Shown: positions 1 through 64,000 of the stretch, piece by piece
How the letters are laid out: each line of letters begins with the position of its first letter
How positions within the stretch are numbered: position 1 is the first letter of the stretch
From: Rickettsia endosymbiont of Gonocerus acuteangulatus
Lineage (GTDB): Bacteria; Pseudomonadota; Alphaproteobacteria; Rickettsiales; Rickettsiaceae
Assembly (NCBI RefSeq): GCF_964026435.1
Contig: NZ_OZ032147.1
Coordinates: 1 to 64,000, forward strand
Direction of reading: 5' to 3'
Length of the DNA stretch: 64,000 bases
Translations under genes and position numbers: made by a program
The notes under the pieces: model-generated
Databases searched by the model: none
The model's input: the letters and a program-made list of their open reading frames with translations, nothing else
Told to the model about the DNA's origin: nothing

Positions 1-1022
1 TGACATTAATTTCCAATCCTATTAAAATATTAGATAATAAACCACCAATTTGGCTAATGCGACAAGCTGGTAGATATTTGCCTGAATATATGGCAGTAAG
101 AAAAGAGGTGAAAAATTTCTTAGAGTTTTGTTATGATGTAGATAAAGCAACAAAAGTAACACTACAACCGATAAAACGTTTTGGCTTTGATGCAGCGATA
201 ATTTTTTCTGATATATTAGTATTGCCTCATGCTCTTGGTTGGGAAGTAGATTTTAAAGAAAATATTGGACCGGTACTAAAGCAATTTAAATCAAAAGAAG
301 ATTTTAAATATTTACAAGATAATTCAAATGATAAATTAGAAAAAGTATATGAAATAGTAAAAAAAGTAAGGAAAGAATTACCTAAATCTACTTCTCTAAT
401 AGGTTTCGCAGGTAGTCCTTGGACAGTAATGACTTACATGTTAGAAGGAAAAGGTAAACAAGACTTTAGAGTTAGCAAAAAATTTATTTATGAAAATGAA
501 GAATTAGCAAAAGAATTACTTAATTTTATTACAGAAAAAACAATTCATCATCTTATAAATCAAATAAAATCAGGTGCAAATATAGTAAAAATCTTTGATT
601 CATGGGCTGGTATTTTACCAGAAGAAGAATTTAAAAAATTTGTAATAGAACCAACGAAGAAAATAATAAAGAGTATAAAGGGAACTTTTCCTGATATTCC
701 TATTATTACTTTTCCTAAAGGTGCAGGGCTTTTATATGAAAAATTTTTAGAAGAAGTACAAATGGATGTTTTAGCTATTGACCCGTTAATATCGCTTGAG
801 AAAATGAAATTGTGGAGTAATAAAGTAATAGTGCAGGGTAATTTAGATCCAGTAATATTGCTTACTAATAAAAAAATAATAAAAGAAAAAGTTCATAAAA
901 TTTTATCAGTAATGGGAAATAAGAATTTTATTTTCAATCTAGGTCATGGTATTTTACCCGAAACACCACCAGAAAATGTAGAATTTTTAGTAAAATGCAT
1001 TAGGGAATATGAATATAAATAA
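1..1022 (+). CDS. hemE: Uroporphyrinogen decarboxylase, 5' end at window edge
   Basis: It decarboxylates uroporphyrinogen III to coproporphyrinogen III in cytoplasmic haem synthesis. The reading frame is open back to the first bases: base 3 begins ACA and bases 1-2 are TG, so the start codon probably has its first base just outside the window, giving about 340 residues, normal for the family. The signature [11 protein letters not shown], the segment [18 protein letters not shown] and a C-terminal [13 protein letters not shown] are all typical of HemE. An internal ATG at 57 is not the start because the PPIWL that precedes the signature is also conserved. The gene overlaps hemH by 14 bases, so the two are translationally coupled. 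Identification is firm. Confidence 0.96.
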
Positions 1023-2073
1023 AAAGAAAATAGCAATAGTACTTTTCAATTTGGGTGGTCCAGATAGTCTTAAATCAGTGAAGCCATTCCTATTTAATTT
1101 GTTTTATGATAAAGCTATTATTAATCTACCTAACCCGTTACGTTATATTATTGCTAAATTAATATCTACAACGAGAGAAAAGAAATCTCAAAAAATATAT
1201 TCTCTAATAGGGGGTAAATCGCCTTTACTTGAAGAAACAGAAAAACAAAAATTAGCATTGGCAGAAAATTTAAAACAAGCTACCAATGAAGATTTTAATA
1301 TTTTTATAAATATGCGTTATGCCCCGCCGCAAATAGAAGAAACAATTGAGAAAATAAAGGAATATAATCCTACAGAGGTGATATTATTACCTTTATACCC
1401 TCAATTCTCAATAACAACAACTGGTTCATCGGTAAAGAATTTTTTAAATAACTTTGATCTTAATATACCGGTTAAAGTTGTTTGTTGTTATCCAGTAGAA
1501 GAAAATTTTGTAAAGGCTCATGTTGCTTTAATAAAAGAAAAGATATTTGATAAAAACTCTAGAGTATTATTTTCAGCTCATGGTTTGCCTAAAAAAATAA
1601 TAGATGCAGGAGATCCTTATAGTTTTCAGGTAGAAGAAACAGTAAAAGCAGTAGTTAAAGAGTTAAATATAAAAGATTTAGATTATAAAGTAACTTATCA
1701 AAGTAGAGTAGGACCTGTAGAATGGTTAAAGCCAAATACAGAAGATGAAATAGAAATAGCAGGGAAGCAAAATAAAAATATAATAATTGTGCCTATAGCT
1801 TTCGTTTCTGAACATGTAGAAACACTAGTTGAGCTTGATATTGAATATAAATTAATTGCAGACAAGTATAAAATAAAATATAATAGACCCCCAACGCTTA
1901 GCATAAACAAAATTTTTATTAAAAGTTTGACAAGTACTTTATTAAAATTTATTAATAAAAAAGAGGGTGATTTTTTAGTAGCTAGTAGTAATAGTGAAAG
2001 AATATGTCCTGATAAATTTAGTAAATGTTTGTGCTTTACCTCATTCCCGCCTACGCAGGAATCCAGTAAATAA
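1009..2073 (+). CDS. hemH: Ferrochelatase
   Basis: The last enzyme of haem synthesis; it inserts Fe2+ into protoporphyrin IX at the inner membrane. Visible family motifs are FNLGGPDS at the N-terminus, the [11 protein letters not shown] segment, the catalytic-His motif [20 protein letters not shown] and [13 protein letters not shown]. The start lies within the end of hemE. The last residues (FPPTQESSK) are encoded by a fragment of the palindromic repeat found throughout this window (2042-2066), so the natural C-terminus has been replaced or extended by repeat DNA. The rest of the enzyme looks intact. With hemE and the downstream hemJ it forms a haem operon. Confidence 0.95.
2042..2066. repeat. 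Palindromic-repeat fragment forming the hemH 3' end
   Basis: The sequence cattcccgcctacgcagg and its continuation match one arm of the full repeat at 4563-4681. Here a single arm lies inside the end of the hemH reading frame and supplies its last codons. Confidence 0.75.
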
Positions 2074-2098
2074 AAAATTATAAAAATAAGGATAGAAA

Positions 2099-2536
2099 AT
2101 GGCAAATTACTACCTATGGTTTAAATCAATTCATCTAATTTCTGCAATATGCTGGATGGTTGGATTATTATATTTACCAAGAATATATGTTTACCATACT
2201 AAGGTCAAAGTAGGTAGTGAAACAGATAAAACTTTCCAAATAATGGAATTAAAGCTTCTTAGGTTCATCATGAATCCCGCAATGATTAGCACCTTTATAT
2301 TTGGTTTAATAAACGCTTATATTTATGGATTTGCTGCCCTTGATGCTTGGTTTCACGTTAAGATGTTTGCTGTATTAATTTTAGTAATATTTCATGGTTT
2401 ACTTGCAAGATGGCGAAAAGATTTTGCCATTGGCAAAAACGTTCACTCTGAAAAATTTTATCGCATTGTCAACGAAATCCCTACCATTTGCATGATTGTT
2501 GCGGTAATTATGGTTATAGTAAAACCTTTTGACTGA
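2099..2536 (+). CDS. hemJ: HemJ-type protoporphyrinogen oxidase
   Basis: A membrane protein of 145 residues matching the HemJ/UPF0093 family, which oxidises protoporphyrinogen IX to protoporphyrin IX in bacteria lacking HemG and HemY. The N-terminal segment LWFKSIHLISAICWMVGL contains the conserved His of the family, followed by LPRIYVYH, and there are about four hydrophobic segments. An AAGGA-like ribosome site precedes the ATG. It sits 25 bases after hemH, which supports the haem role: HemJ makes the substrate that HemH uses. The symbol is given from family resemblance plus context. Confidence 0.88.
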   Translation: MANYYLWFKSIHLISAICWMVGLLYLPRIYVYHTKVKVGSETDKTFQIMELKLLRFIMNPAMISTFIFGLINAYIYGFAALDAWFHVKMFAVLILVIFHGLLARWRKDFAIGKNVHSEKFYRIVNEIPTICMIVAVIMVIVKPFD

Positions 2537-2582
2537 TATAGTAATAGTAAACTGATTTGAACGTATGTATCACGTTGTTTTC

Positions 2583-3041
2583 TTAGTCTCTTATCTTTTT
2601 AAAAAATTCTTTCATTAATAAGGCAGAATCTTCAGCAAAAATTCCGCTATATATTTCCGGTTGGTGGAAGCAAGCTTTACTATTAAAATATCTCAAATTA
2701 CTCTCAACTGCTCCATGTTTTGAATCAGAAGCACCATAAAATAAGCGTCTTAGTCTGCTATGAGCGATAGCTGCCGCACACATGGCACAAGGCTCTAAAG
2801 TAACGTATATATCGTAATTGCTTAAATTTTTAGAAGATATAATTTTACATGCTTCATTAATTGCAATAATTTCAGCATGATAAAGAGCATTATTTTTTTC
2901 TTCAGTATTGTTATAACTTTTAGCTATAATTTTCTGATTTTCTCTATCTACAATAACTGCTCCGACTGGTACTTCATTTTTGCTAAAAGCAAGTTCTGCT
3001 TGTTTTAAAGCTTCTTGCATGAAAAAATTATCAAAATTCAT
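2583..3041 (-). CDS. tadA: tRNA-specific adenosine deaminase
   Basis: A cytidine/deoxycytidylate-deaminase-fold enzyme of 152 residues that converts A34 to inosine in tRNA-Arg(ACG). The zinc and catalytic motif [10 protein letters not shown] and the second zinc motif [14 protein letters not shown] are both present, followed by [14 protein letters not shown], typical of TadA. The gene is convergent with hemJ and overlaps the upstream cation-efflux gene by 4 bases, so both are probably transcribed together. Nothing appears missing. Confidence 0.94.
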
Positions 3042-3943
3042 CTGACAATATATTCACGATAATTGACATGCTCTTCCACCCCATAAGGGTCTTGGTGGAT
3101 TATTATTTCAGAGTCAGGGAATTCTTGTAGTATGTCAAAGGCAATTTCATCGCTAATTTCATGAGCATTATAAAGCGACATATTGCCATCCATTTCCAAA
3201 TGACATTGTATAAAAGCTTTTTGGGCGGCATATCTAGTCTTCATTTCATGTACACCTTTCACTCCGCGATGCTTATTAATTATCGATATAATTTTTTGCC
3301 TGTCTTGCTCCGGTAATTCTTGATCGACTAAGTTTTTAAAGGCTTTTTGAAATAAAGAATAAGAAGTTTTAAATATGTATAATGAAATAACTACCCCAAA
3401 TAAAGAATCAATGAACCAAAAACGATCGCTTAAATTTATAGAAATTATTACTATAATATTAGTCAGCAAATCCGTAAAATAATGTAGCTTATCGGCTTTA
3501 ACTATTTCTGAACCTGTTTTTTTAATTACGTAAGTTTGATAAAGTACTAAAATAATTGTTAAAAATATACATATGTACATTATTGTTGTACCGTCGCTAA
3601 TATTTTCTAGCTGTGTTTTTTCAAATAAAGATTTGACGGAAGAAAAACCAACGAAAAAAACTGAAGCAAAAAAGAAGATTGATTGTGAGAAAATAGTTAA
3701 ATCCTGTATTTTCTCATGACCGAATCGATGTTCGTGATCGGACGGCTGTAAAGCAAATCGTAAAGCTATTAAATTGATAAAAGAAGAAGTTATATCAAGC
3801 ATTGAGTCAATCAAAGAAGCGAGTATTGATTGCGAATCAGTCACAAACCAAGCATATATTTTTACGCTTAAAATAATTAATGCCGTAGTAACTGATAAGT
3901 AAGATGCCGATTTTATTAATAAATTCCGACTATTAACGTCCAT
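3038..3943 (-). CDS. Cation diffusion facilitator family efflux protein (FieF-like)
   Basis: A 301-residue inner-membrane protein with the layout of CDF transporters: about six membrane segments, then a cytoplasmic metal-binding domain of roughly 90 residues. The metal site pairs DSMLD in the second membrane segment with HYFTD in the fifth, as expected for Zn/Fe efflux proteins of the FieF type. The segment [16 protein letters not shown] is the usual loop after the second helix. The tail contains [19 protein letters not shown], a typical C-terminal domain segment. The substrate metal cannot be read from sequence. Its end overlaps the start of tadA. Confidence 0.9.
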
Positions 3944-4015
3944 AAATAATATTTCTAATTCCTTTTAGTAGTTTAACAAAGAAAATATAAAATTCAATTA
4001 GAATTAGGTTTATAC

Positions 4016-4042
4016 TTTACAAAATTCCAAAAACCGTATAAT
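4016..4042 (+). promoter_or_regulatory. Probable promoter of the 17 kDa antigen gene
   Basis: A perfect TATAAT lies at 4037-4042 with a TTTACA-like -35 at 4016-4021. The spacer is 15 bases, short of the 17 ideal. It sits 35 bases before the antigen start and faces it. Confidence 0.45.
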
Positions 4043-4076
4043 TAGTTATATATAGTACTTTAAAATGAGAAATCAT

Positions 4077-4556
4077 ATGAAAATAATATCTAAAATTATT
4101 GTTATATTACTTGCAGCTTCAATGTTGCAAGCATGCCAAGGTCCGGGCGGCATGAATAAGCAAGGTAGCGGTACGCTAATCGGTGGAACAACCGGTGCAT
4201 TACTCGGTTCTCAATTTGGTGGTGGTACAGGGCGTCTTGCTGCAGTAGGAGCAGGTGCATTACTTGGTGCAATCCTTGGTAACCAAATTGGTGCAGGTAT
4301 GGATGAACAAGATAGAAAACTTGCAGAGCTTACCTCCCAAAGAGCTTTAGAAGCTGCACCAAGTGGTAGCAGTGTACAATGGCGTAATCCTGATAATGGT
4401 AATTATGGTACTGTAACACCAAGCAAAGCTTATAAAAACAATACCGGTCAATATTGCCGTGAATATACCCAAACAGTTGTAGTAGGTGGAAAACAACAAA
4501 AAGCTTATGGTACTGCTTGCCGTCAACCTGATGGACAATGGCAAGTTGTTAATTAA
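4077..4556 (+). CDS. 17 kDa rickettsial surface lipoprotein antigen
   Basis: The genus-specific 17 kDa antigen, an outer-membrane lipoprotein. I start it at the second ATG (4077), which gives the usual 159 residues and has GAG 5-7 bases upstream; the ATG at 4065 would add an atypical MRNH. The signal peptide ends in the lipobox LQAC, so the mature protein is lipidated at that Cys. A Gly-rich glycine-zipper region ([15 protein letters not shown] and [15 protein letters not shown]) follows, then the conserved [18 protein letters not shown] and a C-terminal half ending [13 protein letters not shown]. The protein anchors the assignment of the window to Rickettsia. Its function is unknown. Confidence 0.95.
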
Positions 4557-4562
4557 GTCCTA

Positions 4563-4681
4563 ATGTCATTCCCGCGTAGGCGGGAATCCAGAAAAAAGTA
4601 TAAATACAGCAAGCTTTTAAAGTTAAAAGCTCGATTTATCTCGCTTTATGCCTGGATTCCCGCCTACGCGGGAATGACATT
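4563..4681. repeat. Full-length palindromic repeat (type A)
   Basis: An inverted repeat of about 119 bp. The left arm reads gtcattcccgcgtaggcggg and the right arm ccgcctacgcgggaatgac; the AT-rich middle contains aaagctcgatttatctcgct. The same arms recur at 6834, 24141, 25752 and elsewhere, so this is the family reference here. It resembles rickettsial palindromic elements. Confidence 0.9.
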
Positions 4682-4704
4682 ATACTTACTCATAGGAGCA
4701 ACCA

Positions 4705-5169
4705 ATGACTTTTGAAATAACAAGTACGGCGTTTAAGCATAACGAGCGTATTCCTGATAAATTTACTTGTAAAGGTCAGAATATTTCTCCACATTTAGAG
4801 TGGAGCGGCTTCCCTTCAAATACTAAATCTTTTGTTTTAATTATGGATGACCCAGATGCTCCGGTAGAATTAGCACCGCCGCACGGCATATGGGATCATT
4901 GGATAATCTACAATATTCCGGTCTCTATAACGCAGCTCCAAGAAGGGCAAATAAATGATGATATTAAAGTTTTAAATAATGGCTGGAAAGAAAAGAAATA
5001 TGGTGGTCCATGCCCGCCAGCAGGTAAGCCTCATCGGTATTTTTTCAAGCTATATGCTTTAAATGATTATCTTGAGCTTGAAGAAAATGCTAGCAAGCAG
5101 GATTTAGTACTAGCTTTGCAAAAGCATTTATTAGGTCAGGCGGAGCTGATAGGTATTTACTCGGCGTAA
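4705..5169 (+). CDS. YbhB/YbcL-type PEBP-family protein
   Basis: A 154-residue protein of the bacterial phosphatidylethanolamine-binding-protein (Raf-kinase-inhibitor-like) family. The family signature is clear: FTCKGQNISPHLEWSG, then VLIMDDPDAP, HWIIYNIP and GPCPPAGKPHRYFFKLYALN. An aggagc ribosome site precedes the ATG. It has no signal peptide and is probably cytoplasmic. The biochemical role of this family in bacteria is unresolved. It stands alone between two palindromic repeats. Confidence 0.92.
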   Translation: MTFEITSTAFKHNERIPDKFTCKGQNISPHLEWSGFPSNTKSFVLIMDDPDAPVELAPPHGIWDHWIIYNIPVSITQLQEGQINDDIKVLNNGWKEKKYGGPCPPAGKPHRYFFKLYALNDYLELEENASKQDLVLALQKHLLGQAELIGIYSA

Positions 5170-5182
5170 ATGGGTATCCAAT

Positions 5183-5282
5183 GGTCATTGCGAGGAAATT
5201 ACGAAGTAATTGTACGTACGCAATCTCAGTAGTTTATTTACTAAGATTACCACGTCGCCTACGACTCCTCGTAATGACGAGA
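5183..5282. repeat. Palindromic repeat (type C)
   Basis: The ends gtcattgcgagga and tcctcgtaatgac are inverted arms of about 100 bp. The same arms recur at 49188-49275 and 55956-56054. The short reading frame that crosses it is not a gene. Confidence 0.85.
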
Positions 5283-5340
5283 AAAATAATTAATGCAATA
5301 ACATCGAACAAATCACGGGATGACAGGAGTAAACTGGTCC

Positions 5341-6039
5341 ATGCAGCCCATAATAGAATTTCATAACGTATCTAAAAAATTCGGTAATAAATTACCAATA
5401 AATAATGTTAGTTTTACAGTCAAAAAAAATAATATCACTACTTTAATAGGACCAAACGGAGCAGGTAAAACTACTATAGTTAGGTTAATGCTTGGGCTTG
5501 AAAAACCAACAAGTGGCGAGGTTATAATTAATCCTAAATTAAAGATCGGTTATGTGCCGCAAAAATTTAACCTAAGTTCTGATTTGCCAATCACAGTCAA
5601 GAAGTTCTTAGACTTACTAGCACCAAATAATATTACTAATGATATTAAAGAAATCCACTCATTTATTGATTTAGAACGTTTAAAAGATCAGGAGATTTCT
5701 ACGCTTTCAGGCGGACAGTTTCAAAAGATAGTTCTTGCGTCCTCTTTGCTTAGCAAACCCGATCTAATTATTTTAGATGAGCCACTACAATCTTTAGATG
5801 TTACAAGCCAGCAAGAGTTTTATCAGCTTATTAGTTTAACCCGTAAGAAGTTAGATATTACTGTTTTTATGATTTCACATGATTTATTTACAGTAATTAA
5901 AAATTCTGACCAAGTAATATGCTTGAATGGTCATATATGTTGCACTGGAACTCCAAATGCTATAACTCCAAACTCTGATTTCTCAAATGCCCTTTCCTCT
6001 CTAGGGTTTTATACTCACCACCATGATCATAAGCATTAA
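5341..6039 (+). CDS. znuC: ABC transporter ATPase, ZnuC-like
   Basis: A cytoplasmic ATPase of an ABC importer. It carries Walker [10 protein letters not shown], the signature LSGGQFQK, Walker [13 protein letters not shown] and the H-loop MISHD. The short form (232 residues) and the His-rich tail HHHDHKH fit the ZnuC family of zinc importers, and Rickettsia are known to carry znu-type genes. I start at 5341 (MQPIIEF); the frame extends 21 bases upstream, but those codons run into unique DNA between the repeat and the gene and are atypical for the family. No permease or binding protein gene lies nearby, so the partners must be elsewhere. Confidence 0.88.
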
Positions 6040-6076
6040 TTTATCATCTGTATATTTTTTATATTAATTAAATTTA

Positions 6077-6538
6077 TCATATTTTGTTCCATGAGCCACG
6101 TTGATCTTGAGTAAAACAGTCTATATTGTTTTCCTGTTCAGTAATTTGGCTTATTTTTAAACTCAGCTTTTTTAAATCTTCCGTTAAATCGGTTATTATA
6201 ATTATTCTTTTAAAATCACTGATATATTCTTTAGCTTGTAAAATTTTCTCTATATTATTTGGTGAAATAATAATAAGCACGCTAGCGTTATTGGGATTTT
6301 GTAGTGTATCAGTAATGTAAATAGGCTGTTTTTCAGGTTGCGGGTCAACTTTACTGCCGTGAGGGATAAATTGCTTGCGGGAATAAGTCCAAAGATTTTT
6401 ATTTAGCATTTCTTGCTGCTCTGCATCAACAGTAAGTACAATGCTCTTAAGATCAGAATAATAACATTTCTCTATCAAAAGAAAAATTGCTTTCAGCAGT
6501 AATTCATCACTCGTTTGATAAATACTAAATTGCTGCAT
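6077..6538 (-). CDS. holC: DNA polymerase III chi subunit
   Basis: A 153-residue protein matching HolC, the chi subunit that links the clamp loader to SSB. The N-terminal layout (MQQFSIYQTS, then LLIEKCYYSDLKSIVLT) and the central LWTYSRKQFIPHGS are the family's best conserved parts, followed by a Rossmann-like core with PIYITDTLQNPNNASVLI. It is convergent with the ZnuC-like gene and next to tRNA-Leu. Similarity within this family is low, so I rely on the WTYSRKQFIPHG block and the length. Confidence 0.85.
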   Translation of the reverse strand: MQQFSIYQTSDELLLKAIFLLIEKCYYSDLKSIVLTVDAEQQEMLNKNLWTYSRKQFIPHGSKVDPQPEKQPIYITDTLQNPNNASVLIIISPNNIEKILQAKEYISDFKRIIIITDLTEDLKKLSLKISQITEQENNIDCFTQDQRGSWNKI

Positions 6539-6576
6539 AAAAACCTTAATATTATTCTTATGAGAAAAAATTTAAG

Positions 6577-6661
6577 TGGTACGGATGAAGGGACTTGAAC
6601 CCCCACGCCTTGCGGCACAAGAACCTAAATCTTGCATGTCTACCAGTTCCATCACATCCGC
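6577..6661 (-). tRNA. tRNA-Leu (anticodon UAG)
   Basis: Read on the minus strand the gene begins gcggatgtgatggaactgg and ends catccgt-A-CCA. The acceptor arms pair (GCGGATG with CATCCGT), the anticodon stem caaga/tcttg holds the loop tttaggt, giving UAG, and the long variable arm is that of a class II tRNA. The T-loop is ggttcaagtcc. CCA is encoded. It reads CUA-type Leu codons. Confidence 0.95.
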
Positions 6662-6673
6662 ATATATTCAGAT

Positions 6674-6825
6674 AGAACTTCAAAAATTGGCTAAGTCGTC
6701 TTATTAAGTACCCACGTATTAAGTATACGCTTCGTTCCTCGTCTTATAGACTCCTTGCTCTTTTTGAAGTTGATCTTCGTCTACTTGTTTTTATTAAACT
6801 TCAAAAATTGGCTGTATCGTTCAAT
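6674..6825. repeat. Dispersed repeat (type D)
   Basis: The block aacttcaaaaattggct opens the repeat, recurs in direct orientation at about 6799, and has a partial inverted copy in ctctttttgaagttg. Related copies are at 17031-17148 and, reversed, at 62156-62273. No gene is visible here. Confidence 0.75.
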
Positions 6826-6833
6826 TTTGCTTT

Positions 6834-6866
6834 AATGTCATTCCCGCATAGGCGGGAATCCAATAA
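6834..6866. repeat. Palindromic-repeat arm at the dapE 3' end
   Basis: A single type A arm (atgtcattcccgcatagg onward). The dapE reading frame runs through it and stops inside it. Confidence 0.75.
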
Positions 6867-8007
6867 CATTTAATAATTCCATCAAAAAATTATAATACAC
6901 ATCGTATAATTTTTGTAAATCGCTAAATTTGGTATATTCGTTTATTTTATGTGCAGTGTCTGATAATAAACCGAATTCTACTAAGGGGCAATAATTTTTA
7001 ACAAATCTTGCATCGGATGTACCGCCGCTTGTAGAAAAATTTGGTTTTATATTAAGAGTTTTTTCTACTATTGTAGCAAATTCTTTTATCTTATCATTAG
7101 GATTTTGAATAAAACTATCGGCAGAGCTATTATATTCTAGCTTATAATCTACTTTATACTTTTGGCAGTGTTGTTTAATAATTTCTTCTACTTGTTTTGC
7201 TAGAGTTTCTGCACTATGCAAGTTATTAAAACGTATATTAAAATATGCAGTTGCTGTTTCGGGAATCACATTTGTAGTATTATTACCAACGTCAATATTT
7301 GTTACTTCAAGGTTTGAACTTTGAAAAAATTCAGTACCTTCATCAAGCTTAATATTTGTTAGTTCGTTTAATACTCTAATTAAGCAAGGTAATGGATTAT
7401 TTGCTTTTTGCGGATAAGCTACATGCCCACCTGAACCTTTTACAGCCAACTTAAAATTAATACTTCCTCTTCTGCCAATTTTAATTGTGTCCCCTATCTC
7501 TTTTTCGCAAGTAGGTTCACCAACAATAGCAAAATCAATTTCGTGTCTTTGATTATATATATATTGTAGCATCTCCTTAGTGCCATGCTTTGCTTTTCCC
7601 TCTTCATCGCTAGTAAGTAAAAAGCTAATAGAGCCTACAAAATCGGTATTATTTTTTATGAAGTCTAAGCTAGCTGCTAAAAAACATGCAATTGACCCTT
7701 TCATATCAACCGCCCCTCTACCATATATTTTTTCGTCCTGCTCATGAGCTTTGAAAGGATTAAAATCATGCCAAAGGTTAGGATCACCAGTAGGAACTAC
7801 ATCAACATGCCCAACAAAGCAAATATTAGGTTTACTATAGCCATAAACAGCATAAAGATTAGTAACTTGCTCGGTCTCACCAAAAATTTTTACCTCGGTC
7901 TTAAAGCCGTGTTCTTTAAGCAAATCGTCAATATATTCAATAGCTCCGTTACTCTGGGGAGTTAGAGATTCAAAACTAATTAAGTTTTTTAGGTAGGTAG
8001 TGTGCAT
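6838..8007 (-). CDS. dapE: Succinyl-diaminopimelate desuccinylase
   Basis: An M20-family zinc peptidase-like enzyme of the lysine/DAP pathway; it frees LL-diaminopimelate for peptidoglycan. Metal ligands and catalytic residues are visible in FVGHVDVVPTGD, GRGAVDMKGS, LLTSDEEG and VGEPTCE, with GGTSDARF and the His of DTAHKINEY near the C-terminus. The start MHTTYLKNLISFESLTP is the natural N-terminus. At 389 residues it is slightly long because the last residues (IGFPPMRE) come from a palindromic-repeat arm. It is probably functional, since the tail lies beyond the last conserved motif. Confidence 0.93.
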   Translation of the reverse strand: MHTTYLKNLISFESLTPQSNGAIEYIDDLLKEHGFKTEVKIFGETEQVTNLYAVYGYSKPNICFVGHVDVVPTGDPNLWHDFNPFKAHEQDEKIYGRGAVDMKGSIACFLAASLDFIKNNTDFVGSISFLLTSDEEGKAKHGTKEMLQYIYNQRHEIDFAIVGEPTCEKEIGDTIKIGRRGSINFKLAVKGSGGHVAYPQKANNPLPCLIRVLNELTNIKLDEGTEFFQSSNLEVTNIDVGNNTTNVIPETATAYFNIRFNNLHSAETLAKQVEEIIKQHCQKYKVDYKLEYNSSADSFIQNPNDKIKEFATIVEKTLNIKPNFSTSGGTSDARFVKNYCPLVEFGLLSDTAHKINEYTKFSDLQKLYDVYYNFLMELLNVIGFPPMRE

Positions 8008-8047
8008 TAAAGTTATTTTTGACTATCTAGTTATTGCTAAAATCTTT

Positions 8048-9779
8048 TTACCAAGTAGTATGATTTTTTCTATAACAATCTTTTTGGTTAGTAGGAATAA
8101 TATTTTTAGTATCTCTATATGCAGAGCCAACTAAATTATAATTATTATTCTTTACTTCTTTTAAGTCTATCCTCTCAAAACTAAATTCAAACATATCAAT
8201 TTTTGAATTTTCAACAACTTTTTTGAAATTGGAAGAATTATTTTTTCTTTTTTTGTTGTTTGAGGTGGTACTAGTATTTTTTTTCATAAAACCAATAGTA
8301 TCTTTGGTAATTAGGTTTATGTGCGTCAGTGAAATAAAGTATGTAAGGTTTTACTCTTGTATAAGGTAAAAAATATGGTAGTAGAATAACGGCTTGTAAT
8401 CTTGCTTTTGATAATAAAAATTGACGAACGCCAGAAATATCTTTTCTAAATAAAAAACCTTCAGGTATTACCAAAGCCATTCTACCGCCTTCTTTTAAAT
8501 TTTGAAGACAATGCAGGGCACAAGCGGCAGTACCGTTATTTTTAGCAATATTATTATAATAAAGAGGTGTAATCATGCTAAAATACGGCATATTAGTAAC
8601 AACTACGTCAAATTTTAATTGTTGGTTTGTCTTGGAGCTGATGTAGCAAGGACTTCTTAGACTATCTACTTGTTTGATTTCACTATATCCATCGTCACCT
8701 TGTAAAACAGTATTCATTTTTGCAATTCTAGCAGTTTTAGTTATTTCTCTCCCATATAACGTATTATGCCTTAGTTTTTCTAAATCTTCATCAGTATTAA
8801 TTATATTATTTTCTTTGATATATTTAAAAGCTTCTGTTAAAAACCCTCCACTGCCACAAAAAGGATCATATACTGTTTCACCAAATTTAGGGTCTACATA
8901 ATTGATCGTAAGCTTTATTATATTTTTAGGAGTGAAATATTCACCCAAATAATCACAGGTTGATCTAGTTTTTTCTAAAAAATACTCAAATGCATCACCT
9001 TTTATGTCTGTATCTATTGTGGATAAAATAAGAGGATCAATTGCATCGATAATATGGCGTAGAGTACTAGAATTGCTTAGAGAGATAGGTGTAAAAACGT
9101 CGCCACCATATTTATTCTTAATTTGTTCTATAACATGTCCGTTAATGTAACCGATAATATCGTCATCTGATTGAGTTTTAATACTATTCCACCAAGTTTT
9201 TTCATTATTCTCACTTAGTAATTTCAGGAATAATATATTTGCAAATTCGCTAAATCTTTCTATCCCTGCTCGAAGCCCCTCGCTTCTTAAAAGGTTATTT
9301 AAGTTTTTAAATACGGATATTAATTCTTCACCTGAGACTTTGACTTCTTTAGGTATAGTCCAAGCTTCGTGCTTATTTACGTCTACAAAAGCTAATAATT
9401 CTTTTTCACGCAGTAATTCTTTTACTTCATCGTCGTTTAATATAAGCTCTTTATTGTTAGCGACAAAACGAGCTTCACAATAAGCTCCGTTCATTGCGAA
9501 TACTATAGGAATATCAAGCAATTTTGCATATTCTGCTGCTTGCTCTAAAGCTTGAGTTAAATCCTTACCTGCTTTCTTTGCTTCTATTATTGCAATAGGT
9601 CTATCAGTGTTACTTTCATATAAAATATAATCTGGTCGTTTTCCTTTTAACTTAGTTTGTTCTGTTTTCAACTTAGGCTTTTGAAAATAAACATTTTTTT
9701 TAACATCATTATCTATATGCCAACCTTTATTTACTAGGTTGTTACTGATAATCCACTCAGTTTGTTGTTCTGCTAGCAT
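8048..9779 (-). pseudogene. Nuclease-N6-adenine methyltransferase fusion, split by a frameshift in an A-run
   Basis: The N-terminal 140 residues look like an HsdR-N-type PD-(D/E)XK nuclease: RPD at 48-50 and EAK at 66-68. They are followed by an N6-adenine methyltransferase of the HsdM type with GEYFTP (279-284), SAM motif I DPFCGSGGF (305-313) and a catalytic motif IV that reads NMPY (396-399) instead of NPPY. The first frame stops at 8271 just after a run of eight A. The next frame starts inside that run and continues for about 79 codons (ending 8048) with the Lys/Asn-rich tail and YNLVGSAYRD typical of HsdM ends. One missing A would rejoin both parts. No specificity subunit is adjacent. 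I call it a pseudogene, but slippage could still yield full-length protein. Confidence 0.75.
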
Positions 9780-9908
9780 AAAATTTAATACTAAAATATC
9801 TTAATTAATAATTATATATTCCTATATATATTCGTACAAGACTATAATATTACTTAAGCATAAAAGCAACTTTTCTCCTATTTATAAGAATAAATTACTA
9901 TTAAAAAC

Positions 9909-10207
9909 GGCTTTGTTCGGAAGGGTAATAAAAAAGGAAGGGTAGTATGTAGAGAATACCATATAATATTCTGGAATAGATAAGTTATCAAAACTTACGC
10001 TATGTTATAGCAAATATGCTAAAAACTCTTATTACACAGCAATGTTTTATAGTGAAGCACTTCATAATATCCCTTAATTCATGGGCATTATATCAAACAT
10101 AGCGTAAGTTTTGTTATAAATTAAAAATGCCATACAAAGAAAGAACAAAAACAGGTTTGCCAAGAAAAATAGATAAACCGAGATATAAAATAACCAATTG
10201 GTCACAA
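9909..10207 (+). mobile_element. IS5-family element, 5' end fragment, interrupted by a MITE
   Basis: It begins with the terminal sequence ggctttgttcggaagggt seen at 19327 and 41745 and continues into the transposase N-terminus (MPYKERTKTGLPRK). A MITE occupies 9989-10113 and an IS30 cuts it off at 10208. The 9780-9908 stretch before it shows no gene. Confidence 0.85.
9989..10113. mobile_element. 125-bp MITE (copy 1)
   Basis: It is flanked by a TTAT duplication (9985-9988 and 10114-10117). Its ends, caaaacttacgctatg and its inverse, are those of the IS701-like element in this window, and there is no coding capacity for a transposase. Confidence 0.88.
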
Positions 10208-11106
10208 TGAAAATGCAAGGACTAAGTAGAACAAAACCTATAAATTTTCTGCCCAAATTTCATTGGGGGTTTTATAACCAAAAATCTTTCTTGGCATGTT
10301 ATTTAAAATCTCAGCAACATTGTCAAGACCTCTTTGTGTAACGGTAGTAATATCTGTATTTTTAGGTAAAATTCTATGAATCATAGAATTCATTTTTTCC
10401 ACTAATGCTTTTTGTCTAGGGCGGTATGGATCACAAAAGAAAGTTTGAAACCCAGATAGTCTATAGGCAACATGCCCCACAAACTCTTTGCCATTATCCA
10501 TAGTAATAGTCTTTCTCACACTATTTGGAAGAGTTTTTATCTTTCTTAAAAAACCATTGGTAACTGTTGTAGCTCTCTTGGAGTTATTCAGCACTAAAAT
10601 AATCTTTTAACTCTTTTTATCCACCAGTGCACCAATATTCATACTTTGATTACCTTTATGAAATGTAAGATCTGCCTCAAAATTCCCTACTTCTACCTTT
10701 TTCGTAGCTATTGCATCACGCTGATGTATTGAGATCCTTTGTGGTATAATGATCCTTTGACGCCTCTTCCCTCTTTCTTGCCTTTTATATCTTTTAGAAG
10801 GTAAATAGCTATATAACTTTAATTTAGCTGCTACTACAGAAGTGTAAACAAATCTATATATACTTTCTGTACTGATACACAAAGCTGTATTTTTGTCTAG
10901 TTTTAACTTTCCGGCTATAGCATCCGGCGACCATTTCTTGCGAATCATAGCATTTTTAATATAATCTAACAACATAGGGTTCTTTTCTATTTTTAATAAC
11001 TCTTGCTGATACATCCTGTTTTCATATTTTTCCTGAGCAACACAAGGCATATACTTATCTTTTACCTTATTTCTTTTTAGCTCCATACTAATAGTGCTTT
11101 TAGACA
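10208..11106 (-). mobile_element. IS30-family element (copy 1), 5'-truncated, with a nonsense codon
   Basis: An IS30-type transposase read in minus. It carries the integrase core blocks FEADLTFHKG (here NFEADLTF), TMDNGKEFVGH and RPRQKALVEKMNS. The frame from 11107 is interrupted by TAA at 10607-10609, where other copies have CAA in KSQKI; it resumes in frame and ends at 10238. About the first 35 codons are missing because another IS30 end abuts at 11107. The element's 3' terminus reads ggttttgttctacttagtcc in its own orientation. Confidence 0.85.
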
Positions 11107-11257
11107 TGAAAATACTATAAGTAAGTAGAACAAAACTTATTTAAAATAATAAGATTTTAAATAGGTAATGATGAACAGAAAATATAGACACTTATCTCGA
11201 GAAGAGAGATATGAGCTAAAAAGAATGTATGACCTAGGAGTCAGTATTAATAAGATA
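11107..11257 (+). mobile_element. IS30-family element (copy 2), 5' end fragment
   Basis: It starts with tgaaaatactataagtaag, the left end of the IS30 element, and holds the transposase N-terminus MMNRKYRHLSREERYELK. It is cut at 11258 by an IS630 end. It faces copy 1 head to head. Confidence 0.82.
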
Positions 11258-11616
11258 TAGCATAAATCATTAAGATACTGACAATTTAATAGTATTAAAA
11301 ACAGCATCATAAAATGTTTCAAAATCTCCTACAACTTTCCTAATTTCATTTTTTATCTTAAACCAGTAATGCTCTATAGGATTTAAATCAGGAGAGTAAG
11401 TTGGTAAATACAATATGGTACAACCAACGGATTCAATTAACTCTTTAACTTTAGAATTTTTATGAAAATTAATGTTATCCATAATAACGGTTTGCCCAGG
11501 TTGTAATTCTGTAATTAATACATCCCTAATATAAGTTTTAAAGACCTCTGTATTACAATTACCTTCAAATATTACAGGAGCAATAAGATTACCATTACAA
11601 AGACCAGCTATCATAC
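11258..11616 (-). mobile_element. IS630-family element (type 1), 3' half
   Basis: The terminus tagcataaatcattaag is followed by the minus-strand 3' half of the DDE transposase (VIMDNINFHKNSK, LPTYSPDLNPIEHYWFK). It is broken at 11616 by the IS701-like element. The intact copy is at 20951-21911. Confidence 0.85.
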
Positions 11617-12727
11617 CAAAACTTACGCTATGAGTAAAAAAGTGATAAATTATTGTAAAAATAATTAAACATGTCAAAGAGGATAAAGTTGCAAGCAATA
11701 CCAATTAATAGGACAGATTATTGTCAATTTTTAATAGTTAGCCAAAAGAATTATAGTTTAACCTACTACGCTGAACATGCAAAGAAATGTAGTCATGATG
11801 TTATTAATAGATTTTTAAGGAATGAAAAATATACACCTTCTTTGTTATGGGAACACATCAAGAATGATGTTATTTTTTTCATCTAATGGATATACAATAT
11901 TTGATGATACGGTTTTAAATAAAAGGAATATGAAGCAAATAGAAATTGCAAGATCGCAGTACAGTGGAGCTACAGGTAGAGTTACTAAAGGTATAGGAGT
12001 AGTGAGTCTGGTATATTATAACCCTGATATTAATAAGTTTTGGGTAATAGATTATCGAATTTTTACACCTGATCATGATGGAGCAACAAAACTAGAACAC
12101 CTATTAAACATGTTAAATAATGCTGTTTATAGCAAGAAGATTCCTTTTCAAACAGTACTTTTTGACACATGGTATTCTACACACAAAATTATGCAACATG
12201 TTGACTCTCTGGGGAAATATTATTATGCCCCTATTAAAGCCAATAGAAACGTTAGTAAAACGCACGATTCTAAACATTATAAAGCTGTAAAAGAGTTGAC
12301 ATTTTCAGATGAAGAGATCAGGCATGGAGTAGAGATTCATATAAAAGGCTTTGCTAAAAATAAGCATGTTAATTTGTTTAAATTTACTGTTTCTACCAAT
12401 AGAGTTGAGTATGTTGTTACCAATAACAAAACTCAAAAATCTTCTAAAGCTGCACAAGATGAGTGTGGCTTTCGATGGGTAATTGAGAGCATGCACAGAG
12501 AAATTAAGCAACTTACTGGGATAGAACGTTGTCAATGCAGGAAACAGCGTATTCAACGTAATCATATTAGTTGGGCATTTTTAGTTTGGGCATTTCTCAA
12601 AAGGACTGCAAATACAATCGGTAAAACGGTTTACCAAATAAAGTTAGGGCTTTTAGATGACTATATGCAACAACAGCTGCGTTCTCCATCTTTACGATAT
12701 TTAGAACCAAACATAGCGTAAGTTTTG
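11617..12727 (+). mobile_element. IS701-like element (copy A), transposase in two frames
   Basis: The ends caaaacttacgctatg and the inverse agcgtaagttttg bound the element. The transposase reads in two frames, 11671-11886 and 11822-12721. The break is a run of seven T at about 11873-11879, where the intact copy (32682-33791) has six. Catalytic blocks IFDDTVLNK, LFDTWYS and WVIESMHREIKQLTG are present. The left neighbour is IS630 and the right neighbour is IS30, with no matching target duplication, so it sits at a recombination junction. Confidence 0.85.
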
Positions 12728-12835
12728 TCATATCTCTCTTCGCGAGATAAGTGTCTATATTTTCTGTTCATCATTACCTATTTAAAATCTTATTATTTTA
12801 AATAAGTTTTGTTCTACTTACTTATAGTATTTTCA
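12728..12835 (-). mobile_element. IS30-family 5' end fragment (copy 3)
   Basis: The minus-strand start of the IS30 element, from its left end (tattttca at 12828-12835) to the codons for MMNRKYRHLS, cut at 12728 by the IS701-like element. Confidence 0.8.
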
Positions 12836-12935
12836 AATTACTTTAGCAAAAGAAATGATGGCTAATAAAGAGCCTTTAGAAACGATTATAAAAATAACGA
12901 AGTTACCTAAAGAAGAGATTGAAAAGCTAAAATAA
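12836..12935 (+). pseudogene. Rpn-family nuclease, C-terminal remnant
   Basis: About 30 in-frame codons ending [10 protein letters not shown] then TAA. They match the C-terminal tail of the Rpn-family genes at 51862-52701 ([10 protein letters not shown]) and 31740-32646 ([10 protein letters not shown]). The rest of the gene has been removed by the IS30 end at 12835. Confidence 0.75.
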
Positions 12936-12987
12936 TTAATTAGATATCAAATATGCCGTGGCTCGCCACGGCGTCCAGTAATTTAAA

Positions 12988-13311
12988 TTAAAAAGGCATT
13001 TTAAAACCTGGCGGCAAACTCATACCACTTAAAGCACCTGACATAGAATTCTGTGAATCTTCATCACATTTCTGTTTTGCATCGTTAAAAGCGACTTTAA
13101 TTAAATCCTCTAACATCTCTTTTTCTTCTTCTTTTAGTAGAGATGCATCTATTGAAACCTTTTCGACCTCACCTTTGCCTGTTGCTATAATTTCTACAAG
13201 CCCACCTCCTGCTTTACCAGTATATCTAGTATTTGCCATTTGCTTTTGTGCTTCTTGCATTTTTTTCTGCATTGTTTGAGCTTGTTTTAAAAATTGATTA
13301 AAGTTTACCAT
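12988..13311 (-). CDS. ybaB: YbaB/EbfC nucleoid-associated protein
   Basis: A 107-residue DNA-binding dimer of the YbaB/EbfC family. It begins MVNFNQFLKQAQTMQKKMQE, a coiled helix, then GGGLVEIIATGKGEVEKVSID and EDLIKVAFNDAKQK, both diagnostic. It lies 11 bases after dnaX on the same strand, the classic dnaX-ybaB arrangement, and is probably co-transcribed. Complete. Confidence 0.93.
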   Translation of the reverse strand: MVNFNQFLKQAQTMQKKMQEAQKQMANTRYTGKAGGGLVEIIATGKGEVEKVSIDASLLKEEEKEMLEDLIKVAFNDAKQKCDEDSQNSMSGALSGMSLPPGFKMPF

Positions 13312-13322
13312 AATTTTATCCT

Positions 13323-14849
13323 TTAATTTTTAAGTAGAATATCCATGATTTTTGCATCAGGAAAATGTTTTTTTACTAAACTAAAACCATCACCTGATTC
13401 AATTTTATCTATTAATTGACTTTTTAAGGTCGTTTGTTGCTGCTCTTTTAATATTATAATTTTGATTTTTTCATTACTAAAAGCAAACAATAAATTTTCT
13501 ATTTGTTTCTTTATTTTGCTTGTTATCTCAGAACTCACAATTTCTAATTTATTATCATAAAAATTTTTAAGCTCTATACTGTTCAATAAAAAATAATATA
13601 TTTCTATTTCATTATTTTCATAAAGATACTTAAGAAAATCTACAATTTCAAATTTTTTTTTTATTTCTTCAGTAGATGGCTGCTTTACATTTCTATTATC
13701 GCTCGGTGAATCATCCAATGGCAACGAGGCTGAATATATTGATTTTATAATCAACATTTCAGTTTCAATAAGTTGATTATAAGAAATTTTGATTTCCGCT
13801 ACCCCTTTACTATATATTTGCCATAAAATTGATAAATGCGGGAAACTAATTTTACTCAAAATATTTTTAATTCTATCATTAAATGACTCATATAACGGCA
13901 TACTATAGCTAGGCAACATTTTCACCTTATTAAGATAAGCTATAAATTCTGATACTGATTCTATAAATGTTTCAAGATTAACTGAAGAAGAATAAAGCTT
14001 ATTTATTAGAGAAATACTATTTGCGATATCTCTATTAACTATATACTCACTAAATTCTAGTATAACATTATTGTCGACAAGCCTAAGCATCTGATTAATC
14101 GCTTGTCTTGTAATCATACTATCAGATTTAGCGGATAAACTAGCTGCCTGATCTAGAATAGATACCGCATCACGAGCAGAACCTTCTGATTTATAAGCTA
14201 TTACTCTTAAAGCTTCTATATCTGTTTTTAGATTTTCTTCTTTAACTATATACTCAAGTAGTTTAAAAATTTCTTCAAAGCTAAGACGTTTTAAATCATA
14301 TCTTTGACATCTTGAAATAATCGTTGCTGGGATTTTCTGCACTTCGGTTGTTGCAAAAATAAATATCACATGTGGAGGCGGCTCTTCTAAAGTTTTAAGA
14401 AGTGCATTAAAAGCACCTTTAGAAAGCATATGCACTTCATCAATAATAAATATTTTATACTTCCCTTGCAGCGGTTTATACTCAGCTGACTCTATGATTC
14501 TACGTATATCATCAACGCTAGTTTTACTTGCCGCATCGATTTCAATTATATCAGGGTGATTATAGTTGTTGAAACTAACGCAATTTACGCATTGCTCACA
14601 TGTCTTAATATTATTATCTTCAGTAATCAAAGCAGAGCAGTTTACCGCTTTAGCAATAATACGAGCGGACGTAGTTTTACCGACTCCCCTAATACCTGTT
14701 AAAAGATACCCACCCGCTAGGCGATTATTGAGGATAGTGTAACTTAAGACTTTTACAAGTACCTCTTGCCCATGCAGCTCAGCAAAGCTACTTGGACGAT
14801 ATTTCCTAGCAAAAGGGATATATTGATTATTTGAATTTATATCGGTCAC
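13323..14849 (-). CDS. dnaX: DNA polymerase III gamma/tau subunit
   Basis: The clamp-loader ATPase. It has the P-loop GIRGVGKTTSARI, the zinc module CEQCVNC, IDAASKTSVDDIR, the DEVH Walker B (FIIDEVHML), the sensor block FIFATTEVQKIPATIISRCQR and GSARDAVSILDQA. At 508 residues it is shorter than the E. coli tau form (643), with a poorly conserved C-terminal third where the DnaE- and DnaB-binding parts would lie. This is normal for reduced genomes. No slippery A-run with a following hairpin was obvious, so a separate gamma form cannot be claimed. It heads a dnaX-ybaB operon. Confidence 0.95.
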   Translation of the reverse strand: MTDINSNNQYIPFARKYRPSSFAELHGQEVLVKVLSYTILNNRLAGGYLLTGIRGVGKTTSARIIAKAVNCSALITEDNNIKTCEQCVNCVSFNNYNHPDIIEIDAASKTSVDDIRRIIESAEYKPLQGKYKIFIIDEVHMLSKGAFNALLKTLEEPPPHVIFIFATTEVQKIPATIISRCQRYDLKRLSFEEIFKLLEYIVKEENLKTDIEALRVIAYKSEGSARDAVSILDQAASLSAKSDSMITRQAINQMLRLVDNNVILEFSEYIVNRDIANSISLINKLYSSSVNLETFIESVSEFIAYLNKVKMLPSYSMPLYESFNDRIKNILSKISFPHLSILWQIYSKGVAEIKISYNQLIETEMLIIKSIYSASLPLDDSPSDNRNVKQPSTEEIKKKFEIVDFLKYLYENNEIEIYYFLLNSIELKNFYDNKLEIVSSEITSKIKKQIENLLFAFSNEKIKIIILKEQQQTTLKSQLIDKIESGDGFSLVKKHFPDAKIMDILLKN

Positions 14850-14872
14850 GATTTAAATTTTAGAAGAGTGGT

Positions 14873-15071
14873 TAATGTCATTCTTGCGTGGATCAATTTT
14901 ACCACTGTCATCCCGTGGCTTGTCCACGGGATCCAGTTTTTTTATTGTCTCCCCGTGACTTGATCACGGGGTTTCTTGTCATAAATTGCGTCTTAAGATA
15001 CTGCGGTCAAGCCGCAGTATGACATTAAAATTTGTACTACTGGATATAGTTCCCAAGCCACGGGATGACAC
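14873..15071. repeat. Palindromic repeats (type B, compound)
   Basis: Arms such as gtcatcccgtggcttgtcc and cccaagccacgggatgac flank the region, with a partial second copy (cccgtgacttgatcacgggg) between. It fills the space between dnaX and the 4.5S RNA gene; no gene is seen. Confidence 0.85.
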
Positions 15072-15091
15072 CCTGTTTATATAAAAAGTAA

Positions 15092-15176
15092 ATGCTAGTA
15101 GTGACCCAGCGAATCCTACTCTGGCTGCTTCCTCTCGGACCTGACCAACTAAATAAGCACGATGCCCACCACTAGC
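15092..15176 (-). ncRNA. ffs: 4.5S signal recognition particle RNA
   Basis: On the minus strand the conserved SRP domain IV is present: ttggtcaggtccgagagg followed by aagcagccagag, which form the asymmetric loop and tetraloop bound by Ffh. The flanks tgctagtggtggg and cactactagca pair to close a single long hairpin of about 85 nt. It targets nascent membrane proteins with Ffh. A promoter-like pair is just upstream. Confidence 0.92.
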
Positions 15177-15182
15177 ATAATT

Positions 15183-15211
15183 AACATAGCCTTTTTAGCT
15201 AGAAGAAACAA
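15183..15211 (-). promoter_or_regulatory. Probable promoter of the 4.5S RNA gene
   Basis: On the minus strand TTGTTT (15206-15211) and TATGTT (15183-15188) are separated by exactly 17 bases, and a start 6-8 bases on falls at the predicted RNA 5' end. It overlaps the lolA stop codon. Confidence 0.5.
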
Positions 15212-15845
15212 CATATTTTTTTTCTATTTCTAATTTTGTTAACCTATTAGGTGGACCAAATATTTCAGGATTTTTTAACTTAAATAAATCTTCAGCAAAT
15301 TTTTGTACTTTAACTATCTTATCAAATTTAATAGTTACTACATTAGTATCCTCAAATATTTTAAGCAACTCAATTTGTTTATTGGCTTTATTTAAAGTAA
15401 TTTCACTATGTCGTTCTGTTACTTTGTGATAAATATTAATCCTTGAGAACTCTTTTTCATTAACAACTGATTCAACTACAAAATCTTTGTCGAAATTTTC
15501 ATTATCCTCAAGTAAAAAATTAAATATATTTTCATCCCTAGCAATACGACTTACTTGCTCCATATCATAATCATACATAGATACAAAATTTTTAGTACCT
15601 ACTATAATTATAGGGAAAGGAGGGTAATAATTACATCTGAAGTTATAAGGCTTACTGATCAATAATTTTCCTTGAGATATATTACCTTTAGAATCTTCTT
15701 GTGTAAAATCTACCGCAATCGATTTCATTGTACGCAGATATGTTTTTAACTCTAAAATTGCCGCTTTATCAGCTGCTCCAAATGCCGCAATCGAATTTAT
15801 GGAAAGATAAATGATAATTAAAGAAAATATTTTATTCATTTTCAT
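15195..15845 (-). CDS. lolA: LolA-like periplasmic lipoprotein carrier
   Basis: A 216-residue exported protein with signal peptide (MNKIFSLIIIYLSINSIAAF then GA). The body has the LolA pattern: LKTYLRTMKSIAVDFTQED, GKLLISKPYNFRCNYYPPFP, YDYDMEQVSRI and a C-terminal VTIKFDKIVKVQKFAEDLFKL. LolA shuttles lipoproteins from the inner to the outer membrane. Sequence conservation in the family is weak, so this is LolA or a close relative. It is divergent from pntA. Confidence 0.85.
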   Translation of the reverse strand: MKMNKIFSLIIIYLSINSIAAFGAADKAAILELKTYLRTMKSIAVDFTQEDSKGNISQGKLLISKPYNFRCNYYPPFPIIIVGTKNFVSMYDYDMEQVSRIARDENIFNFLLEDNENFDKDFVVESVVNEKEFSRINIYHKVTERHSEITLNKANKQIELLKIFEDTNVVTIKFDKIVKVQKFAEDLFKLKNPEIFGPPNRLTKLEIEKKYVVSSS

Positions 15846-15907
15846 TGTTTTATATTTTAAATTATGTTTAAAATACCTTAGTTATATACTTAAAACAAAT
15901 AGTATTT

Positions 15908-17032
15908 ATGAAAATTGTTGCCTTAAAAGAAAAAGTCAAGCACGAAACTCGAGTTGCTATCACACCTGAAGTAGCTAGCCTTTTGGTTAAAAAAGGCTTT
16001 GCTGTTACTGTCGAGAAAGATATAGGAGTTCATGCCGGCTTTCTTGACGAAGAATATATAGCAGTAGGTGCTAAAATATCTGCAGTACCACTCGAAATTA
16101 TTTCTGATGCTGATATTATATTAAAGGTTCAGCCATCACCTGTTAGCGATAAATATAGCGAGCTTGAATTTGCGAAAAAAGGAGCTGTTATTATCGGGCT
16201 TCTCTCGCCTTATTTAAATCACGAATATATCAAAGCAGCAGCTAAAAAAAATCTGACTAGCTTTGCTATGGAGCTAGTGCCAAGAATCACCAAAGCCCAG
16301 AATATGGATGCTTTATCTTCGCAAAGCAATTTAGTAGGATATAGGGCAGTGATTGAAGCAAGCTATCATTATACCAAAGCTTTTCCGATGATGATGACAG
16401 CAGCAGGCACTGTTTCACCTTGTAAAACTCTAATACTTGGTATTGGTGTTGCAGGACTACAAGCAATTGCAACAGCAAAAAGACTTGGTAGCGTCGTTGC
16501 AGGGTATGACGTAAGATCGGCAACAAAGGAACAAGTAGAGAGCTTAGGGGCTAAATTTGTTTCGCCAGAACTGCAAGAGGATCTACAAGATAAATCAGGT
16601 TATGCTGGGGAAAGCTCTGAAAGCTATAAAGTCAAGCAAGAAGAGTTTTTAGCAAAAATCATTAAAAACTATGATATAGTTATTACTACTGCACAAATTC
16701 CTGGAAAAAAAGCACCTTTGCTTGTTACAGATAAAATGCTAGAATCAATGAATCATGGATCGATTATTGTTGATATAGCAACCACAACAGGCGGAAATGT
16801 TGAAGGCTCGGAACTCGATAAAATCATTACTAAATATGGCGTTACTATAATAGGTTTATCAAACCTTGCTGCTAAAATTGCAACTGATAGCTCAAAATTA
16901 TATTCTAAGAATTTATATAATTTTTTAAATTATGCACTCCAAGACGGCAAACTTAATATGGATGATGAGTTAGTGCAGTCTATGTTGGTTACTAAGGATG
17001 GCAAAATTGTGAACGAGAAGTATACTCGATGA
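15908..17032 (+). CDS. pntA: NAD(P) transhydrogenase subunit alpha, part 1
   Basis: The NAD(H)-binding domain I of the proton-translocating transhydrogenase, 374 residues. N-terminal MKIVALKEKVKHETRVAITPE is the alanine dehydrogenase/PNT N-domain. GIGVAGLQAIATAKRLGSVV is the dinucleotide-binding loop, followed by GYDVR and PGKKAPLLVT. The membrane part is encoded separately at 17191-17592, the split arrangement (PntAA/PntAB) common in alphaproteobacteria. A type D repeat lies between the two, and pntB is not in the window. Confidence 0.94.
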   Translation: MKIVALKEKVKHETRVAITPEVASLLVKKGFAVTVEKDIGVHAGFLDEEYIAVGAKISAVPLEIISDADIILKVQPSPVSDKYSELEFAKKGAVIIGLLSPYLNHEYIKAAAKKNLTSFAMELVPRITKAQNMDALSSQSNLVGYRAVIEASYHYTKAFPMMMTAAGTVSPCKTLILGIGVAGLQAIATAKRLGSVVAGYDVRSATKEQVESLGAKFVSPELQEDLQDKSGYAGESSESYKVKQEEFLAKIIKNYDIVITTAQIPGKKAPLLVTDKMLESMNHGSIIVDIATTTGGNVEGSELDKIITKYGVTIIGLSNLAAKIATDSSKLYSKNLYNFLNYALQDGKLNMDDELVQSMLVTKDGKIVNEKYTR

Positions 17033-17148
17033 ACTTGAAAAATTGGCTACGTCGTCTTATAAGATCTGTGGTGCTCACGTACTAAAGTGTACGCTCCGCT
17101 CCGAGGGCTTTAGACTACTTGCTCTTTTCCAAGTTGATCTTCGTATAT
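17031..17148. repeat. Dispersed repeat (type D)
   Basis: From aacttgaaaaattggctacg to gctcttttccaagttg, with inverted ends. It begins at the pntA part 1 stop codon and separates the two pntA parts. Confidence 0.78.
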
Positions 17149-17190
17149 CTCACCACATACTTAATACATAACACAACCAAAAGAGAAAAT

Positions 17191-17592
17191 ATGAATCAAT
17201 TACCAATAATAGCTAAGCAAGCTAGTGAAATTGCCCAAAATACCCAAGAACTATCAGATAAATTAAAAGATTTAGTGATAGATGGCAGCTCGCAAGTTGC
17301 AGCTTCTACTATTGATCCTTTAGTGTTTGCTATAACAGTTTTTGTACTAGCTTCTTTTGTAGGCTATTATGTAGTATGGAAAGTAACACCGGCATTACAC
17401 ACTCCTCTTATGTCGATCACTAACGCTATTTCAGGCATTATAGTGCTAAGTTCTATGATAGCAGCAAGTAGTAGTGCTTTTGGTTTTTCTGGCTTACTAG
17501 GAATTTTTGCAACGCTGCTTGCATCTATCAATATCTTTGGCGGATTCATAGTCACAAGAAGAATGCTAGAGATGTTTAAAAAGAAGTCTTAA
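17191..17592 (+). CDS. NAD(P) transhydrogenase subunit alpha, part 2
   Basis: The membrane domain of the transhydrogenase alpha chain. I start at 17191 ([16 protein letters not shown]), which follows an AAGAG-type ribosome site; the longer frame from 17119 runs into repeat DNA. The protein (133 residues) has an amphipathic N-terminus and three membrane segments ([51 protein letters not shown]), ending [10 protein letters not shown] as in PntAB proteins. It works with PntAA and PntB to make NADPH at the expense of the proton gradient. Confidence 0.9.
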
Positions 17593-17601
17593 TTTGATTT
17601 T

Positions 17602-18843
17602 TCATTTTGTTTTATGATCAAATAACCCAATCATAGAGCAGGCTAGTACACTGAAAATGCAGATATATAAAATAGGGAATAAGGTAAAATTATATTTTTT
17701 TATTACTAATAGACATATATAATTAGCATTACCAGACATTAGCATCGAACCTACAGTATGCCCAAAACTTATGACACGATAACGCTCTCTAACTGCAAAA
17801 GATTTAATAACTACGCTATGAGCGAGAGCATTAAACGGAGCAACTGAAGCAGCTAGCATTAAACTAGCAAAAAGCCCTAAATTGGTCATTTGATACTGCA
17901 CTGCTATCGTAAAAATTATACTTGCTATAATGGTAGATATGAGGGCAGTTTTTAATACTATATTAACACGAATACGATCGGCAATAAATCCGGCGATTGG
18001 CATAAAAACAGCAAAGCATAATACTACCAATACCGAAAAGGAACTCATTATAACGCCGGTTGCAGGCAGCACAAGCGGTAAATATTGCTTCATGAAAATG
18101 ATTGCAATTTGATATGTTGCTCCAAAACCTCCTGCTAAAAATATAAGAGGTAAAATATTCTTCCATTGTTTTCTGATCAAAACATTAAATTTTTGAATAG
18201 AATTATTACCACCAGCCTTTTTAAATTCAGGGGTCTCATCAAATTTCTGACGATAATAAAGAGTTACAAGCCCTAATGGTACGCTTAATAAAAATGGAAT
18301 ACGCCAACTCCAATCAGGAAAGATATGTGCATTAAAAAAGTTAGTTACCCCAATTCCTGATAATAATCCAATAACTCCTGTACATCTAGTGATAGCTGAA
18401 GCTGTAAATTGGTATTTTGGACCTAAATGTTCAATAACGTAAATTGCAGCACCATCATACTCACCTGCAATAAATATACCTTGCATAAAACGGCATAAAA
18501 CAAGGATTATCGTACTCCAAACTCCAAGGGTAGAGTAGTCAGGTAATAACCCTATTATTAAGGTAGGGATTATAATACCGATAATCGTAAAACTAAGGGC
18601 TTTTTTTCTGCCATATTTATCACCTATACGCCCAAATGTATAAGCTCCTAGAGGCTTTGACAGATATGCAACAGCATATACAGCAAAAACATTTACAAGT
18701 TTTGTTAATTGATCCGTAGCAGGGGAGAAGAATTTTTCAGCAATAATTGCAGCAGAAAATCCGTATAGGCTGTAGTCGTAATATTCAATGATGGTACCTA
18801 AAAAAGCACCAAGTACTTTATTAGCAGGTTTTTTTTGTTTCAT
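17602..18843 (-). CDS. MFS transporter of the ProP-like metabolite:H+ symporter type
   Basis: A 413-residue major-facilitator protein with twelve hydrophobic segments. The loop between helices 2 and 3 reads GRIGDKYGRKKAL, the MFS signature. The start LGAFLGTIIEYYDYSLYGF and FMQGIFIAGEYDGAAIYVIE are typical of the metabolite:H+ symporter (ProP/ShiA-like) subfamily, of which rickettsiae hold many paralogues. Substrate cannot be told; osmolytes or small organic acids are usual. It is convergent with pntA. Confidence 0.9.
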   Translation of the reverse strand: MKQKKPANKVLGAFLGTIIEYYDYSLYGFSAAIIAEKFFSPATDQLTKLVNVFAVYAVAYLSKPLGAYTFGRIGDKYGRKKALSFTIIGIIIPTLIIGLLPDYSTLGVWSTIILVLCRFMQGIFIAGEYDGAAIYVIEHLGPKYQFTASAITRCTGVIGLLSGIGVTNFFNAHIFPDWSWRIPFLLSVPLGLVTLYYRQKFDETPEFKKAGGNNSIQKFNVLIRKQWKNILPLIFLAGGFGATYQIAIIFMKQYLPLVLPATGVIMSSFSVLVVLCFAVFMPIAGFIADRIRVNIVLKTALISTIIASIIFTIAVQYQMTNLGLFASLMLAASVAPFNALAHSVVIKSFAVRERYRVISFGHTVGSMLMSGNANYICLLVIKKYNFTLFPILYICIFSVLACSMIGLFDHKTK

Positions 18844-18867
18844 TTTAGAGGTGTAATGTTATTTTCG

Positions 18868-18998
18868 GTGTCATCCCATGGCAACTTCACTTCTGTCATC
18901 CCGTGATTTATTCACGGGATCCAGTTAAAAATACTAATATTAAAAGCTCGATTTATCTCTCTTTATGCTGGATCTAATTCCCAAGCCACTGGATGACA
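18868..18998. repeat. Palindromic repeat (type B)
   Basis: Arms gtcatcccgtgatttattc and tcccaagccactggatgac flank aaaagctcgatttatctctc. It sits between the MFS gene and the 6S RNA. Confidence 0.83.
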
Positions 18999-19000
18999 AA

Positions 19001-19156
19001 TGACCGCTTTAGTCGTTACTTAAAATCCTTCAAAGACCTTTATGTAAAGGTGGACTTCATATATCTAAACTTAAATGAGTATTAGACAGGGACGATGTCC
19101 TAAAGTTAGTGGTAGTCCTAGGCTAATATTAAGCTCACGAACCAAGCAGCCAAACG
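19001..19156 (-). ncRNA. ssrS: Probable 6S RNA
   Basis: Lies immediately after the zapA remnant on the same strand, the zapA-ssrS order seen in many proteobacteria. Near its 5' end the minus strand reads gcttggttcgtgagc, matching the conserved GTTCGYRAGC of 6S RNA. The 5' segment tggctgc (19146-19152) can pair with gcggtca (19001-19007), with two wobble pairs, to close the molecule. A hairpin acctttacataaaggt lies near the 3' end, in the place of the E. coli 3' hairpin. 6S RNA mimics an open promoter and binds RNA polymerase. The ends are approximate, and identification rests on motif, fold and context. Confidence 0.72.
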
Positions 19157-19164
19157 TTAATATA

Positions 19165-19326
19165 TCACTTTTCCATCTTGCGTGCAAGGCTTTCTAGATA
19201 ACTTGCTATAGTGGATAAAGTTTCTGCAAATTTTTCTTCGTCTTGGGAATTTTTTTGAAGACTATTGGTCTCAATCTTATTAGCAAGATGTGTTATTTCG
19301 GATTGAGCATTAAGTAGGGCTATAAC
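19165..19326 (-). pseudogene. zapA-like cell-division gene, C-terminal remnant
   Basis: The last 53 codons of a ZapA-like protein: AVIALLNAQSEITHLANKIE then a coiled-coil tail ending SYLESLARKMEK, matching the ZapA C-terminal helix. The N-terminal half (FtsZ-binding domain) is replaced by the terminal repeat of the IS5-type element at 19327, and the open frame merely runs on into IS codons. The missing half is not elsewhere in this window. ZapA is non-essential in other bacteria, which fits its loss. Assignment is from the tail pattern and the adjacent 6S-like RNA. Confidence 0.6.
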
Positions 19327-19408
19327 GGCTTTGTTCGGAAGGGTAATAAAAAAGGAAGGGTAGTATGTAGAGAATACCATATAATATTCTGGAATAGATA
19401 AGTTATAA

Positions 19409-20519
19409 CAAAACTTACGCTATGTTTGGTTCTAAATATCGTAAAGATGGAGAACGCAGCTGTTGTTGCATATATTCATCTAAAAGCCCTAACTTTATTT
19501 GGTAAACCGTTTTACCGATTGTATTTGCAGTCCTTTTGAGAAATGCCCAAACTAAAAATGCCCAACTAATATGATTACGTTGAATACGCTGTTTCCTGCA
19601 TTGACAACGTTCTATCCCAGTAAGTTGCTTAATTTCTCTGTGCATGCTCTCAATTACCCATCGAAAGCCACACTCATCTTGTGCAGCTTTAGAAGATTTG
19701 TGAGTTTTGTTATTGGTAACAACATACTCAACTCTGTTGGTAGAAACAGTAAATTTAAACAAATTAACATGCTTATTTTTAGCAAAGCCTTTTATATGAA
19801 TCTCTACTCCATGCCTGATCTCTTCATCTGAAAATGTCAACTCTTTTACAGCTTTATAAGGTTTAGAATCGTGCGTTTTACTAACGTTTCTATTGGCTTT
19901 AATAGGGGCATAATAATATTTCCCCAGAGAGTCAACATGTTGCATAATTTTGTGTGTAGAATACCATGTGTCAAAAAGTACTGTTTGAAAAGGAATCTTC
20001 TTGCTATAAACAGCATTATTTAACATGTTTAATAGGTGTTCTAGTTTTGTTGCTCCATCATGATCAGGTGCAAAAATTCGATAATCTATTACCCAAAACT
20101 TATTAATATCAGGGTTATAATATACCAGACTCACTACTCCTATACCTTTAGTAACTCTACCTGTAGCTCCACTGTACTGCGATCTTGCAATTTCTATTTG
20201 CTTCATATTCCTTTTATTTAAAACCGTATCATCAAATATTGTATATCCATTAGATGAAAAAAATAACATCATTCTTGATGTGTTCCCATAACAAAGAAGG
20301 TGTATATTTTTCATTCCTTAAAAATCTATTAATAACATCATGACTACATTTCTTTGCATGTTCAGCGTAGTAGGTTAAACTATAATTCTTTTGGCTAACT
20401 ATTAAAAATTGACAATAATCTGTCCTATTAATTGGTATTGCTTGCAACTTTATCCTCTTTGACATGTTTAATTATTTTTACAATAATTTATCACTTTTTT
20501 ACTCATAGCGTAAGTTTTG
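19409..20519 (-). mobile_element. IS701-like element (copy B), transposase in two frames
   Basis: Flanked by the 4-bp duplication ATAA (19405-19408 and 20520-20523), so it inserted directly into the IS5 element. Transposase frames are 20250-20465 and 19415-20314, split by a seven-base homopolymer exactly as in copy A, with which it shares the variant KRNMKQIE. Confidence 0.9.
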
Positions 20520-20950
20520 ATAAATTAAAAATGCCATACAAAGAAAGAACAAAAACAGGTTTGCCAAGAAAAATAGATAAGCCAGATATAAAATAACCAA
20601 TTGGTCACAATATAACGATAGTTTAAGAAAAAGAGGGATGGTCAGCCTGTATTTCCCTGAAGGTGATTTAGAGTCTTTGTTCATTAATACACAACCTTAC
20701 GTAGAGGGAGAATCTGGGAGGACAACGACATACCAAGTACCATATATACAACTAATTTATACATTATATCGTTTATTTGATTTCGGGCAGCGTCAAATAA
20801 CAGGTTACTTTGAGGATCTATGGCGGGGCAAGGGTCTTGAGATTCCAGTACCAAGTTTTGGTCATCTATGTGATTTATTTTCACAGATACCATTAGAGGT
20901 CAAACAGTTTTGCAATAAACTTGCTGTGCGTATCAAGAATGGCGAAGCTA

Positions 20951-21911
20951 TAGCATAAGTCATTAAGGTACTGACAGAGCGAGAGTATCATGTTATAGTA
21001 AGCAAATATTAACAAGCATGTAAAGAGATATGGCACGAGCATATGCAATAGAACTAAGACTAAGAGTTATAAAAGCTGTAGAAGCAGGGATACGAATAAG
21101 TAAGGTAAGTAAATTATTTAATGTAAGTCGTGATACTATATATAAATGGAAAAAATTAAAAGATAAGCAAGGTACTTTAGAAGCAGCAACTGGTTATCAG
21201 AAAGGACATAGTCATAAGATAAAAGATTCAGAATCTTTTAAAGAATTTTTTAAAGCTAATATGAATAAAACATCAAAGGAGTTAGCAAAGCAATGGGGTA
21301 ATATTGCATCTGTAACTATTTTAAGACAAATCAGAAAACTTGGTTATAGCTATAAAAAAACTCATTTTCATCCGAAAAGAGATATTAAATTAAGAAATGA
21401 ATTTATAGCAAAGATACAAACCATCACAAAGGACAAATTAGTATATCTTGATGAATCTGGAATAGAGGATAATGCTTGCAAAGAGTATGGATGGAGCATT
21501 ATAGGACAAAGGTGTTATGGAGAAAAGGTGTATCAACATAAATTTAGAATAAGTATGATAGCTGGTCTTTGTAATGGTAATCTTATTGCTCCTGTAATAT
21601 TTGAAGGTAATTGTAATACAGAGGTCTTTAAAACTTATATTAGGGATGTATTAATTACAGAATTACAACCTGGGCAAACCGTTATTATGGATAACATTAA
21701 TTTTCATAAAAATTCTAAAGTTAAAGAGTTCATTGAATCCGTTGGTTGTACCATATTGTATTTACCAACTTACTCTCCTGATTTAAATCCTATAGAGCAT
21801 TACTGGTTTAAGATAAAAAATGAAATTAGGAAAGTTGTAGGAGATTTTGAAACATTTTATGATGCTGTTTTTAATACTATTAAATTGTCAGTATCTTAAT
21901 GATTTATGCTA
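20951..21911 (+). mobile_element. IS630-family element (type 1), complete
   Basis: Ends tagcataagtcattaagg and the inverse aatgatttatgcta lie at a TA-rich target (tata) inside the IS5 transposase gene, as expected for TA-targeting IS630 elements. The IS5 frame resumes directly after it. Confidence 0.9.
21030..21899 (+). CDS. IS630-family transposase (type 1), intact
   Basis: A 289-residue DDE transposase. The N-terminal half is a helix-turn-helix (LRVIKAVEAGIRISKVSKLF, then SRDTIYKWKK). The catalytic core has VYLDESGIEDNA (first Asp), VIMDNINFHKN (second Asp) and LPTYSPDLNPIEHYWFK (Glu), the signature of the IS630/Tc1 group. It is the only unbroken copy of this type in the window; other copies at 11258 and 40380 are truncated or frameshifted. 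It may be the source of mobility for all type 1 copies. Confidence 0.94.
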   Translation: MARAYAIELRLRVIKAVEAGIRISKVSKLFNVSRDTIYKWKKLKDKQGTLEAATGYQKGHSHKIKDSESFKEFFKANMNKTSKELAKQWGNIASVTILRQIRKLGYSYKKTHFHPKRDIKLRNEFIAKIQTITKDKLVYLDESGIEDNACKEYGWSIIGQRCYGEKVYQHKFRISMIAGLCNGNLIAPVIFEGNCNTEVFKTYIRDVLITELQPGQTVIMDNINFHKNSKVKEFIESVGCTILYLPTYSPDLNPIEHYWFKIKNEIRKVVGDFETFYDAVFNTIKLSVS

Positions 21912-22535
21912 TATATCTCTGATACTAGATAGCACAGGTCTTAGATTTAATACAGCTAGTAACTGGTATGAAACAAAATACAATAAAGTCTGTAAGAATA
22001 AGCCATGGCAGAAAATGCATATTTCTATAGATCCTGCAATGAATATTCATGATGTTGAGATTACTGATTGCTATACTGCTGATATAGAGATGCTAGAGTC
22101 CTTAATACCAGAGAATATATCGGTAGATAGAGTAATTGCTGATGGTGCTTACTATAAGTATTGAAGGAGTTGAGAAATTAAGTAATTGCGGTATTACGCC
22201 AGTAATTCCTCCCCCACGTAATGCTAAGATATATGGTCAAGATAACACCATATGGCATGATAAGGTTGTAAGTTATATTAGTAAGAAAGGTAACATTTAT
22301 GCATTTTATAAAAAATACTGTTATGGAATTAGGGCACGAATTGAAGCTCAAATTTCAAGAATTAAGAGATGTATTGGTTCATCTCTATTAACTAAAAAAA
22401 TATCATCACAAAAACGTGAAGCAATTGTTATTACCAATATTATAAATTTATGGAATTCATTCGGTAAATGTGTCGCAGTCAAAATAGGATAATTACATCT
22501 AAAAAAGACCAACAGATACCCTTCCGAACAAAGCC

Positions 22536-22796
22536 GCTTATTATACTCTAATTCGTAGTTTATTTAAATCGCCATACAATAAAATTATACTTATAATTGA
22601 TAAGCAACTTTTAAAATCTTTCTTAGGTTTATTTCGTTCTATTATTCTTGGTACATTATCATATCTCAAGTTAATTAAAATTTTCATCTATGATGAGAAT
22701 GATTTTGCTCTAGATATAAAAGCCTTAAAAAGTAATAAAAATTACTTCTGGTCTTATAAAATTAATTACTTTAAAAAACTGATTAATGGGGAGTGA
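22536..22796 (+). pseudogene. Unrecognised gene, 3' fragment
   Basis: An open frame of 86 codons starts exactly at the end of the IS5 element and ends TGA at 22794-22796, with residues such as SFLGLFRSIILGTLSYLKL and FIYDENDFALDIKALKS. It has no start of its own and looks like the C-terminal end of a longer protein cut off by the IS. I do not recognise the family. Composition is like the neighbouring core genes. Confidence 0.5.
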
Positions 22797-22830
22797 TTAG
22801 TTCTGCCCGCATGGATCGAAAAGTGCTCTC

Positions 22831-22933
22831 GATGTCATCTCTTGGCTTGCTAACTAGATCCAGAAAATAATAAAAAATACTAATTTTATTAGTATTTTTA
22901 AGCTGGATCTAGTTCCCAAGCCACGGGAGGACA
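22831..22933. repeat. Palindromic repeat (type B)
   Basis: Arms gatgtcatctcttggcttgc and cccaagccacgggaggac. It abuts the end of the HEPN gene. Confidence 0.82.
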
Positions 22934-22935
22934 AC

Positions 22936-23590
22936 CTATCCATTAATCCTTGCCATACAAATTCTTTCGGTGATTTCTTTTAATTTTTCTATTCGCTCAA
23001 TAAGATAAAGCAGCTGTTCTTTCGTAATCTTATAATTTTTATCATATCGTGCATCAACATAAGCTTTTTTTAACAACTCGAAACATTCTTTTCGTTCAGG
23101 CGTTGCAATAGGGAAAACTTGTAATAACTTACTGCTATAATTTCCTGCCATACCTCCTAATTCTTCTATATCGTGCAATTTAGGCTTATAGTTAGAAAAA
23201 ACTAATAAAATAGCACTATAGAAACTTTCGGTAGCTTGATGAAGTGAAAAAGCTGCTATAGCATTCTCAGAATCTTTTAAATAGTTATTTGCTCCTTTTA
23301 AAAATCCTTTTCCTCTTCCAAACCAATATTCTAAATAATCTTGAGCAATTTCTTTCATCTCACTCCAAGGTAAATCTTTAGCTTCGCTTAAAGTATACTC
23401 ACCACTGTCGTATAAAAGTATTCCTTCTTTTTTTATATCGGTATAATAAATAACCTCCTTTTTCTAGTTGCTTATTTACTTCCTCTATTGACTCTAAAAT
23501 TATTGATATCCGTGAATCATAAGGGATAATCTGATCTTTTATTACTCCTTTTCTTTTTAATCTCTTTTGGGTATATTCCCCGCCGCTTGC
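22936..23590 (-). pseudogene. Nucleotidyltransferase-HEPN protein, 5'-truncated and frameshifted
   Basis: The 3' part (22936-23358 and its upstream in-frame extension) encodes a HEPN domain: EIAQDYLEYWFGRGKGFLKG, NAIAAFSLHQATESFYSAILL and the tail with AYVDARYDKNYKI, where the R-x4-6-H-like motif is not perfect. Upstream, in another frame to about 23590, is the end of a minimal nucleotidyltransferase domain (QIIPYDSRISIILESIEE). A one-base loss near 23440 separates the parts; restoring it gives the join TDIKKEGILLYDSGEYTL. The nucleotidyltransferase active site is missing, removed at the IS200 element. MNT-HEPN pairs are often toxin-antitoxin modules; this one is dead or reduced to the HEPN half. 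Confidence 0.75.
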
Positions 23591-24086
23591 GGCGTAATAT
23601 GGCGGAATGAGCAAATATATACATAAAAGTCATAATGTTACGGTACTGCTGTATCACATGGTATTTCCAGCAAAATATCGCCGAGCAGTGTTTGACGTAT
23701 CAGTTGATCAAGTATTACGAGAAATATGTTTAGAGATAGAAAAGAGATATCAAATAAAATTTTTAGAAATAGGGGTTGATGAAGATCATGTCCATTTTTT
23801 GGTACAATCTGTACCAACCTATAGCGTAACAAAAATAGTAACAACAATTAAAAGTGTTACAGCTCGTCAAATATTTAGACAGTGTCCACAGGTAAAGAAA
23901 CAATTATGGGGTGGAGAATTTTGGACTGATGGATATTTTACGAGTACGGTAGGTAAGCATGGAAATGAGAATATGATAGGAAAATACGTAAAAAACCAAG
24001 GCAAGGAATATCAGAAACTGCATGAGGATCATCAGCTAGCTTTCTTCTAAAATACCCCGCTGCTTGCGGCGGGGATTACTTTTATT
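23560..24086 (+). mobile_element. IS200/IS605-family element (copy 1)
   Basis: The unit shared with 31163-31689 begins near tcttttgggtatattcccc and ends ggggattacttttat. Subterminal hairpins ccccgccgcttgcggcg and ccccgctgcttgcggcgggg are the expected ends of IS200-type elements. Exact tips are uncertain by a few bases. Confidence 0.88.
23607..24050 (+). CDS. tnpA: IS200/IS605-family Y1 transposase TnpA (copy 1)
   Basis: A 147-residue single-strand DNA transposase. It shows the HUH motif HVH (residues 61-63, in DEDHVHFLVQ) and the catalytic Tyr127 in NMIGKYVKNQG. It is intact and differs from copy 2 at one residue (His against Tyr139 near the end). No TnpB is present, as in IS200 itself. Confidence 0.95.
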   Translation: MSKYIHKSHNVTVLLYHMVFPAKYRRAVFDVSVDQVLREICLEIEKRYQIKFLEIGVDEDHVHFLVQSVPTYSVTKIVTTIKSVTARQIFRQCPQVKKQLWGGEFWTDGYFTSTVGKHGNENMIGKYVKNQGKEYQKLHEDHQLAFF

Positions 24087-24094
24087 TTCTAGTT

Positions 24095-24262
24095 CGTCAT
24101 CCCGTGGCAACATTGCCTGCGTGGATCGAAAAGTGATCTCGGTGTCATTCCCGCGGAGGCGGGAATCCAGAAAATTTAAATAAATACAATTCTTGATTAT
24201 AAAAACCAGTTATATTTATGTTTAGTAATTAATGGATTCCCGCCTCCGCAGGAATGACACCG
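24095..24262. repeat. Palindromic repeats (type A plus a type B fragment)
   Basis: A partial type B arm (cgtcatcccgtggcaac) leads into a full type A copy, gtcattcccgcggaggcggg to cctccgcaggaatgacacc. Confidence 0.85.
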
Positions 24263-24318
24263 AAGTCATACAGCAACCTAGGTCAAGCAACTAAATAACA
24301 CCGAAAACGTTTTTCGAT

Positions 24319-24574
24319 TTAACTTTCTTCTTCTAATAATTCAAAGTTTAATCCATTCATTATTTCTTCCGCTTCTTCTAAATATTGAGGGGATTTTTTC
24401 ATTGCATTAAAACTCTTTAATAATACCTTCCTGCTCAAATTTAGATTGAAGATTATCAAGTTCATGTATAATTGCTTGACGAATAAAAGCTGTTCTAGAT
24501 AGTCCTAGTTTTTTAGCAACCTCATTACTTGCTTTAGCTATGTCATCAGGTATAGTAATGGATAAATTTGTCAT
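24319..24574 (-). pseudogene. Ribbon-helix-helix antitoxin-like gene, frameshifted
   Basis: The N-terminal part MTNLSITIPDDIAKASNEVA and LGLSRTAFIRQAIIHELD is a ribbon-helix-helix DNA-binding fold typical of antitoxins. I start it at 24574, the Met before TNLSITIP. The frame stops at 24407, but deleting one G there (aaagag to aaaag) continues it as FNAMKKSPQYLEEAEEIMNG and on to a stop at 24319, a tail typical of this antitoxin type. No toxin gene is adjacent; the next DNA is palindromic repeat. The shortened 55-residue form may still bind DNA. Confidence 0.7.
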
Positions 24575-24601
24575 ATCAAATTCTATATTTAATTGCAATA
24601 T

Positions 24602-24757
24602 CTAATCTTTTTTAGTGCTGTCATCCTCTTTCATTCCGTCTTTGAAAGCTTTAAGACCTTTGGCAAGGTCGGACATAACTTGTGGTAATTTACCAGCACC
24701 GAATAATACAAAAATAATTAATAGAACTATTAATAAATGGCTGAAGCTCATTCCCAT
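24602..24757 (-). CDS. tatA: Sec-independent translocase protein TatA
   Basis: A 51-residue protein with one N-terminal membrane helix ([20 protein letters not shown]) followed by an amphipathic helix ([13 protein letters not shown]) and a charged tail DDSTKKD, exactly the TatA plan. The FGAGKLP hinge is diagnostic. TatA forms the pore for export of folded proteins with TatC, which is not in the window. It is divergent from pgpA. Confidence 0.93.
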
Positions 24758-24824
24758 AGTATTTCTTGCTATATAAGTTAAAATTTTATTATATTATATA
24801 TTATAAATCTAATCCAGAGCAAAA

Positions 24825-25424
24825 ATGTTCACTAAAAAACAATTCTCAGAATTCTTTGTTACTTTCTTTTATATCGGAAAAATAAAATATTGCCCAGGCA
24901 CTTTCGGCTCTCTTGCAGCTTTTCCCCTATGCTACGCTATAATGTATTTTGTTGTTGATAATAAGATAATTATTCCTTTTGCAAATCTTACGCTTAATGA
25001 AGCTCAGCTTGTCAGTATGGTCATTATAGCCTCTGCTATATGTTTATTGCTTCTAATATTCGGCACATATTTTACTAAAATATACTTAAAATATACGGAT
25101 TCTAAAGACCCAAAAGAGGTAGTAATTGACGAGGTAGTAGGGCAGTTACTAACTGTTATTTTAGTATTTTTCTCAGCGATTTTTGCTAATGATTCAAACC
25201 TAGTAAAGCATTTAAGTACTTTAAAAGTTAGTATAATATTACTTTTTATATTACCTTTTTGTCTGTTCCGTCTTTTTGATATATTAAAACCTTGGCCTAT
25301 TAATTGGCTTGATAAAAATATTAAAGGTAGCCTTGGGGTTATGGTTGATGATTTAGCTGCTGCAATCTTCGCTGCAGTAACGCAATATGCAATTGTATTT
25401 GTGTTAATTGATAAAACTTATTGA
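24825..25424 (+). CDS. pgpA: Phosphatidylglycerophosphatase A
   Basis: A 199-residue inner-membrane enzyme that dephosphorylates phosphatidylglycerophosphate to phosphatidylglycerol. Family motifs are KYCPGTFGSLAAFP near the N-terminus, the acidic DPKEVVIDEVVGQLLTV and FRLFDILKPWPINWLDK, ending GVMVDDLAAAIFAA. Four membrane segments are seen. Its stop codon overlaps the -35 box of the promoter at 25421-25449. Confidence 0.94.
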   Translation: MFTKKQFSEFFVTFFYIGKIKYCPGTFGSLAAFPLCYAIMYFVVDNKIIIPFANLTLNEAQLVSMVIIASAICLLLLIFGTYFTKIYLKYTDSKDPKEVVIDEVVGQLLTVILVFFSAIFANDSNLVKHLSTLKVSIILLFILPFCLFRLFDILKPWPINWLDKNIKGSLGVMVDDLAAAIFAAVTQYAIVFVLIDKTY

Positions 25425-25449
25425 AGCTTTATGTTAAGTATGTTATAAT
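25421..25449 (+). promoter_or_regulatory. Consensus-like sigma-70 promoter upstream of a Tyr-rich leader ORF
   Basis: TTGAAG (25421-25426) and a perfect TATAAT (25444-25449) are separated by exactly 17 bases. It lies right after pgpA and reads toward a small ORF and then phhA. The predicted start is about 25456. Confidence 0.7.
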
Positions 25450-25477
25450 TAATTTATGATTAATTAAGGAGTAAATC

Positions 25478-25576
25478 ATGTATTACTATTATCAAAATTC
25501 AAAAATATCTCGATTATGTAATTTAACAAACAGGTTTAAACAATGTCTATCTCACCAACAACTATCCAGCTTATAA
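25478..25576 (+). CDS. Small ORF, possible Tyr-rich leader peptide
   Basis: A 32-codon ORF starting MYYYYQNSK: four successive Tyr codons (TAT TAC TAT TAT) follow the ATG. It has a strong ribosome site (AAGGAG, 7 bases before ATG) and a consensus promoter 29 bases upstream. The downstream gene in the same direction is phhA, which makes tyrosine from phenylalanine, so a tyrosine-sensing leader is possible. I see no clear attenuator with a T-run, and a palindromic repeat lies between this ORF and phhA. Alternatively it is a gene remnant in AT-rich DNA. Function is inferred only. Confidence 0.5.
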   Translation: MYYYYQNSKISRLCNLTNRFKQCLSHQQLSSL

Positions 25577-25677
25577 AAATTCCATCACTCACGTTTAGTC
25601 GTGTTGTGGCTAATTTAATATCTTTCACTACCCCATTCTCATATTACTACACTAAAGTTTCTTATTATCGATATTAA
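25543..25677 (+). CDS. Second small ORF overlapping the first, Tyr-rich end
   Basis: It overlaps the previous ORF in another frame. AGG lies 8 bases before its ATG. It encodes 44 residues ending FSYYYTKVSYYRY, and its stop codon lies in the perfect palindrome tcgatattaatatcga (25668-25683). Coding is uncertain. Confidence 0.3.
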   Translation: MSISPTTIQLIKIPSLTFSRVVANLISFTTPFSYYYTKVSYYRY

Positions 25678-25751
25678 TATCGAATTCTAAATTATTACCA
25701 ATTAACTAAATTCTCTTTTGTTTATTATTTGCGACTTTTTCGGTTTGACTT

Positions 25752-25869
25752 ATGTCATTCCCGCATAGGCGGGAATCCAGCATAAAGCGAGATGAATCGA
25801 GCTTTTAATTTTAAAAATCTGTTATATTTATGATTTTTTACTGGATTCCCGCCGTTGCTGGGAATGACA
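25752..25869. repeat. Palindromic repeat (type A)
   Basis: Arms atgtcattcccgcataggcg and cgccgttgctgggaatgaca flank agcgagatgaatcgagctt. It lies between the leader-like ORFs and phhA. From 25684 to 25751 nothing else is seen. Confidence 0.87.
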
Positions 25870-25928
25870 CAAATAGTACTTCAAAAGAGAATAACTAAAT
25901 TAAACAATATTATTCTTATGAGGAAACT

Positions 25929-26669
25929 ATGTCATCTTTATTAGACCACCCAATGGTGTGTTCTGAGCAATTGGAAAAATTTACTGAAACAGATCATGAA
26001 ATTTGGAAAACATTATTTAACAGACATACCGAATTATTAAAAAACAGAGCTACAAACGAAATAGTAGAAGGAATAGAAAAATTAAAAATTTGTAATGATC
26101 GAATTCCTAAATTTACCGAGCTTAATAGAATATTAATGAAAGAAACCAATTTTTCTATAATACCGGTAAAAGGCTTTATACCTGAAGATTTATTTTTTAA
26201 ATTTCTAGCAGAGCGTAAATTTCCTTCTACCTGTTTTATTCGTCAGCCTCATCAACTTGATTATTTGGAAGAACCCGATATATTCCATGACGTTTTCGGT
26301 CATGTGCCGTTACTTGTAAATCCCGTATTTGCTGACTTTATGCAGCAATTTGGGCTAAAAGGTTTAGAAGCCATTGAAGCGGGTATGCTTAAATTTGCCT
26401 CAGCTCTATATTGGTTTACGGTTGAATTCAGGCTCATCCAGTCAAATGATAACTTGCGAATATACGGAGCTGGTATTATTTCCTCTAAAGGTGAATCTAT
26501 TTACTCTTTAGAATCAGAAATTCCTATGCGTTTGGAGTTTGATTTAAATAAGGTGATAAAAACAGAGTATGAGACGGATTCTTTCCAGAAAACATATTTT
26601 GTAATTAAAAGTTTTCAACAGCTATTTGATATGCTAAATAATCTAGACTGGAAAAAGATAAAACAATAA
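25929..26669 (+). CDS. phhA: Phenylalanine 4-hydroxylase
   Basis: A 246-residue iron- and pterin-dependent aromatic amino acid hydroxylase that converts Phe to Tyr. The iron-binding FHDVFGHVPLL (two His of the facial triad) and the Glu in ALYWFTVEFRL are present, with FIRQPHQLDYLEEPDI upstream. It has only the catalytic domain, as usual in bacteria. The ribosome site is TGAGGAAAC. The next gene, 21 bases on, encodes the dehydratase that recycles the pterin cofactor, a classical phhA-phhB pair. Rickettsiae import most amino acids, so a role in host tyrosine or pterin chemistry is open. Confidence 0.95.
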   Translation: MSSLLDHPMVCSEQLEKFTETDHEIWKTLFNRHTELLKNRATNEIVEGIEKLKICNDRIPKFTELNRILMKETNFSIIPVKGFIPEDLFFKFLAERKFPSTCFIRQPHQLDYLEEPDIFHDVFGHVPLLVNPVFADFMQQFGLKGLEAIEAGMLKFASALYWFTVEFRLIQSNDNLRIYGAGIISSKGESIYSLESEIPMRLEFDLNKVIKTEYETDSFQKTYFVIKSFQQLFDMLNNLDWKKIKQ

Positions 26670-26690
26670 TAATTAAAAAATAGGTTTATT

Positions 26691-27032
26691 ATGACAATAA
26701 CATGTTCACTAAGTGATAAAAAATGTATTCCATGCGAGGGAGGTGTTCCGCCTATTGAGAAAAAAGAAATCGATAAATTACTATCTGAATTACAAAATGA
26801 ATGGATAGTGAATGAGTCAGGACATCTATACAAAAAGTATAAATTTCCTAATTTTATGCAACCTATAGAATTTGCTAATAAAATAGCTGAAATTGCCGAG
26901 CAGGAAGTACATCACCCAGATTTGACTATATCTTGGGGAGCTTGCATAGTAGAAATATGGACTCACAAAATTGATGGTCTTACTGAGAGCGATTTTATTT
27001 TAGCCGCAAAAATAGACCTTTTGCAAAATTAA
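26691..27032 (+). CDS. phhB: Pterin-4-alpha-carbinolamine dehydratase
   Basis: A 113-residue PCD/DCoH-family protein that dehydrates 4a-hydroxytetrahydropterin made by PhhA. The active-site motif [11 protein letters not shown] followed by [12 protein letters not shown] is diagnostic. The start [18 protein letters not shown] is a Cys-bearing N-terminal extension common in bacterial members. It follows phhA by 21 bases and must be co-transcribed. Its stop codon lies inside the arm of a palindromic repeat. Confidence 0.94.
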
Positions 27033-27153
27033 CTTCTAGAGGTAATTTGTACGTCAATCCGGTACTCGGATCCTCACGTAGGTTTACTACGCTGCGGTCC
27101 TGCGTTCCGTGTTTCTTTCAAATTCCTCTCTATAAGTTAAATTTTGCAAGTAG
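27020..27153. repeat. Palindromic repeat of another kind
   Basis: Inverted arms ttttgcaaaattaacttc and gttaaattttgcaag, with aggtaattt matched by aaattcct inside, enclose a GC-richer core (ggtactcggatcctcacg). It overlaps the end of the dehydratase gene. A short type D remnant (tagccaatttttcaaat) follows near 27240. Confidence 0.75.
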
Positions 27154-27282
27154 TTTATTTACATTGCTTCTAATTATTCTTCATTTATTTAAAAGCTAAA
27201 ATATATTAAGTATACATTTAATAAATGAAGAGTTGGGTAGCCAATTTTTCAAATAAAACGAATATACCGCTTTAAATTATCA

Positions 27283-27311
27283 TTGACTAATTGCCAATAT
27301 AATAATATGAT
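27283..27311 (+). promoter_or_regulatory. Probable rplU-rpmA promoter
   Basis: TTGACT (27283-27288) and TATGAT (27306-27311) with a 17-base spacer, 38 bases before the rplU start. Confidence 0.65.
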
Positions 27312-27349
27312 ACGACAAATATTTATAAATTTTTAAAGAGATATTTTTC

Positions 27350-27667
27350 ATGTTCGCAGTTATAAAAGCAGGTGGAAAACAATATAAAGTAGACCAAAAT
27401 AGCGTTATTAAAGTCGAAAAAATTGAAGGTGAGCTTGGCTCTAAAATTCAGCTTAATCAGGTTTTAATGATGGGTGAATATTCAAAGCCTTCTTTTATCG
27501 GTACTCCATTAGTAAAAGGAGCTGTTGTTACAGCTGAAATTACTAACCAGCTTAGAGATAATAAAATTATAATTTTTAAGAAAAAACGTAGAAAAAATTA
27601 TCGTCGTAAAGCCGGTCATCGTCAAGAATTGACAGAGCTGAAAATATTAGATATTACAAAACAATAA
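27350..27667 (+). CDS. rplU: 50S ribosomal protein L21
   Basis: A 105-residue ribosomal protein. It begins [14 protein letters not shown], the unmistakable L21 start, and has [15 protein letters not shown] near the C-terminus, the rRNA-binding segment. It lies 39 bases before rpmA, the usual pair, under the promoter at 27283-27311. Confidence 0.97.
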
Positions 27668-27706
27668 TAGACTTTTTGTAAAAGTTAATAATAAAGGAAT
27701 CATAAG

Positions 27707-27967
27707 ATGGCAACCAAAAAAGCTGGTGGTAGTTCTAGGAACGGAAGAGATTCAGCCGGTCGAAGACTTGGCGTTAAAAAAGCTGATGGGCAATATGTAA
27801 TACCTGGCAATATTATAGTTAGACAACGTGGTACAAAAATCCATCCTGGAGTAAATGTTGGGATTGGTAAGGATCATACTATTTTTGCTTTAACATCAGG
27901 AAGAGTAGAGTTTTTAACTAAGCGTGATCATAAAATAGTAAACGTTACAGAAATCGTTAGTGCATAA
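27707..27967 (+). CDS. rpmA: 50S ribosomal protein L27
   Basis: An 86-residue ribosomal protein with the N-terminus [16 protein letters not shown], the conserved [18 protein letters not shown] and [10 protein letters not shown]. The short N-terminal tail reaches the peptidyl-transferase centre. AAAGGAAT is the ribosome site. Confidence 0.97.
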
Positions 27968-27980
27968 TTAAGATTTTATA

Positions 27981-28262
27981 GCCTTGCCTGCGTGAGTCGT
28001 TTTTTCTCTTGTCATCCCGTGGCTTATCCACGGGAGGCATTGCTTGCGTAGATCTTTTTTCTTTGTCATCCCGTGATTTATTCACGGTATCCAGTTAAAA
28101 ATGCTATAAATTAGCATTTTTTAAATGAATTACTTCATAATTTTCTCGCAATGACGGAAAAACTAATCCATGCAAGTAAATCTTAAGCGAGAATGACATT
28201 ATAGTTAACTAGACTGCCGTACCTTTAGCTATTCATCTCCTCGCAGTGACGAAAAAACAAAA
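27981..28262. repeat. Cluster of palindromic-repeat fragments (types B and C)
   Basis: Contains ttgtcatcccgtggcttatc, tgtcatcccgtgatttattc, then tctcgcaatgacgg and cctcgcagtgacg. Several partial copies are joined. No gene is visible in this 340-base gap before lysC. Confidence 0.8.
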
Positions 28263-28306
28263 CAATATTAATACCCCACAAAAACAGCAGTAATAGGCTT
28301 CTATAT

Positions 28307-29524
28307 ATGGCCTTAATAATTCAAAAATTTGGTGGCACTTCCGTTGCAACTATTGACAGAATAAAAAAATTCATCCCTATTATAAAAACTGAAATAGCTA
28401 AAAATAATCAAGTAATTATAGTAGTTTCTGCTATGGCAGGGGTCACTAATCAACTTGTTACATTGTGTAATGAAGTATCAAGTCTTAACAAATCATCTCA
28501 ACTTGCAGAATATGATGTAGCACTTTCTAGCGGTGAAATAGTTACGGCTTCATTGCTTGCACTTGCTCTTCAAGAAGAAAATATAAATGCCAGATCATTT
28601 TTGGCGTGGCAATTACCAATTTTGACTGATGATAACCACAGTAAAGCTTTAGTAGAATCAGTTGACACGAAATTATTGAAAGAATGTTTAAAGCTAAATA
28701 TTATTCCTATAATTGCTGGTTTTCAAGGAATCAATAAACATAATAGATTAGTTACATTAGGTAGAGGCAGCTCTGATACTACCGCTGCTTTAATTGCTGC
28801 AGCCATGAAAGCTGATAGATGTGATATCTATACGGATGTAGAGGGAGTATTTGCTGCTGATCCAAGAATTATTCCAAAAGCAAAAAAGATAGACGAGATA
28901 GACTTTTCAGAAATGTTAGAGTTAGCATTAAGTGGAGCAAAAGTATTACATCCAAGGGCAGCAGAAATAGTAATGCGATATCAAATAGATATGCGTATTC
29001 TTTCAACTTTTGCACCTAAAGCAGGTTGCACGTTAATCACTTCAAAAGATAAAATTATGGAAAAAAGGATAATTAGCGGTATTACTTCTAATAAAAATTT
29101 ATTATATATAACTTTAGAAAACTCTTCATTAGACTTTATCCAAGTTGCGAGTATCATTGCACAAAATAATAATCATATTGAGTTAATGCAAGAAATAGAG
29201 CATAACAAAAGATATAGTTTTATTACTAATTTAACAGATAAAAATAGTTTACATATATTACTTACTAATTTGAAAAATAATAATCAAATAAGTAATTTCA
29301 CTTTTGATACTGAAATTGCTACAGTTTCAATTATTGGTCATGGGATTAAAAATGATTTGAAATTGCTTGAAATGATATTATCGGAATTAGCAAAAGATAA
29401 TATAAATGTTCAAATGATACAAATATCAGAAATTAAAATTATTCTATTAATAAATGATAAGCAAGTAGAGAAAACAATCTGTAATCTATATAATCTCCTT
29501 GAAACCTCCAAAATACTTCACTAA
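28307..29524 (+). CDS. lysC: Aspartokinase
   Basis: A 405-residue aspartate kinase, the first step toward diaminopimelate (and lysine or threonine). N-terminal [16 protein letters not shown] is the kinase signature, followed by [31 protein letters not shown] and two C-terminal ACT domains ([14 protein letters not shown] and [12 protein letters not shown]). With dapE in this window it indicates that the organism makes its own peptidoglycan DAP. Complete. Confidence 0.95.
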
Positions 29525-29658
29525 TAGCTCTATTTTATTGTTTGCATAATAAATTATCTTCTATTTACCATTTATTAGTTATATATTAATAAATAATTTT
29601 TCAAAAAATATAAAAACCTTACCACTTAGAAATGAATATATATCTGTAGGAAAAAACA

Positions 29659-30231
29659 ATGGGTGAAATTTTAAAAAATAATGGAAGTAATAAGCAAAAA
29701 TTTGAAGCAAGTAATAATCCTATTGAAATTATAAAAAAGCCTAAAATTGAAGAAAAATATAGAGAGCATTTAAAAGAATTCATAGACAAAGTAATAGTTG
29801 AAAAAAAATTAAAAGGTAATCAAAAATCAGATAAAGGTTATTACAAGTTAGCTAATATATTAGGATGTCATGAAACTACAATAGATAGATTTATGAGAGA
29901 TGATATAAATATGCCTAGTAGTAAAACAATTGTTGCTCTTGCTGATTACATACAAGTTTCGTTAGATGAAGTTGTTGGCAGAGATCTTGCTAAAGAAATA
30001 GAATTAAAGAAATCAAAAGAAATAAATATTAATAAGAAAGAAGTAGAATCAAATATACCAGCATTTTTAACTCAACTACCAAAAGAAGCTCTGCAATCTG
30101 TCATGGAAGTAAGAGAAAAAGCAGCAGGGTTTGCACATAAATCAGTACAAAAGCCAAATGAGACAAAAAAATCTTTTACAGAAAAAGAGCAAGCTAAACG
30201 ATCTAATAAACAAACCGAAAGATCACGTTAA
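29659..30231 (+). CDS. Helix-turn-helix protein (XRE-like)
   Basis: A 190-residue protein with a helix-turn-helix in the middle (residues about 50-105): GYYKLANILGCHETTIDRFM then PSSKTIVALADYIQVSLDEV, the XRE/Cro pattern. The flanks are Lys/Asn/Glu-rich and probably disordered; the C-terminus ends with many Lys, Gln and Arg. A TAGGAAA ribosome site precedes the ATG. It is 9 bases before the metallo-beta-lactamase-fold gene, so they may form one transcript. Target unknown. Confidence 0.75.
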   Translation: MGEILKNNGSNKQKFEASNNPIEIIKKPKIEEKYREHLKEFIDKVIVEKKLKGNQKSDKGYYKLANILGCHETTIDRFMRDDINMPSSKTIVALADYIQVSLDEVVGRDLAKEIELKKSKEININKKEVESNIPAFLTQLPKEALQSVMEVREKAAGFAHKSVQKPNETKKSFTEKEQAKRSNKQTERSR

Positions 30232-30240
30232 AATAAAAAT

Positions 30241-31170
30241 ATGTTTTATAACCTTGATCCTAATATTAAGCCCAAAAATTTGCTTGATATCTTAAAGTGG
30301 AAAATGACTTCAAAAAAGTCAGAATGGTTACCATTATCGGAATCTATTATAACCGATATTCCTCCAATAACTCATGATGAGAATATAAGGGTAAGCTATG
30401 TAGGTCACGTTACTTTCTTAATTCAAGTGCAAGGTCTAAATATTTTAACTGATCCGGTTTGGTTGGAGCGAGCAAGCCCTTTTACTTTTGTAGGACCGAA
30501 AAGAGTAGTCAAAACTTACGCTATGTTTGATATAATGCCCATGAATTAAGGGATATTATGAATGCTTCACTATAAAACATTGCTGTGTAATAAGAGTTTT
30601 TAGCATATTTGCTATAACATAGCGTAAGTTTTGTAGTAAAACCCGGTATTGATTTTGCCGATTTGCCTAAAATAGATTTTATATTAATAAGCCATAATCA
30701 TTATGATCATCTAGATATTAAAACGATTAACGATTTATGGCTGCGGGATAAGCCTAAAATTATTACTCCTCTTAAGAATGATATAATAATAAAAAAACAT
30801 ATTAAAGATGCTGAAATTTTTACTTTAGGGTGGGGTGAATCTTACAAAGATCAAAATATAGAATATTGCTTAGAGTCAGCACAACATTGGTCCGCTAGAG
30901 GAATATTTGATAAGAACAAAGCATTATGGGGAACTTTTATTATTAAAACCAAGATGGGTGATATTTGTTTTATAGGTGACTCAGGTTATATTTTTAAAGA
31001 GATCGGCAAAAAATATAATATTTTACTTAGCCTTATTCCAATAGGAGCTTATGAACCAAGATGGTTCATGCAACCGGTACATATGAACCCTGAGGAAGCA
31101 GTATTTGCTCACCTAGATTTACGATCTAAATTTTCTATAGCCAGTCATTTCGATGTCTTTCAATCTCTTT
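30241..31170 (+). pseudogene. NAPE-PLD-like metallo-beta-lactamase-fold hydrolase, interrupted twice
   Basis: The N-terminal part (30241-30509) ends with SPFTFVGPKRVV. A MITE follows (30510-30633). The frame resumes with VKPGIDFADLPKIDF and the metal motif SHNHYDHLD, then FIGDSGYIF and the second-sphere block SAQHWSARG, typical of the NAPE-PLD/UlaG-like group. An IS200 element cuts the gene after SHFDVFQSL (about 31170), removing the C-terminus. Removing the MITE and one TAGT restores the frame exactly. The family hydrolyses phosphodiester lipids or acts on sugar lactones in relatives; here it is inactive. Confidence 0.85.
30510..30633. mobile_element. MITE (copy 2)
   Basis: About 124 bp with caaaacttacgctatg ends, flanked by TAGT (30506-30509 and 30634-30637). 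It is inserted in reverse orientation to copy 1, inside the hydrolase gene. Confidence 0.92.
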
Positions 31171-31689
31171 TGGGTATATTCCCCGCCGCTTGCGGCGTAA
31201 TATGGCGGAATGAGCAAATATATACATAAAAGTCATAATGTTACGGTACTGCTGTATCACATGGTATTTCCAGCAAAATATCGCCGAGCAGTGTTTGACG
31301 TATCAGTTGATCAAGTATTACGAGAAATATGTTTAGAGATAGAAAAGAGATATCAAATAAAATTTTTAGAAATAGGGGTTGATGAAGATCATGTCCATTT
31401 TTTGGTACAATCTGTACCAACCTATAGCGTAACAAAAATAGTAACAACAATTAAAAGTGTTACAGCTCGTCAAATATTTAGACAGTGTCCACAGGTAAAG
31501 AAACAATTATGGGGTGGAGAATTTTGGACTGATGGATATTTTACGAGTACGGTAGGTAAGCATGGAAATGAGAATATGATAGGAAAATACGTAAAAAACC
31601 AAGGCAAGGAATATCAGAAACTGTATGAGGATCATCAGCTAGCTTTCTTCTAAAATACCCCGCTGCTTGCGGCGGGGATTACTTTTATT
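31163..31689 (+). mobile_element. IS200/IS605-family element (copy 2)
   Basis: Nearly identical to copy 1 (constant offset of 7603 bases), with the same subterminal hairpins. The upstream base context aatctctttt is also shared by both, so it may be the recognised target. Confidence 0.88.
31210..31653 (+). CDS. tnpA: IS200/IS605-family Y1 transposase TnpA (copy 2)
   Basis: Intact, 147 residues, HUH motif HVH at 61-63 and Tyr127. It differs from copy 1 by KLYEDH against KLHEDH at residue 139. The near identity of the copies points to recent movement. Confidence 0.95.
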   Translation: MSKYIHKSHNVTVLLYHMVFPAKYRRAVFDVSVDQVLREICLEIEKRYQIKFLEIGVDEDHVHFLVQSVPTYSVTKIVTTIKSVTARQIFRQCPQVKKQLWGGEFWTDGYFTSTVGKHGNENMIGKYVKNQGKEYQKLYEDHQLAFF

Positions 31690-31739
31690 ATTTGATGAAA
31701 ATAATAAGTTACTTTAAAATGATGAAATTGAAAAATTTA

Positions 31740-32646
31740 TTATTTTAGTTTCTCTATCTCTTCCTTAGTTAATTTTGTTATTCTTATGATAGTTTCTAAG
31801 GGTAATTTTTCTTTTATCATTTCCTTTGCCATAATGATTTTTTCTTCAGCTTTGCCTCGTGCTTCAGCATCCATAATTTTCTGTTCTTCTACAGCTAAAT
31901 TATCCATTTCGGTTTTTACCATTTTTTCATAGGTGTTGAGATCTTCTTCCGACCAACTAGCTTGATCTAAAGCATAAAAAGCTTTTTTAATGATAAGATC
32001 ATGACCTATTAAATTGTCAGTATCTTAATGATTTATGCTATACCTTAATGACTTATGCTATACTTTCATGTGCATGTTTAAAAAAATATGCCCATTTTTC
32101 TTGAAGATTCTCTAATTGGTTTAGTTCTTTATTAAATTTCTCTAATTCTAAAAAAATAAAATAAAAATCCTGTAAATCATTCTCATAGGTTTTAGTATCA
32201 AGTAGCCTATGGTTTGATCTCCAGTCCTTTTTATTTGGGAATAGGACAAAATCAGCAATAGCAAGGAATATAACGCCTTTTAGCTTTGCATATACTGCCA
32301 TTTTTTTATGATTTTCATCTTCTTTAATTATTTGCCTTGAATAGGCTTTTGCAGCATAAAGTTGGGCTCTTTTTTCAAATCCTGGATGTTTGCTTATTTG
32401 CATCTCTACAATAAATTATGTGCCGTTTTCATCTTTGCACAACACATCAACGATAGATTGTCTATAAATTGCAATATCAGGGTCTTGATTAGTTTTTAAA
32501 AAAGTAACTTCTTTAATTTGTTCTTCCCCTGTATAACCTAAAATATCATTTAAAAAATGGATAAGTATGTCCTTATTCTTTTCTCTTCCAAATATTTGTA
32601 TGAATGCAAAATTATTCTTGGGGTCAAGGAAGTGTGTAATTAACAT
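31740..32646 (-). pseudogene. Rpn/PD-(D/E)XK-transposase-like gene, broken
   Basis: Three collinear parts of a nuclease-family gene. 32416-32646 begins MLITHFLDPKNNFAFIQIFG and holds the nuclease Asp in SIVDVLCKDENGT. An in-frame TAA follows directly, then the frame continues with FIVEMQISKHPGFEKRAQLY (nuclease Glu and Gln) to 32053. A remnant of IS630 ends occupies about 32009-32053. The C-terminal part (31740 to about 32008) ends [10 protein letters not shown]. Such genes are known as putative transposases or Rpn-family recombination nucleases. An intact relative is at 51862-52701. Confidence 0.85.
32009..32053. mobile_element. IS630 (type 1) end-to-end remnant
   Basis: The right end of the IS630 element (attgtcagtatcttaatgat onward) is followed at once by a shortened inverse of its left end (taccttaatgacttatgcta). 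The body is gone. Confidence 0.7.
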
Positions 32647-32681
32647 AAACGTAATCTGTTCTGAAATAATAATTATTATAA

Positions 32682-33791
32682 CAAAACTTACGCTATGTTT
32701 GGTTCTAAATATCGTAAAGATGGAGAACGCAGCTGTTGTTGCATATAGTCATCTAAAAGCCCTAACTTTATTTGGTAAACCGTTTTACCGATTGTATTTG
32801 CAGTCCTTTTGAGAAATGCCCAAACTAAAAATGCCCAACTAATATGATTACGTTGAATACGCTGTTTCCTGCATTGACAACGTTCTATCCCAGTAAGTTG
32901 CTTAATTTCTCTGTGCATGCTCTCAATTACCCATCGAAAGCCACACTCATCTTGTGCAGCTTTAGAAGGTTTTTGAGTTTTGTTATTGGTAACAACATAC
33001 TCAACTCTGTTGGTAGAAACAGTAAATTTAAACAAATTAACATGCTTATTTTTAGCAAAGCCTTTTATATGAATCTCTACTCCATGCCTGATCTCTTCAT
33101 CTGAAAATGTCAACTCTTTTACAGCTTTATAAGGTTTAGAATCGTGTGTTTTACTAACGTTTCTATTGGCTTTAATAGGGGCATAATAATATTTCCCCAG
33201 AGAGTCAACATGTTGCATAATTTTGTGTGTAGAATACCATGTGTCAAAAAGTACTGTTTGAAAAGGAATCTTCTTGCTATAAACAGCATTATTTAACATG
33301 TTTAATAGGTGTTCTAGTTTTGTTGCTCCATCATGATCAGGTGCAAAAATTCGATAATCTATTACCCAAAACTTATTAATATCAGGGTTATAATATACCA
33401 GACTCACTACTCCTATACCTTTAGTAACTCTACCTGTAGCTCCACTGTACTGCGATCTTGCAATTTCTATTTGCTTCGTATTCCTTTTATTTAAAACCGT
33501 ATCATCAAATATTGTATATCCATTAGATGAAAAAATAACATCATTCTTGATGTGTTCCCATAACAAAGAAGGTGTATATTTTTCATTCCTTAAAAATCTA
33601 TTAATAACATCATGACTACATTTCTTTGCATGTTCAGCGTAGTAGGTTAAACTATAATTCTTTTGGCTAACTATTAAAAATTGACAATAATCTGTCCTAT
33701 TAATTGGTATTGCTTGCAACTTTATCCTCTTTGACATGTTTAATTATTTTTACAATAATTTATCACTTTTTTACTCATAGCGTAAGTTTTG
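32682..33791 (-). mobile_element. IS701-like element (copy C), complete
   Basis: Ends caaaacttacgctatg at 32682 and agcgtaagttttg at 33779-33791. Flanks on both sides read ATAA, but the left is the Rpn region and the right is an IS5 fragment, so this is probably not a true duplication. Confidence 0.9.
32688..33737 (-). CDS. IS701-like DDE transposase, intact
   Basis: A 349-residue transposase with the Asp pair in IFDDTVLNK (residues 78-79), Asp165 in VLFDTWYS and Glu272 in FRWVIESMHREIKQLTG, the IS4/IS701 superfamily layout with the YREK-like spacing after the Glu. It is unbroken because its T-run has six bases at the point where copies A and B have seven. It is the likely source of transposase for the MITE, which shares its terminal repeats. 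Family assignment is by motif and by the 4-bp target duplication seen for copy B. Confidence 0.92.
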   Translation of the reverse strand: MSKRIKLQAIPINRTDYCQFLIVSQKNYSLTYYAEHAKKCSHDVINRFLRNEKYTPSLLWEHIKNDVIFSSNGYTIFDDTVLNKRNTKQIEIARSQYSGATGRVTKGIGVVSLVYYNPDINKFWVIDYRIFAPDHDGATKLEHLLNMLNNAVYSKKIPFQTVLFDTWYSTHKIMQHVDSLGKYYYAPIKANRNVSKTHDSKPYKAVKELTFSDEEIRHGVEIHIKGFAKNKHVNLFKFTVSTNRVEYVVTNNKTQKPSKAAQDECGFRWVIESMHREIKQLTGIERCQCRKQRIQRNHISWAFLVWAFLKRTANTIGKTVYQIKLGLLDDYMQQQLRSPSLRYLEPNIA

Positions 33792-34018
33792 ATAAAATAA
33801 CCAATTGGTCACAATATAACGATAGTTTAAGAAAAAGAGGGATGGTCAGCCTGTATTTCCCTGAAGGTGATTTAGAGTCTTTGTTCATTAATACACAACC
33901 TTACGTAGAGGGAGAATCTGGGAGGACAACGACATACCAAGTACCATATATACAACTAATTTATACATTATATCGTTTATTTGATTTCGGGCAGCGTCAA
34001 ATAACAGGTTACTTTGAG
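33792..34018 (+). mobile_element. IS5-family fragment (copy 3)
   Basis: Codons for ITNWSQYNDSLRKRGMVS to RQITGYFE of the IS5 transposase, cut left by IS701-like copy C and right by an IS30 end. Confidence 0.85.
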
Positions 34019-34673
34019 TGAAAATTCAAGGACTAAGTAGAACAAAACCTATAAATTTTCTGCCCAAATTTCATTGGGGGTTTTATAACCAAAAATCTTT
34101 CTTGGCATGTTATTTAAAATCTCAGCAATATTGTCAAGACCTCTTTGTGTAACGGTTGTAATATCTGTATTTTTAGGTAAAATTCTATGAATCATAGAAT
34201 TCATTTTCTCCACTAGTGCTTTTTGTCTAGGGCGGTATGGATCACAAAAGAAAGTTTGAAACCCAGATAGTCTATAAGCAAGATGCCCTACAAACTCTTT
34301 GCCATTATCCATAGTAATAGTCTTTCTAACACTACTTGGCAGCGTTTTGATCTTTTTTAAAAACCCAGTGGTAACTGTTTTAGCTCTTTTGGAGTTATTC
34401 AGCACTAAAATAATCTTTTGACTCTTTTTATCCACCAGCACACCGATATTCATACTTTGATTACCTTTATGAAATGTAAGATCTGCCTCAAAATGCCCTA
34501 CTTCTAGCTTTTGCATTGCTATTGCATCACGCTGATGTATTGAGATCCTTTGTGGTATAATGATCCTTTGATGCCTTGTCCCCCTTTCTTGCCTTTTATA
34601 TCTTTTAGACGGTAAATAGCTATATAACTTTAATTTAGCTGCTACTGCAGAAGTGTAGACGAATCTATATATA
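34019..34673 (-). mobile_element. IS30-family element (copy 4), 5'-truncated
   Basis: The 3' end of the element and the C-terminal part of its transposase (34049-34516 and the in-frame codons up to 34673). It carries the second IS30 sequence variant (AMQKLEVGHFEADLTF), also seen at 38827-39600. An IS701-like end cuts it at 34674. Confidence 0.85.
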
Positions 34674-35908
34674 CAAAACTTACACTATGTTTGGTTCTAA
34701 ATATCGTAAAGATGGAGAACGCAGCTGTTGTTGCATATAGTCATCTAAAAGCCCTAACTTTATTTGGTAAACCGTTTTACCGATTGTATTTGCAGTCCTT
34801 TTAATGCCCAAACTAAAAATGCACAACTAATATGATTACGTTGAATACGCTGTTTCCTGCATTGACAACGTTCTATCCCAGTAAGTTGCTTAATTTCTCT
34901 GTGCATGCTCTCAATTACCCATCGAAAGCCACACTCATCTTGTGCAGCTTTAGAAGATTTTTGAGTTTTGTTACAAAACTTACGCTATGTTTGATATAAT
35001 GCCCATGAATTAAGGGATATTATGAAGTGCTTCACTATAAAACATTGCTGTGTAATAAGAGTTTTTAGCATATTTGCTATAACATAGCGTAAGTTTTGGT
35101 TATTGGTAACAACATACTCAACTCTGTTGGTAGGAACAGTAAATTTAAACAAATTAACATGCTTATTTTTAGCAAAGCCTTTTATATGAATCTCTACTCC
35201 ATGCCTGATCTCTTCATCTGAAAATGTCAACTCTTTTACAGCTTTATAAGGTTTAGAATCGTGCGTTTTACTAACGTTTCTATTGGCTTTAATAGGGGCA
35301 TAATAATATTTCCCCAGAGAGTCAACATGTTGCATAATTTTGTGTGTAGAATACCATGTGTCAAAAAGTACTGTTTGAAAAGGAATCTTCTTGCTATAAA
35401 CAGCATTATTTAACATGTTTAATAGGTGTTCTAGTTTTGTTGCTCCATCATGATCAGGTGCAAAAATTCGATAATCTATTACCCAAAACTTATTAATATC
35501 AGGGTTATAATATACCAGACTCACTACTCCTATACCTTTAGTAACTCTACCTGTAGCTCCACTGTACTGCGATCTTGCAATTTCTATTTGCTTCGTATTC
35601 CTTTTATTTAAAACCGTATCATCAAATATTGTATATCCATTAGATGAAAAAATAACATCATTCTTGATGTGTTCCCATAACAAAGAAGGTGTATATTTTT
35701 CATTCCTTAAAAATCTATTAATAACATCATGACTACATTTCTTTGCATGTTCAGCGTAGTAGGTTAAACTATAATTCTTTTGGCTAACTATTAAAAATTG
35801 ACAATAATCTGTCCTATTAATTGGTATTGCTTGCAACTTTATCCTCTTTGACATGTTTAATTATTTTTACAATAATTTATCACTTTTTTACTCATAGCGT
35901 AAGTTTTG
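34674..35908 (-). mobile_element. IS701-like element (copy D), disrupted by a MITE
   Basis: Transposase codons start at 35854. The gene is broken by a MITE at 34974-35098, and a four-base deletion lies near 34803 in the C-terminal part. The left terminal repeat has a substitution (cttacactatg). It shares the variant KRNTKQIE and the six-base T-run with copy C. Confidence 0.88.
34974..35098. mobile_element. MITE (copy 3) inside the related IS701-like element
   Basis: 125 bp flanked by GTTA (34970-34973 and 35099-35102). It lies within the transposase gene whose ends it shares. Confidence 0.92.
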
Positions 35909-35952
35909 TATTAATTCTTTTTTGGTTGTTAACTCTTGGTTTTAAGACTTCA

Positions 35953-36376
35953 TTAACCTAGTAATTCACTGCTATATTCTTCTAGCTCACCTACCCTACT
36001 TGCAACTCTTTCCATGAACTCATTAATTACCAAGTCCTTCTGAATGCTCATTTGCTTTAAATTCTTTCTTAAAAATGACTCCCCCGCATAACTTGAGAAA
36101 AAACCTGATATGGATAACTCCTTCATACGCTCATGCATGTTTTTGGGACTTTGGTTTGTGTCTTGGTTTCGGTTTTGCAATACTTTTCTAGTTGCTGCAA
36201 AATCGTATCCTTGTTCCTTAAACATTTTAAACTCCTCTGTAATGCTGTAAGTACTGCAAGCTTCTGCGTGCTCTCTTGCAGCATGGCTCTTGGTCTCAAG
36301 GTTCTGATTCTCTGCAGCATCACTTGGCTTAGCCGCTATCTCATCTGCAAATCTTGCATATATTAGTTTTCTAGGC
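35953..36376 (-). CDS. Unrecognised protein, C-terminal part
   Basis: A frame of about 140 codons with residues such as SITEEFKMFKEQGYDFAA, ERMKELSISGFFSSYAGESF and ELEEYSSELLG. The apparent N-terminus (PRKLIYARFADEIAAKP) has no ribosome site and starts in the end of the IS6 element, so it is probably the tail of a longer gene cut by the IS. It is richer in charged helical residues than its IS neighbours. I do not recognise the family. Confidence 0.5.
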
Positions 36377-37208
36377 ACTGTTGCAAATAGGTATTGTGGG
36401 TGTATTTTGTGAAGGGAGTGAAATATGTTATGTATTAAAAGGCTAATAGATTTTCAGTAATAATTCTGATTTCGCCGTGAATACCTTGACCATATTTCCA
36501 TAATTCAAATCTTCCTTTTTTAAACATTCGCATTATCTCAAATCCTTTAATAGTTGCATAAGCTGTTTTCATTGATTTAAAACCAAGAGTAGGTTTAATC
36601 AGTCGTTTCAGCTTACCATGATCAGATTCTATTATATTATTCAGATACTTAATCTGCCGATGTTCTAACTCTTGTGAGCATTTGCCTTCTGATTTGAGTA
36701 GAGTAATTGCTTTACTATAAGCTGGGTTCTTATCAGTATTAATTGTTTCCGGATGTGAATATTCTGGGATTGATTTCAAGGCTTTACCTAGGAAACGCTT
36801 AGCAGCGTTAGCATTACGAGTAGATGATAGGTAAAAATCAATTGTATCCCCATATTTGTCTACAGCTCTATACAAATATGCCCATTTACCTTTTACTTTA
36901 ATGTATGTCTCATCTACTCTCCAACTAAACCCTGACTTAGGCTTCCAGCACCATTTTAATTTATCTAATATCTTTGGGGCATAATACTGAACCCAACGGT
37001 AAATTGTAGAGTGATCTACCTCTACACCTCTTTCCTCTAACATCTCTTCTAAATCTCGATAGCTAATACCGTACTTACAGTACCACCTTACTGCCCATAT
37101 TATTATATCGTATTTAAAATGACGTCTCTTAAAAAAATTCATAAAGCTTATCTATAACAATTTATTCCCTATTCTTATATACTAATATTTCCTATTTGCA
37201 ACAGGGCC
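36374..37208 (-). mobile_element. IS6-family element
   Basis: Terminal repeats ggcactgttgcaaatagg and cctatttgcaacagggcc with one mismatch. The flanking 8-mers differ, so it marks a replicon fusion or recombination point rather than a fresh insertion. Confidence 0.9.
36435..37142 (-). CDS. IS6-family transposase (IS26/IS240 type)
   Basis: A 235-residue DDE transposase. It begins with RHFKYDIIIWAVRWYCKYG, then YRDLEEMLEERGVEVDHSTI, and has the triad in WRVDETYIKVKGKW, INTDKNPAYSKA and NIIESDHGKLKR. Intact and the sole copy of its family in the window. Confidence 0.95.
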   Translation of the reverse strand: MNFFKRRHFKYDIIIWAVRWYCKYGISYRDLEEMLEERGVEVDHSTIYRWVQYYAPKILDKLKWCWKPKSGFSWRVDETYIKVKGKWAYLYRAVDKYGDTIDFYLSSTRNANAAKRFLGKALKSIPEYSHPETINTDKNPAYSKAITLLKSEGKCSQELEHRQIKYLNNIIESDHGKLKRLIKPTLGFKSMKTAYATIKGFEIMRMFKKGRFELWKYGQGIHGEIRIITENLLAF

Positions 37209-37299
37209 TTATTTACTTATATGCAAAAGGTTACATTTTTATAACAAATTCATACTTGGCATTTCATTAACCTCTTTTATCGAGGAGGTGGAGTCGTGT

Positions 37300-37515
37300 A
37301 TGTCAAGACTTACTAGCATTTTTGCTTATAGACGTGCCATTGATGATCAAGATATACAAAATAATCAGACACCATCACCGAGTATAAGTCAGGAACTAGA
37401 GCATCAAAATTGGGGTCCCCCAGTAGGTATATTTTTGTCAATTATTTCCATTGGGTTGTTTATATTTTATAAGTCTAAGTCATATTCCAAAATTAATAAT
37501 GTGAAAATACTATAA
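37300..37515 (+). CDS. Small membrane protein, possibly truncated by IS30
   Basis: The ATG at 37300 follows gaggaggtggag, a strong ribosome site. The sequence has a polar N-terminus, then GPPVGIFLSIISIGLFIFYK, one membrane segment, and a basic end. The stop lies in the IS30 left end (after 37502), so the last codons (VKIL) are IS-derived and the gene may have been longer. No family recognised. Confidence 0.45.
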   Translation: MSRLTSIFAYRRAIDDQDIQNNQTPSPSISQELEHQNWGPPVGIFLSIISIGLFIFYKSKSYSKINNVKIL

Positions 37516-37697
37516 GTAAGTAGAACAGAACCTATTTAAAATAATAAGATTTTAAATAGGTAATGATGAACAGAAAATATAGACACTTATCTCGAGAAGA
37601 GAGATATGAGATAAAAAGAATGTATGACCTAGGAGTCAGTATTAATAAGATAGCACAACATCTTACGAGGTCTAAAAGCACTATTAGTATGGAGCTA

Positions 37698-37822
37698 CAA
37701 AACTTACGCTATGTTATAGCAAATATGCTAAAAACTCTTATTACACAGCAATGTTTTATAGTGAAGCACTTCATAATATCCCTTAATTCATGGGCATTAT
37801 ATCAAACATAGCGTAAGTTTTG
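37698..37822. mobile_element. MITE (copy 4)
   Basis: 125 bp flanked by GCTA (37694-37697 and 37823-37826), nearly identical to copies 1-3. Confidence 0.92.
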
Positions 37823-37839
37823 GCTAAAAAGAAATAAGG

Positions 37840-37965
37840 CAAAACTTACGCTATGTTTGATATAATTCCTATAAATTAAAGGATATTATAAAGTGATGCA
37901 CTGTAAAAACATAGCTTTGTAGTAAGGGTTTTTAGCATATTTGCTATAACATAGCGTAAGTTTTG
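37840..37965. mobile_element. MITE (copy 5), diverged
   Basis: 126 bp, opposite orientation to copy 4, flanked by AAGG (37836-37839 and 37966-37969). The middle is clearly diverged (atataattcctataaatt, agtgatgcactgtaaaaac), while the ends are conserved, so it is an older or different subfamily. Confidence 0.9.
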
Positions 37966-38826
37966 AAGGTAAAAGATAAGTATATGCCTTGTGTTGCTCA
38001 GGAAAAATATGAAAATAGGATGTATCAGCAAGAGTTATTAAAAATAGAAAAGAACCCTATGTTGTTAGATTATATTAAAAATGCTATGATTCGCAAGAAA
38101 TGGTCGCCGGATGCTATAGCCGGAAAGTTAAAACTAGACAAAAATACAGCTTTGTGTATCAGTACAGAAAGTATATATAGATTTGTTTACACTTCTGCAG
38201 TAGCAGCTAAATTAAAGTTATATAGCTATTTACCTTCTAAAAGATATAAAAGGCAAGAAAGAGGGAAGAGGCGTCAAAGGATCATTATACCACAAAGGAT
38301 CTCAATACATCAGCGTGATGCAATAGCTACGAAAAAGGTAGAAGTAGGGCATTTTGAGGCAGATCTTACATTTCATAAAGGTAATCAAAGTATGAATATT
38401 GGTGCACTGGTGGATAAAAAGAGTCAAAAGATTATTTTAGTGCTGAATAACTCCAAGAGAGCTACAACAGTTACCAATGGTTTTTTAAGAAAGATAAAAA
38501 CTCTTCCAAATAGTGTGAGAAAGACTATTACTATGGATAATGGCAAAGAGTTTGTGGGGCATGTTGCCTATAGACTATCTGGGTTTCAAACTTTCTTTTA
38601 TGATCCATACCGCCCTAGATAAAAAGCATTAGTGGAAAAAATGAATTCTATGATTCATAGAATTTTACCTAAAAATACAGATATTACTACCGTTACACAA
38701 AGAGGTCTTGACAATGTTGCTGAGATTTTAAATAACATGCCAAGAAAGATTTTTGGTTATAAAACCCCCAATGAAATTTGGGCAGAAAATTTATAGGTTT
38801 TGTTCTACTTAGTCCTTGCATTTTCA

Positions 38827-39600
38827 ACCTATTTTGTTAAATTATATCAAAAATGCTATGATTCACAAGAAATGGTCACCGGATGCTATAGCCGGAAAGT
38901 TAAAACTGGACAAAAATACAGCTTGTTGTATCAGTACAGAAAGTATATATAGATTTGTCTACACTTCTCCAGTTGCAGCTAAATTAAAGTTATATAGCTA
39001 TTTACCGTCTAAAAGATATAAAAGGCAAGAAAGGGGGACAAGGCATCAAAGGATCATTATACCACAAAGGATCTCAATACATCAGCGTGATGCAATAGCA
39101 ATGCAAAAGCTAGAAGTAGGGCATTTTGAGGCAGATCTTACATTTCATAAAGGTAATCAAAGTATGAATATCGGTGTGCTGGTGGATAAAAAGAGTCAAA
39201 AGATTATTTTAGTGCTGAATAACTCCAAAAGAGCTAAAACAGTTACCACTGGGTTTTTAAAAAAGATCAAAACGCTGCCAAGTAGTGTTAGAAAGACTAT
39301 TACTATGGATAATGGCAAAGAGTTTGTAGGGCATCTTGCTTATAGACTATCTGGGTTTCAAACTTTCTTTTGTGATCCATACCGCCCTAGACAAAAAGCA
39401 CTAGTGGAGAAAATGAATTCTATGATTCATAGAATTTTACCTAAAAATACAGATATTACAACCGTTACACAAAGAGGTCTTGACAATATTGCTGAGATTT
39501 TAAATAACATGCCAAGAAAGATTTTTGGTTATAAAACCCCCAATGAAATTTGGGCAGAAAATTTATAGGTTTTGTTCTACTTAAGTCCTTGAATTTTCAG
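38827..39600 (+). mobile_element. IS30-family element (copy 6), 5'-truncated
   Basis: A frame of the second IS30 variant from LLNYIKNAMIHKKW to PNEIWAENL (stop at 39566-39568), then the terminal sequence to 39600. Its N-terminal third is missing; the apparent start at 38816 lies in the preceding IS30 end. It follows copy 5 directly in the same direction. Confidence 0.85.
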
Positions 39601-40379
39601 GAAGACTATAATAGAGTGGAAAAAATTAAAGAAACAAACTGGGGATGTCAAAGCAAAAAGTGGTTATCATACAGGACATCGTAGAATAATAAGAGACATA
39701 GAGGGATTTAAAAAATTTATAGAATTAAATTTTGATAAAACCACCATGGAGCTAGCTAATAACTGGAGTCAAAAAGTATCTGCAAGTACGATATCAAGAT
39801 TGCTTAATAAATTAGGTTATAGTTATAAAAAAACTTTTCTTCATCCCAAAAGGGATATTGGTCTAAGGAATGAATATTGAAACTAAAAACTATAGATAAA
39901 CAAGATTTAGTATTTATCGATGAGTTTGGGATAGAAGATAATAGCTGTAGAGAACACGGATGGAGCATTATCGGTCAAAGATGTTATGGTGAAAAGGTCT
40001 ATCAACATAAATCACGGATTAGTATGATTGCTGGGCTGTGTGTCAAAGATATTATTGCCCCAATAATATTTGATGGGACATGTAATAAGGACATTTTTGA
40101 AACTTATGTACAAGAGATATTGATCAAGGAATTAAAGGCTGGTCAGATAGTAGTAATGGATAATATTAATTTTCATAAAAGTACAAAAGTGAAAACGTTA
40201 ATTGAATCTGTTGGTTGCAGTATTTTATTTTTACCAACTTACTCTCCTGACTTAAATCCTATTGAGCATTACTGGTTTAAAATCAAGAATGAAATAAGAA
40301 AAACTATTTCTAATTTTGAGCACTTTTTTGATGCTGTTTACTATGCTCTTAAAAAATCACTACCTTATCGCATTAAGCT
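39601..40379 (+). mobile_element. IS630-family element (type 2), 5'-truncated and frameshifted
   Basis: Transposase codons TIIEWKKLKKQTGD up to a TGA at 39878, then 39877-40379 with VFIDEFGIEDNSC, VVMDNINFHKSTK and LPTYSPDLNPIEHYWFK. Loss of one T in aatattgaaac makes the break. It resembles type 1 but is a distinct element with its own ends (cttatcgcattaagc). The matching left end is at 42616. Confidence 0.85.
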
Positions 40380-41182
40380 ATACAACCAACGGATTCAATT
40401 AACTCTTTAACTTTAGAATTTTTATGAAAATTAATGTTATCCATAATAACGGTTTGCCCAGGTTGTAATTCTGTAATTAATACATCCCTAATATAAGTTT
40501 TAAAGACCTCTGTATTACAATTACCTTCAAATATTATAGGAGCAATAAGATTACCATTACAAAGACCAGCTATCATACTTATTCTAAATTTATGTTGATA
40601 CACCTTTTCTCCATAACACCTTTGTCCTATAATGCTCCATCCATACTCTTTGCAAGCATTATCCTCTATTCCAGATTCATCAAGATATACTAATTTGTCT
40701 TTTGTGATGGTTTGTATCTTTGCTATAAATTCATTTCTTAATTTAATATCTCTTTTCGGATGAAAATGAGTTTTGTTTATAGCTATAGCCAAGTTTTCTG
40801 ATTTGTCTTAAAATAGTTACAGATGCAATATTACCCCATTGCTTTGCTAACTCCTTTGATGTTTTATTCATATTAGCTTTAAAAAATTCTTTAAAAGATT
40901 CTGAATCTTTTATCTTATGACTATGTCCTTTCTGATAACCAGTTGCTGCTTCTAAAGTACCTTGCTTATCTTTTAATTTTTTCCATTTATATATAGTATC
41001 ACGACTTACATTAAATAATTTACTTACCTTACTTATTCGTATCCCTGCTTCTACAGCTTTTATAACTCTTAGTCTTAGTTCTATTGCATATGCTCGTGCC
41101 ATATCTCTTTACATGCTTGTTAATATTTGCTTACTATAACATGATACTCTCGCTCTGTCAGTACCTTAATGACTTATGCTAT
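40380..41182 (-). mobile_element. IS630-family element (type 1), 3'-truncated and frameshifted
   Basis: The N-terminal part of the type 1 transposase reads from 41102 and is broken by one inserted base near 40777 (aaacaaaac). It continues to VGC at 40380, where the end of type 2 abuts. The left terminal repeat (cttaatgacttatgcta) ends at about 41182. Confidence 0.85.
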
Positions 41183-41443
41183 ATATTAGTAAGAAAGGTA
41201 ACATTTATGCATTTTATAAAAAATACTGTTATGGAATTAGGGCACGAATTGAAGCTCAAATTTCAAGAATTAAGAGATGTATTGGTTCATCTCTATTAAC
41301 TAAAAAAATATCATCACAAAAACGTGAAGCAATTGTTATTACCAATATTATAAATTTATGGAATTCATTCGGTAAATGTGTCGCAGTCAAAATAGGATAA
41401 TTACGTCTAAAAAAGACCAACAGATACCCTTCCGAACAAAGCC
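41183..41443 (+). mobile_element. IS5-family element, 3' end fragment
   Basis: Codons SKKGNIYAFYKKYCYG to NSFGKCVAVKIG and the terminal repeat ending ccgaacaaagcc at 41443. The junction with IS630 falls at the same TA site as that at 42616 in another IS5 copy. Confidence 0.87.
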
Positions 41444-41523
41444 ACGTCGATGTCGTTAGTTAGATTTCCTGATATTATCTTGCAGAAATAATATAAAAAA
41501 TTGGTAAATTTTTGAGTGTATTG

Positions 41524-41598
41524 TGGTGCTACTAGGGGGAATTGAACCCCCGACCTCTTCATTACCAATGAAGTGCTCTACCCCTGAGCTATAGTAGC
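41524..41598 (-). tRNA. tRNA-Thr (anticodon GGU)
   Basis: On the minus strand it begins gctactatagctcagggg and ends tagtagc-A-CCA. Acceptor arms pair, the anticodon stem cttca/tgaag holds ttGGTaa, and the T-arm is gggggttcaattccccc. CCA is encoded. It lies alone in about 300 bases of unique sequence between IS5 ends. Confidence 0.96.
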
Positions 41599-41600
41599 TT

Positions 41601-41638
41601 AAGCTCTATAAATATTTCTAAAAATGTTTATAGAGCTT
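41601..41638. terminator. Perfect 12-bp hairpin next to tRNA-Thr
   Basis: aagctctataaa and its inverse tttatagagctt enclose 14 bases. On the minus strand it lies just before the tRNA and covers the stop codon of a short frame ending EFEIKLQAL, which is probably a gene remnant cut by the IS5 at 41745. It could be a terminator or processing signal; there is no T-run on the minus side. Confidence 0.35.
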
Positions 41639-41744
41639 GGAGTTTTATTTCAAACTCTTTTTGCCACATATTTGCCATTAAATCAAGAAAAATTTTGGAA
41701 TTTGTTAGATTATTTCATTAGGTTCGTGAGTTACACCATTTACG

Positions 41745-42615
41745 GGCTTTGTTCGGAAGGGTAATAAAAAAGGAAGGGTAGTATGTAGAGAATACCATAT
41801 AATATTCTGGAATAGATAAGTTATAAATTAAAAATGCCATACAAAGAAAGAACAAAAACAGGTTTGCCAAGAAAAATAGATAAGCCGAGATATAAAATAA
41901 CCAATTGGTCACAATATAACGATAGTTTAAGAAAAAGAGGGATGGTCAGCCTGTATTTCCCTGAAGGTGATTTAGAGTCTTTGTTCATTAATACACAACC
42001 TTACGTAGAGGGAGAATCTGGGAGGACAACGACATACCAAGTACCATATATACAACTAATTTATACATTATATCGTTTATTTGATTTCGGGCAGCGTCAA
42101 ATAACAGGTTACTTTGAGGATCTATGGCGGGGCAAGGGTCTTGAGATTCCAGTACCAAGTTTTGGTCATCTATGTGATTTATTTTCACAGATACCATTAG
42201 AGGTCAAACAGTTTTGCAATAAACTTGCTGTGCGTATCAAGAATGGCGAAGCTATATCTCTGATACTAGATAGCACAGGTCTTAGATTTAATACAGCTAG
42301 TAACTGGTATGAAACAAAATACAATAAAGTCTGTAAGAATAAGCCATGGCAGAAAATGCATATTTCTATAGATCCTGCAATGAATATTCATGATGTTGAG
42401 ATTACTGATTGCTATACTGCTGATATAGAGATGCTAGAGTCCTTAATACCAGAGAATATATCGGTAGATAGAGTAATTGCTGATGGTGCTTACTATAGTA
42501 TTGAAGGAGTTGAGAAATTAAGTAATTGCGGTATTACGCCAGTAATGCCTCCCCCACGTAATGCTAAGATATATGGTCAAGATAACACCATATGGCATGA
42601 TAAGGTTGTAAGTTA
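41745..42615 (+). mobile_element. IS5-family element (copy 4), 5' two-thirds
   Basis: Starts with ggctttgttcggaagggt. The transposase frame 41834-42631 is the longest uninterrupted one of this family in the window (265 codons), with LDSTGLRF and VIADGAYYS. It is truncated by an IS630 type 2 end after KVVSY, losing the Glu region. This sequence shows what the interrupted copy at 19327 looked like before nesting. Confidence 0.88.
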
Positions 42616-42701
42616 TAGCTTAATGCGATAAGGTAGTGACTTATAGTATGAGTTGGATTATACTAAATGAAAAACTTATGGCAAAGGCATATTCATACGA
42701 T
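42616..42701 (+). mobile_element. IS630-family element (type 2), left end
   Basis: gcttaatgcgataaggtag is the inverse of the end at about 40355-40378. The transposase start MAKAYSYD follows at 42678 and is cut at 42702 by an IS701-like end. Confidence 0.8.
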
Positions 42702-42822
42702 CAAAACTTACGCTATGAGTAAAAAAGTGATAAATTATTGTAAAAATAATTAAACATGTCAAAGAGGATAAAGTTGCAAGCAATACCAATTAATAGGACA
42801 GATTATTGTCAATTTTTAATAG
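42702..42822 (+). mobile_element. IS701-like element, left end (copy E)
   Basis: Terminal repeat caaaacttacgctatg and transposase codons MSKRIKLQAIPINRTDYCQF, cut at 42823 by the IS21 element. Confidence 0.85.
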
Positions 42823-42949
42823 TGTCATTGCTAAAATAAAAGGGACCAGTAAATTGCACGAAAAAGGGACCAGAGAAGTTGGTGTGACCTAATAAGGTTA
42901 ATGTGCAATATTCACTAGATAATTAAGCAAGTAAATATCTAGTGATACA

Positions 42950-44371
42950 ATGATAAGAATAAATATGTATACAACAATTATCACCCTTTATAAACAAGGC
43001 AATAGTCAAAGGAATATTGCCAAACTAACAAGAACAGACCGCAAAACAGTACGAAAAATAATAAACCGCTATGTAGAGGCTGGTACAGAATCCCCAGCAA
43101 TCTATGAACGATCTTCAGTTTTGGATTTTTGGCACGAAAAAATAATTGAGTTATTAGAAAAAAATCTGAGTTACATAAGAATTTTTGAGGAGTTAAAAAA
43201 TCAAGGTTATACAAGCAGTTATACTTCTTTGACCCGTTATATCAAAAAATATAAAATTAAGGATAACAGTTGCATTCGTTTTCATACTTTAGCAGGAGAG
43301 GAAGCACAAGTAGATTTTGGTGACATAGGCTTACAGTATAATTCTAAAGGGCGTAGAGTTAAAGCATATGTATTTAATATGCGTTTAAGCTATAGTCGCC
43401 TTGATTATTATGAAGTAGTGTTTGATCAAAGTTGTCAAACATGGATTCAATGTCATATCAATGCATTTAATTATTTTGCTGGTAGTCCAAAAGTAATAAA
43501 ACTTGATAATCTTAAAGCTGGAGTAGTAGATGCCAATTTTTATGAGCCAGTATATCAGAAGGAATATAAGTGCTTAGCCGATCATTATGGAATTTTACTT
43601 TCTCCTTGTCGAGTGTATCAACCGCAAGAAAAAGGCAAAGTTGAGTCGGGAATAAAATACGTTAAAAATAATTTTTTTGCTGGTCGTAAATTTGATAGAT
43701 ATGAAGAATTAACAAATGGTCTTGCAAATTGGTTAAATAAGGCCAATAGCCGAATACATGGTACTACTAAGAGAATACCTAGAGAACTGTTTGAGCAAGA
43801 GGAAAGAAGTAGTTTGATTCCTTTACCATTAGAAACTTTTGATTTGTCATCTTGGCATAATCGAAAAGTAGCAAAAGATTGTCATATTACCATAGATAAT
43901 AATTATTACTCTGTACCAGCAAAATATATATACAGTGAGGTAATGGTACAATTGTCCCCAAAACTTGTTCAAATATTTTCTATACAAAATGATTTAATAG
44001 CAAGACACGTTAGAACAGAGGGCAAGGGGATATTTACCACTAATCCGTCTCATTATGCTAAATACAAACGTCTATGCCCAGGTTTTATAGAATATAGTGA
44101 ACATTATCAACAACAAATGCAGCAGATAGGGAATAATTGCAGTTTATTATTAGAATCATTACAACAAACAAGAGTGAATGATTGGCAACGTTGTGCACGA
44201 GGTATCATTTCTTTACGTAAGGTTTACAATGATGACTTAATAGATAAAGCCTGTCATAGAGCACTACATTATGGTATAAGTTCTTACTCTAAAATTAAGA
44301 ATATTTTAAATAGTAATGCAGTAAACTTACCATTACCAGAGTTTGGAGGTAATAATGCAGAACTTATTTAA
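42950..44371 (+). CDS. istA: IS21-family transposase IstA
   Basis: A 473-residue transposase. The N-terminal helix-turn-helix is in LYKQGNSQRNIAKLTRTDRK, followed by a second DNA-binding part (YIRIFEELKNQGYTSSYTSL) and the rve integrase core: EAQVDFGDIG (Asp), VIKLDNLKAGV (Asp) and PQEKGKVESGIKYVKNNF (Glu). A C-terminal Mu-type domain follows. Its end overlaps istB, as usual in IS21. Intact. Confidence 0.94.
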   Translation: MIRINMYTTIITLYKQGNSQRNIAKLTRTDRKTVRKIINRYVEAGTESPAIYERSSVLDFWHEKIIELLEKNLSYIRIFEELKNQGYTSSYTSLTRYIKKYKIKDNSCIRFHTLAGEEAQVDFGDIGLQYNSKGRRVKAYVFNMRLSYSRLDYYEVVFDQSCQTWIQCHINAFNYFAGSPKVIKLDNLKAGVVDANFYEPVYQKEYKCLADHYGILLSPCRVYQPQEKGKVESGIKYVKNNFFAGRKFDRYEELTNGLANWLNKANSRIHGTTKRIPRELFEQEERSSLIPLPLETFDLSSWHNRKVAKDCHITIDNNYYSVPAKYIYSEVMVQLSPKLVQIFSIQNDLIARHVRTEGKGIFTTNPSHYAKYKRLCPGFIEYSEHYQQQMQQIGNNCSLLLESLQQTRVNDWQRCARGIISLRKVYNDDLIDKACHRALHYGISSYSKIKNILNSNAVNLPLPEFGGNNAELI

Positions 44372-45098
44372 TGACCTACGAAGCTTTAGATTATCAGGTA
44401 TAGTCAATAGTTTAAATGAAAGGATTATTTATGCTCAAAATAATAAACTAGGATTTAAAGAATTTCTATCACTATTATGTGAAGATGAAAAATCTAACCG
44501 TAAGGATAATAATTACCGTCGCCGTAAAAGTGCTGCTAAATTGCCGGTAACTAAAAATTTAGAAGACTTTGATTTTAATTTCCAACCAAGTGTTGATGCC
44601 AAAGTAATAAGTGATTTATCAACTTGTGATTATATTAATACTAAGGGAAATGTAATATTCATAGGTGATTCAGGAACTGGGAAAACTCATCTTGCCATTG
44701 GGCTAGCATTAAAAGCTTTAACACGAGAATACTCTGTATATTTTACTACGGTATCGGATATGCTTTATAATTTACATATTGCAAGAGCAGATAATAGTTA
44801 TCACAAAAAGGTTAAATTACTCCTATCGTTTGATTTATTAATTCTTGATGAGCTCGGGTTTAAGCAATTGCCAAAACATTCAGTAGAAGACTTTTTTAAT
44901 ATTATTGCTAAACGATATGAAAATAAATCTACCATTATTATCACAAACAAGGATTTTGAAAAATGGAATGAAATATTTGCTGATGAAGTATTAACTCATG
45001 CAATTATTGATCGAGTGGTACATCATGCTCATATACTAAAAATAAAAGGTAAAAGTTATCGTATTAATAACTATAAATCTGGAGGTAATATGGCATAA
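44355..45098 (+). CDS. istB: IS21-family ATP-binding helper IstB
   Basis: An AAA+ ATPase that assists IstA in target selection. I start at ATG 44355 (MQNLFNDLRSF), 6 bases after GGAGG; the frame is open from a TTG at 44343. Walker A is FIGDSGTGKTHLAIGLA, Walker B LLILDELGF, and the end THAIIDRVVHHAHILKIKG SYR-type segment is typical. It overlaps istA by 17 bases, suggesting coupled translation. Confidence 0.93.
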   Translation: MQNLFNDLRSFRLSGIVNSLNERIIYAQNNKLGFKEFLSLLCEDEKSNRKDNNYRRRKSAAKLPVTKNLEDFDFNFQPSVDAKVISDLSTCDYINTKGNVIFIGDSGTGKTHLAIGLALKALTREYSVYFTTVSDMLYNLHIARADNSYHKKVKLLLSFDLLILDELGFKQLPKHSVEDFFNIIAKRYENKSTIIITNKDFEKWNEIFADEVLTHAIIDRVVHHAHILKIKGKSYRINNYKSGGNMA

Positions 45099-45164
45099 AA
45101 ATTTTTAAATATAGTGGTTCCTTTTTCGTGCAATTTACTGGTCCCTTTTTAATTGACAATGACA

Positions 45165-45475
45165 GTTGATGAAGATCATGTCCATTTTTTGGTACAATCT
45201 GTACCAACCTATAGCGTAACAAAAATAGTAACAACAATTAAAAGTGTTACAGCTCGTCAAATATTTAGACAGTGTCCACAGGTAAAGAAACAATTATGGG
45301 GTGGAGAATTTTGGACTGATGGATATTTTACGAGTACGGTAGGTAAGCATGGAAATGAGAATATGATAGGAAAATACGTAAAAAACCAAGGCAAGGAATA
45401 TCAGAAACTGCATGAGGATCATCAGCTAGCTTTCTTCTAAAATACCCCGCTGCTTGCGGCGGGGATTACTTTTAT
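45165..45475 (+). mobile_element. IS200/IS605-family element (copy 3), 5'-truncated
   Basis: TnpA codons from VDEDHVHFLVQ to the stop at 45438-45440 and the right hairpin end. The first 56 codons are missing at the IS21 junction. The residues kept match copy 1 (KLHEDH). Confidence 0.9.
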
Positions 45476-46110
45476 ATGACATTGAATCCATGTTTGACAA
45501 CTTTGATCAAACACTACTTCATAATAATCAAGGCGACTATAGCTTAAACGCATATTAAATACATATGCTTTAACTCTACGCCCTTTAGAATTATACTGTA
45601 AGCCTAATGTCACCAAAATCTACTTGTGCTTCCTCTCCTGCTAAAGTATGAAAACGAATGCAACTGTTATCCTTAATTTTATATTTTTTGATATAACGGG
45701 TCAAAGAAGTATAACTGCTTGTATAACCTTGATTTTTTAACTCCTCAAAAATTCTTATGTAACTCAGATTTTTTTCTAATAACTCAATTATTTTTTCGTG
45801 CCAAAAATCCAAAACTGAAGATCGTTCATAGATTGCTGGGGATTCTGTACCAGCCTCTACATAGCGGTTTATTATTTTTCGTACTGTTTTGCGGTCTGTT
45901 CTTGTTAGTTTGGCAATATTCCTTTGACTATTGCCTTGTTTATAAAGGGTGATAATTGTTGTATACATATTTATTCTTATCATTGTATCACTAGATATTT
46001 ACTTGCTTAATTATCTAGTGAATATTGCACATTAACCTTATTAGGTCACACCAACTTCTCTGGTCCCTTTTTCGTGCAATTTACTGGTCCCTTTTATTTT
46101 AGCAATGACA
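45476..46110 (-). mobile_element. IS21-family element, 5' part, truncated
   Basis: The left end (agcaatgaca at 46101-46110) and istA codons from 45983 to about 45474, where the copy stops at an istA site corresponding to 43459. One T is inserted near 45608. It is inverted relative to the complete IS21. Confidence 0.9.
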
Positions 46111-46200
46111 ATTAAGGGATATTATGAAGTGCTTCACTATAAAACATTGCTGTGTAATAAGAGTTTTTAGCATATTTGCTATAACATAGCGTAAGTTTTG
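46111..46200. mobile_element. MITE, right part (copy 6)
   Basis: The last 90 bp of the MITE (attaagggatattatg to taagttttg). The first part was lost at the IS21 junction at 46110. Confidence 0.88.
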
Positions 46201-46346
46201 TTATGATTGTTACCGGTGTCAAACGATTTAGTCACATCTATAATAATAGAAGTAGGTAACTCAGAATTATAAGCACAATAAACTTTTACCCCACTACTAG
46301 TTTCCGTAAATTCCTTTGATATATGATGATTTGCATCTTTTAACAT
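46201..46346 (-). pseudogene. Unrecognised gene, 5' fragment cut by a MITE
   Basis: A start ATG at 46346 has AGGAG seven bases upstream. The frame reads MLKDANHHISKEFTETSSG, then KVYCAYNSELPTSIIIDVTK to FDTGNNH, where the MITE begins. The rest of the gene is not found in the window. No family recognised. It lies before nuoI on the other side of the IS cluster. Confidence 0.5.
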
Positions 46347-46377
46347 ATTATACTCCTAATAAATAAAAGAGTTATTA

Positions 46378-46857
46378 CTATCTATACTCATAATCTTTGT
46401 GAAGTTTACTAGCTAGTGCCTGTTCCCAGCGATCACCATTTTGCAACAATTTTTCTTTATCATAAATAAGGGCAGTATGGGTTAGGCTAGCAAACTCAAA
46501 ATTAGGACCTTCGACTATCGCATCAACAGGGCAAGCTTCTTGGCATAGCCCGCAATAAATACATTTCGTCATGTCTATATCATAACGGGTTGTACGTCTA
46601 CTCCCGTCTTCTCGCTCGTCTGCTTCAATTACTATTGCTTGGGCTGGGCAGATAGCTTCACAAAGCTTGCAAGCAATGCAACGCTCTTCGCCATTTTCAT
46701 AACGACGCAAAGCATGTTCACCTTTAAATCTTGGGCTAACTGGACTTTTCTCATAAGGATAATTGATGGTGACTTTAGCTTTGAAGAAATATTTTAAAGT
46801 CAAAGCCAGACCTCTTATTATCTCGTATAGAAAAAATGATTTTAAATAATTTATCAT
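46378..46857 (-). CDS. nuoI: NADH-quinone oxidoreductase subunit I
   Basis: A 159-residue complex I subunit with two 4Fe-4S clusters that pass electrons to cluster N2. The two motifs are [16 protein letters not shown] and [16 protein letters not shown]. It normally follows nuoH directly; here a dead restriction-modification pair lies between them. Complete. Confidence 0.97.
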
Positions 46858-46867
46858 ATTTTATTTT

Positions 46868-47547
46868 TCAAGCAGACTTTTTAATAATCAAACTCCTATC
46901 TCTGTAACTTATATCTTCTTGTTTTGTTACTTGCGAATGATTTGAATAGGTTACCCATTTTGGGTTATAATCTTCTACTTCATTTCCCCATTGTGTCCAA
47001 TTTAGTCTTGTACCTCTAGCAAAAAGCTCTAAATAAGGTCCTTTGCTACATTTTTCTATTAAGTCATATAATTCATCGGGCTTTCTAGAATGCTCTCGCT
47101 TTCTACTACTTATTAAATTAACTTGGCTTCTAGCAGGGGCTAAAGTACAAGCAGTTTTTCCTCGTACACCAAATAAGACTATTTCCGTAACATTACGAAA
47201 ATAAAATCCTACCCCTCTACCGTCAGGTCCGCCATCTTTACGAATTTTAGACCAAATTATATTTGTTTTATAAGTAAAGCCCCACGCTTTCATTACCTCA
47301 ACCCTTCTTAAAGTAGAGCGTTAGGAACCCATAAATATAAGTGTGCTGGCTCAAGAATACAATTTGCTACAGGAATATTTTTTATTTCATCAAGTTTTAA
47401 TGTGGGGTATCGATTTAGTCTTTTATGTTCTGGGGCAACCTTACCTGTTCTATTTTCAAATTGCCAAGGAGGATCAGCAAGGATAGTATGAAATTTGCCT
47501 TTTACATTATTTTCAAAATCTTCTTTTGCTGCTATAATATTACTCAC
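46868..47547 (-). pseudogene. MT-A70-family adenine methyltransferase, broken
   Basis: The 5' part starts with GTG at 47547 (MSNIIAAKEDFENNVKGKFH) and holds the catalytic DPPW (residues 25-28) in ILADPPWQF. It stops at 47308 with LWVPNALL. After a TAA and a one-base loss, the frame resumes at 47293 with MKAWGFTYKTNIIWSK and runs to 46868 with SRKPDELYDLIEKCS and YLELFARG, the C-terminal motifs of MT-A70 enzymes. It forms a pair with the BglII-like gene upstream, whose end is 3 bases away, so it was the protective methylase of a type II system. Both are dead. Confidence 0.88.
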
Positions 47548-47550
47548 GAT

Positions 47551-48138
47551 TTAATCCTCTATGTATAATTTGTTAGTAATACCAAAAACTAAAATTGGAC
47601 AACCTCCCCCACCGCCACCCTCAATTCTTGGAAGTAATTTAGCTATATGGGTAGTAGAAGCACCATATGAGCTACTTTTACCGATAGAATTAAATATTTA
47701 TTGTAACTCTGTACATCTAGTTATTATAATTCCTATACTTATTGCACGCAAATCAAATAAAAGTCTAAAATTATTTAGATCTCTATCAAAAAAAGGATCT
47801 TTATTATTCCACTCAATTTCTAATGCTATTCTATTTTTATAACAATCAACTTTATGGGTCGGAGAGTCTAAAGAATTTTCATCTACTATAACTTTGGTTG
47901 AAAACATTTTTTCTTTCCAACCTAATTCTGCAAAAGATTTATCTATTGATTTCGATATTTCAGATTTTTCACCCCCTCCTACAGTAATCTAGCTTTTCCT
48001 AAAACGAAAGTCTTTTAGTACCTGTATTATATCACTCCACTCATCAACAAAATCATTTTTTAAAATAGCAATAGCATGTTTCCACTCATGAATTTCATAA
48101 TGTTCTTTGATAAAATCAGGAAAAAGTTCTTTACCCAT
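47551..48138 (-). pseudogene. BglII-like type II restriction endonuclease, two in-frame stops
   Basis: A single frame of 195 codons from ATG 48138 (MGKELFPDFIKEHYEIHEWK) to TAA 47551 is interrupted only by a TAG after DFRFRKS and a TAA after TRCTELQ. Between them the sequence ITVGGGEKSEISKSID, then SPTHKVDCYKNRIALEIEWN and NKDPFFDRDLNNFRLLF matches the BglII endonuclease family, with the catalytic Glu-x-Glu-type motif in ALEIEWN. The end IEGGGGGGCPILVFGIT also belongs. Everything but the two stops is preserved, so decay is recent. The 3' end nearly touches the methylase start. It was inserted between nuoH and nuoI. Confidence 0.85.
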
Positions 48139-48143
48139 AACTG

Positions 48144-49163
48144 TTAAATACCCGGCAAATTATCAGTATATATTAATACACTAGACACCAACACCACCCA
48201 AAATAAAGTTAGCGGTAGAAATACTTTCCAGCCAAGACGCATTAACTGATCATAACGATATCGTGGCAGTGTTGCTCTAATCCATAAAAAGCAAAATAGC
48301 AAAAATCCTACTTTAAAAACAAACCAAAAGAAACCTGGGACACAATATAACCACGATATATTAAATGGTGGCAAATAACCTCCTAAGAAGAAAGTCGTAG
48401 TCATTGCACTAACTAATATCATATTAGCATACTCACCTAGGAAAAATAAGGCAAAACCCATAGAGGAATATTCGACATTATAACCGGCAACTAACTCTGA
48501 TTCAGCTTCAGGTAAATCAAAAGGCAATCTATTTGTTTCAGCAAGCACTGAAATAAAAAATACCACTCCCATCGGCATGAGCATTAAATCAATCCACCAT
48601 GGTATTGTTCTCTGTGCTTCAACGATCTGGCTCAAGTTCAAAGTGCCAGTAGTCAGCAAGACAGTAATAATAACAAGTCCCATCGATACTTCATAAGAAA
48701 TCATTTGTGCCGATGAGCGTATAGCTCCAAGAAATGCATATTTTGAGTTGCTAGCCCAGCCGGCAATAATAATGCCGTAAACACTTAAGGAAGAAATAGC
48801 AAGAATATATAAAACACCGACATTAATATCAGCAAGAACTACGCCTTTAACAAAAGGTATAACTGCCCAACCGATTAAGCTTAATATAAAGGTTATCATC
48901 GGTGCTAGGACGAACAATATTTTATCGGCATTAGAGGGGATGATCGGCTCTTTAAATAATAGCTTTACCGCATCTGCTATAGGCTGCAAAAGCCCAAATG
49001 GTCCAACAACATTAGGACCACGTCTTAGTTGCATAAGCCCAATCACACGACGCTCAGCATATGTTAAATATGCAACGCATAATATTAATGGGATAGTTAT
49101 CGCCACCACCTTTAAGGCGATTATAATTAACGGAAAAATATATTCAAAAAAGAGTTCTGTCAT
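48144..49163 (-). CDS. nuoH: NADH-quinone oxidoreductase subunit H
   Basis: A 339-residue membrane subunit of complex I at the quinone site. It has eight or so helices, the conserved [18 protein letters not shown] near the N-terminus, [20 protein letters not shown] and [20 protein letters not shown], all diagnostic. Its stop is 5 bases from the dead endonuclease start. Complete. Confidence 0.97.
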
Positions 49164-49187
49164 AATGTTATTTAATTATCATCCCAT

Positions 49188-49275
49188 CGTCATTGCGAGG
49201 AGATGCGTAGCATCGACGCGGCAATCTTATGAGGTAGTATAATTGCCGCACTCACTTCGCTCGCTCGCAATGACG
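49188..49275. repeat. Palindromic repeat (type C)
   Basis: Arms cgtcattgcgaggagatgcg and cgctcgcaatgacgg between nuoH and nuoG. Confidence 0.87.
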
Positions 49276-49285
49276 GTTCAAGCCT

Positions 49286-51304
49286 TTACGCTGCCTCCTC
49301 ATCCCTTTTCTGCTTAGCCTCTACGCATCTTGCCATAGTTACCGAGTTTTTACTAATAACATCAGTCATGTAATAATTAATAGGTCTAGAAGTTATAGGC
49401 TCTTTTGATAATTTATCTTTGGAACTAAATTTAGCAAACTTATTATCTATAATTTTACTGATATTGGCAAATATCGGATATTCTTTAGCTAGCTTTGTAC
49501 GTATTTCCTGTAAATTACTTGCCCCAATATCCACTTTCAAATAATCGGCAAACTCCTTAATTATCGCTATATCTTCTTTAGCATTGCCTACAGGTGATAC
49601 TGCTTTTTCGGCTATTTGCGGTCTACCCTCTAAATTCACGTAAATGCCGCTCTGCTCAGTATAAGCAGCTGATGGTAAAATAACATCCGCTTTCGTAGCC
49701 CCAATATCTCCATGATGTCCTTGATATATTATAAAAGCTGATCCCAGCTTATCAAATGGCAATTCATCCACCCCAAGTAAATAAGCAAGTTCTATATCTT
49801 CTAATTTACCTAACGAAGTATTAAAACCGATATCAAGCCCACCAACCATCGATGCATGATTATGCAATATATTGAAGCCTTTCCAATCATCCCGCATGAT
49901 ATTATATTTATCGACCATTTTATGGATTAGCGATAATATAGCATATCCGTCATCTCGCCCATAAACACCATCACCTACTATAATCATCGGATATTTTGCT
50001 GCTTTTAGTTCTTCTGCAAATTCATGCTTACCGGAAGCTAGCTCTTCAATTATCTTGAGATCACTTCCTAAATCCTTAATTTTATAGGTTTGGTTATGTC
50101 CCTCTCCTATTCTTGCTACTTTTAATGAACCTACTCGAACTTTTCCGCCTATTCTACTATTTAACACTGGTGCTATCTGTCTTGGATTTGCTCCAATTAA
50201 TAAGCATAAATCAGCTTTTTCAAGCCCTGCAATAGTTGTATTAAATAAGTAATTTCCTCGCTGCGTAGTATCTAATTTATAGTCAAACTGATTAACGCTA
50301 TAATTATTACAACCGATTTTTTGTAAGAAAGTTTTAAGCATAAACATTGCTTCAACGGAAGTAAGAGACCCAGCAAAAGCATTAATTTTTTCTGGCTTAA
50401 TAGACTTAATTTTATCAGCTATTTCTTTTAAAGCTTCATCGAAGCTTGCAGGAGCTAATTTACCATTTTTTCTAATATAAGGCTGATCTAAACGCTGATA
50501 TTTTAGACCATCATAGCTAAAGCGGTTTTTATCCGAAAGCCATTCTTCATTTATATCCTCGTTAACTCTTGGTAATACTCGCATCACTTCATCACCTCTG
50601 CTATCAATCCGGATATTCGAACCTTCAGCATCATGCACACCAATACTAGCAGTATGTCTTAGCTCCCACTTACGAGCTTTAAAGGCATAAGGCTTGGAAT
50701 TAAGAGCTCCAACAGGGCAAATATCTATCATATTGCCGGAAATTTCAGAGTCTAAAGTTTGCTCTAAATAAGAGGTAACTTCCATATGCTCACCCCGATA
50801 GATAGCCCCCATTTCTTCTATTCCGGCTATATCATTGGCGAATCTAATACATCTAGTACATTGTATACATCTGGTCATCACTGTTTTAATCAGCGGTCCC
50901 ATATATTTATCTTTAATAGAGCGTTTATTTTCGTGAAATCTATTAGTGCCTTTGCCATATCTAAAAGCCTGATCTTGCAGATCACACTCTCCGCCCTGAT
51001 CACAAATAGGACAATCAAGAGGGTGATTAACAAGCAAAAACTCCATCACCCCCTCACGGGCTTTTTTCACCATTGGCGTATCAGTATGAATAACCATACC
51101 ATTGCCTACAGGCATCGCACAAGAAGCTATCAGCTTTGGTGATTTTTCCATTTCAACCAAACACATACGGCAGTTACCAGCAATTTTTAAATGCTCATGA
51201 TAACAAAAATGTGGGATTTCTTTACCGGCTTTTGTGCAGGCTTGATAAACTGTAGTACCTTCTGATACTTCTATTTCTTGACCATCTATCGTAAATTTTA
51301 TCAT
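49286..51304 (-). CDS. nuoG: NADH-quinone oxidoreductase subunit G
   Basis: A 672-residue peripheral subunit of complex I. I start at 51304 (MIKFTIDGQEIEV); the open frame extends 16 codons upstream but has no family similarity. The 2Fe-2S domain has HFCYHEHLKIAGNCRMC, then the His-Cys cluster HPLDCPICDQGGECDLQD, the 4Fe-4S CIQCTRCIRF and CPVGALNSKP, followed by the molybdopterin-oxidoreductase-like domain (FAGSLTSVEAMFML). It gathers electrons from NuoEF. Complete. Confidence 0.96.
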   Translation of the reverse strand: MIKFTIDGQEIEVSEGTTVYQACTKAGKEIPHFCYHEHLKIAGNCRMCLVEMEKSPKLIASCAMPVGNGMVIHTDTPMVKKAREGVMEFLLVNHPLDCPICDQGGECDLQDQAFRYGKGTNRFHENKRSIKDKYMGPLIKTVMTRCIQCTRCIRFANDIAGIEEMGAIYRGEHMEVTSYLEQTLDSEISGNMIDICPVGALNSKPYAFKARKWELRHTASIGVHDAEGSNIRIDSRGDEVMRVLPRVNEDINEEWLSDKNRFSYDGLKYQRLDQPYIRKNGKLAPASFDEALKEIADKIKSIKPEKINAFAGSLTSVEAMFMLKTFLQKIGCNNYSVNQFDYKLDTTQRGNYLFNTTIAGLEKADLCLLIGANPRQIAPVLNSRIGGKVRVGSLKVARIGEGHNQTYKIKDLGSDLKIIEELASGKHEFAEELKAAKYPMIIVGDGVYGRDDGYAILSLIHKMVDKYNIMRDDWKGFNILHNHASMVGGLDIGFNTSLGKLEDIELAYLLGVDELPFDKLGSAFIIYQGHHGDIGATKADVILPSAAYTEQSGIYVNLEGRPQIAEKAVSPVGNAKEDIAIIKEFADYLKVDIGASNLQEIRTKLAKEYPIFANISKIIDNKFAKFSSKDKLSKEPITSRPINYYMTDVISKNSVTMARCVEAKQKRDEEAA

Positions 51305-51493
51305 TCTTATTGTTTTAAAATTGTACAAATCAAGTTTGAAGCAGTTCTTCACTTGATTTGAAATTATAAATTTTTTAAATCATCACTTTTTAGTAAATTT
51401 TACTGAGGTATTCATTTCATAAATTGTTGCAATACCGATACAAAACAATTCTTTTCTACTTAATTGGGTTATATAATATATTTGCTGTTCACA

Positions 51494-51850
51494 TTATTTA
51501 ATCCAATAAGTCATAGGATTTGGATATGCTTGATCTTCTATCATATATTTAAAGCCGATAGCAACACGCAATATATACCAACCAGCTAAAATAAAATATA
51601 ACACTACACCAATAACAATAAACGTAAATATGAAGCATACAATCCACCCTAAGATACCAAGGCAAAAAGTACGGAATAAAAATACATAATGGCTAGTGGC
51701 AAAATTATCGCCTTTATCTTTGTTAAGATATGCAAAAAATACACCAATTAAAGACAATATTGGTGCTACTATTCCGCATAAATATAATATATATACTACA
51801 CTTAAATTTTTCTTACCGCTTTCGGTATATTCCTTAAGTTGTTTATCCAT
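51494..51850 (-). CDS. DUF4870-family membrane protein
   Basis: A 118-residue protein with three or four membrane segments (VVYILYLCGIVAPILSLIG, FRTFCLGILGWIVCFIFTF and FILAGWYILRVAIGF) and an end PNPMTYWIK. The pattern matches the DUF4870 group of small membrane proteins, whose function is unknown. It is 11 bases downstream of the Rpn-family gene and may share its transcript. Confidence 0.8.
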   Translation of the reverse strand: MDKQLKEYTESGKKNLSVVYILYLCGIVAPILSLIGVFFAYLNKDKGDNFATSHYVFLFRTFCLGILGWIVCFIFTFIVIGVVLYFILAGWYILRVAIGFKYMIEDQAYPNPMTYWIK

Positions 51851-51861
51851 ATTTCTACCTT

Positions 51862-52701
51862 TTATTTCTCTATTTCTAATTTCAACTTTTCTATTTCTTC
51901 TTTTGAAAGCTTAGTATATTTAATGATTTTTTCTATAGGCTCATTATCTTGTAACATTTCTTTTGCCATTTCTATACTTCTTTCCGCTTTACCCTCATTA
52001 AATTTACTTTTTTGGTTTAATTCCTCTGTTTGAGCAGCAAGCATCGCTTTAATATAATTGTCATATTCTGCTTCACTCCAATTAAATTGCTCAATAGTCT
52101 TATAGGCTGATAATACTATCTCATCTTGAGTGTGTTTCGGCGGCTCTTTAGCTTTATCAAACTTAGCCATCATATACAGCCAATCATCTTCTATCGTCTC
52201 AAGCTCATGTGCTTCTTTTGTAAACTTATCAAGCTCCACAAATACATATGATAAACATTTAAGTTGATTCCTACCATTACCAACATTAATAGTTTGATGA
52301 TAACTAATACATTCTTTTTCTTCAGGTAATGCCTGAAATCCGGAAGTAATTACTACCATAACTACAGGAGCAAGGTCAGCATAGTCTTTTCCTCTTTTTA
52401 ATTGTGAAGAAAAAGCCACACAACCATAAAATTGTACTCTTGCTAAAAAAGCATCAGCATAGCCATTTTGCATCTCAACAATATAAATATTGCCAGAATT
52501 ATCTTTTACTTTAACGTCAACAATACTCCTTTTATTCTGTCCTAAATCCGGCACTTGTTCATTTGAAATATATTCAAGGTCAATAATTTTTAATTCTTCT
52601 GGTAATCTCATAATATTATTGAGAAAGCTGATTAACCTTGCTTTATCCGTAAACAACTTTTTAAAAGCTATATCATTTGTTGGGTCTAAATATCTTTGCA
52701 T
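51862..52701 (-). CDS. Rpn/PD-(D/E)XK-family nuclease (putative transposase), intact
   Basis: A 279-residue member of the Rpn-like recombination-promoting nuclease family. It begins [19 protein letters not shown], a family hallmark, and the nuclease core shows [11 protein letters not shown] and YIVEMQNGY (Asp, Glu, Gln of the PD-(D/E)XK fold). The C-terminus is a coiled region ending [15 protein letters not shown]. It is 1 base after acnA. Remnants of related genes are at 12836-12935 and 31740-32646, showing past spread. Its role may be DNA cleavage in recombination. Confidence 0.88.
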
Positions 52702-52702
52702 A

Positions 52703-55341
52703 TTACTTTAAATTCTCTACCACAAAATGCATAATACTGCCATGCTTTATATAATTTATCTCATTATCTGTAAATATTTGCAATATTAAATCAATAGTTT
52801 GCGTTTCACCATTTTGTTTTTTTATAACACATTTAACCGGATTATAAGGTTTTATATGTTCATTTAAACCTATAATATCAATAGATTCTGATCCGTCTAA
52901 TTTTAAATCAAAACGAGTCATATTATTTGTAAAAATTAGCGGCAATACTCCCATACCGACTAAATTTGAGCGGTGTATTCTCTCAAAGCTCTCAGCAATA
53001 ACAGCTTTAACACCAAGCAGTTGTGGACCTTTTGCTGCCCAATCTCTTGATGAACCACTACCATATTCTTTACCGGCAAAAATTACCACAGATACATTAT
53101 TTGCTTTATAATCCATTGCTGCATCATAGATAGTTTGCTGCTTGTTTTTCAGCTGGTTTATAGTAAAGCCTCCCTCTACTCCGCTGCACATTTCATTTTT
53201 TATGCGAATATTAGCAAATGTGCCACGCATCATCACTTCATGGTTTCCTCTGCGTGACCCATAAGAATTAAAATCAAGAGGATCTATATGATGATCTGTT
53301 AAATATTTAGCAGCAGGGCTAGTTTTACTTATACTTCCCGCAGGTGAAATATGATCGGTAGTGATAGAGTCACCAAAAATCGCTAAAATCCGTGCAGATT
53401 TTATATCTTTTATACTATTTTTACTGCCTATATTTTCAAAATACGGCGGGTATAAGTACTGCTTTTATTCCAAGCATAGGTAGAGCTGCTTATTACCTCT
53501 AAGCTTTGCCATTCTTTTGTCCCGCTAAATATATCGGAATATTTTTCTACAAACATAGATGAATTAATAGAATTTGCAATGACCTTATCTATCTCTTCTT
53601 TACTTGGCCAAATATCTTTTAAATAAACATCTCTGCCTTTATCATTTTTTCCTAAGGGGTGATTTGTCAGATCAGTATTAAGGCTACCACTAAGAGCATA
53701 TGCTACAACTAAAATAGGTGAAGCAAGATAGCTAGCTTTAGTAAGTGGGTTAATTCGCCCTTCGAAATTTCTATTACCTGATAAAACAGAAGCAACGACT
53801 AAGCCGTTTTTATTTATAGTATCTTCTATTTCTGGGTTTAAAGGTCCTGAATTACCAATGCAAGTAGTGCAGCCATAACCGACCAAATTAAATCCTAATT
53901 GATCTAAATATTGATTAAGCCCGCTGCTTTTTAAATATTCCGTTACAACTTTCGAACCAGGAGCAAGTGAAGTTTTAACCCAAGGCTTAACTTTTAACCC
54001 TTGCTCTATTGCTTTTTTAGCAAGCAAAGCTGCCCCAATCATCACAGAAGGATTAGAGGTATTAGTACAGCTAGTAATCGCTGCAATCACCACATCACCA
54101 TTGCCAATTTCGTAATTTTGATTTGCTACAGCATGTTTTATATCAATACTTATATTATTTGAAGAAAAAGTCGGCAACTCTTTCTTAAAACCACTTGCTA
54201 CATCACTTAAATTTACCCGATCTTGCGGACGTCTTGGACCTGCTAGCGAACTTGTCACTTCAGATAAATCCAGCTCTAAAATATCAGTATATTCTGCTGC
54301 ATGGTCAAAATTACACCATAAACCTTGAGCTTTAGAATATTCTTCTACTAATTTGATTTGCTCCTTATCTCTACCTGTCAACTCTAAATATTTGATAGTT
54401 TCCTGATCGATTGGGAAAAAGCCGCAAGTAGCACCATATTCAGGTGCCATATTAGAAATGGTAGCACGATCGGCAATTGTCATAGCTTTAAGACCTTCGC
54501 CATAAAACTCAACAAACTTACCTACTACTTTTTTCTTCCGTAGCATTTCAGTAATCTTTAAGACTAAATCAGTGGCAGTAGCAGTACCTGTTAACTTACC
54601 TGTTAGCTTTACGCCGATTACTTCCGGCAGAATCATAGTAAGCGGCTGTCCAAGCATTGCAGCCTCTGCCTCAATCCCGCCAACGCCCCAACCAAGTACC
54701 GATAACCCATTCACCATGGTTGTATGGCTATCTGTACCAACTAAACTATCAGGATAAGCCACACCATTACTATGCCACACGACTTTTGCCAAATACTCTA
54801 AATTTACCTTATGGCAAATACCAGTGCCCGGCGGCACTACCTTGAAATTATTAAATGCTTGCTGTCCCCACTTAAGAAACTGATAACGCTCTATATTGCG
54901 TTTCATTTCCATTGCTACATTCTTGTCAAATGAGCTACCAGACGCATAAGAATCAACACTAACTGAGTGATCTATAACCAAATCAACAGGGATAAGTGGG
55001 TTGATTTTTAGTGGGTCACCACCTATCTTCTTCATCGCATCACGCATAGCAGCAAGATCGACTATAGCCGGTACACCTGTAAAATCCTGCATCAAAACCC
55101 TTGCTGGCATAAAATCTATTTCCGTATCAGATTTTTTATTTTTTAGCCATTCTTTAAACGCAAGTAAATTTTGCTTTGTACCAGTACGTAGCACATTCTC
55201 AAATAACACTCTCAAACTATAGGGCAGTTTTTTTAAAGGCAAATTGATATCGCTTGCAGCTTTATTTATATCGTAAATTTTGTATGAGATATTATTAACT
55301 GATAATTCTTTAAGATATTCCGAATTATGCATCTTTTGCAT
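52703..55341 (-). pseudogene. acnA: Aconitate hydratase A, one-base frameshift
   Basis: TCA-cycle enzyme that isomerises citrate to isocitrate. I start at 55341 (MQKMHNSEYLKELSV), with GAGGA upstream; the longer frame before it is palindromic-repeat DNA. The first part (53428-55341) holds the iron-sulphur Cys in SCTNTSNPS and GCTTCIGNSG. Near 53445-53460 the frame breaks: the sequence for YPPYFENIG is in the next frame and continues without a start through DSITTDHISPAGSI to 52703, including GSGSSRDWAAKG. One missing base joins both as about 879 residues, the normal length. It is either a true loss or a sequencing error. Confidence 0.85.
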
Positions 55342-55389
55342 ATTTTCCTCGTTTGAATAGATTGGTTTTTCTATTGTCAAAATGTCCTC

Positions 55390-55517
55390 GATGTCATCCC
55401 GTGGCTTGGGAACTAGATCCAGCATAAAGCGAGATACCTAAGCTTGTAATTTTAAAAACTTACTATATTCAGACTTTATTATTACTGGATCCCGTGGTCA
55501 AGCAACTAGACGACATC
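55390..55517. repeat. Palindromic repeat (type B)
   Basis: Arms atgtcatcccgtggcttgg and gtcaagcaactagacgacat, just upstream of acnA. Confidence 0.85.
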
Positions 55518-55611
55518 GGGGGGGTGCTATGCTTCTCTTCGCAATGACATCAACTTAACCTTACCGCAAAACGTAGATTTTTAAAACAAATTAATGCCAA
55601 TGTGAAGATAT

Positions 55612-55938
55612 TTATATAGATTTTTGAAGAGTAGTGAGTTTATTTATTATTTCCTCTTCACTCAAAGTTGTAACGTTAATAGCTGTTTCTGTGGCTATGT
55701 TAATATAACTTCCTGTCACTTCGGTTACACCATTAGCAATAAGATAAGTAATTTTAGGCTTGTGCATATCATCTATGTAAACTTGTACTAATCCAGCTTT
55801 TAGGCTAACAATCATCGGAGCATGACCCTGCAATACGCCAAACTCTCCTTCTTCACCCGGAAGTGTTATCATTTTAGCCTGCTCTTCAAAAACGATATTT
55901 AAAGGCGTGATTATTTTAACGTTAATTGTCTCGTTCAT
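55612..55938 (-). CDS. atpC: ATP synthase epsilon subunit
   Basis: A 108-residue F1 subunit. The core [20 protein letters not shown] followed by [18 protein letters not shown] is the family signature. It is the last gene of the minus-strand atpH-A-G-D-C operon. The C-terminal helical domain is short, as in reduced genomes. Confidence 0.95.
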
Positions 55939-55955
55939 AAGGTAATATAATTTTT

Positions 55956-56054
55956 TGTCATTGCGAGCGACTGTAAGGAGCGTGGCAATCTCAGGAGTAT
56001 TATACTGTTTTATGAGATTGCTGCGTCGATGCTACGCATCTCCTCGCAATGACA
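55956..56054. repeat. Palindromic repeat (type C)
   Basis: Arms tgtcattgcgagcgactg and catctcctcgcaatgaca, between atpD and atpC. Confidence 0.88.
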
Positions 56055-56072
56055 GGAAATAGGGATAACAAT

Positions 56073-57560
<1,488 letters not shown>

Positions 57561-57564
57561 TTAG

Positions 57565-58437
57565 TCAAACCGCTTCAGAACCCGCTATGATCTCTATTAA
57601 CTCCGTAGTAATAATTGCTTGTCTTGACCTATTTAACTTTAATACCAATTTATTAATTATATCATGAGCATTATTTGTAGCATTTTCCATAGCAGTCATT
57701 CTTGATCCTTCTTCACTTGCTCTATTTTGTAGTAGTGCATAATTTATTTGTGAATTAACATATAAATTAATCAAATTGGAAATTAGATTTTCTCCCTCAT
57801 ACTCATAAATATCATTAGCTCCCTCTATCTTTGAATCATCATGATATTTTTCTATTAGTAAGATTTGCTGCTTCGTCATTATTTGAGTCATAGCATTTTT
57901 AAATTTATTGAAATAAATAGTACAATTACTTACTTCTAAACTTGTTACTAATGCCATAATCTTTTGCTTTATTTGCAACATTAGATTTTCATCATGGTTT
58001 TTTGGCAAGTTAAAATAACTATCAATATAATCTCCATAAGGCTTTTTTAATGCCTCATAACCTTTTTTCCCGATAATAATAAGCTTGATTTTTTCGCCTT
58101 TACTTTTTAAGTTTTCAATATCAGTTTTTACTTGTTTAATTATCATATAATTAAACGTTCCGCACAAACCACGCTCAGACGTCATAACTATTAGCAAATT
58201 TGCTTTGTTGGTTTCTGTATTGAAAAATTTTTGTGCTTCTATAGGAAAATCATAAATATCAGCGGATAATACAGTAGACATCATTTTACTAATAGCTTCA
58301 ACATAAAAATTTGAATGAGCTATTTGATTTTTTATTTTTGTCAATTTAGAAGCCGAAACTAATTGCATTGCTTTAGTAATCTTTTGTGTAGATTTAACGC
58401 TTTTTATTCTAGTTCTTAGCTGTTTTAAATTTGACAT
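57565..58437 (-). CDS. atpG: ATP synthase gamma subunit
   Basis: A 290-residue rotor subunit. It begins MSNLKQLRTRIKSVKSTQKI, then TKAMQLVSASKL, with MTSERGLCGTFNYMIIK and the C-terminal EEGSRMTAMENATNNAHDII, all diagnostic. Five bases separate it from atpA. Complete. Confidence 0.96.
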   Translation of the reverse strand: MSNLKQLRTRIKSVKSTQKITKAMQLVSASKLTKIKNQIAHSNFYVEAISKMMSTVLSADIYDFPIEAQKFFNTETNKANLLIVMTSERGLCGTFNYMIIKQVKTDIENLKSKGEKIKLIIIGKKGYEALKKPYGDYIDSYFNLPKNHDENLMLQIKQKIMALVTSLEVSNCTIYFNKFKNAMTQIMTKQQILLIEKYHDDSKIEGANDIYEYEGENLISNLINLYVNSQINYALLQNRASEEGSRMTAMENATNNAHDIINKLVLKLNRSRQAIITTELIEIIAGSEAV

Positions 58438-58442
58438 AAAAA

Positions 58443-59981
58443 TTAATTGGCTTTAATAAAATCTTTAGCAAAATTCTCTAAAAATGTTTTTAATTTCTGT
58501 TCATTTTCTTCAGTGATACGCTTTTCACTTTTTATTGACTCTAAAATATCTTTTTGATTCTGCTTTATCTTACTAAGCATTTTTTCTTCAAATTCCTTAA
58601 TTCTTTCTATAGGTATATTAATTAAATATTTTTTAGTTCCAGCATAAATACTTATTATCTGCTCTTCGACTGAAAAAGGATGATATTGTGCTTGTTTTAA
58701 TATCTCAACGAGTCTCTTACCATGTTCGATTTGTGCTTTAGTGGCAGAATCTAAATCTGAACCAAATTGTGAAAAAGACTCAAGTTCTCTAAACTGGGCT
58801 AATTCAAGCTTTATCGAGCCTGCAACCTGCTTCATAGCTTTTATTTGTGCTGCAGAACCAACACGGCTTACCGAAATTCCGACATTAACAGCCGGTCTTA
58901 TACCTTTATAAAATAGCTCACTTTCTAAGAAAATTTGACCATCAGTAATAGAAATTACGTTTGTTGGAATATAAGCAGATACGTCACCTGCTTGGGTTTC
59001 GATTATAGGTAGTGCAGTAAGTGAGCCGCCGCCTTTTTCCTCTGACATTTTAGCGGCTCGCTCAAGTAATCTTGAATGCAAATAAAACACGTCACCAGGA
59101 TATGCTTCACGTCCAGGTGGTCTTCTAAGTAATAGTGAAATTTGTCTATATGCGACAGCATGTTTACTTAAATCATCATAAATAATAAGTGCATGTTTGC
59201 CGTTATCACGGAAATACTCACCCATACTACATGCGGCATAAGGAGCAACAAATTGTAATGCAGCAGCTTCCGAAGCAGTAGCCGAAACAATGATTGTATA
59301 ATCCATTGCCCCAGCATCTTCCAGCTTTTTTACTATCTGGGCAACGCTTGATCTTTTTTGCCCTATTGCTACATAAATACAATAAAATTTATCTTTCTCA
59401 TTTTTTAGTGAATGAGCTTGCTTTTGGTTAATAATAGTATCGATAGCTATTGCTGTTTTTCCAGTTTGTCTATCACCTATTATTAATTCTCTTTGTCCTC
59501 TTCCTATCGGGATTAATGAATCAATAGCCTTTATACCGGTTTGCACAGGCTCACTAACACTAGTTCTATCGATTATTCCCGGGGCTTTCATTTCAATATG
59601 GCGATATTCTTTGCTCTTAATATCACCTTTACCATCAATAGGGTTACCGAGTGCATCAACAACTCTGCCAAGCAAAGCAGCTCCTACCGGTACTTCTAGC
59701 ACTACTTTGGTTCTTTTAACCTTATCACCTTGCTGTACCTGATTATCCTCACCCATAATCACAACACCAACGCTATCATTCTCTAAATTTAAAACCAGCC
59801 CTTTAACACCTGATTCAAATTCCACTACTTCACCAGATTGTACATTTGCAAGACCATAAATTTTTGCTATACCATCACCAACATTTATTACTTGCCCTAC
59901 TTCTTCAAGCTCGCTTAAGCAATTGATATTTGCTATCTCTTTTTTTAATATATCAGCTACTTCAATAGGTTTTAGTTTCAT
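58443..59981 (-). CDS. atpA: ATP synthase alpha subunit
   Basis: A 512-residue non-catalytic F1 subunit. P-loop [13 protein letters not shown], the loop [20 protein letters not shown] and the conserved [20 protein letters not shown] with [20 protein letters not shown] are present. The start is [17 protein letters not shown] palindromic repeat separates it from atpH. Confidence 0.97.
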
Positions 59982-60010
59982 ATGGTTTATGTTTTTTTAA
60001 TTATTCCATT

Positions 60011-60132
60011 TTCATCCCGTGGCTTGTCCACGGGATCCAGAAAAAATTGAGATAAATCAAGATTTTAATTTTAAGATTTTAGTATATTTGTATTTTACAA
60101 TTGCTGGATTCCCGCTTTTGCGGAAATGACAT
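60011..60132. repeat. Palindromic repeat (mixed arms)
   Basis: The left arm is type B (ttcatcccgtggcttgtcc) and the right arm type A (gattcccgcttttgcgg). It lies between atpH and atpA. Confidence 0.8.
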
Positions 60133-60137
60133 AAAGC

Positions 60138-60698
60138 TTAACCAGAAACCTTAAGCTCAACTTTCTTTAAACTTTTAGCTATCTTATCCAAACTACCTTT
60201 TATTGAATAATCTTGCAGGATACTATCATATTTAATTACGATCCCTCCCATAATAGTAGGGTCTATTTCAAAATTTATTTTTGTTTCTTGCTTTAGCTCT
60301 TTTTCGATATTTGTTTTAACCCATTCTTGTTCTTTTAGCTGCAATTTACTTGCAGAAATTACCTGCACTATTTTAATATTCTTGCTTTCATATAATAATT
60401 TACTATATGTGTTTGCTATATCTGCTAAGATAGAAGTACGGGAATTTTTTATCAACAATAATAAGAAATTTTGCATTATTTTGTTGATTTTAATATTTTT
60501 TACCAGCGAATTAATCACGCCAATTTTATCAACTTTATTTACTATAGGGGAAGATAACAGCTCTTTAACCTCTATATTATCTTCAATAATGCTAGTCACT
60601 AGATTGACTTCTTCAAGTATCTTATCTTGAGTATTATCAGATTTAGCATTATCAAATAACGCAACTGCATAATTCTGAGTTAAAATATCTTTATTCAT
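60138..60698 (-). CDS. atpH: ATP synthase delta subunit
   Basis: A 186-residue stalk subunit of F1. The start [19 protein letters not shown] matches the OSCP/delta family, as do [20 protein letters not shown] and the C-terminal [20 protein letters not shown] with [13 protein letters not shown]. It is the first gene of the atp operon and follows lpdA by 11 bases. Confidence 0.94.
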
Positions 60699-60709
60699 TT
60701 TCCTAATTT

Positions 60710-62089
60710 TTATATATGAATAGCCCTTTCGTAAGCAGCTAGCACCGACTCATGCATCATTTCCGATAAAGTCGGATGTGGGAATATGGTATTAATTAAA
60801 TCAAGCTCTGTTCCCTCTAAATTCTTTGAAACTACATATCCTTGTATTAATTCGGTAACTTCCAAACCTATCATATGTGCCCCAAGTAGCTCACCAGTCT
60901 TAGCATCAAATATAGTTTTGATCAACCCTTCGCTATCCCCGCCAACCAAAGCTTTACCATTCGCCATAAAAGGAAACCTACCAATTTTTAGTTCATAGCC
61001 TAAGGCTTTTGCAGCTTCTTCTGTCAAACCAACACTTGCTATTTGTGGTGAAGAATAGGTACAGCCAGGAATATTGTGCTTATTGATAGCATGAGGCTTT
61101 AAGCCCACTATACTTTCCGCTGCAATAATGCCCTCATGGCTTGCTTTATGTGCTAAACAAGGTGCACCTGCTACGTCTCCTATTGCGTAAATCCCTGCTT
61201 CCGCTGTTTGCATCAAACCATTAGCAACTATATAACCATTTTCTACTTTAACTTTTGTCTTCTCTAGCCCTAGATTTTCAGTATTTGCCACAATACCTAC
61301 CGCCATAAGCAGAATTTCAGCTTGTAATTTTTGTGTTTTACCAGCCATCTCTAGCTCGACTTCTAAACCATCTTTCGATTTTGTTTGCTTAATTAGCTTA
61401 GCATTTGTAATAATCTTTATACCTTTCTTCTCAAAACTTTTATGGGCAAGGTTTGAAATCTCTATATCTTCCATCGGTAATATTTTGCTATGAGCTTCAA
61501 TTACTGTAACATCCACCCCGATAGCATTATAAAATGAGGCGAATTCTATACCAATTGCACCTGAACCTACGATAATCATAGATTTTGGCACATGCTGCGG
61601 TATCATAGCTTCCCTTGAAGTCCAAATTTGTTTACCATCTGGCTCGAATCCTTTTAAAACTCTAGCTCTTGCTCCGGTAGCGATAATAATATTATCTGCT
61701 TTTATTTTAAGGTTATCATTAATATTTATTACCTTATTTGCTTCAAGCTTTGCTACTCCATCTATAACAGTAACTGTATTTTTCTTAAGTAGCATCTTAA
61801 CACCGCTAGCTAGCTTATTTGAAATTTCTCTAGAACGCTCAACTATCTTCTTAATATCGATTTTAGCAGAACCAGCATCAACGCCATAATCTTTAGCGTG
61901 TTTTATATACTCAAACACTTCAGCAGATTTAAGTAGGGATTTCGTCGGAATACATCCCCAATTAAGGCACACTCCGCCTAAATGCTCTTTCTCTATTAAC
62001 ACAACTTTTTTCTTTAATTGCACTGCTCTAATTGCAGCAACATACCCGCCAGGTCCACCACCTATCACGGCTATATCATATTGTTCCAT
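60710..62089 (-). CDS. lpdA: Dihydrolipoyl dehydrogenase
   Basis: The E3 flavoenzyme of 2-oxoacid dehydrogenase complexes, 459 residues. FAD-binding [19 protein letters not shown], the redox pair [16 protein letters not shown], the NAD fold [39 protein letters not shown] and the catalytic [10 protein letters not shown] are all present. It precedes atpH on the same strand and may be part of the same transcript. Confidence 0.96.
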
Positions 62090-62155
62090 GTTGTTCTTAT
62101 TTTTGTTGGTTGGTTTTATTACTTACTGAATGTTAATTATAAGTGAAATACAGTA

Positions 62156-62273
62156 GACGAAGTTTAATTTGGAAAAGAGCAAGAAGCCTCGGAATTTTTG
62201 ACCGCAGCGTACACGCGAGTAAAGTGAGGATCAAAAATGAGAAGCGACGTAGCCAATTTTTCAAATTAAATGA
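62156..62273. repeat. Dispersed repeat (type D, reversed)
   Basis: tttaatttggaaaagagc through tagccaatttttcaaatt is the inverse of the copies at 6674 and 17031. It supplies the last codons and stop of dps. Confidence 0.75.
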
Positions 62274-62697
62274 GTATACTGCTTTTCAGCATCCATCTAT
62301 TTTTCTCGTGCACTTTAATCCGTCCAATAATCATATCGGCAGTTCCCTCGTCACCCTCTGATTGGGCTATTTTTAGACCTTTATATAAAGTATCTCTAAT
62401 GATTTCCTGATCTTTTACAAGGCTTTTTAGCATTTCATTTGCAGAAGCATTAGGGTTTGACTCACTTATAGATGCTAGTTTTATTAAATTTGATAATGCC
62501 GGAACTTTAGCATCTAAAGTTCTTATTCTTTCAGCTAGCTCATCTAGACTTTCTGCCAAATCTTCATATTGCCCTTCGAATAATAAATGCAGGCTTCTAA
62601 ATTCAGCCCCTTCAACATTCCAATGATAATTTTGTGTTTTAAAATATAAGGCGTAGCTATCTGCTAAAACCTGTTCTAAAGCTTTTATTACTTGCAT
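62266..62697 (-). CDS. dps: Dps/ferritin-like DNA-protection protein
   Basis: A 143-residue ferritin-like protein. The iron site is visible in FKTQNYHWNVEG and LLFEGQYEDLAESLDELAER, the Dps ferroxidase arrangement, and the end HEKNRWMLKS is the family tail. The last residues (ILI) derive from the type D repeat. Dps stores iron and shields DNA from oxidants. It is likely functional because the tail is beyond the core. Confidence 0.92.
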   Translation of the reverse strand: MQVIKALEQVLADSYALYFKTQNYHWNVEGAEFRSLHLLFEGQYEDLAESLDELAERIRTLDAKVPALSNLIKLASISESNPNASANEMLKSLVKDQEIIRDTLYKGLKIAQSEGDEGTADMIIGRIKVHEKNRWMLKSSILI

Positions 62698-62760
62698 AGT
62701 TATACTCCTATAAATAAAAAGTTATGAACTTTTTGACTTTATAGTATTTCATTTAATACT

Positions 62761-63351
62761 TCAAGTAAGTTGTAATATTTGTGCTGATTTAATATGATTT
62801 TCGGTGTGAGAAGATAGAAGTACAATACCGCCACTATTTGCTTTCATGACAATTAAGTTATTTAGTAAATCTCTATTTTCTTTACTTAAATTAGTTTCAA
62901 CTTCATCAAGCAACCATAGATCCGACTGGCAAGCAATAAGCCTTGCTAAAGCTACAACTTTCTGTAATCCACTGGATAAAGTATAGCATTTTTCATCTAA
63001 TAAGTCATATAATTTAAAATAATGAATGGCAGCATCTAAAGTTTCCACTGAATTATAAATCTCTGACCAAAATTTTAGATTTTCAAAAACAGTCATCTCA
63101 AGCTTTAGACCTGAATTATGACCAATATAAGTGCAATAAGGCTTAGCAATATTGTTAATATTAAGATTTCTGTAGAAAATATTACCGTTACTTGGCTGCA
63201 TAATGCCCGCTACCATGCGTAATAGCGAAGTTTTACCACAACCATTAGCTCCTTTTATATAAGTAATAGCAGAATCTAAAAAAGTAATACTTAAATTATC
63301 AAATAATTGTTTTTGATATATATTAAATTTTAATTGGTGAAATGATAGCAT
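62761..63351 (-). CDS. ccmA: Haem exporter ATP-binding protein
   Basis: A 196-residue ABC ATPase of cytochrome c biogenesis. P-loop [17 protein letters not shown], signature [14 protein letters not shown] (variant of LSGGQ), Walker [13 protein letters not shown] and H-loop LLSSHTE. The length and the start [20 protein letters not shown] fit CcmA. It is one base after a small gene and closes a three-gene run (63768 to 62761). Partners CcmB and CcmC are elsewhere. Confidence 0.93.
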
Positions 63352-63352
63352 C

Positions 63353-63526
63353 TTAGTATAGCTCTAATAATACTATATCATGATTAGGATTATTTTCCAG
63401 AGATTGGCTTTCCCCGCTTATATCAGTTACGTTATTAGCAGAAGATGGCAAATTTTCATTTGCCATTTCTTCTACCGATAATAATTTAGAGAAAATTGTA
63501 GATAATATATTAGGTTTAGATTTCAT
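63353..63526 (-). CDS. Small hypothetical protein upstream of ccmA
   Basis: A 57-codon ORF that begins [20 protein letters not shown] and ends DIVLLELY. Its ATG overlaps the TGA of the 81-residue gene upstream (ATGA), and its stop is one base before the ccmA start, so the three are translationally linked. It is acidic with no membrane segment. Family not recognised. The tight packing argues for real coding. Confidence 0.6.
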
Positions 63527-63768
63527 GAGTTTAACTCAACTTCATCATTATCCCCAGCAAGTTCTGTATTATCCTTTTCTTGGCTGTTACCGATTCCTAA
63601 TTTTTCACGAGCATTTCTTAAAGCTTCTTTATGGTCAGATGCTTCTGGATTAACAACATGGCTTACATTTATCCCTGTTGCTTCATTAACATCTTGACCA
63701 ACTGCTCTACTTGCATCATCTAACTTCTCATTTACTTTTTTAGCTTCTTTTTCTGTTCTTTTTAACAT
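63523..63768 (-). CDS. Hypothetical acidic protein
   Basis: An 81-residue protein, highly polar, with KRTEKEAKKVNEKLDDASRA at the start and [16 protein letters not shown] at the end. It looks helical or disordered and resembles the small rickettsial hypothetical proteins. It heads a run with the 57-residue ORF and ccmA. Function unknown. Confidence 0.6.
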   Translation of the reverse strand: MLKRTEKEAKKVNEKLDDASRAVGQDVNEATGINVSHVVNPEASDHKEALRNAREKLGIGNSQEKDNTELAGDNDEVELNS

Positions 63769-63825
63769 ATAGACCTCAATTTAAAGTTCTATAATTAGAG
63801 TAACACTTGAATCTTTTATAATCAA

Positions 63826-64000
63826 CTAGAAAAATTTAACTAACAAATTCTCTACCGACAAATGAAATACATTTAAAATAGAACTTGGCATTAGACCGAA
63901 ATAAATAATTAGTAATATTAAAGGGGAAATTGAGATTATTTCGTAACTATATAAATCTCTGAAATTAATGATTTCTTTATTAGTAACTTCGCCCAGCATA
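63826..64000 (-). CDS. nuoM: NADH-quinone oxidoreductase subunit M, 3' end
   Basis: The last 58 codons of a membrane protein running in from the window edge: MLGEVTNKEIINFRDLYSYE, then a hydrophobic PLILLIIYFGLMPSSIL and VFHLSVENLLVKFF with a TAG stop. The GEVTNKEI block after a helix and the final segment match the C-terminal end of NuoM, the proton-pumping antiporter-like subunit of complex I. Identification rests on this fragment, so it is probable rather than certain. Confidence 0.75.
   Translation of the reverse strand, partial: MLGEVTNKEIINFRDLYSYEIISISPLILLIIYFGLMPSSILNVFHLSVENLLVKFF

Follow-up and report, generated by a model that had tools for sequence, protein, structure and literature searches.

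Layout of the phhA leader

The window is the whole 64,000-nt stretch of DNA analysed here, taken from the start of contig NZ_OZ032147.1 of the Rickettsia endosymbiont of Gonocerus acuteangulatus, whose genome (the source genome, G000) comprises 1,983,518 bases. On the forward strand, which carries all the leader features described below, pgpA (PF04608) is followed in order by a predicted promoter, a Shine–Dalgarno (SD) sequence, two short open reading frames (ORF1 and ORF2), a spacer of 251 nt, phhA and a Pterin_4a gene. The presumed regulated gene, phhA (25929–26669), encodes phenylalanine-4-hydroxylase (PF00351, Biopterin_H, Pfam E 2.5e-50), the identity proposed for it in an earlier note made from the letters of this sequence. 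Directly downstream, phhB (26691–27032) encodes pterin-4a-carbinolamine dehydratase (PF01329, Pterin_4a, E 1.1e-28) and is perhaps co-transcribed with phhA.

The predicted promoter is of the sigma-70 type, with TTGAAG (25421–25426) and TATAAT (25444–25449) separated by 17 nt; it matches the consensus at 10 of 12 positions, and a TG precedes the second box. Both boxes are identical in three other Rickettsia (G003, G013 and G012) and read TTGCGG-17-TATAAT in a fourth (G016) in an alignment of the five leaders, while by eye TTGACA- or TTGACT-like boxes precede ORF1 in G037, L037, G326, G029 and L039. The SD of ORF1, AAGGAG (25466–25471), is likewise identical in G003, G013 and G012. ORF1 itself (25478–25576, 32 codons, beginning MYYYYQNSKISRLCN) opens MYYYY, with ATG at 25478 and then TAT TAC TAT TAT, placing Tyr at codons 2–5. 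Re-reading of 25421–25492 found promoter, AAGGAG and Tyr run all present as the earlier note had described them.

ORF2 (25543–25677, 44 codons) lies in the −1 frame relative to ORF1 and overlaps it by 34 nt. It ends SYYYTKVSYYRY (SYYRY-stop), the second-frame ending to which the earlier note had drawn attention, and has six Tyr among its last 12 codons. The likely ORF2 SD is AGG at 25532–25534; by eye, AGG occupies the equivalent place in G003, G013, G037, L037 and L039, and is missing there in G012 (AAG), G016, G326 and G029. With an early-Tyr ORF1 overlapping a late-Tyr ORF2, the two features listed separately in the earlier note become one bicistronic leader.

A candidate anti-SD, AGTTTCTT (25656–25663), is marked by its complementarity to the phhA ribosome-binding site, AGGAAACT (25921–25928), with which it forms 8 bp including one G-U. 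It lies directly 5′ of the final Tyr codons of ORF2 and extends into them. Between the two elements lie the arms of an 11-bp bridging helix (25710–25720 and 25882–25892), which are 100% complementary and would, in the folding model, bring tail and SD together. The absence of a T-run terminator reported in the earlier note was borne out, as 25350–25960 contains zero terminator-like sites with 0.2 expected. Among the eight Rfam matches at 25300–26100 (E up to 1) there is no T-box covariance model, and none of the eight reaches the gathering score; seven overlap the palindrome-bearing spacer and the eighth is osmY (15.9 bits, 25356–25426).

Distribution of the leader and chance controls

Within the genus, phhA is present in five of 23 Rickettsia genomes and the leader in the same five, so that the Tyr run is kept wherever phhA is kept, as the earlier note had set out as its test. 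A DNA search with 25400–25750 gave matches in six of the 23 genomes, namely the five phhA-bearing ones and G020, in which the match covers 35 nt, resembles a promoter, contains no Tyr ORF and was rejected as a leader. In four of the five, phhA directly follows pgpA. The fifth, G016, has pgpA at 267839 and phhA at 1227514, and its leader (71% identity) precedes phhA; the leader therefore travels with phhA and not with pgpA. In the five-Rickettsia alignment, indels within both ORFs are multiples of three, and the mid-spacer is freely rearranged and the least conserved part. The tail of ORF2 contains six Tyr among the last 12 codons in all five. The PhhA of G012 is 97% identical to that of the source genome.

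On a wider scale, 7 of 85 family genomes have phhA, as do 28 of 261 sampled from the order; a wide scan for phhA relatives yielded 148 confirmed cases, of which 80 were kept. The two-ORF design is shared by ten loci: the five Rickettsia (G000, G003, G013, G012 and G016), two further genera from the same family (G037 and G029), a different family of the same order (G326), a proteobacterial MAG (L037) and a contig binned as Legionellaceae (L039). ORF1 and ORF2 overlap by 28–46 nt in the −1 frame in nine of these, the exception being G326, where ORF1 has merely 10 codons and does not overlap ORF2. Two further loci carry one short Tyr leader each, MYYYCFLLTIYKHK in L038 and MYCYGYFC in L040. The 12 leader-bearing PhhAs form a single clade with support 100/100 in a midpoint-rooted maximum-likelihood tree of 37 rows, comprising these 12 and 25 picked from leaderless loci, and a Pterin_4a gene lies downstream of phhA in all 12 clade loci. 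Leader sequence is strongly diverged in the other genera, and the Tyr ends are retained.

On the contig binned as Legionellaceae (L039, from G088), PhhA and leader group with Rickettsiales, the other matches listed being at most 48% identical to this PhhA; its placement reflects either horizontal transfer or a misbinned contig.

A profile of ORF2 searched against the 261 genomes of the order gave matches in 22. Five are strong (E ≤1.6e-14) and all lie upstream of phhA. The 17 weaker matches (E 2.9e-4 to 0.009) mostly cover profile positions 4–38, without the Tyr tail, and the three of them inspected as possible leaders elsewhere showed no Tyr leader.

The earlier note had cautioned that AT-rich DNA favours Tyr codons by chance. 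This is fair for the start of ORF1 taken alone: ATG followed by four Tyr codons occurs at nine sites in six of the 23 genus genomes, against seven for a reversed-pattern control, so the motif by itself is not decisive. The phhA leaders account for three of the nine sites; the six outside phhA were rejected as leaders because by eye no AGGAG-like site stands in front of them. The caution does not extend to the tandem. We defined the latter as an ATG ORF with at least three Tyr in codons 2–7 and, within 130 nt, an ATG ORF of 30–70 codons with at least three Tyr in its last 14. Among 147 loci this rule selects nine of the ten two-ORF clade loci, neither of the two short-leader loci and none of 135 loci outside the clade, the last being a sample drawn from two database releases in which the same genome may be counted twice. 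The early Tyr run is present in nine of the ten clade loci (G326 fails on ORF1) and the late-Tyr ORF in all ten; of the 135 outside loci, only L044 carries an early-Tyr ORF, and it lacks the second member of the tandem. At L140 a looser rule also picks up an ORF of 15 codons whose end is rich in Tyr, but its shortness kept it out of the count.

The outside sample consists of 74 of the 80 loci kept from the wide scan, 29 from 128 further matching genomes, 20 from the order scan and 12 additional loci. Incomplete loci (L181, L184 and L185) and short, broken or second matches (L201–L206) were excluded, and L063, L083 and L191 have less than 300 nt of upstream sequence available. Since most outside loci have a higher G+C content than the clade (G+C for part of the loci), shuffles are the better control for chance. 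Dinucleotide shuffling of the ten 600-nt upstream regions produced the tandem in 4 of 10000 sequences (0 to 2 per 1000 per leader), and an early-Tyr ORF alone in 0.5–4.1%. The earlier observation is thus confirmed and exceeds chance.

Predicted pairing between the ORF2 tail and the phhA SD

The minimum free energy (MFE) fold contains a tail–SD helix in seven of the ten loci. In the four near Rickettsia (G000, G003, G013 and G012) this is the 8-bp pairing given above for the window. In G037 and G326, TTCTCCAAT pairs with ATTGGAGAA over 9 bp, and L037 forms 7 bp of that pair. A different part of the ORF2 tail sits on the phhA SD in the MFE fold of L039, and in those of G016 and G029 segments elsewhere in the ORF2 end or region are paired with the area around the phhA start, which is a post-hoc reading. 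Over the whole leader, the mean SD–tail pairing probability is 0.97 in G037, 0.92 in G326, 0.83 in L037 and 0.58 in L039. It averages 0.31–0.35 over a fixed 8-nt zone in G003, G013 and G012, with maxima of 0.85–0.95. The helix is weak in the source genome (mean 0.14, maximum 0.30), and for G016 and G029 whole-leader folding gives probabilities near 0 at the homologous place. The spacer that separates ORF2 from phhA measures 127–251 nt in the five Rickettsia, 146 nt in G029 and 46–65 nt in G037, L037, G326 and L039; in the four near Rickettsia the bridging inverted repeat encloses differing inserts between arms that are the same or nearly the same.

Both the tail and the SD arms differ between clades, yet they match best within their own clade. 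The advantage of own over cross pairing is 6.1 to 10.1 kcal/mol in the four pairs tested (G000 or G003 against G037, G326 or L037), with 9.5 kcal/mol for both G003/G326 and G003/G037. Of 2000 codon-permuted pairs, the clade-test value was reached by 1 for G003/G326, 7 for G000/G037, 15 for G003/G037 and 75 for G003/L037; the corresponding numbers among 2000 synonymous pairs were 51, 66, 112 and 130. The sequences are related, and the tests are non-independent. Within Rickettsia, the G003/G016 test gave 53 permuted and 249 synonymous pairs of 2000, and the G016/G037, G003/L039 and G029/G037 tests were unconvincing, at 168 to 463 of 2000. Since pyrimidines dominate in the tail and purines in the SD, some pairing is expected regardless.

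Recoding of individual tails points to a modest effect. Synonymously recoded tails attained the observed energy with frequencies of 0.014 in G037, 0.017 in G326, 0.058 in G000, 0.12–0.13 in G003, G013 and G012, 0.18 in L037, 0.30 in G016, 0.36 in L039 and 1.0 in G029; with two of ten loci at or below 0.05, the complementarity is modest against composition. Permuting nine tail codons gave values at or below 0.05 in five of ten loci (the four near Rickettsia and G326). Permutation of the last codons with refolding did so in one of ten, and the observed value exceeded the null mean in eight of ten.

We modelled the ribosome footprint as a sliding mask of 29 nt. Placed on the tail Tyr codons, it made the phhA SD easier to open in nine of ten loci, the saving at the best Tyr codon ranging from 0.6 to 4.4 kcal/mol; in G029 opening became harder. 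The gain in the source genome is only 0.5–0.6 kcal/mol. In G003 and G013 a footprint over the spacer close to the SD saves more than one on the tail, and in G016 footprints elsewhere have an effect equal to that of the tail footprint. Opening the ORF2 site costs 1.8–3.7 kcal/mol in nine of ten loci and 6.0 kcal/mol in G326, and masks imitating a stall on ORF1 shift access to ORF2 by at most 1.1 kcal/mol; control of ORF2 by ORF1 via secondary structure was accordingly set aside as unsupported.

Proposed tyrosine-responsive control and its alternatives

The best explanation, in which we place moderate confidence, is a tyrosine-responsive translational attenuator upstream of phhA. The Tyr leader itself is near certain and control of phhA by it is very likely; masking of the SD is the best mechanism, although not a proven one. 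We infer that one transcript, starting from the promoter at 25421–25449, would carry ORF1, ORF2, phhA and probably phhB. With charged Tyr-tRNA plentiful, ribosomes would complete ORF2 and depart, after which the tail (25656–25663) would pair with the phhA site (25921–25928) and phhA would be poorly translated. With tyrosine short, a ribosome would wait at the Tyr codons that end ORF2 (25663–25674). These codons sit at the anti-SD's 3′ edge, so a ribosome waiting there would cover it, leaving the phhA site free and allowing phenylalanine to be converted to tyrosine. That the product of PhhA is tyrosine counts in support of a Tyr-responsive reading. Points on the other side are the loss of some tail Tyr codons to Phe, Trp or Cys in G037 and G326, the shortened ORF1 of G326 and, for the helix, the missing pairing at the homologous place in G016 and G029. 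Upstream of ORF2, ORF1 may provide another Tyr gauge, perhaps via ribosomes passing over the start of ORF2 or via a stabilised mRNA 5′ end; G326 seemingly manages with an ORF1 remnant. In its most complete form, which we put forward only tentatively, the leader would be a two-stage tyrosine gauge with its ORFs in series, allowing translation of phhA only when Tyr-tRNA is short, retained among Rickettsiales symbionts and transferred together with phhA as a unit. The earlier note had suggested that ribosome stalling on Tyr codons regulates phhA as in amino-acid attenuators. Conservation supports the regulatory leader, and the evidence favours masking of the ribosome-binding site over a transcription terminator.

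Nascent-peptide arrest would be served by identical anti-SD geometry. An ORF2 C terminus of the form S-[YF]-[YW]-R-Y-stop could stall the ribosome at the stop codon in the presence of free Phe or Tyr and so unmask phhA; TnaC and SpeFL are arrest-peptide precedents for stalling at a stop codon. Such a role would suit the R-Y-stop end, kept in eight of ten loci despite drift of the peptide bodies, and the tails of G037 and G326, in which Tyr gives way to Phe or Trp. However, the ORF2 termini of G029 and L039 depart from this pattern, and the Arg codon is kept as CGA in nine of ten loci, a hint of effects at the level of codons. The piling up of Tyr in the last 12 codons of the five Rickettsia also speaks against arrest, and Tyr at codons 2–5 of ORF1 would come too early for an arrest peptide borne in the tunnel. 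We consider this reading unlikely.

Transcription attenuation that depends on Rho or on coupling strikes us as rather improbable. Plentiful Tyr would here leave an untranslated stretch exposed after ORF2 and lead to termination, which a stalled ribosome would prevent. The lack of an intrinsic terminator in 25350–25960 and the long untranslated spacers of the five Rickettsia and G029 agree with such a scheme, but the 46–65 nt available in G037, L037, G326 and L039 are short for Rho loading, and the mid-spacer is the very part that Rickettsia conserve least.

The possibility that ORF1 and ORF2 encode a pair of small functional proteins, Tyr-rich by happenstance, would explain why both frames stay open across genera, and it draws on the close pair G003/G012, whose ORF2 differs at 1, 0 and 6 sites in codon positions 1, 2 and 3, in 6 synonymous codons and 1 nonsynonymous codon. 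In another close pair, G000/G012, ORF2 differs at 0, 2 and 0 sites. Distant pairs tell against it: G003 and G016 differ at 4, 7 and 7 sites in ORF1 and at 17, 10 and 14 in ORF2, G037 and L037 at 12, 10 and 8 sites in ORF1 and at 17, 15 and 14 in ORF2, and most altered codons are nonsynonymous. By these sequence comparisons, the peptide bodies in distant pairs do not evolve like proteins; frames and Tyr-rich ends held constant while bodies drift fit a regulatory ORF. Neither ORF has a Pfam match, and the strong ORF2 profile matches lie solely upstream of phhA, all of which makes this reading very unlikely. Chance Tyr codons without regulation in AT-rich intergenic DNA, where TAT and TAC are frequent and an early-Tyr ORF alone does arise in shuffles, are scarcely credible given a tandem that is so rare in shuffles, recurs in nine of ten orthologous loci across genera and takes only in-frame indels within both ORFs among Rickettsia.

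The translational attenuator that we prefer shares parts with several known systems. Classical amino-acid attenuators include intrinsic terminators. Those of the trp, his and phe type have, upstream of the operon, a short ORF containing consecutive cognate codons, as does the phhA leader; no terminator-like site was found in 25350–25960, and the spacer spans only 46–65 nt in four relatives. Transcription attenuators such as trpL, pheL and AroR of Corynebacterium glutamicum resemble it in having leader-ORF codons for the pathway amino acid; the AroR leader contains Phe-Tyr-Phe, and Tyr availability is described as without effect (PMC11802643).

T-boxes sense uncharged tRNA by binding it directly, with no leader ORF involved. 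The likeness of tyrosine T-boxes, which are named in PMC1262725, lies in tyrosine supply as the signal.

The nearest known design is the LEU element of leuA in Actinobacteria, which likewise has a leader ORF with a run of cognate codons and resembles the pairing predicted here in its stem between leader coding sequence and the SD of a biosynthetic gene (PMC1262725). There the run of Leu codons has been proposed as the partner of the leuA SD. It differs in using Leu and not Tyr, in its single ORF, in pairing through the Leu codons themselves, in the pseudoknot and in its phylum (PMC1262725). The phhA leader has two overlapping ORFs, and most of its candidate anti-SD lies immediately 5′ of the final Tyr codons; the predicted pairing involves codons that border the final Tyr run. 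Two leader ORFs overlapping out of frame are found at ErmB, where ErmBL and ErmBL2, the two leader peptides, are encoded by shared nucleotides read in different frames and release of a masked ribosome-binding site is proposed, the function of the second being left open (PMC8274638). In erm-type leaders, stalling depends on antibiotic and not on a shortage of charged tRNA (PMC8274638). In the phhA leader, both ORFs contain codons for the amino acid that the downstream enzyme makes.

Among open-licence PMC papers we found neither a tyrosine-responsive leader peptide of this kind nor attenuation of phhA. If true, the two-stage gauge would amount to a tyrosine switch acting on translation through leader peptides, and the overlapping two-ORF design offers a testable regulatory architecture. 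Obligate intracellular bacteria are usually credited with little amino-acid regulation; an amino-acid-sensing leader kept with its gene across genera would directly read the tyrosine supply of the host cell. Arthropod hosts require tyrosine for their cuticle, so control over a symbiont phenylalanine hydroxylase could matter in symbiosis.

Repeats surround and interrupt the locus. The palindromic repeat that the earlier note had placed between ORF2 and phhA is indeed there, inside the bridging helix (25755–25869, 26-nt arm, eight matches within the window), but it is missing at this site in the four other leader-bearing Rickettsia and is therefore not part of the conserved core. Its arm, TCATTCCCGC..GCGGGAATCCAG, also occurs at 24145–24257, 2041, 4566–4677, 6838 and 60104. 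Within the bridging inverted repeat, the spacers of G003, G013 and G012 contain different inserts at one and the same site, as though the loop of the bridging helix tolerated insertions. Another repeat follows phhB at 27040–27110 (GTACGTCAATCCGG...CTACGCTGCGGT...) and looks by eye like an inverted relative of a repeat upstream of the G037 (L120) leader. Near-identical ORFs of 147 amino acids, beginning MSKYIHKSHNVTVLLYHMVFPAKYRR, lie at 23607–24050 and 31210–31653; they resemble IS200/IS605-type transposases.
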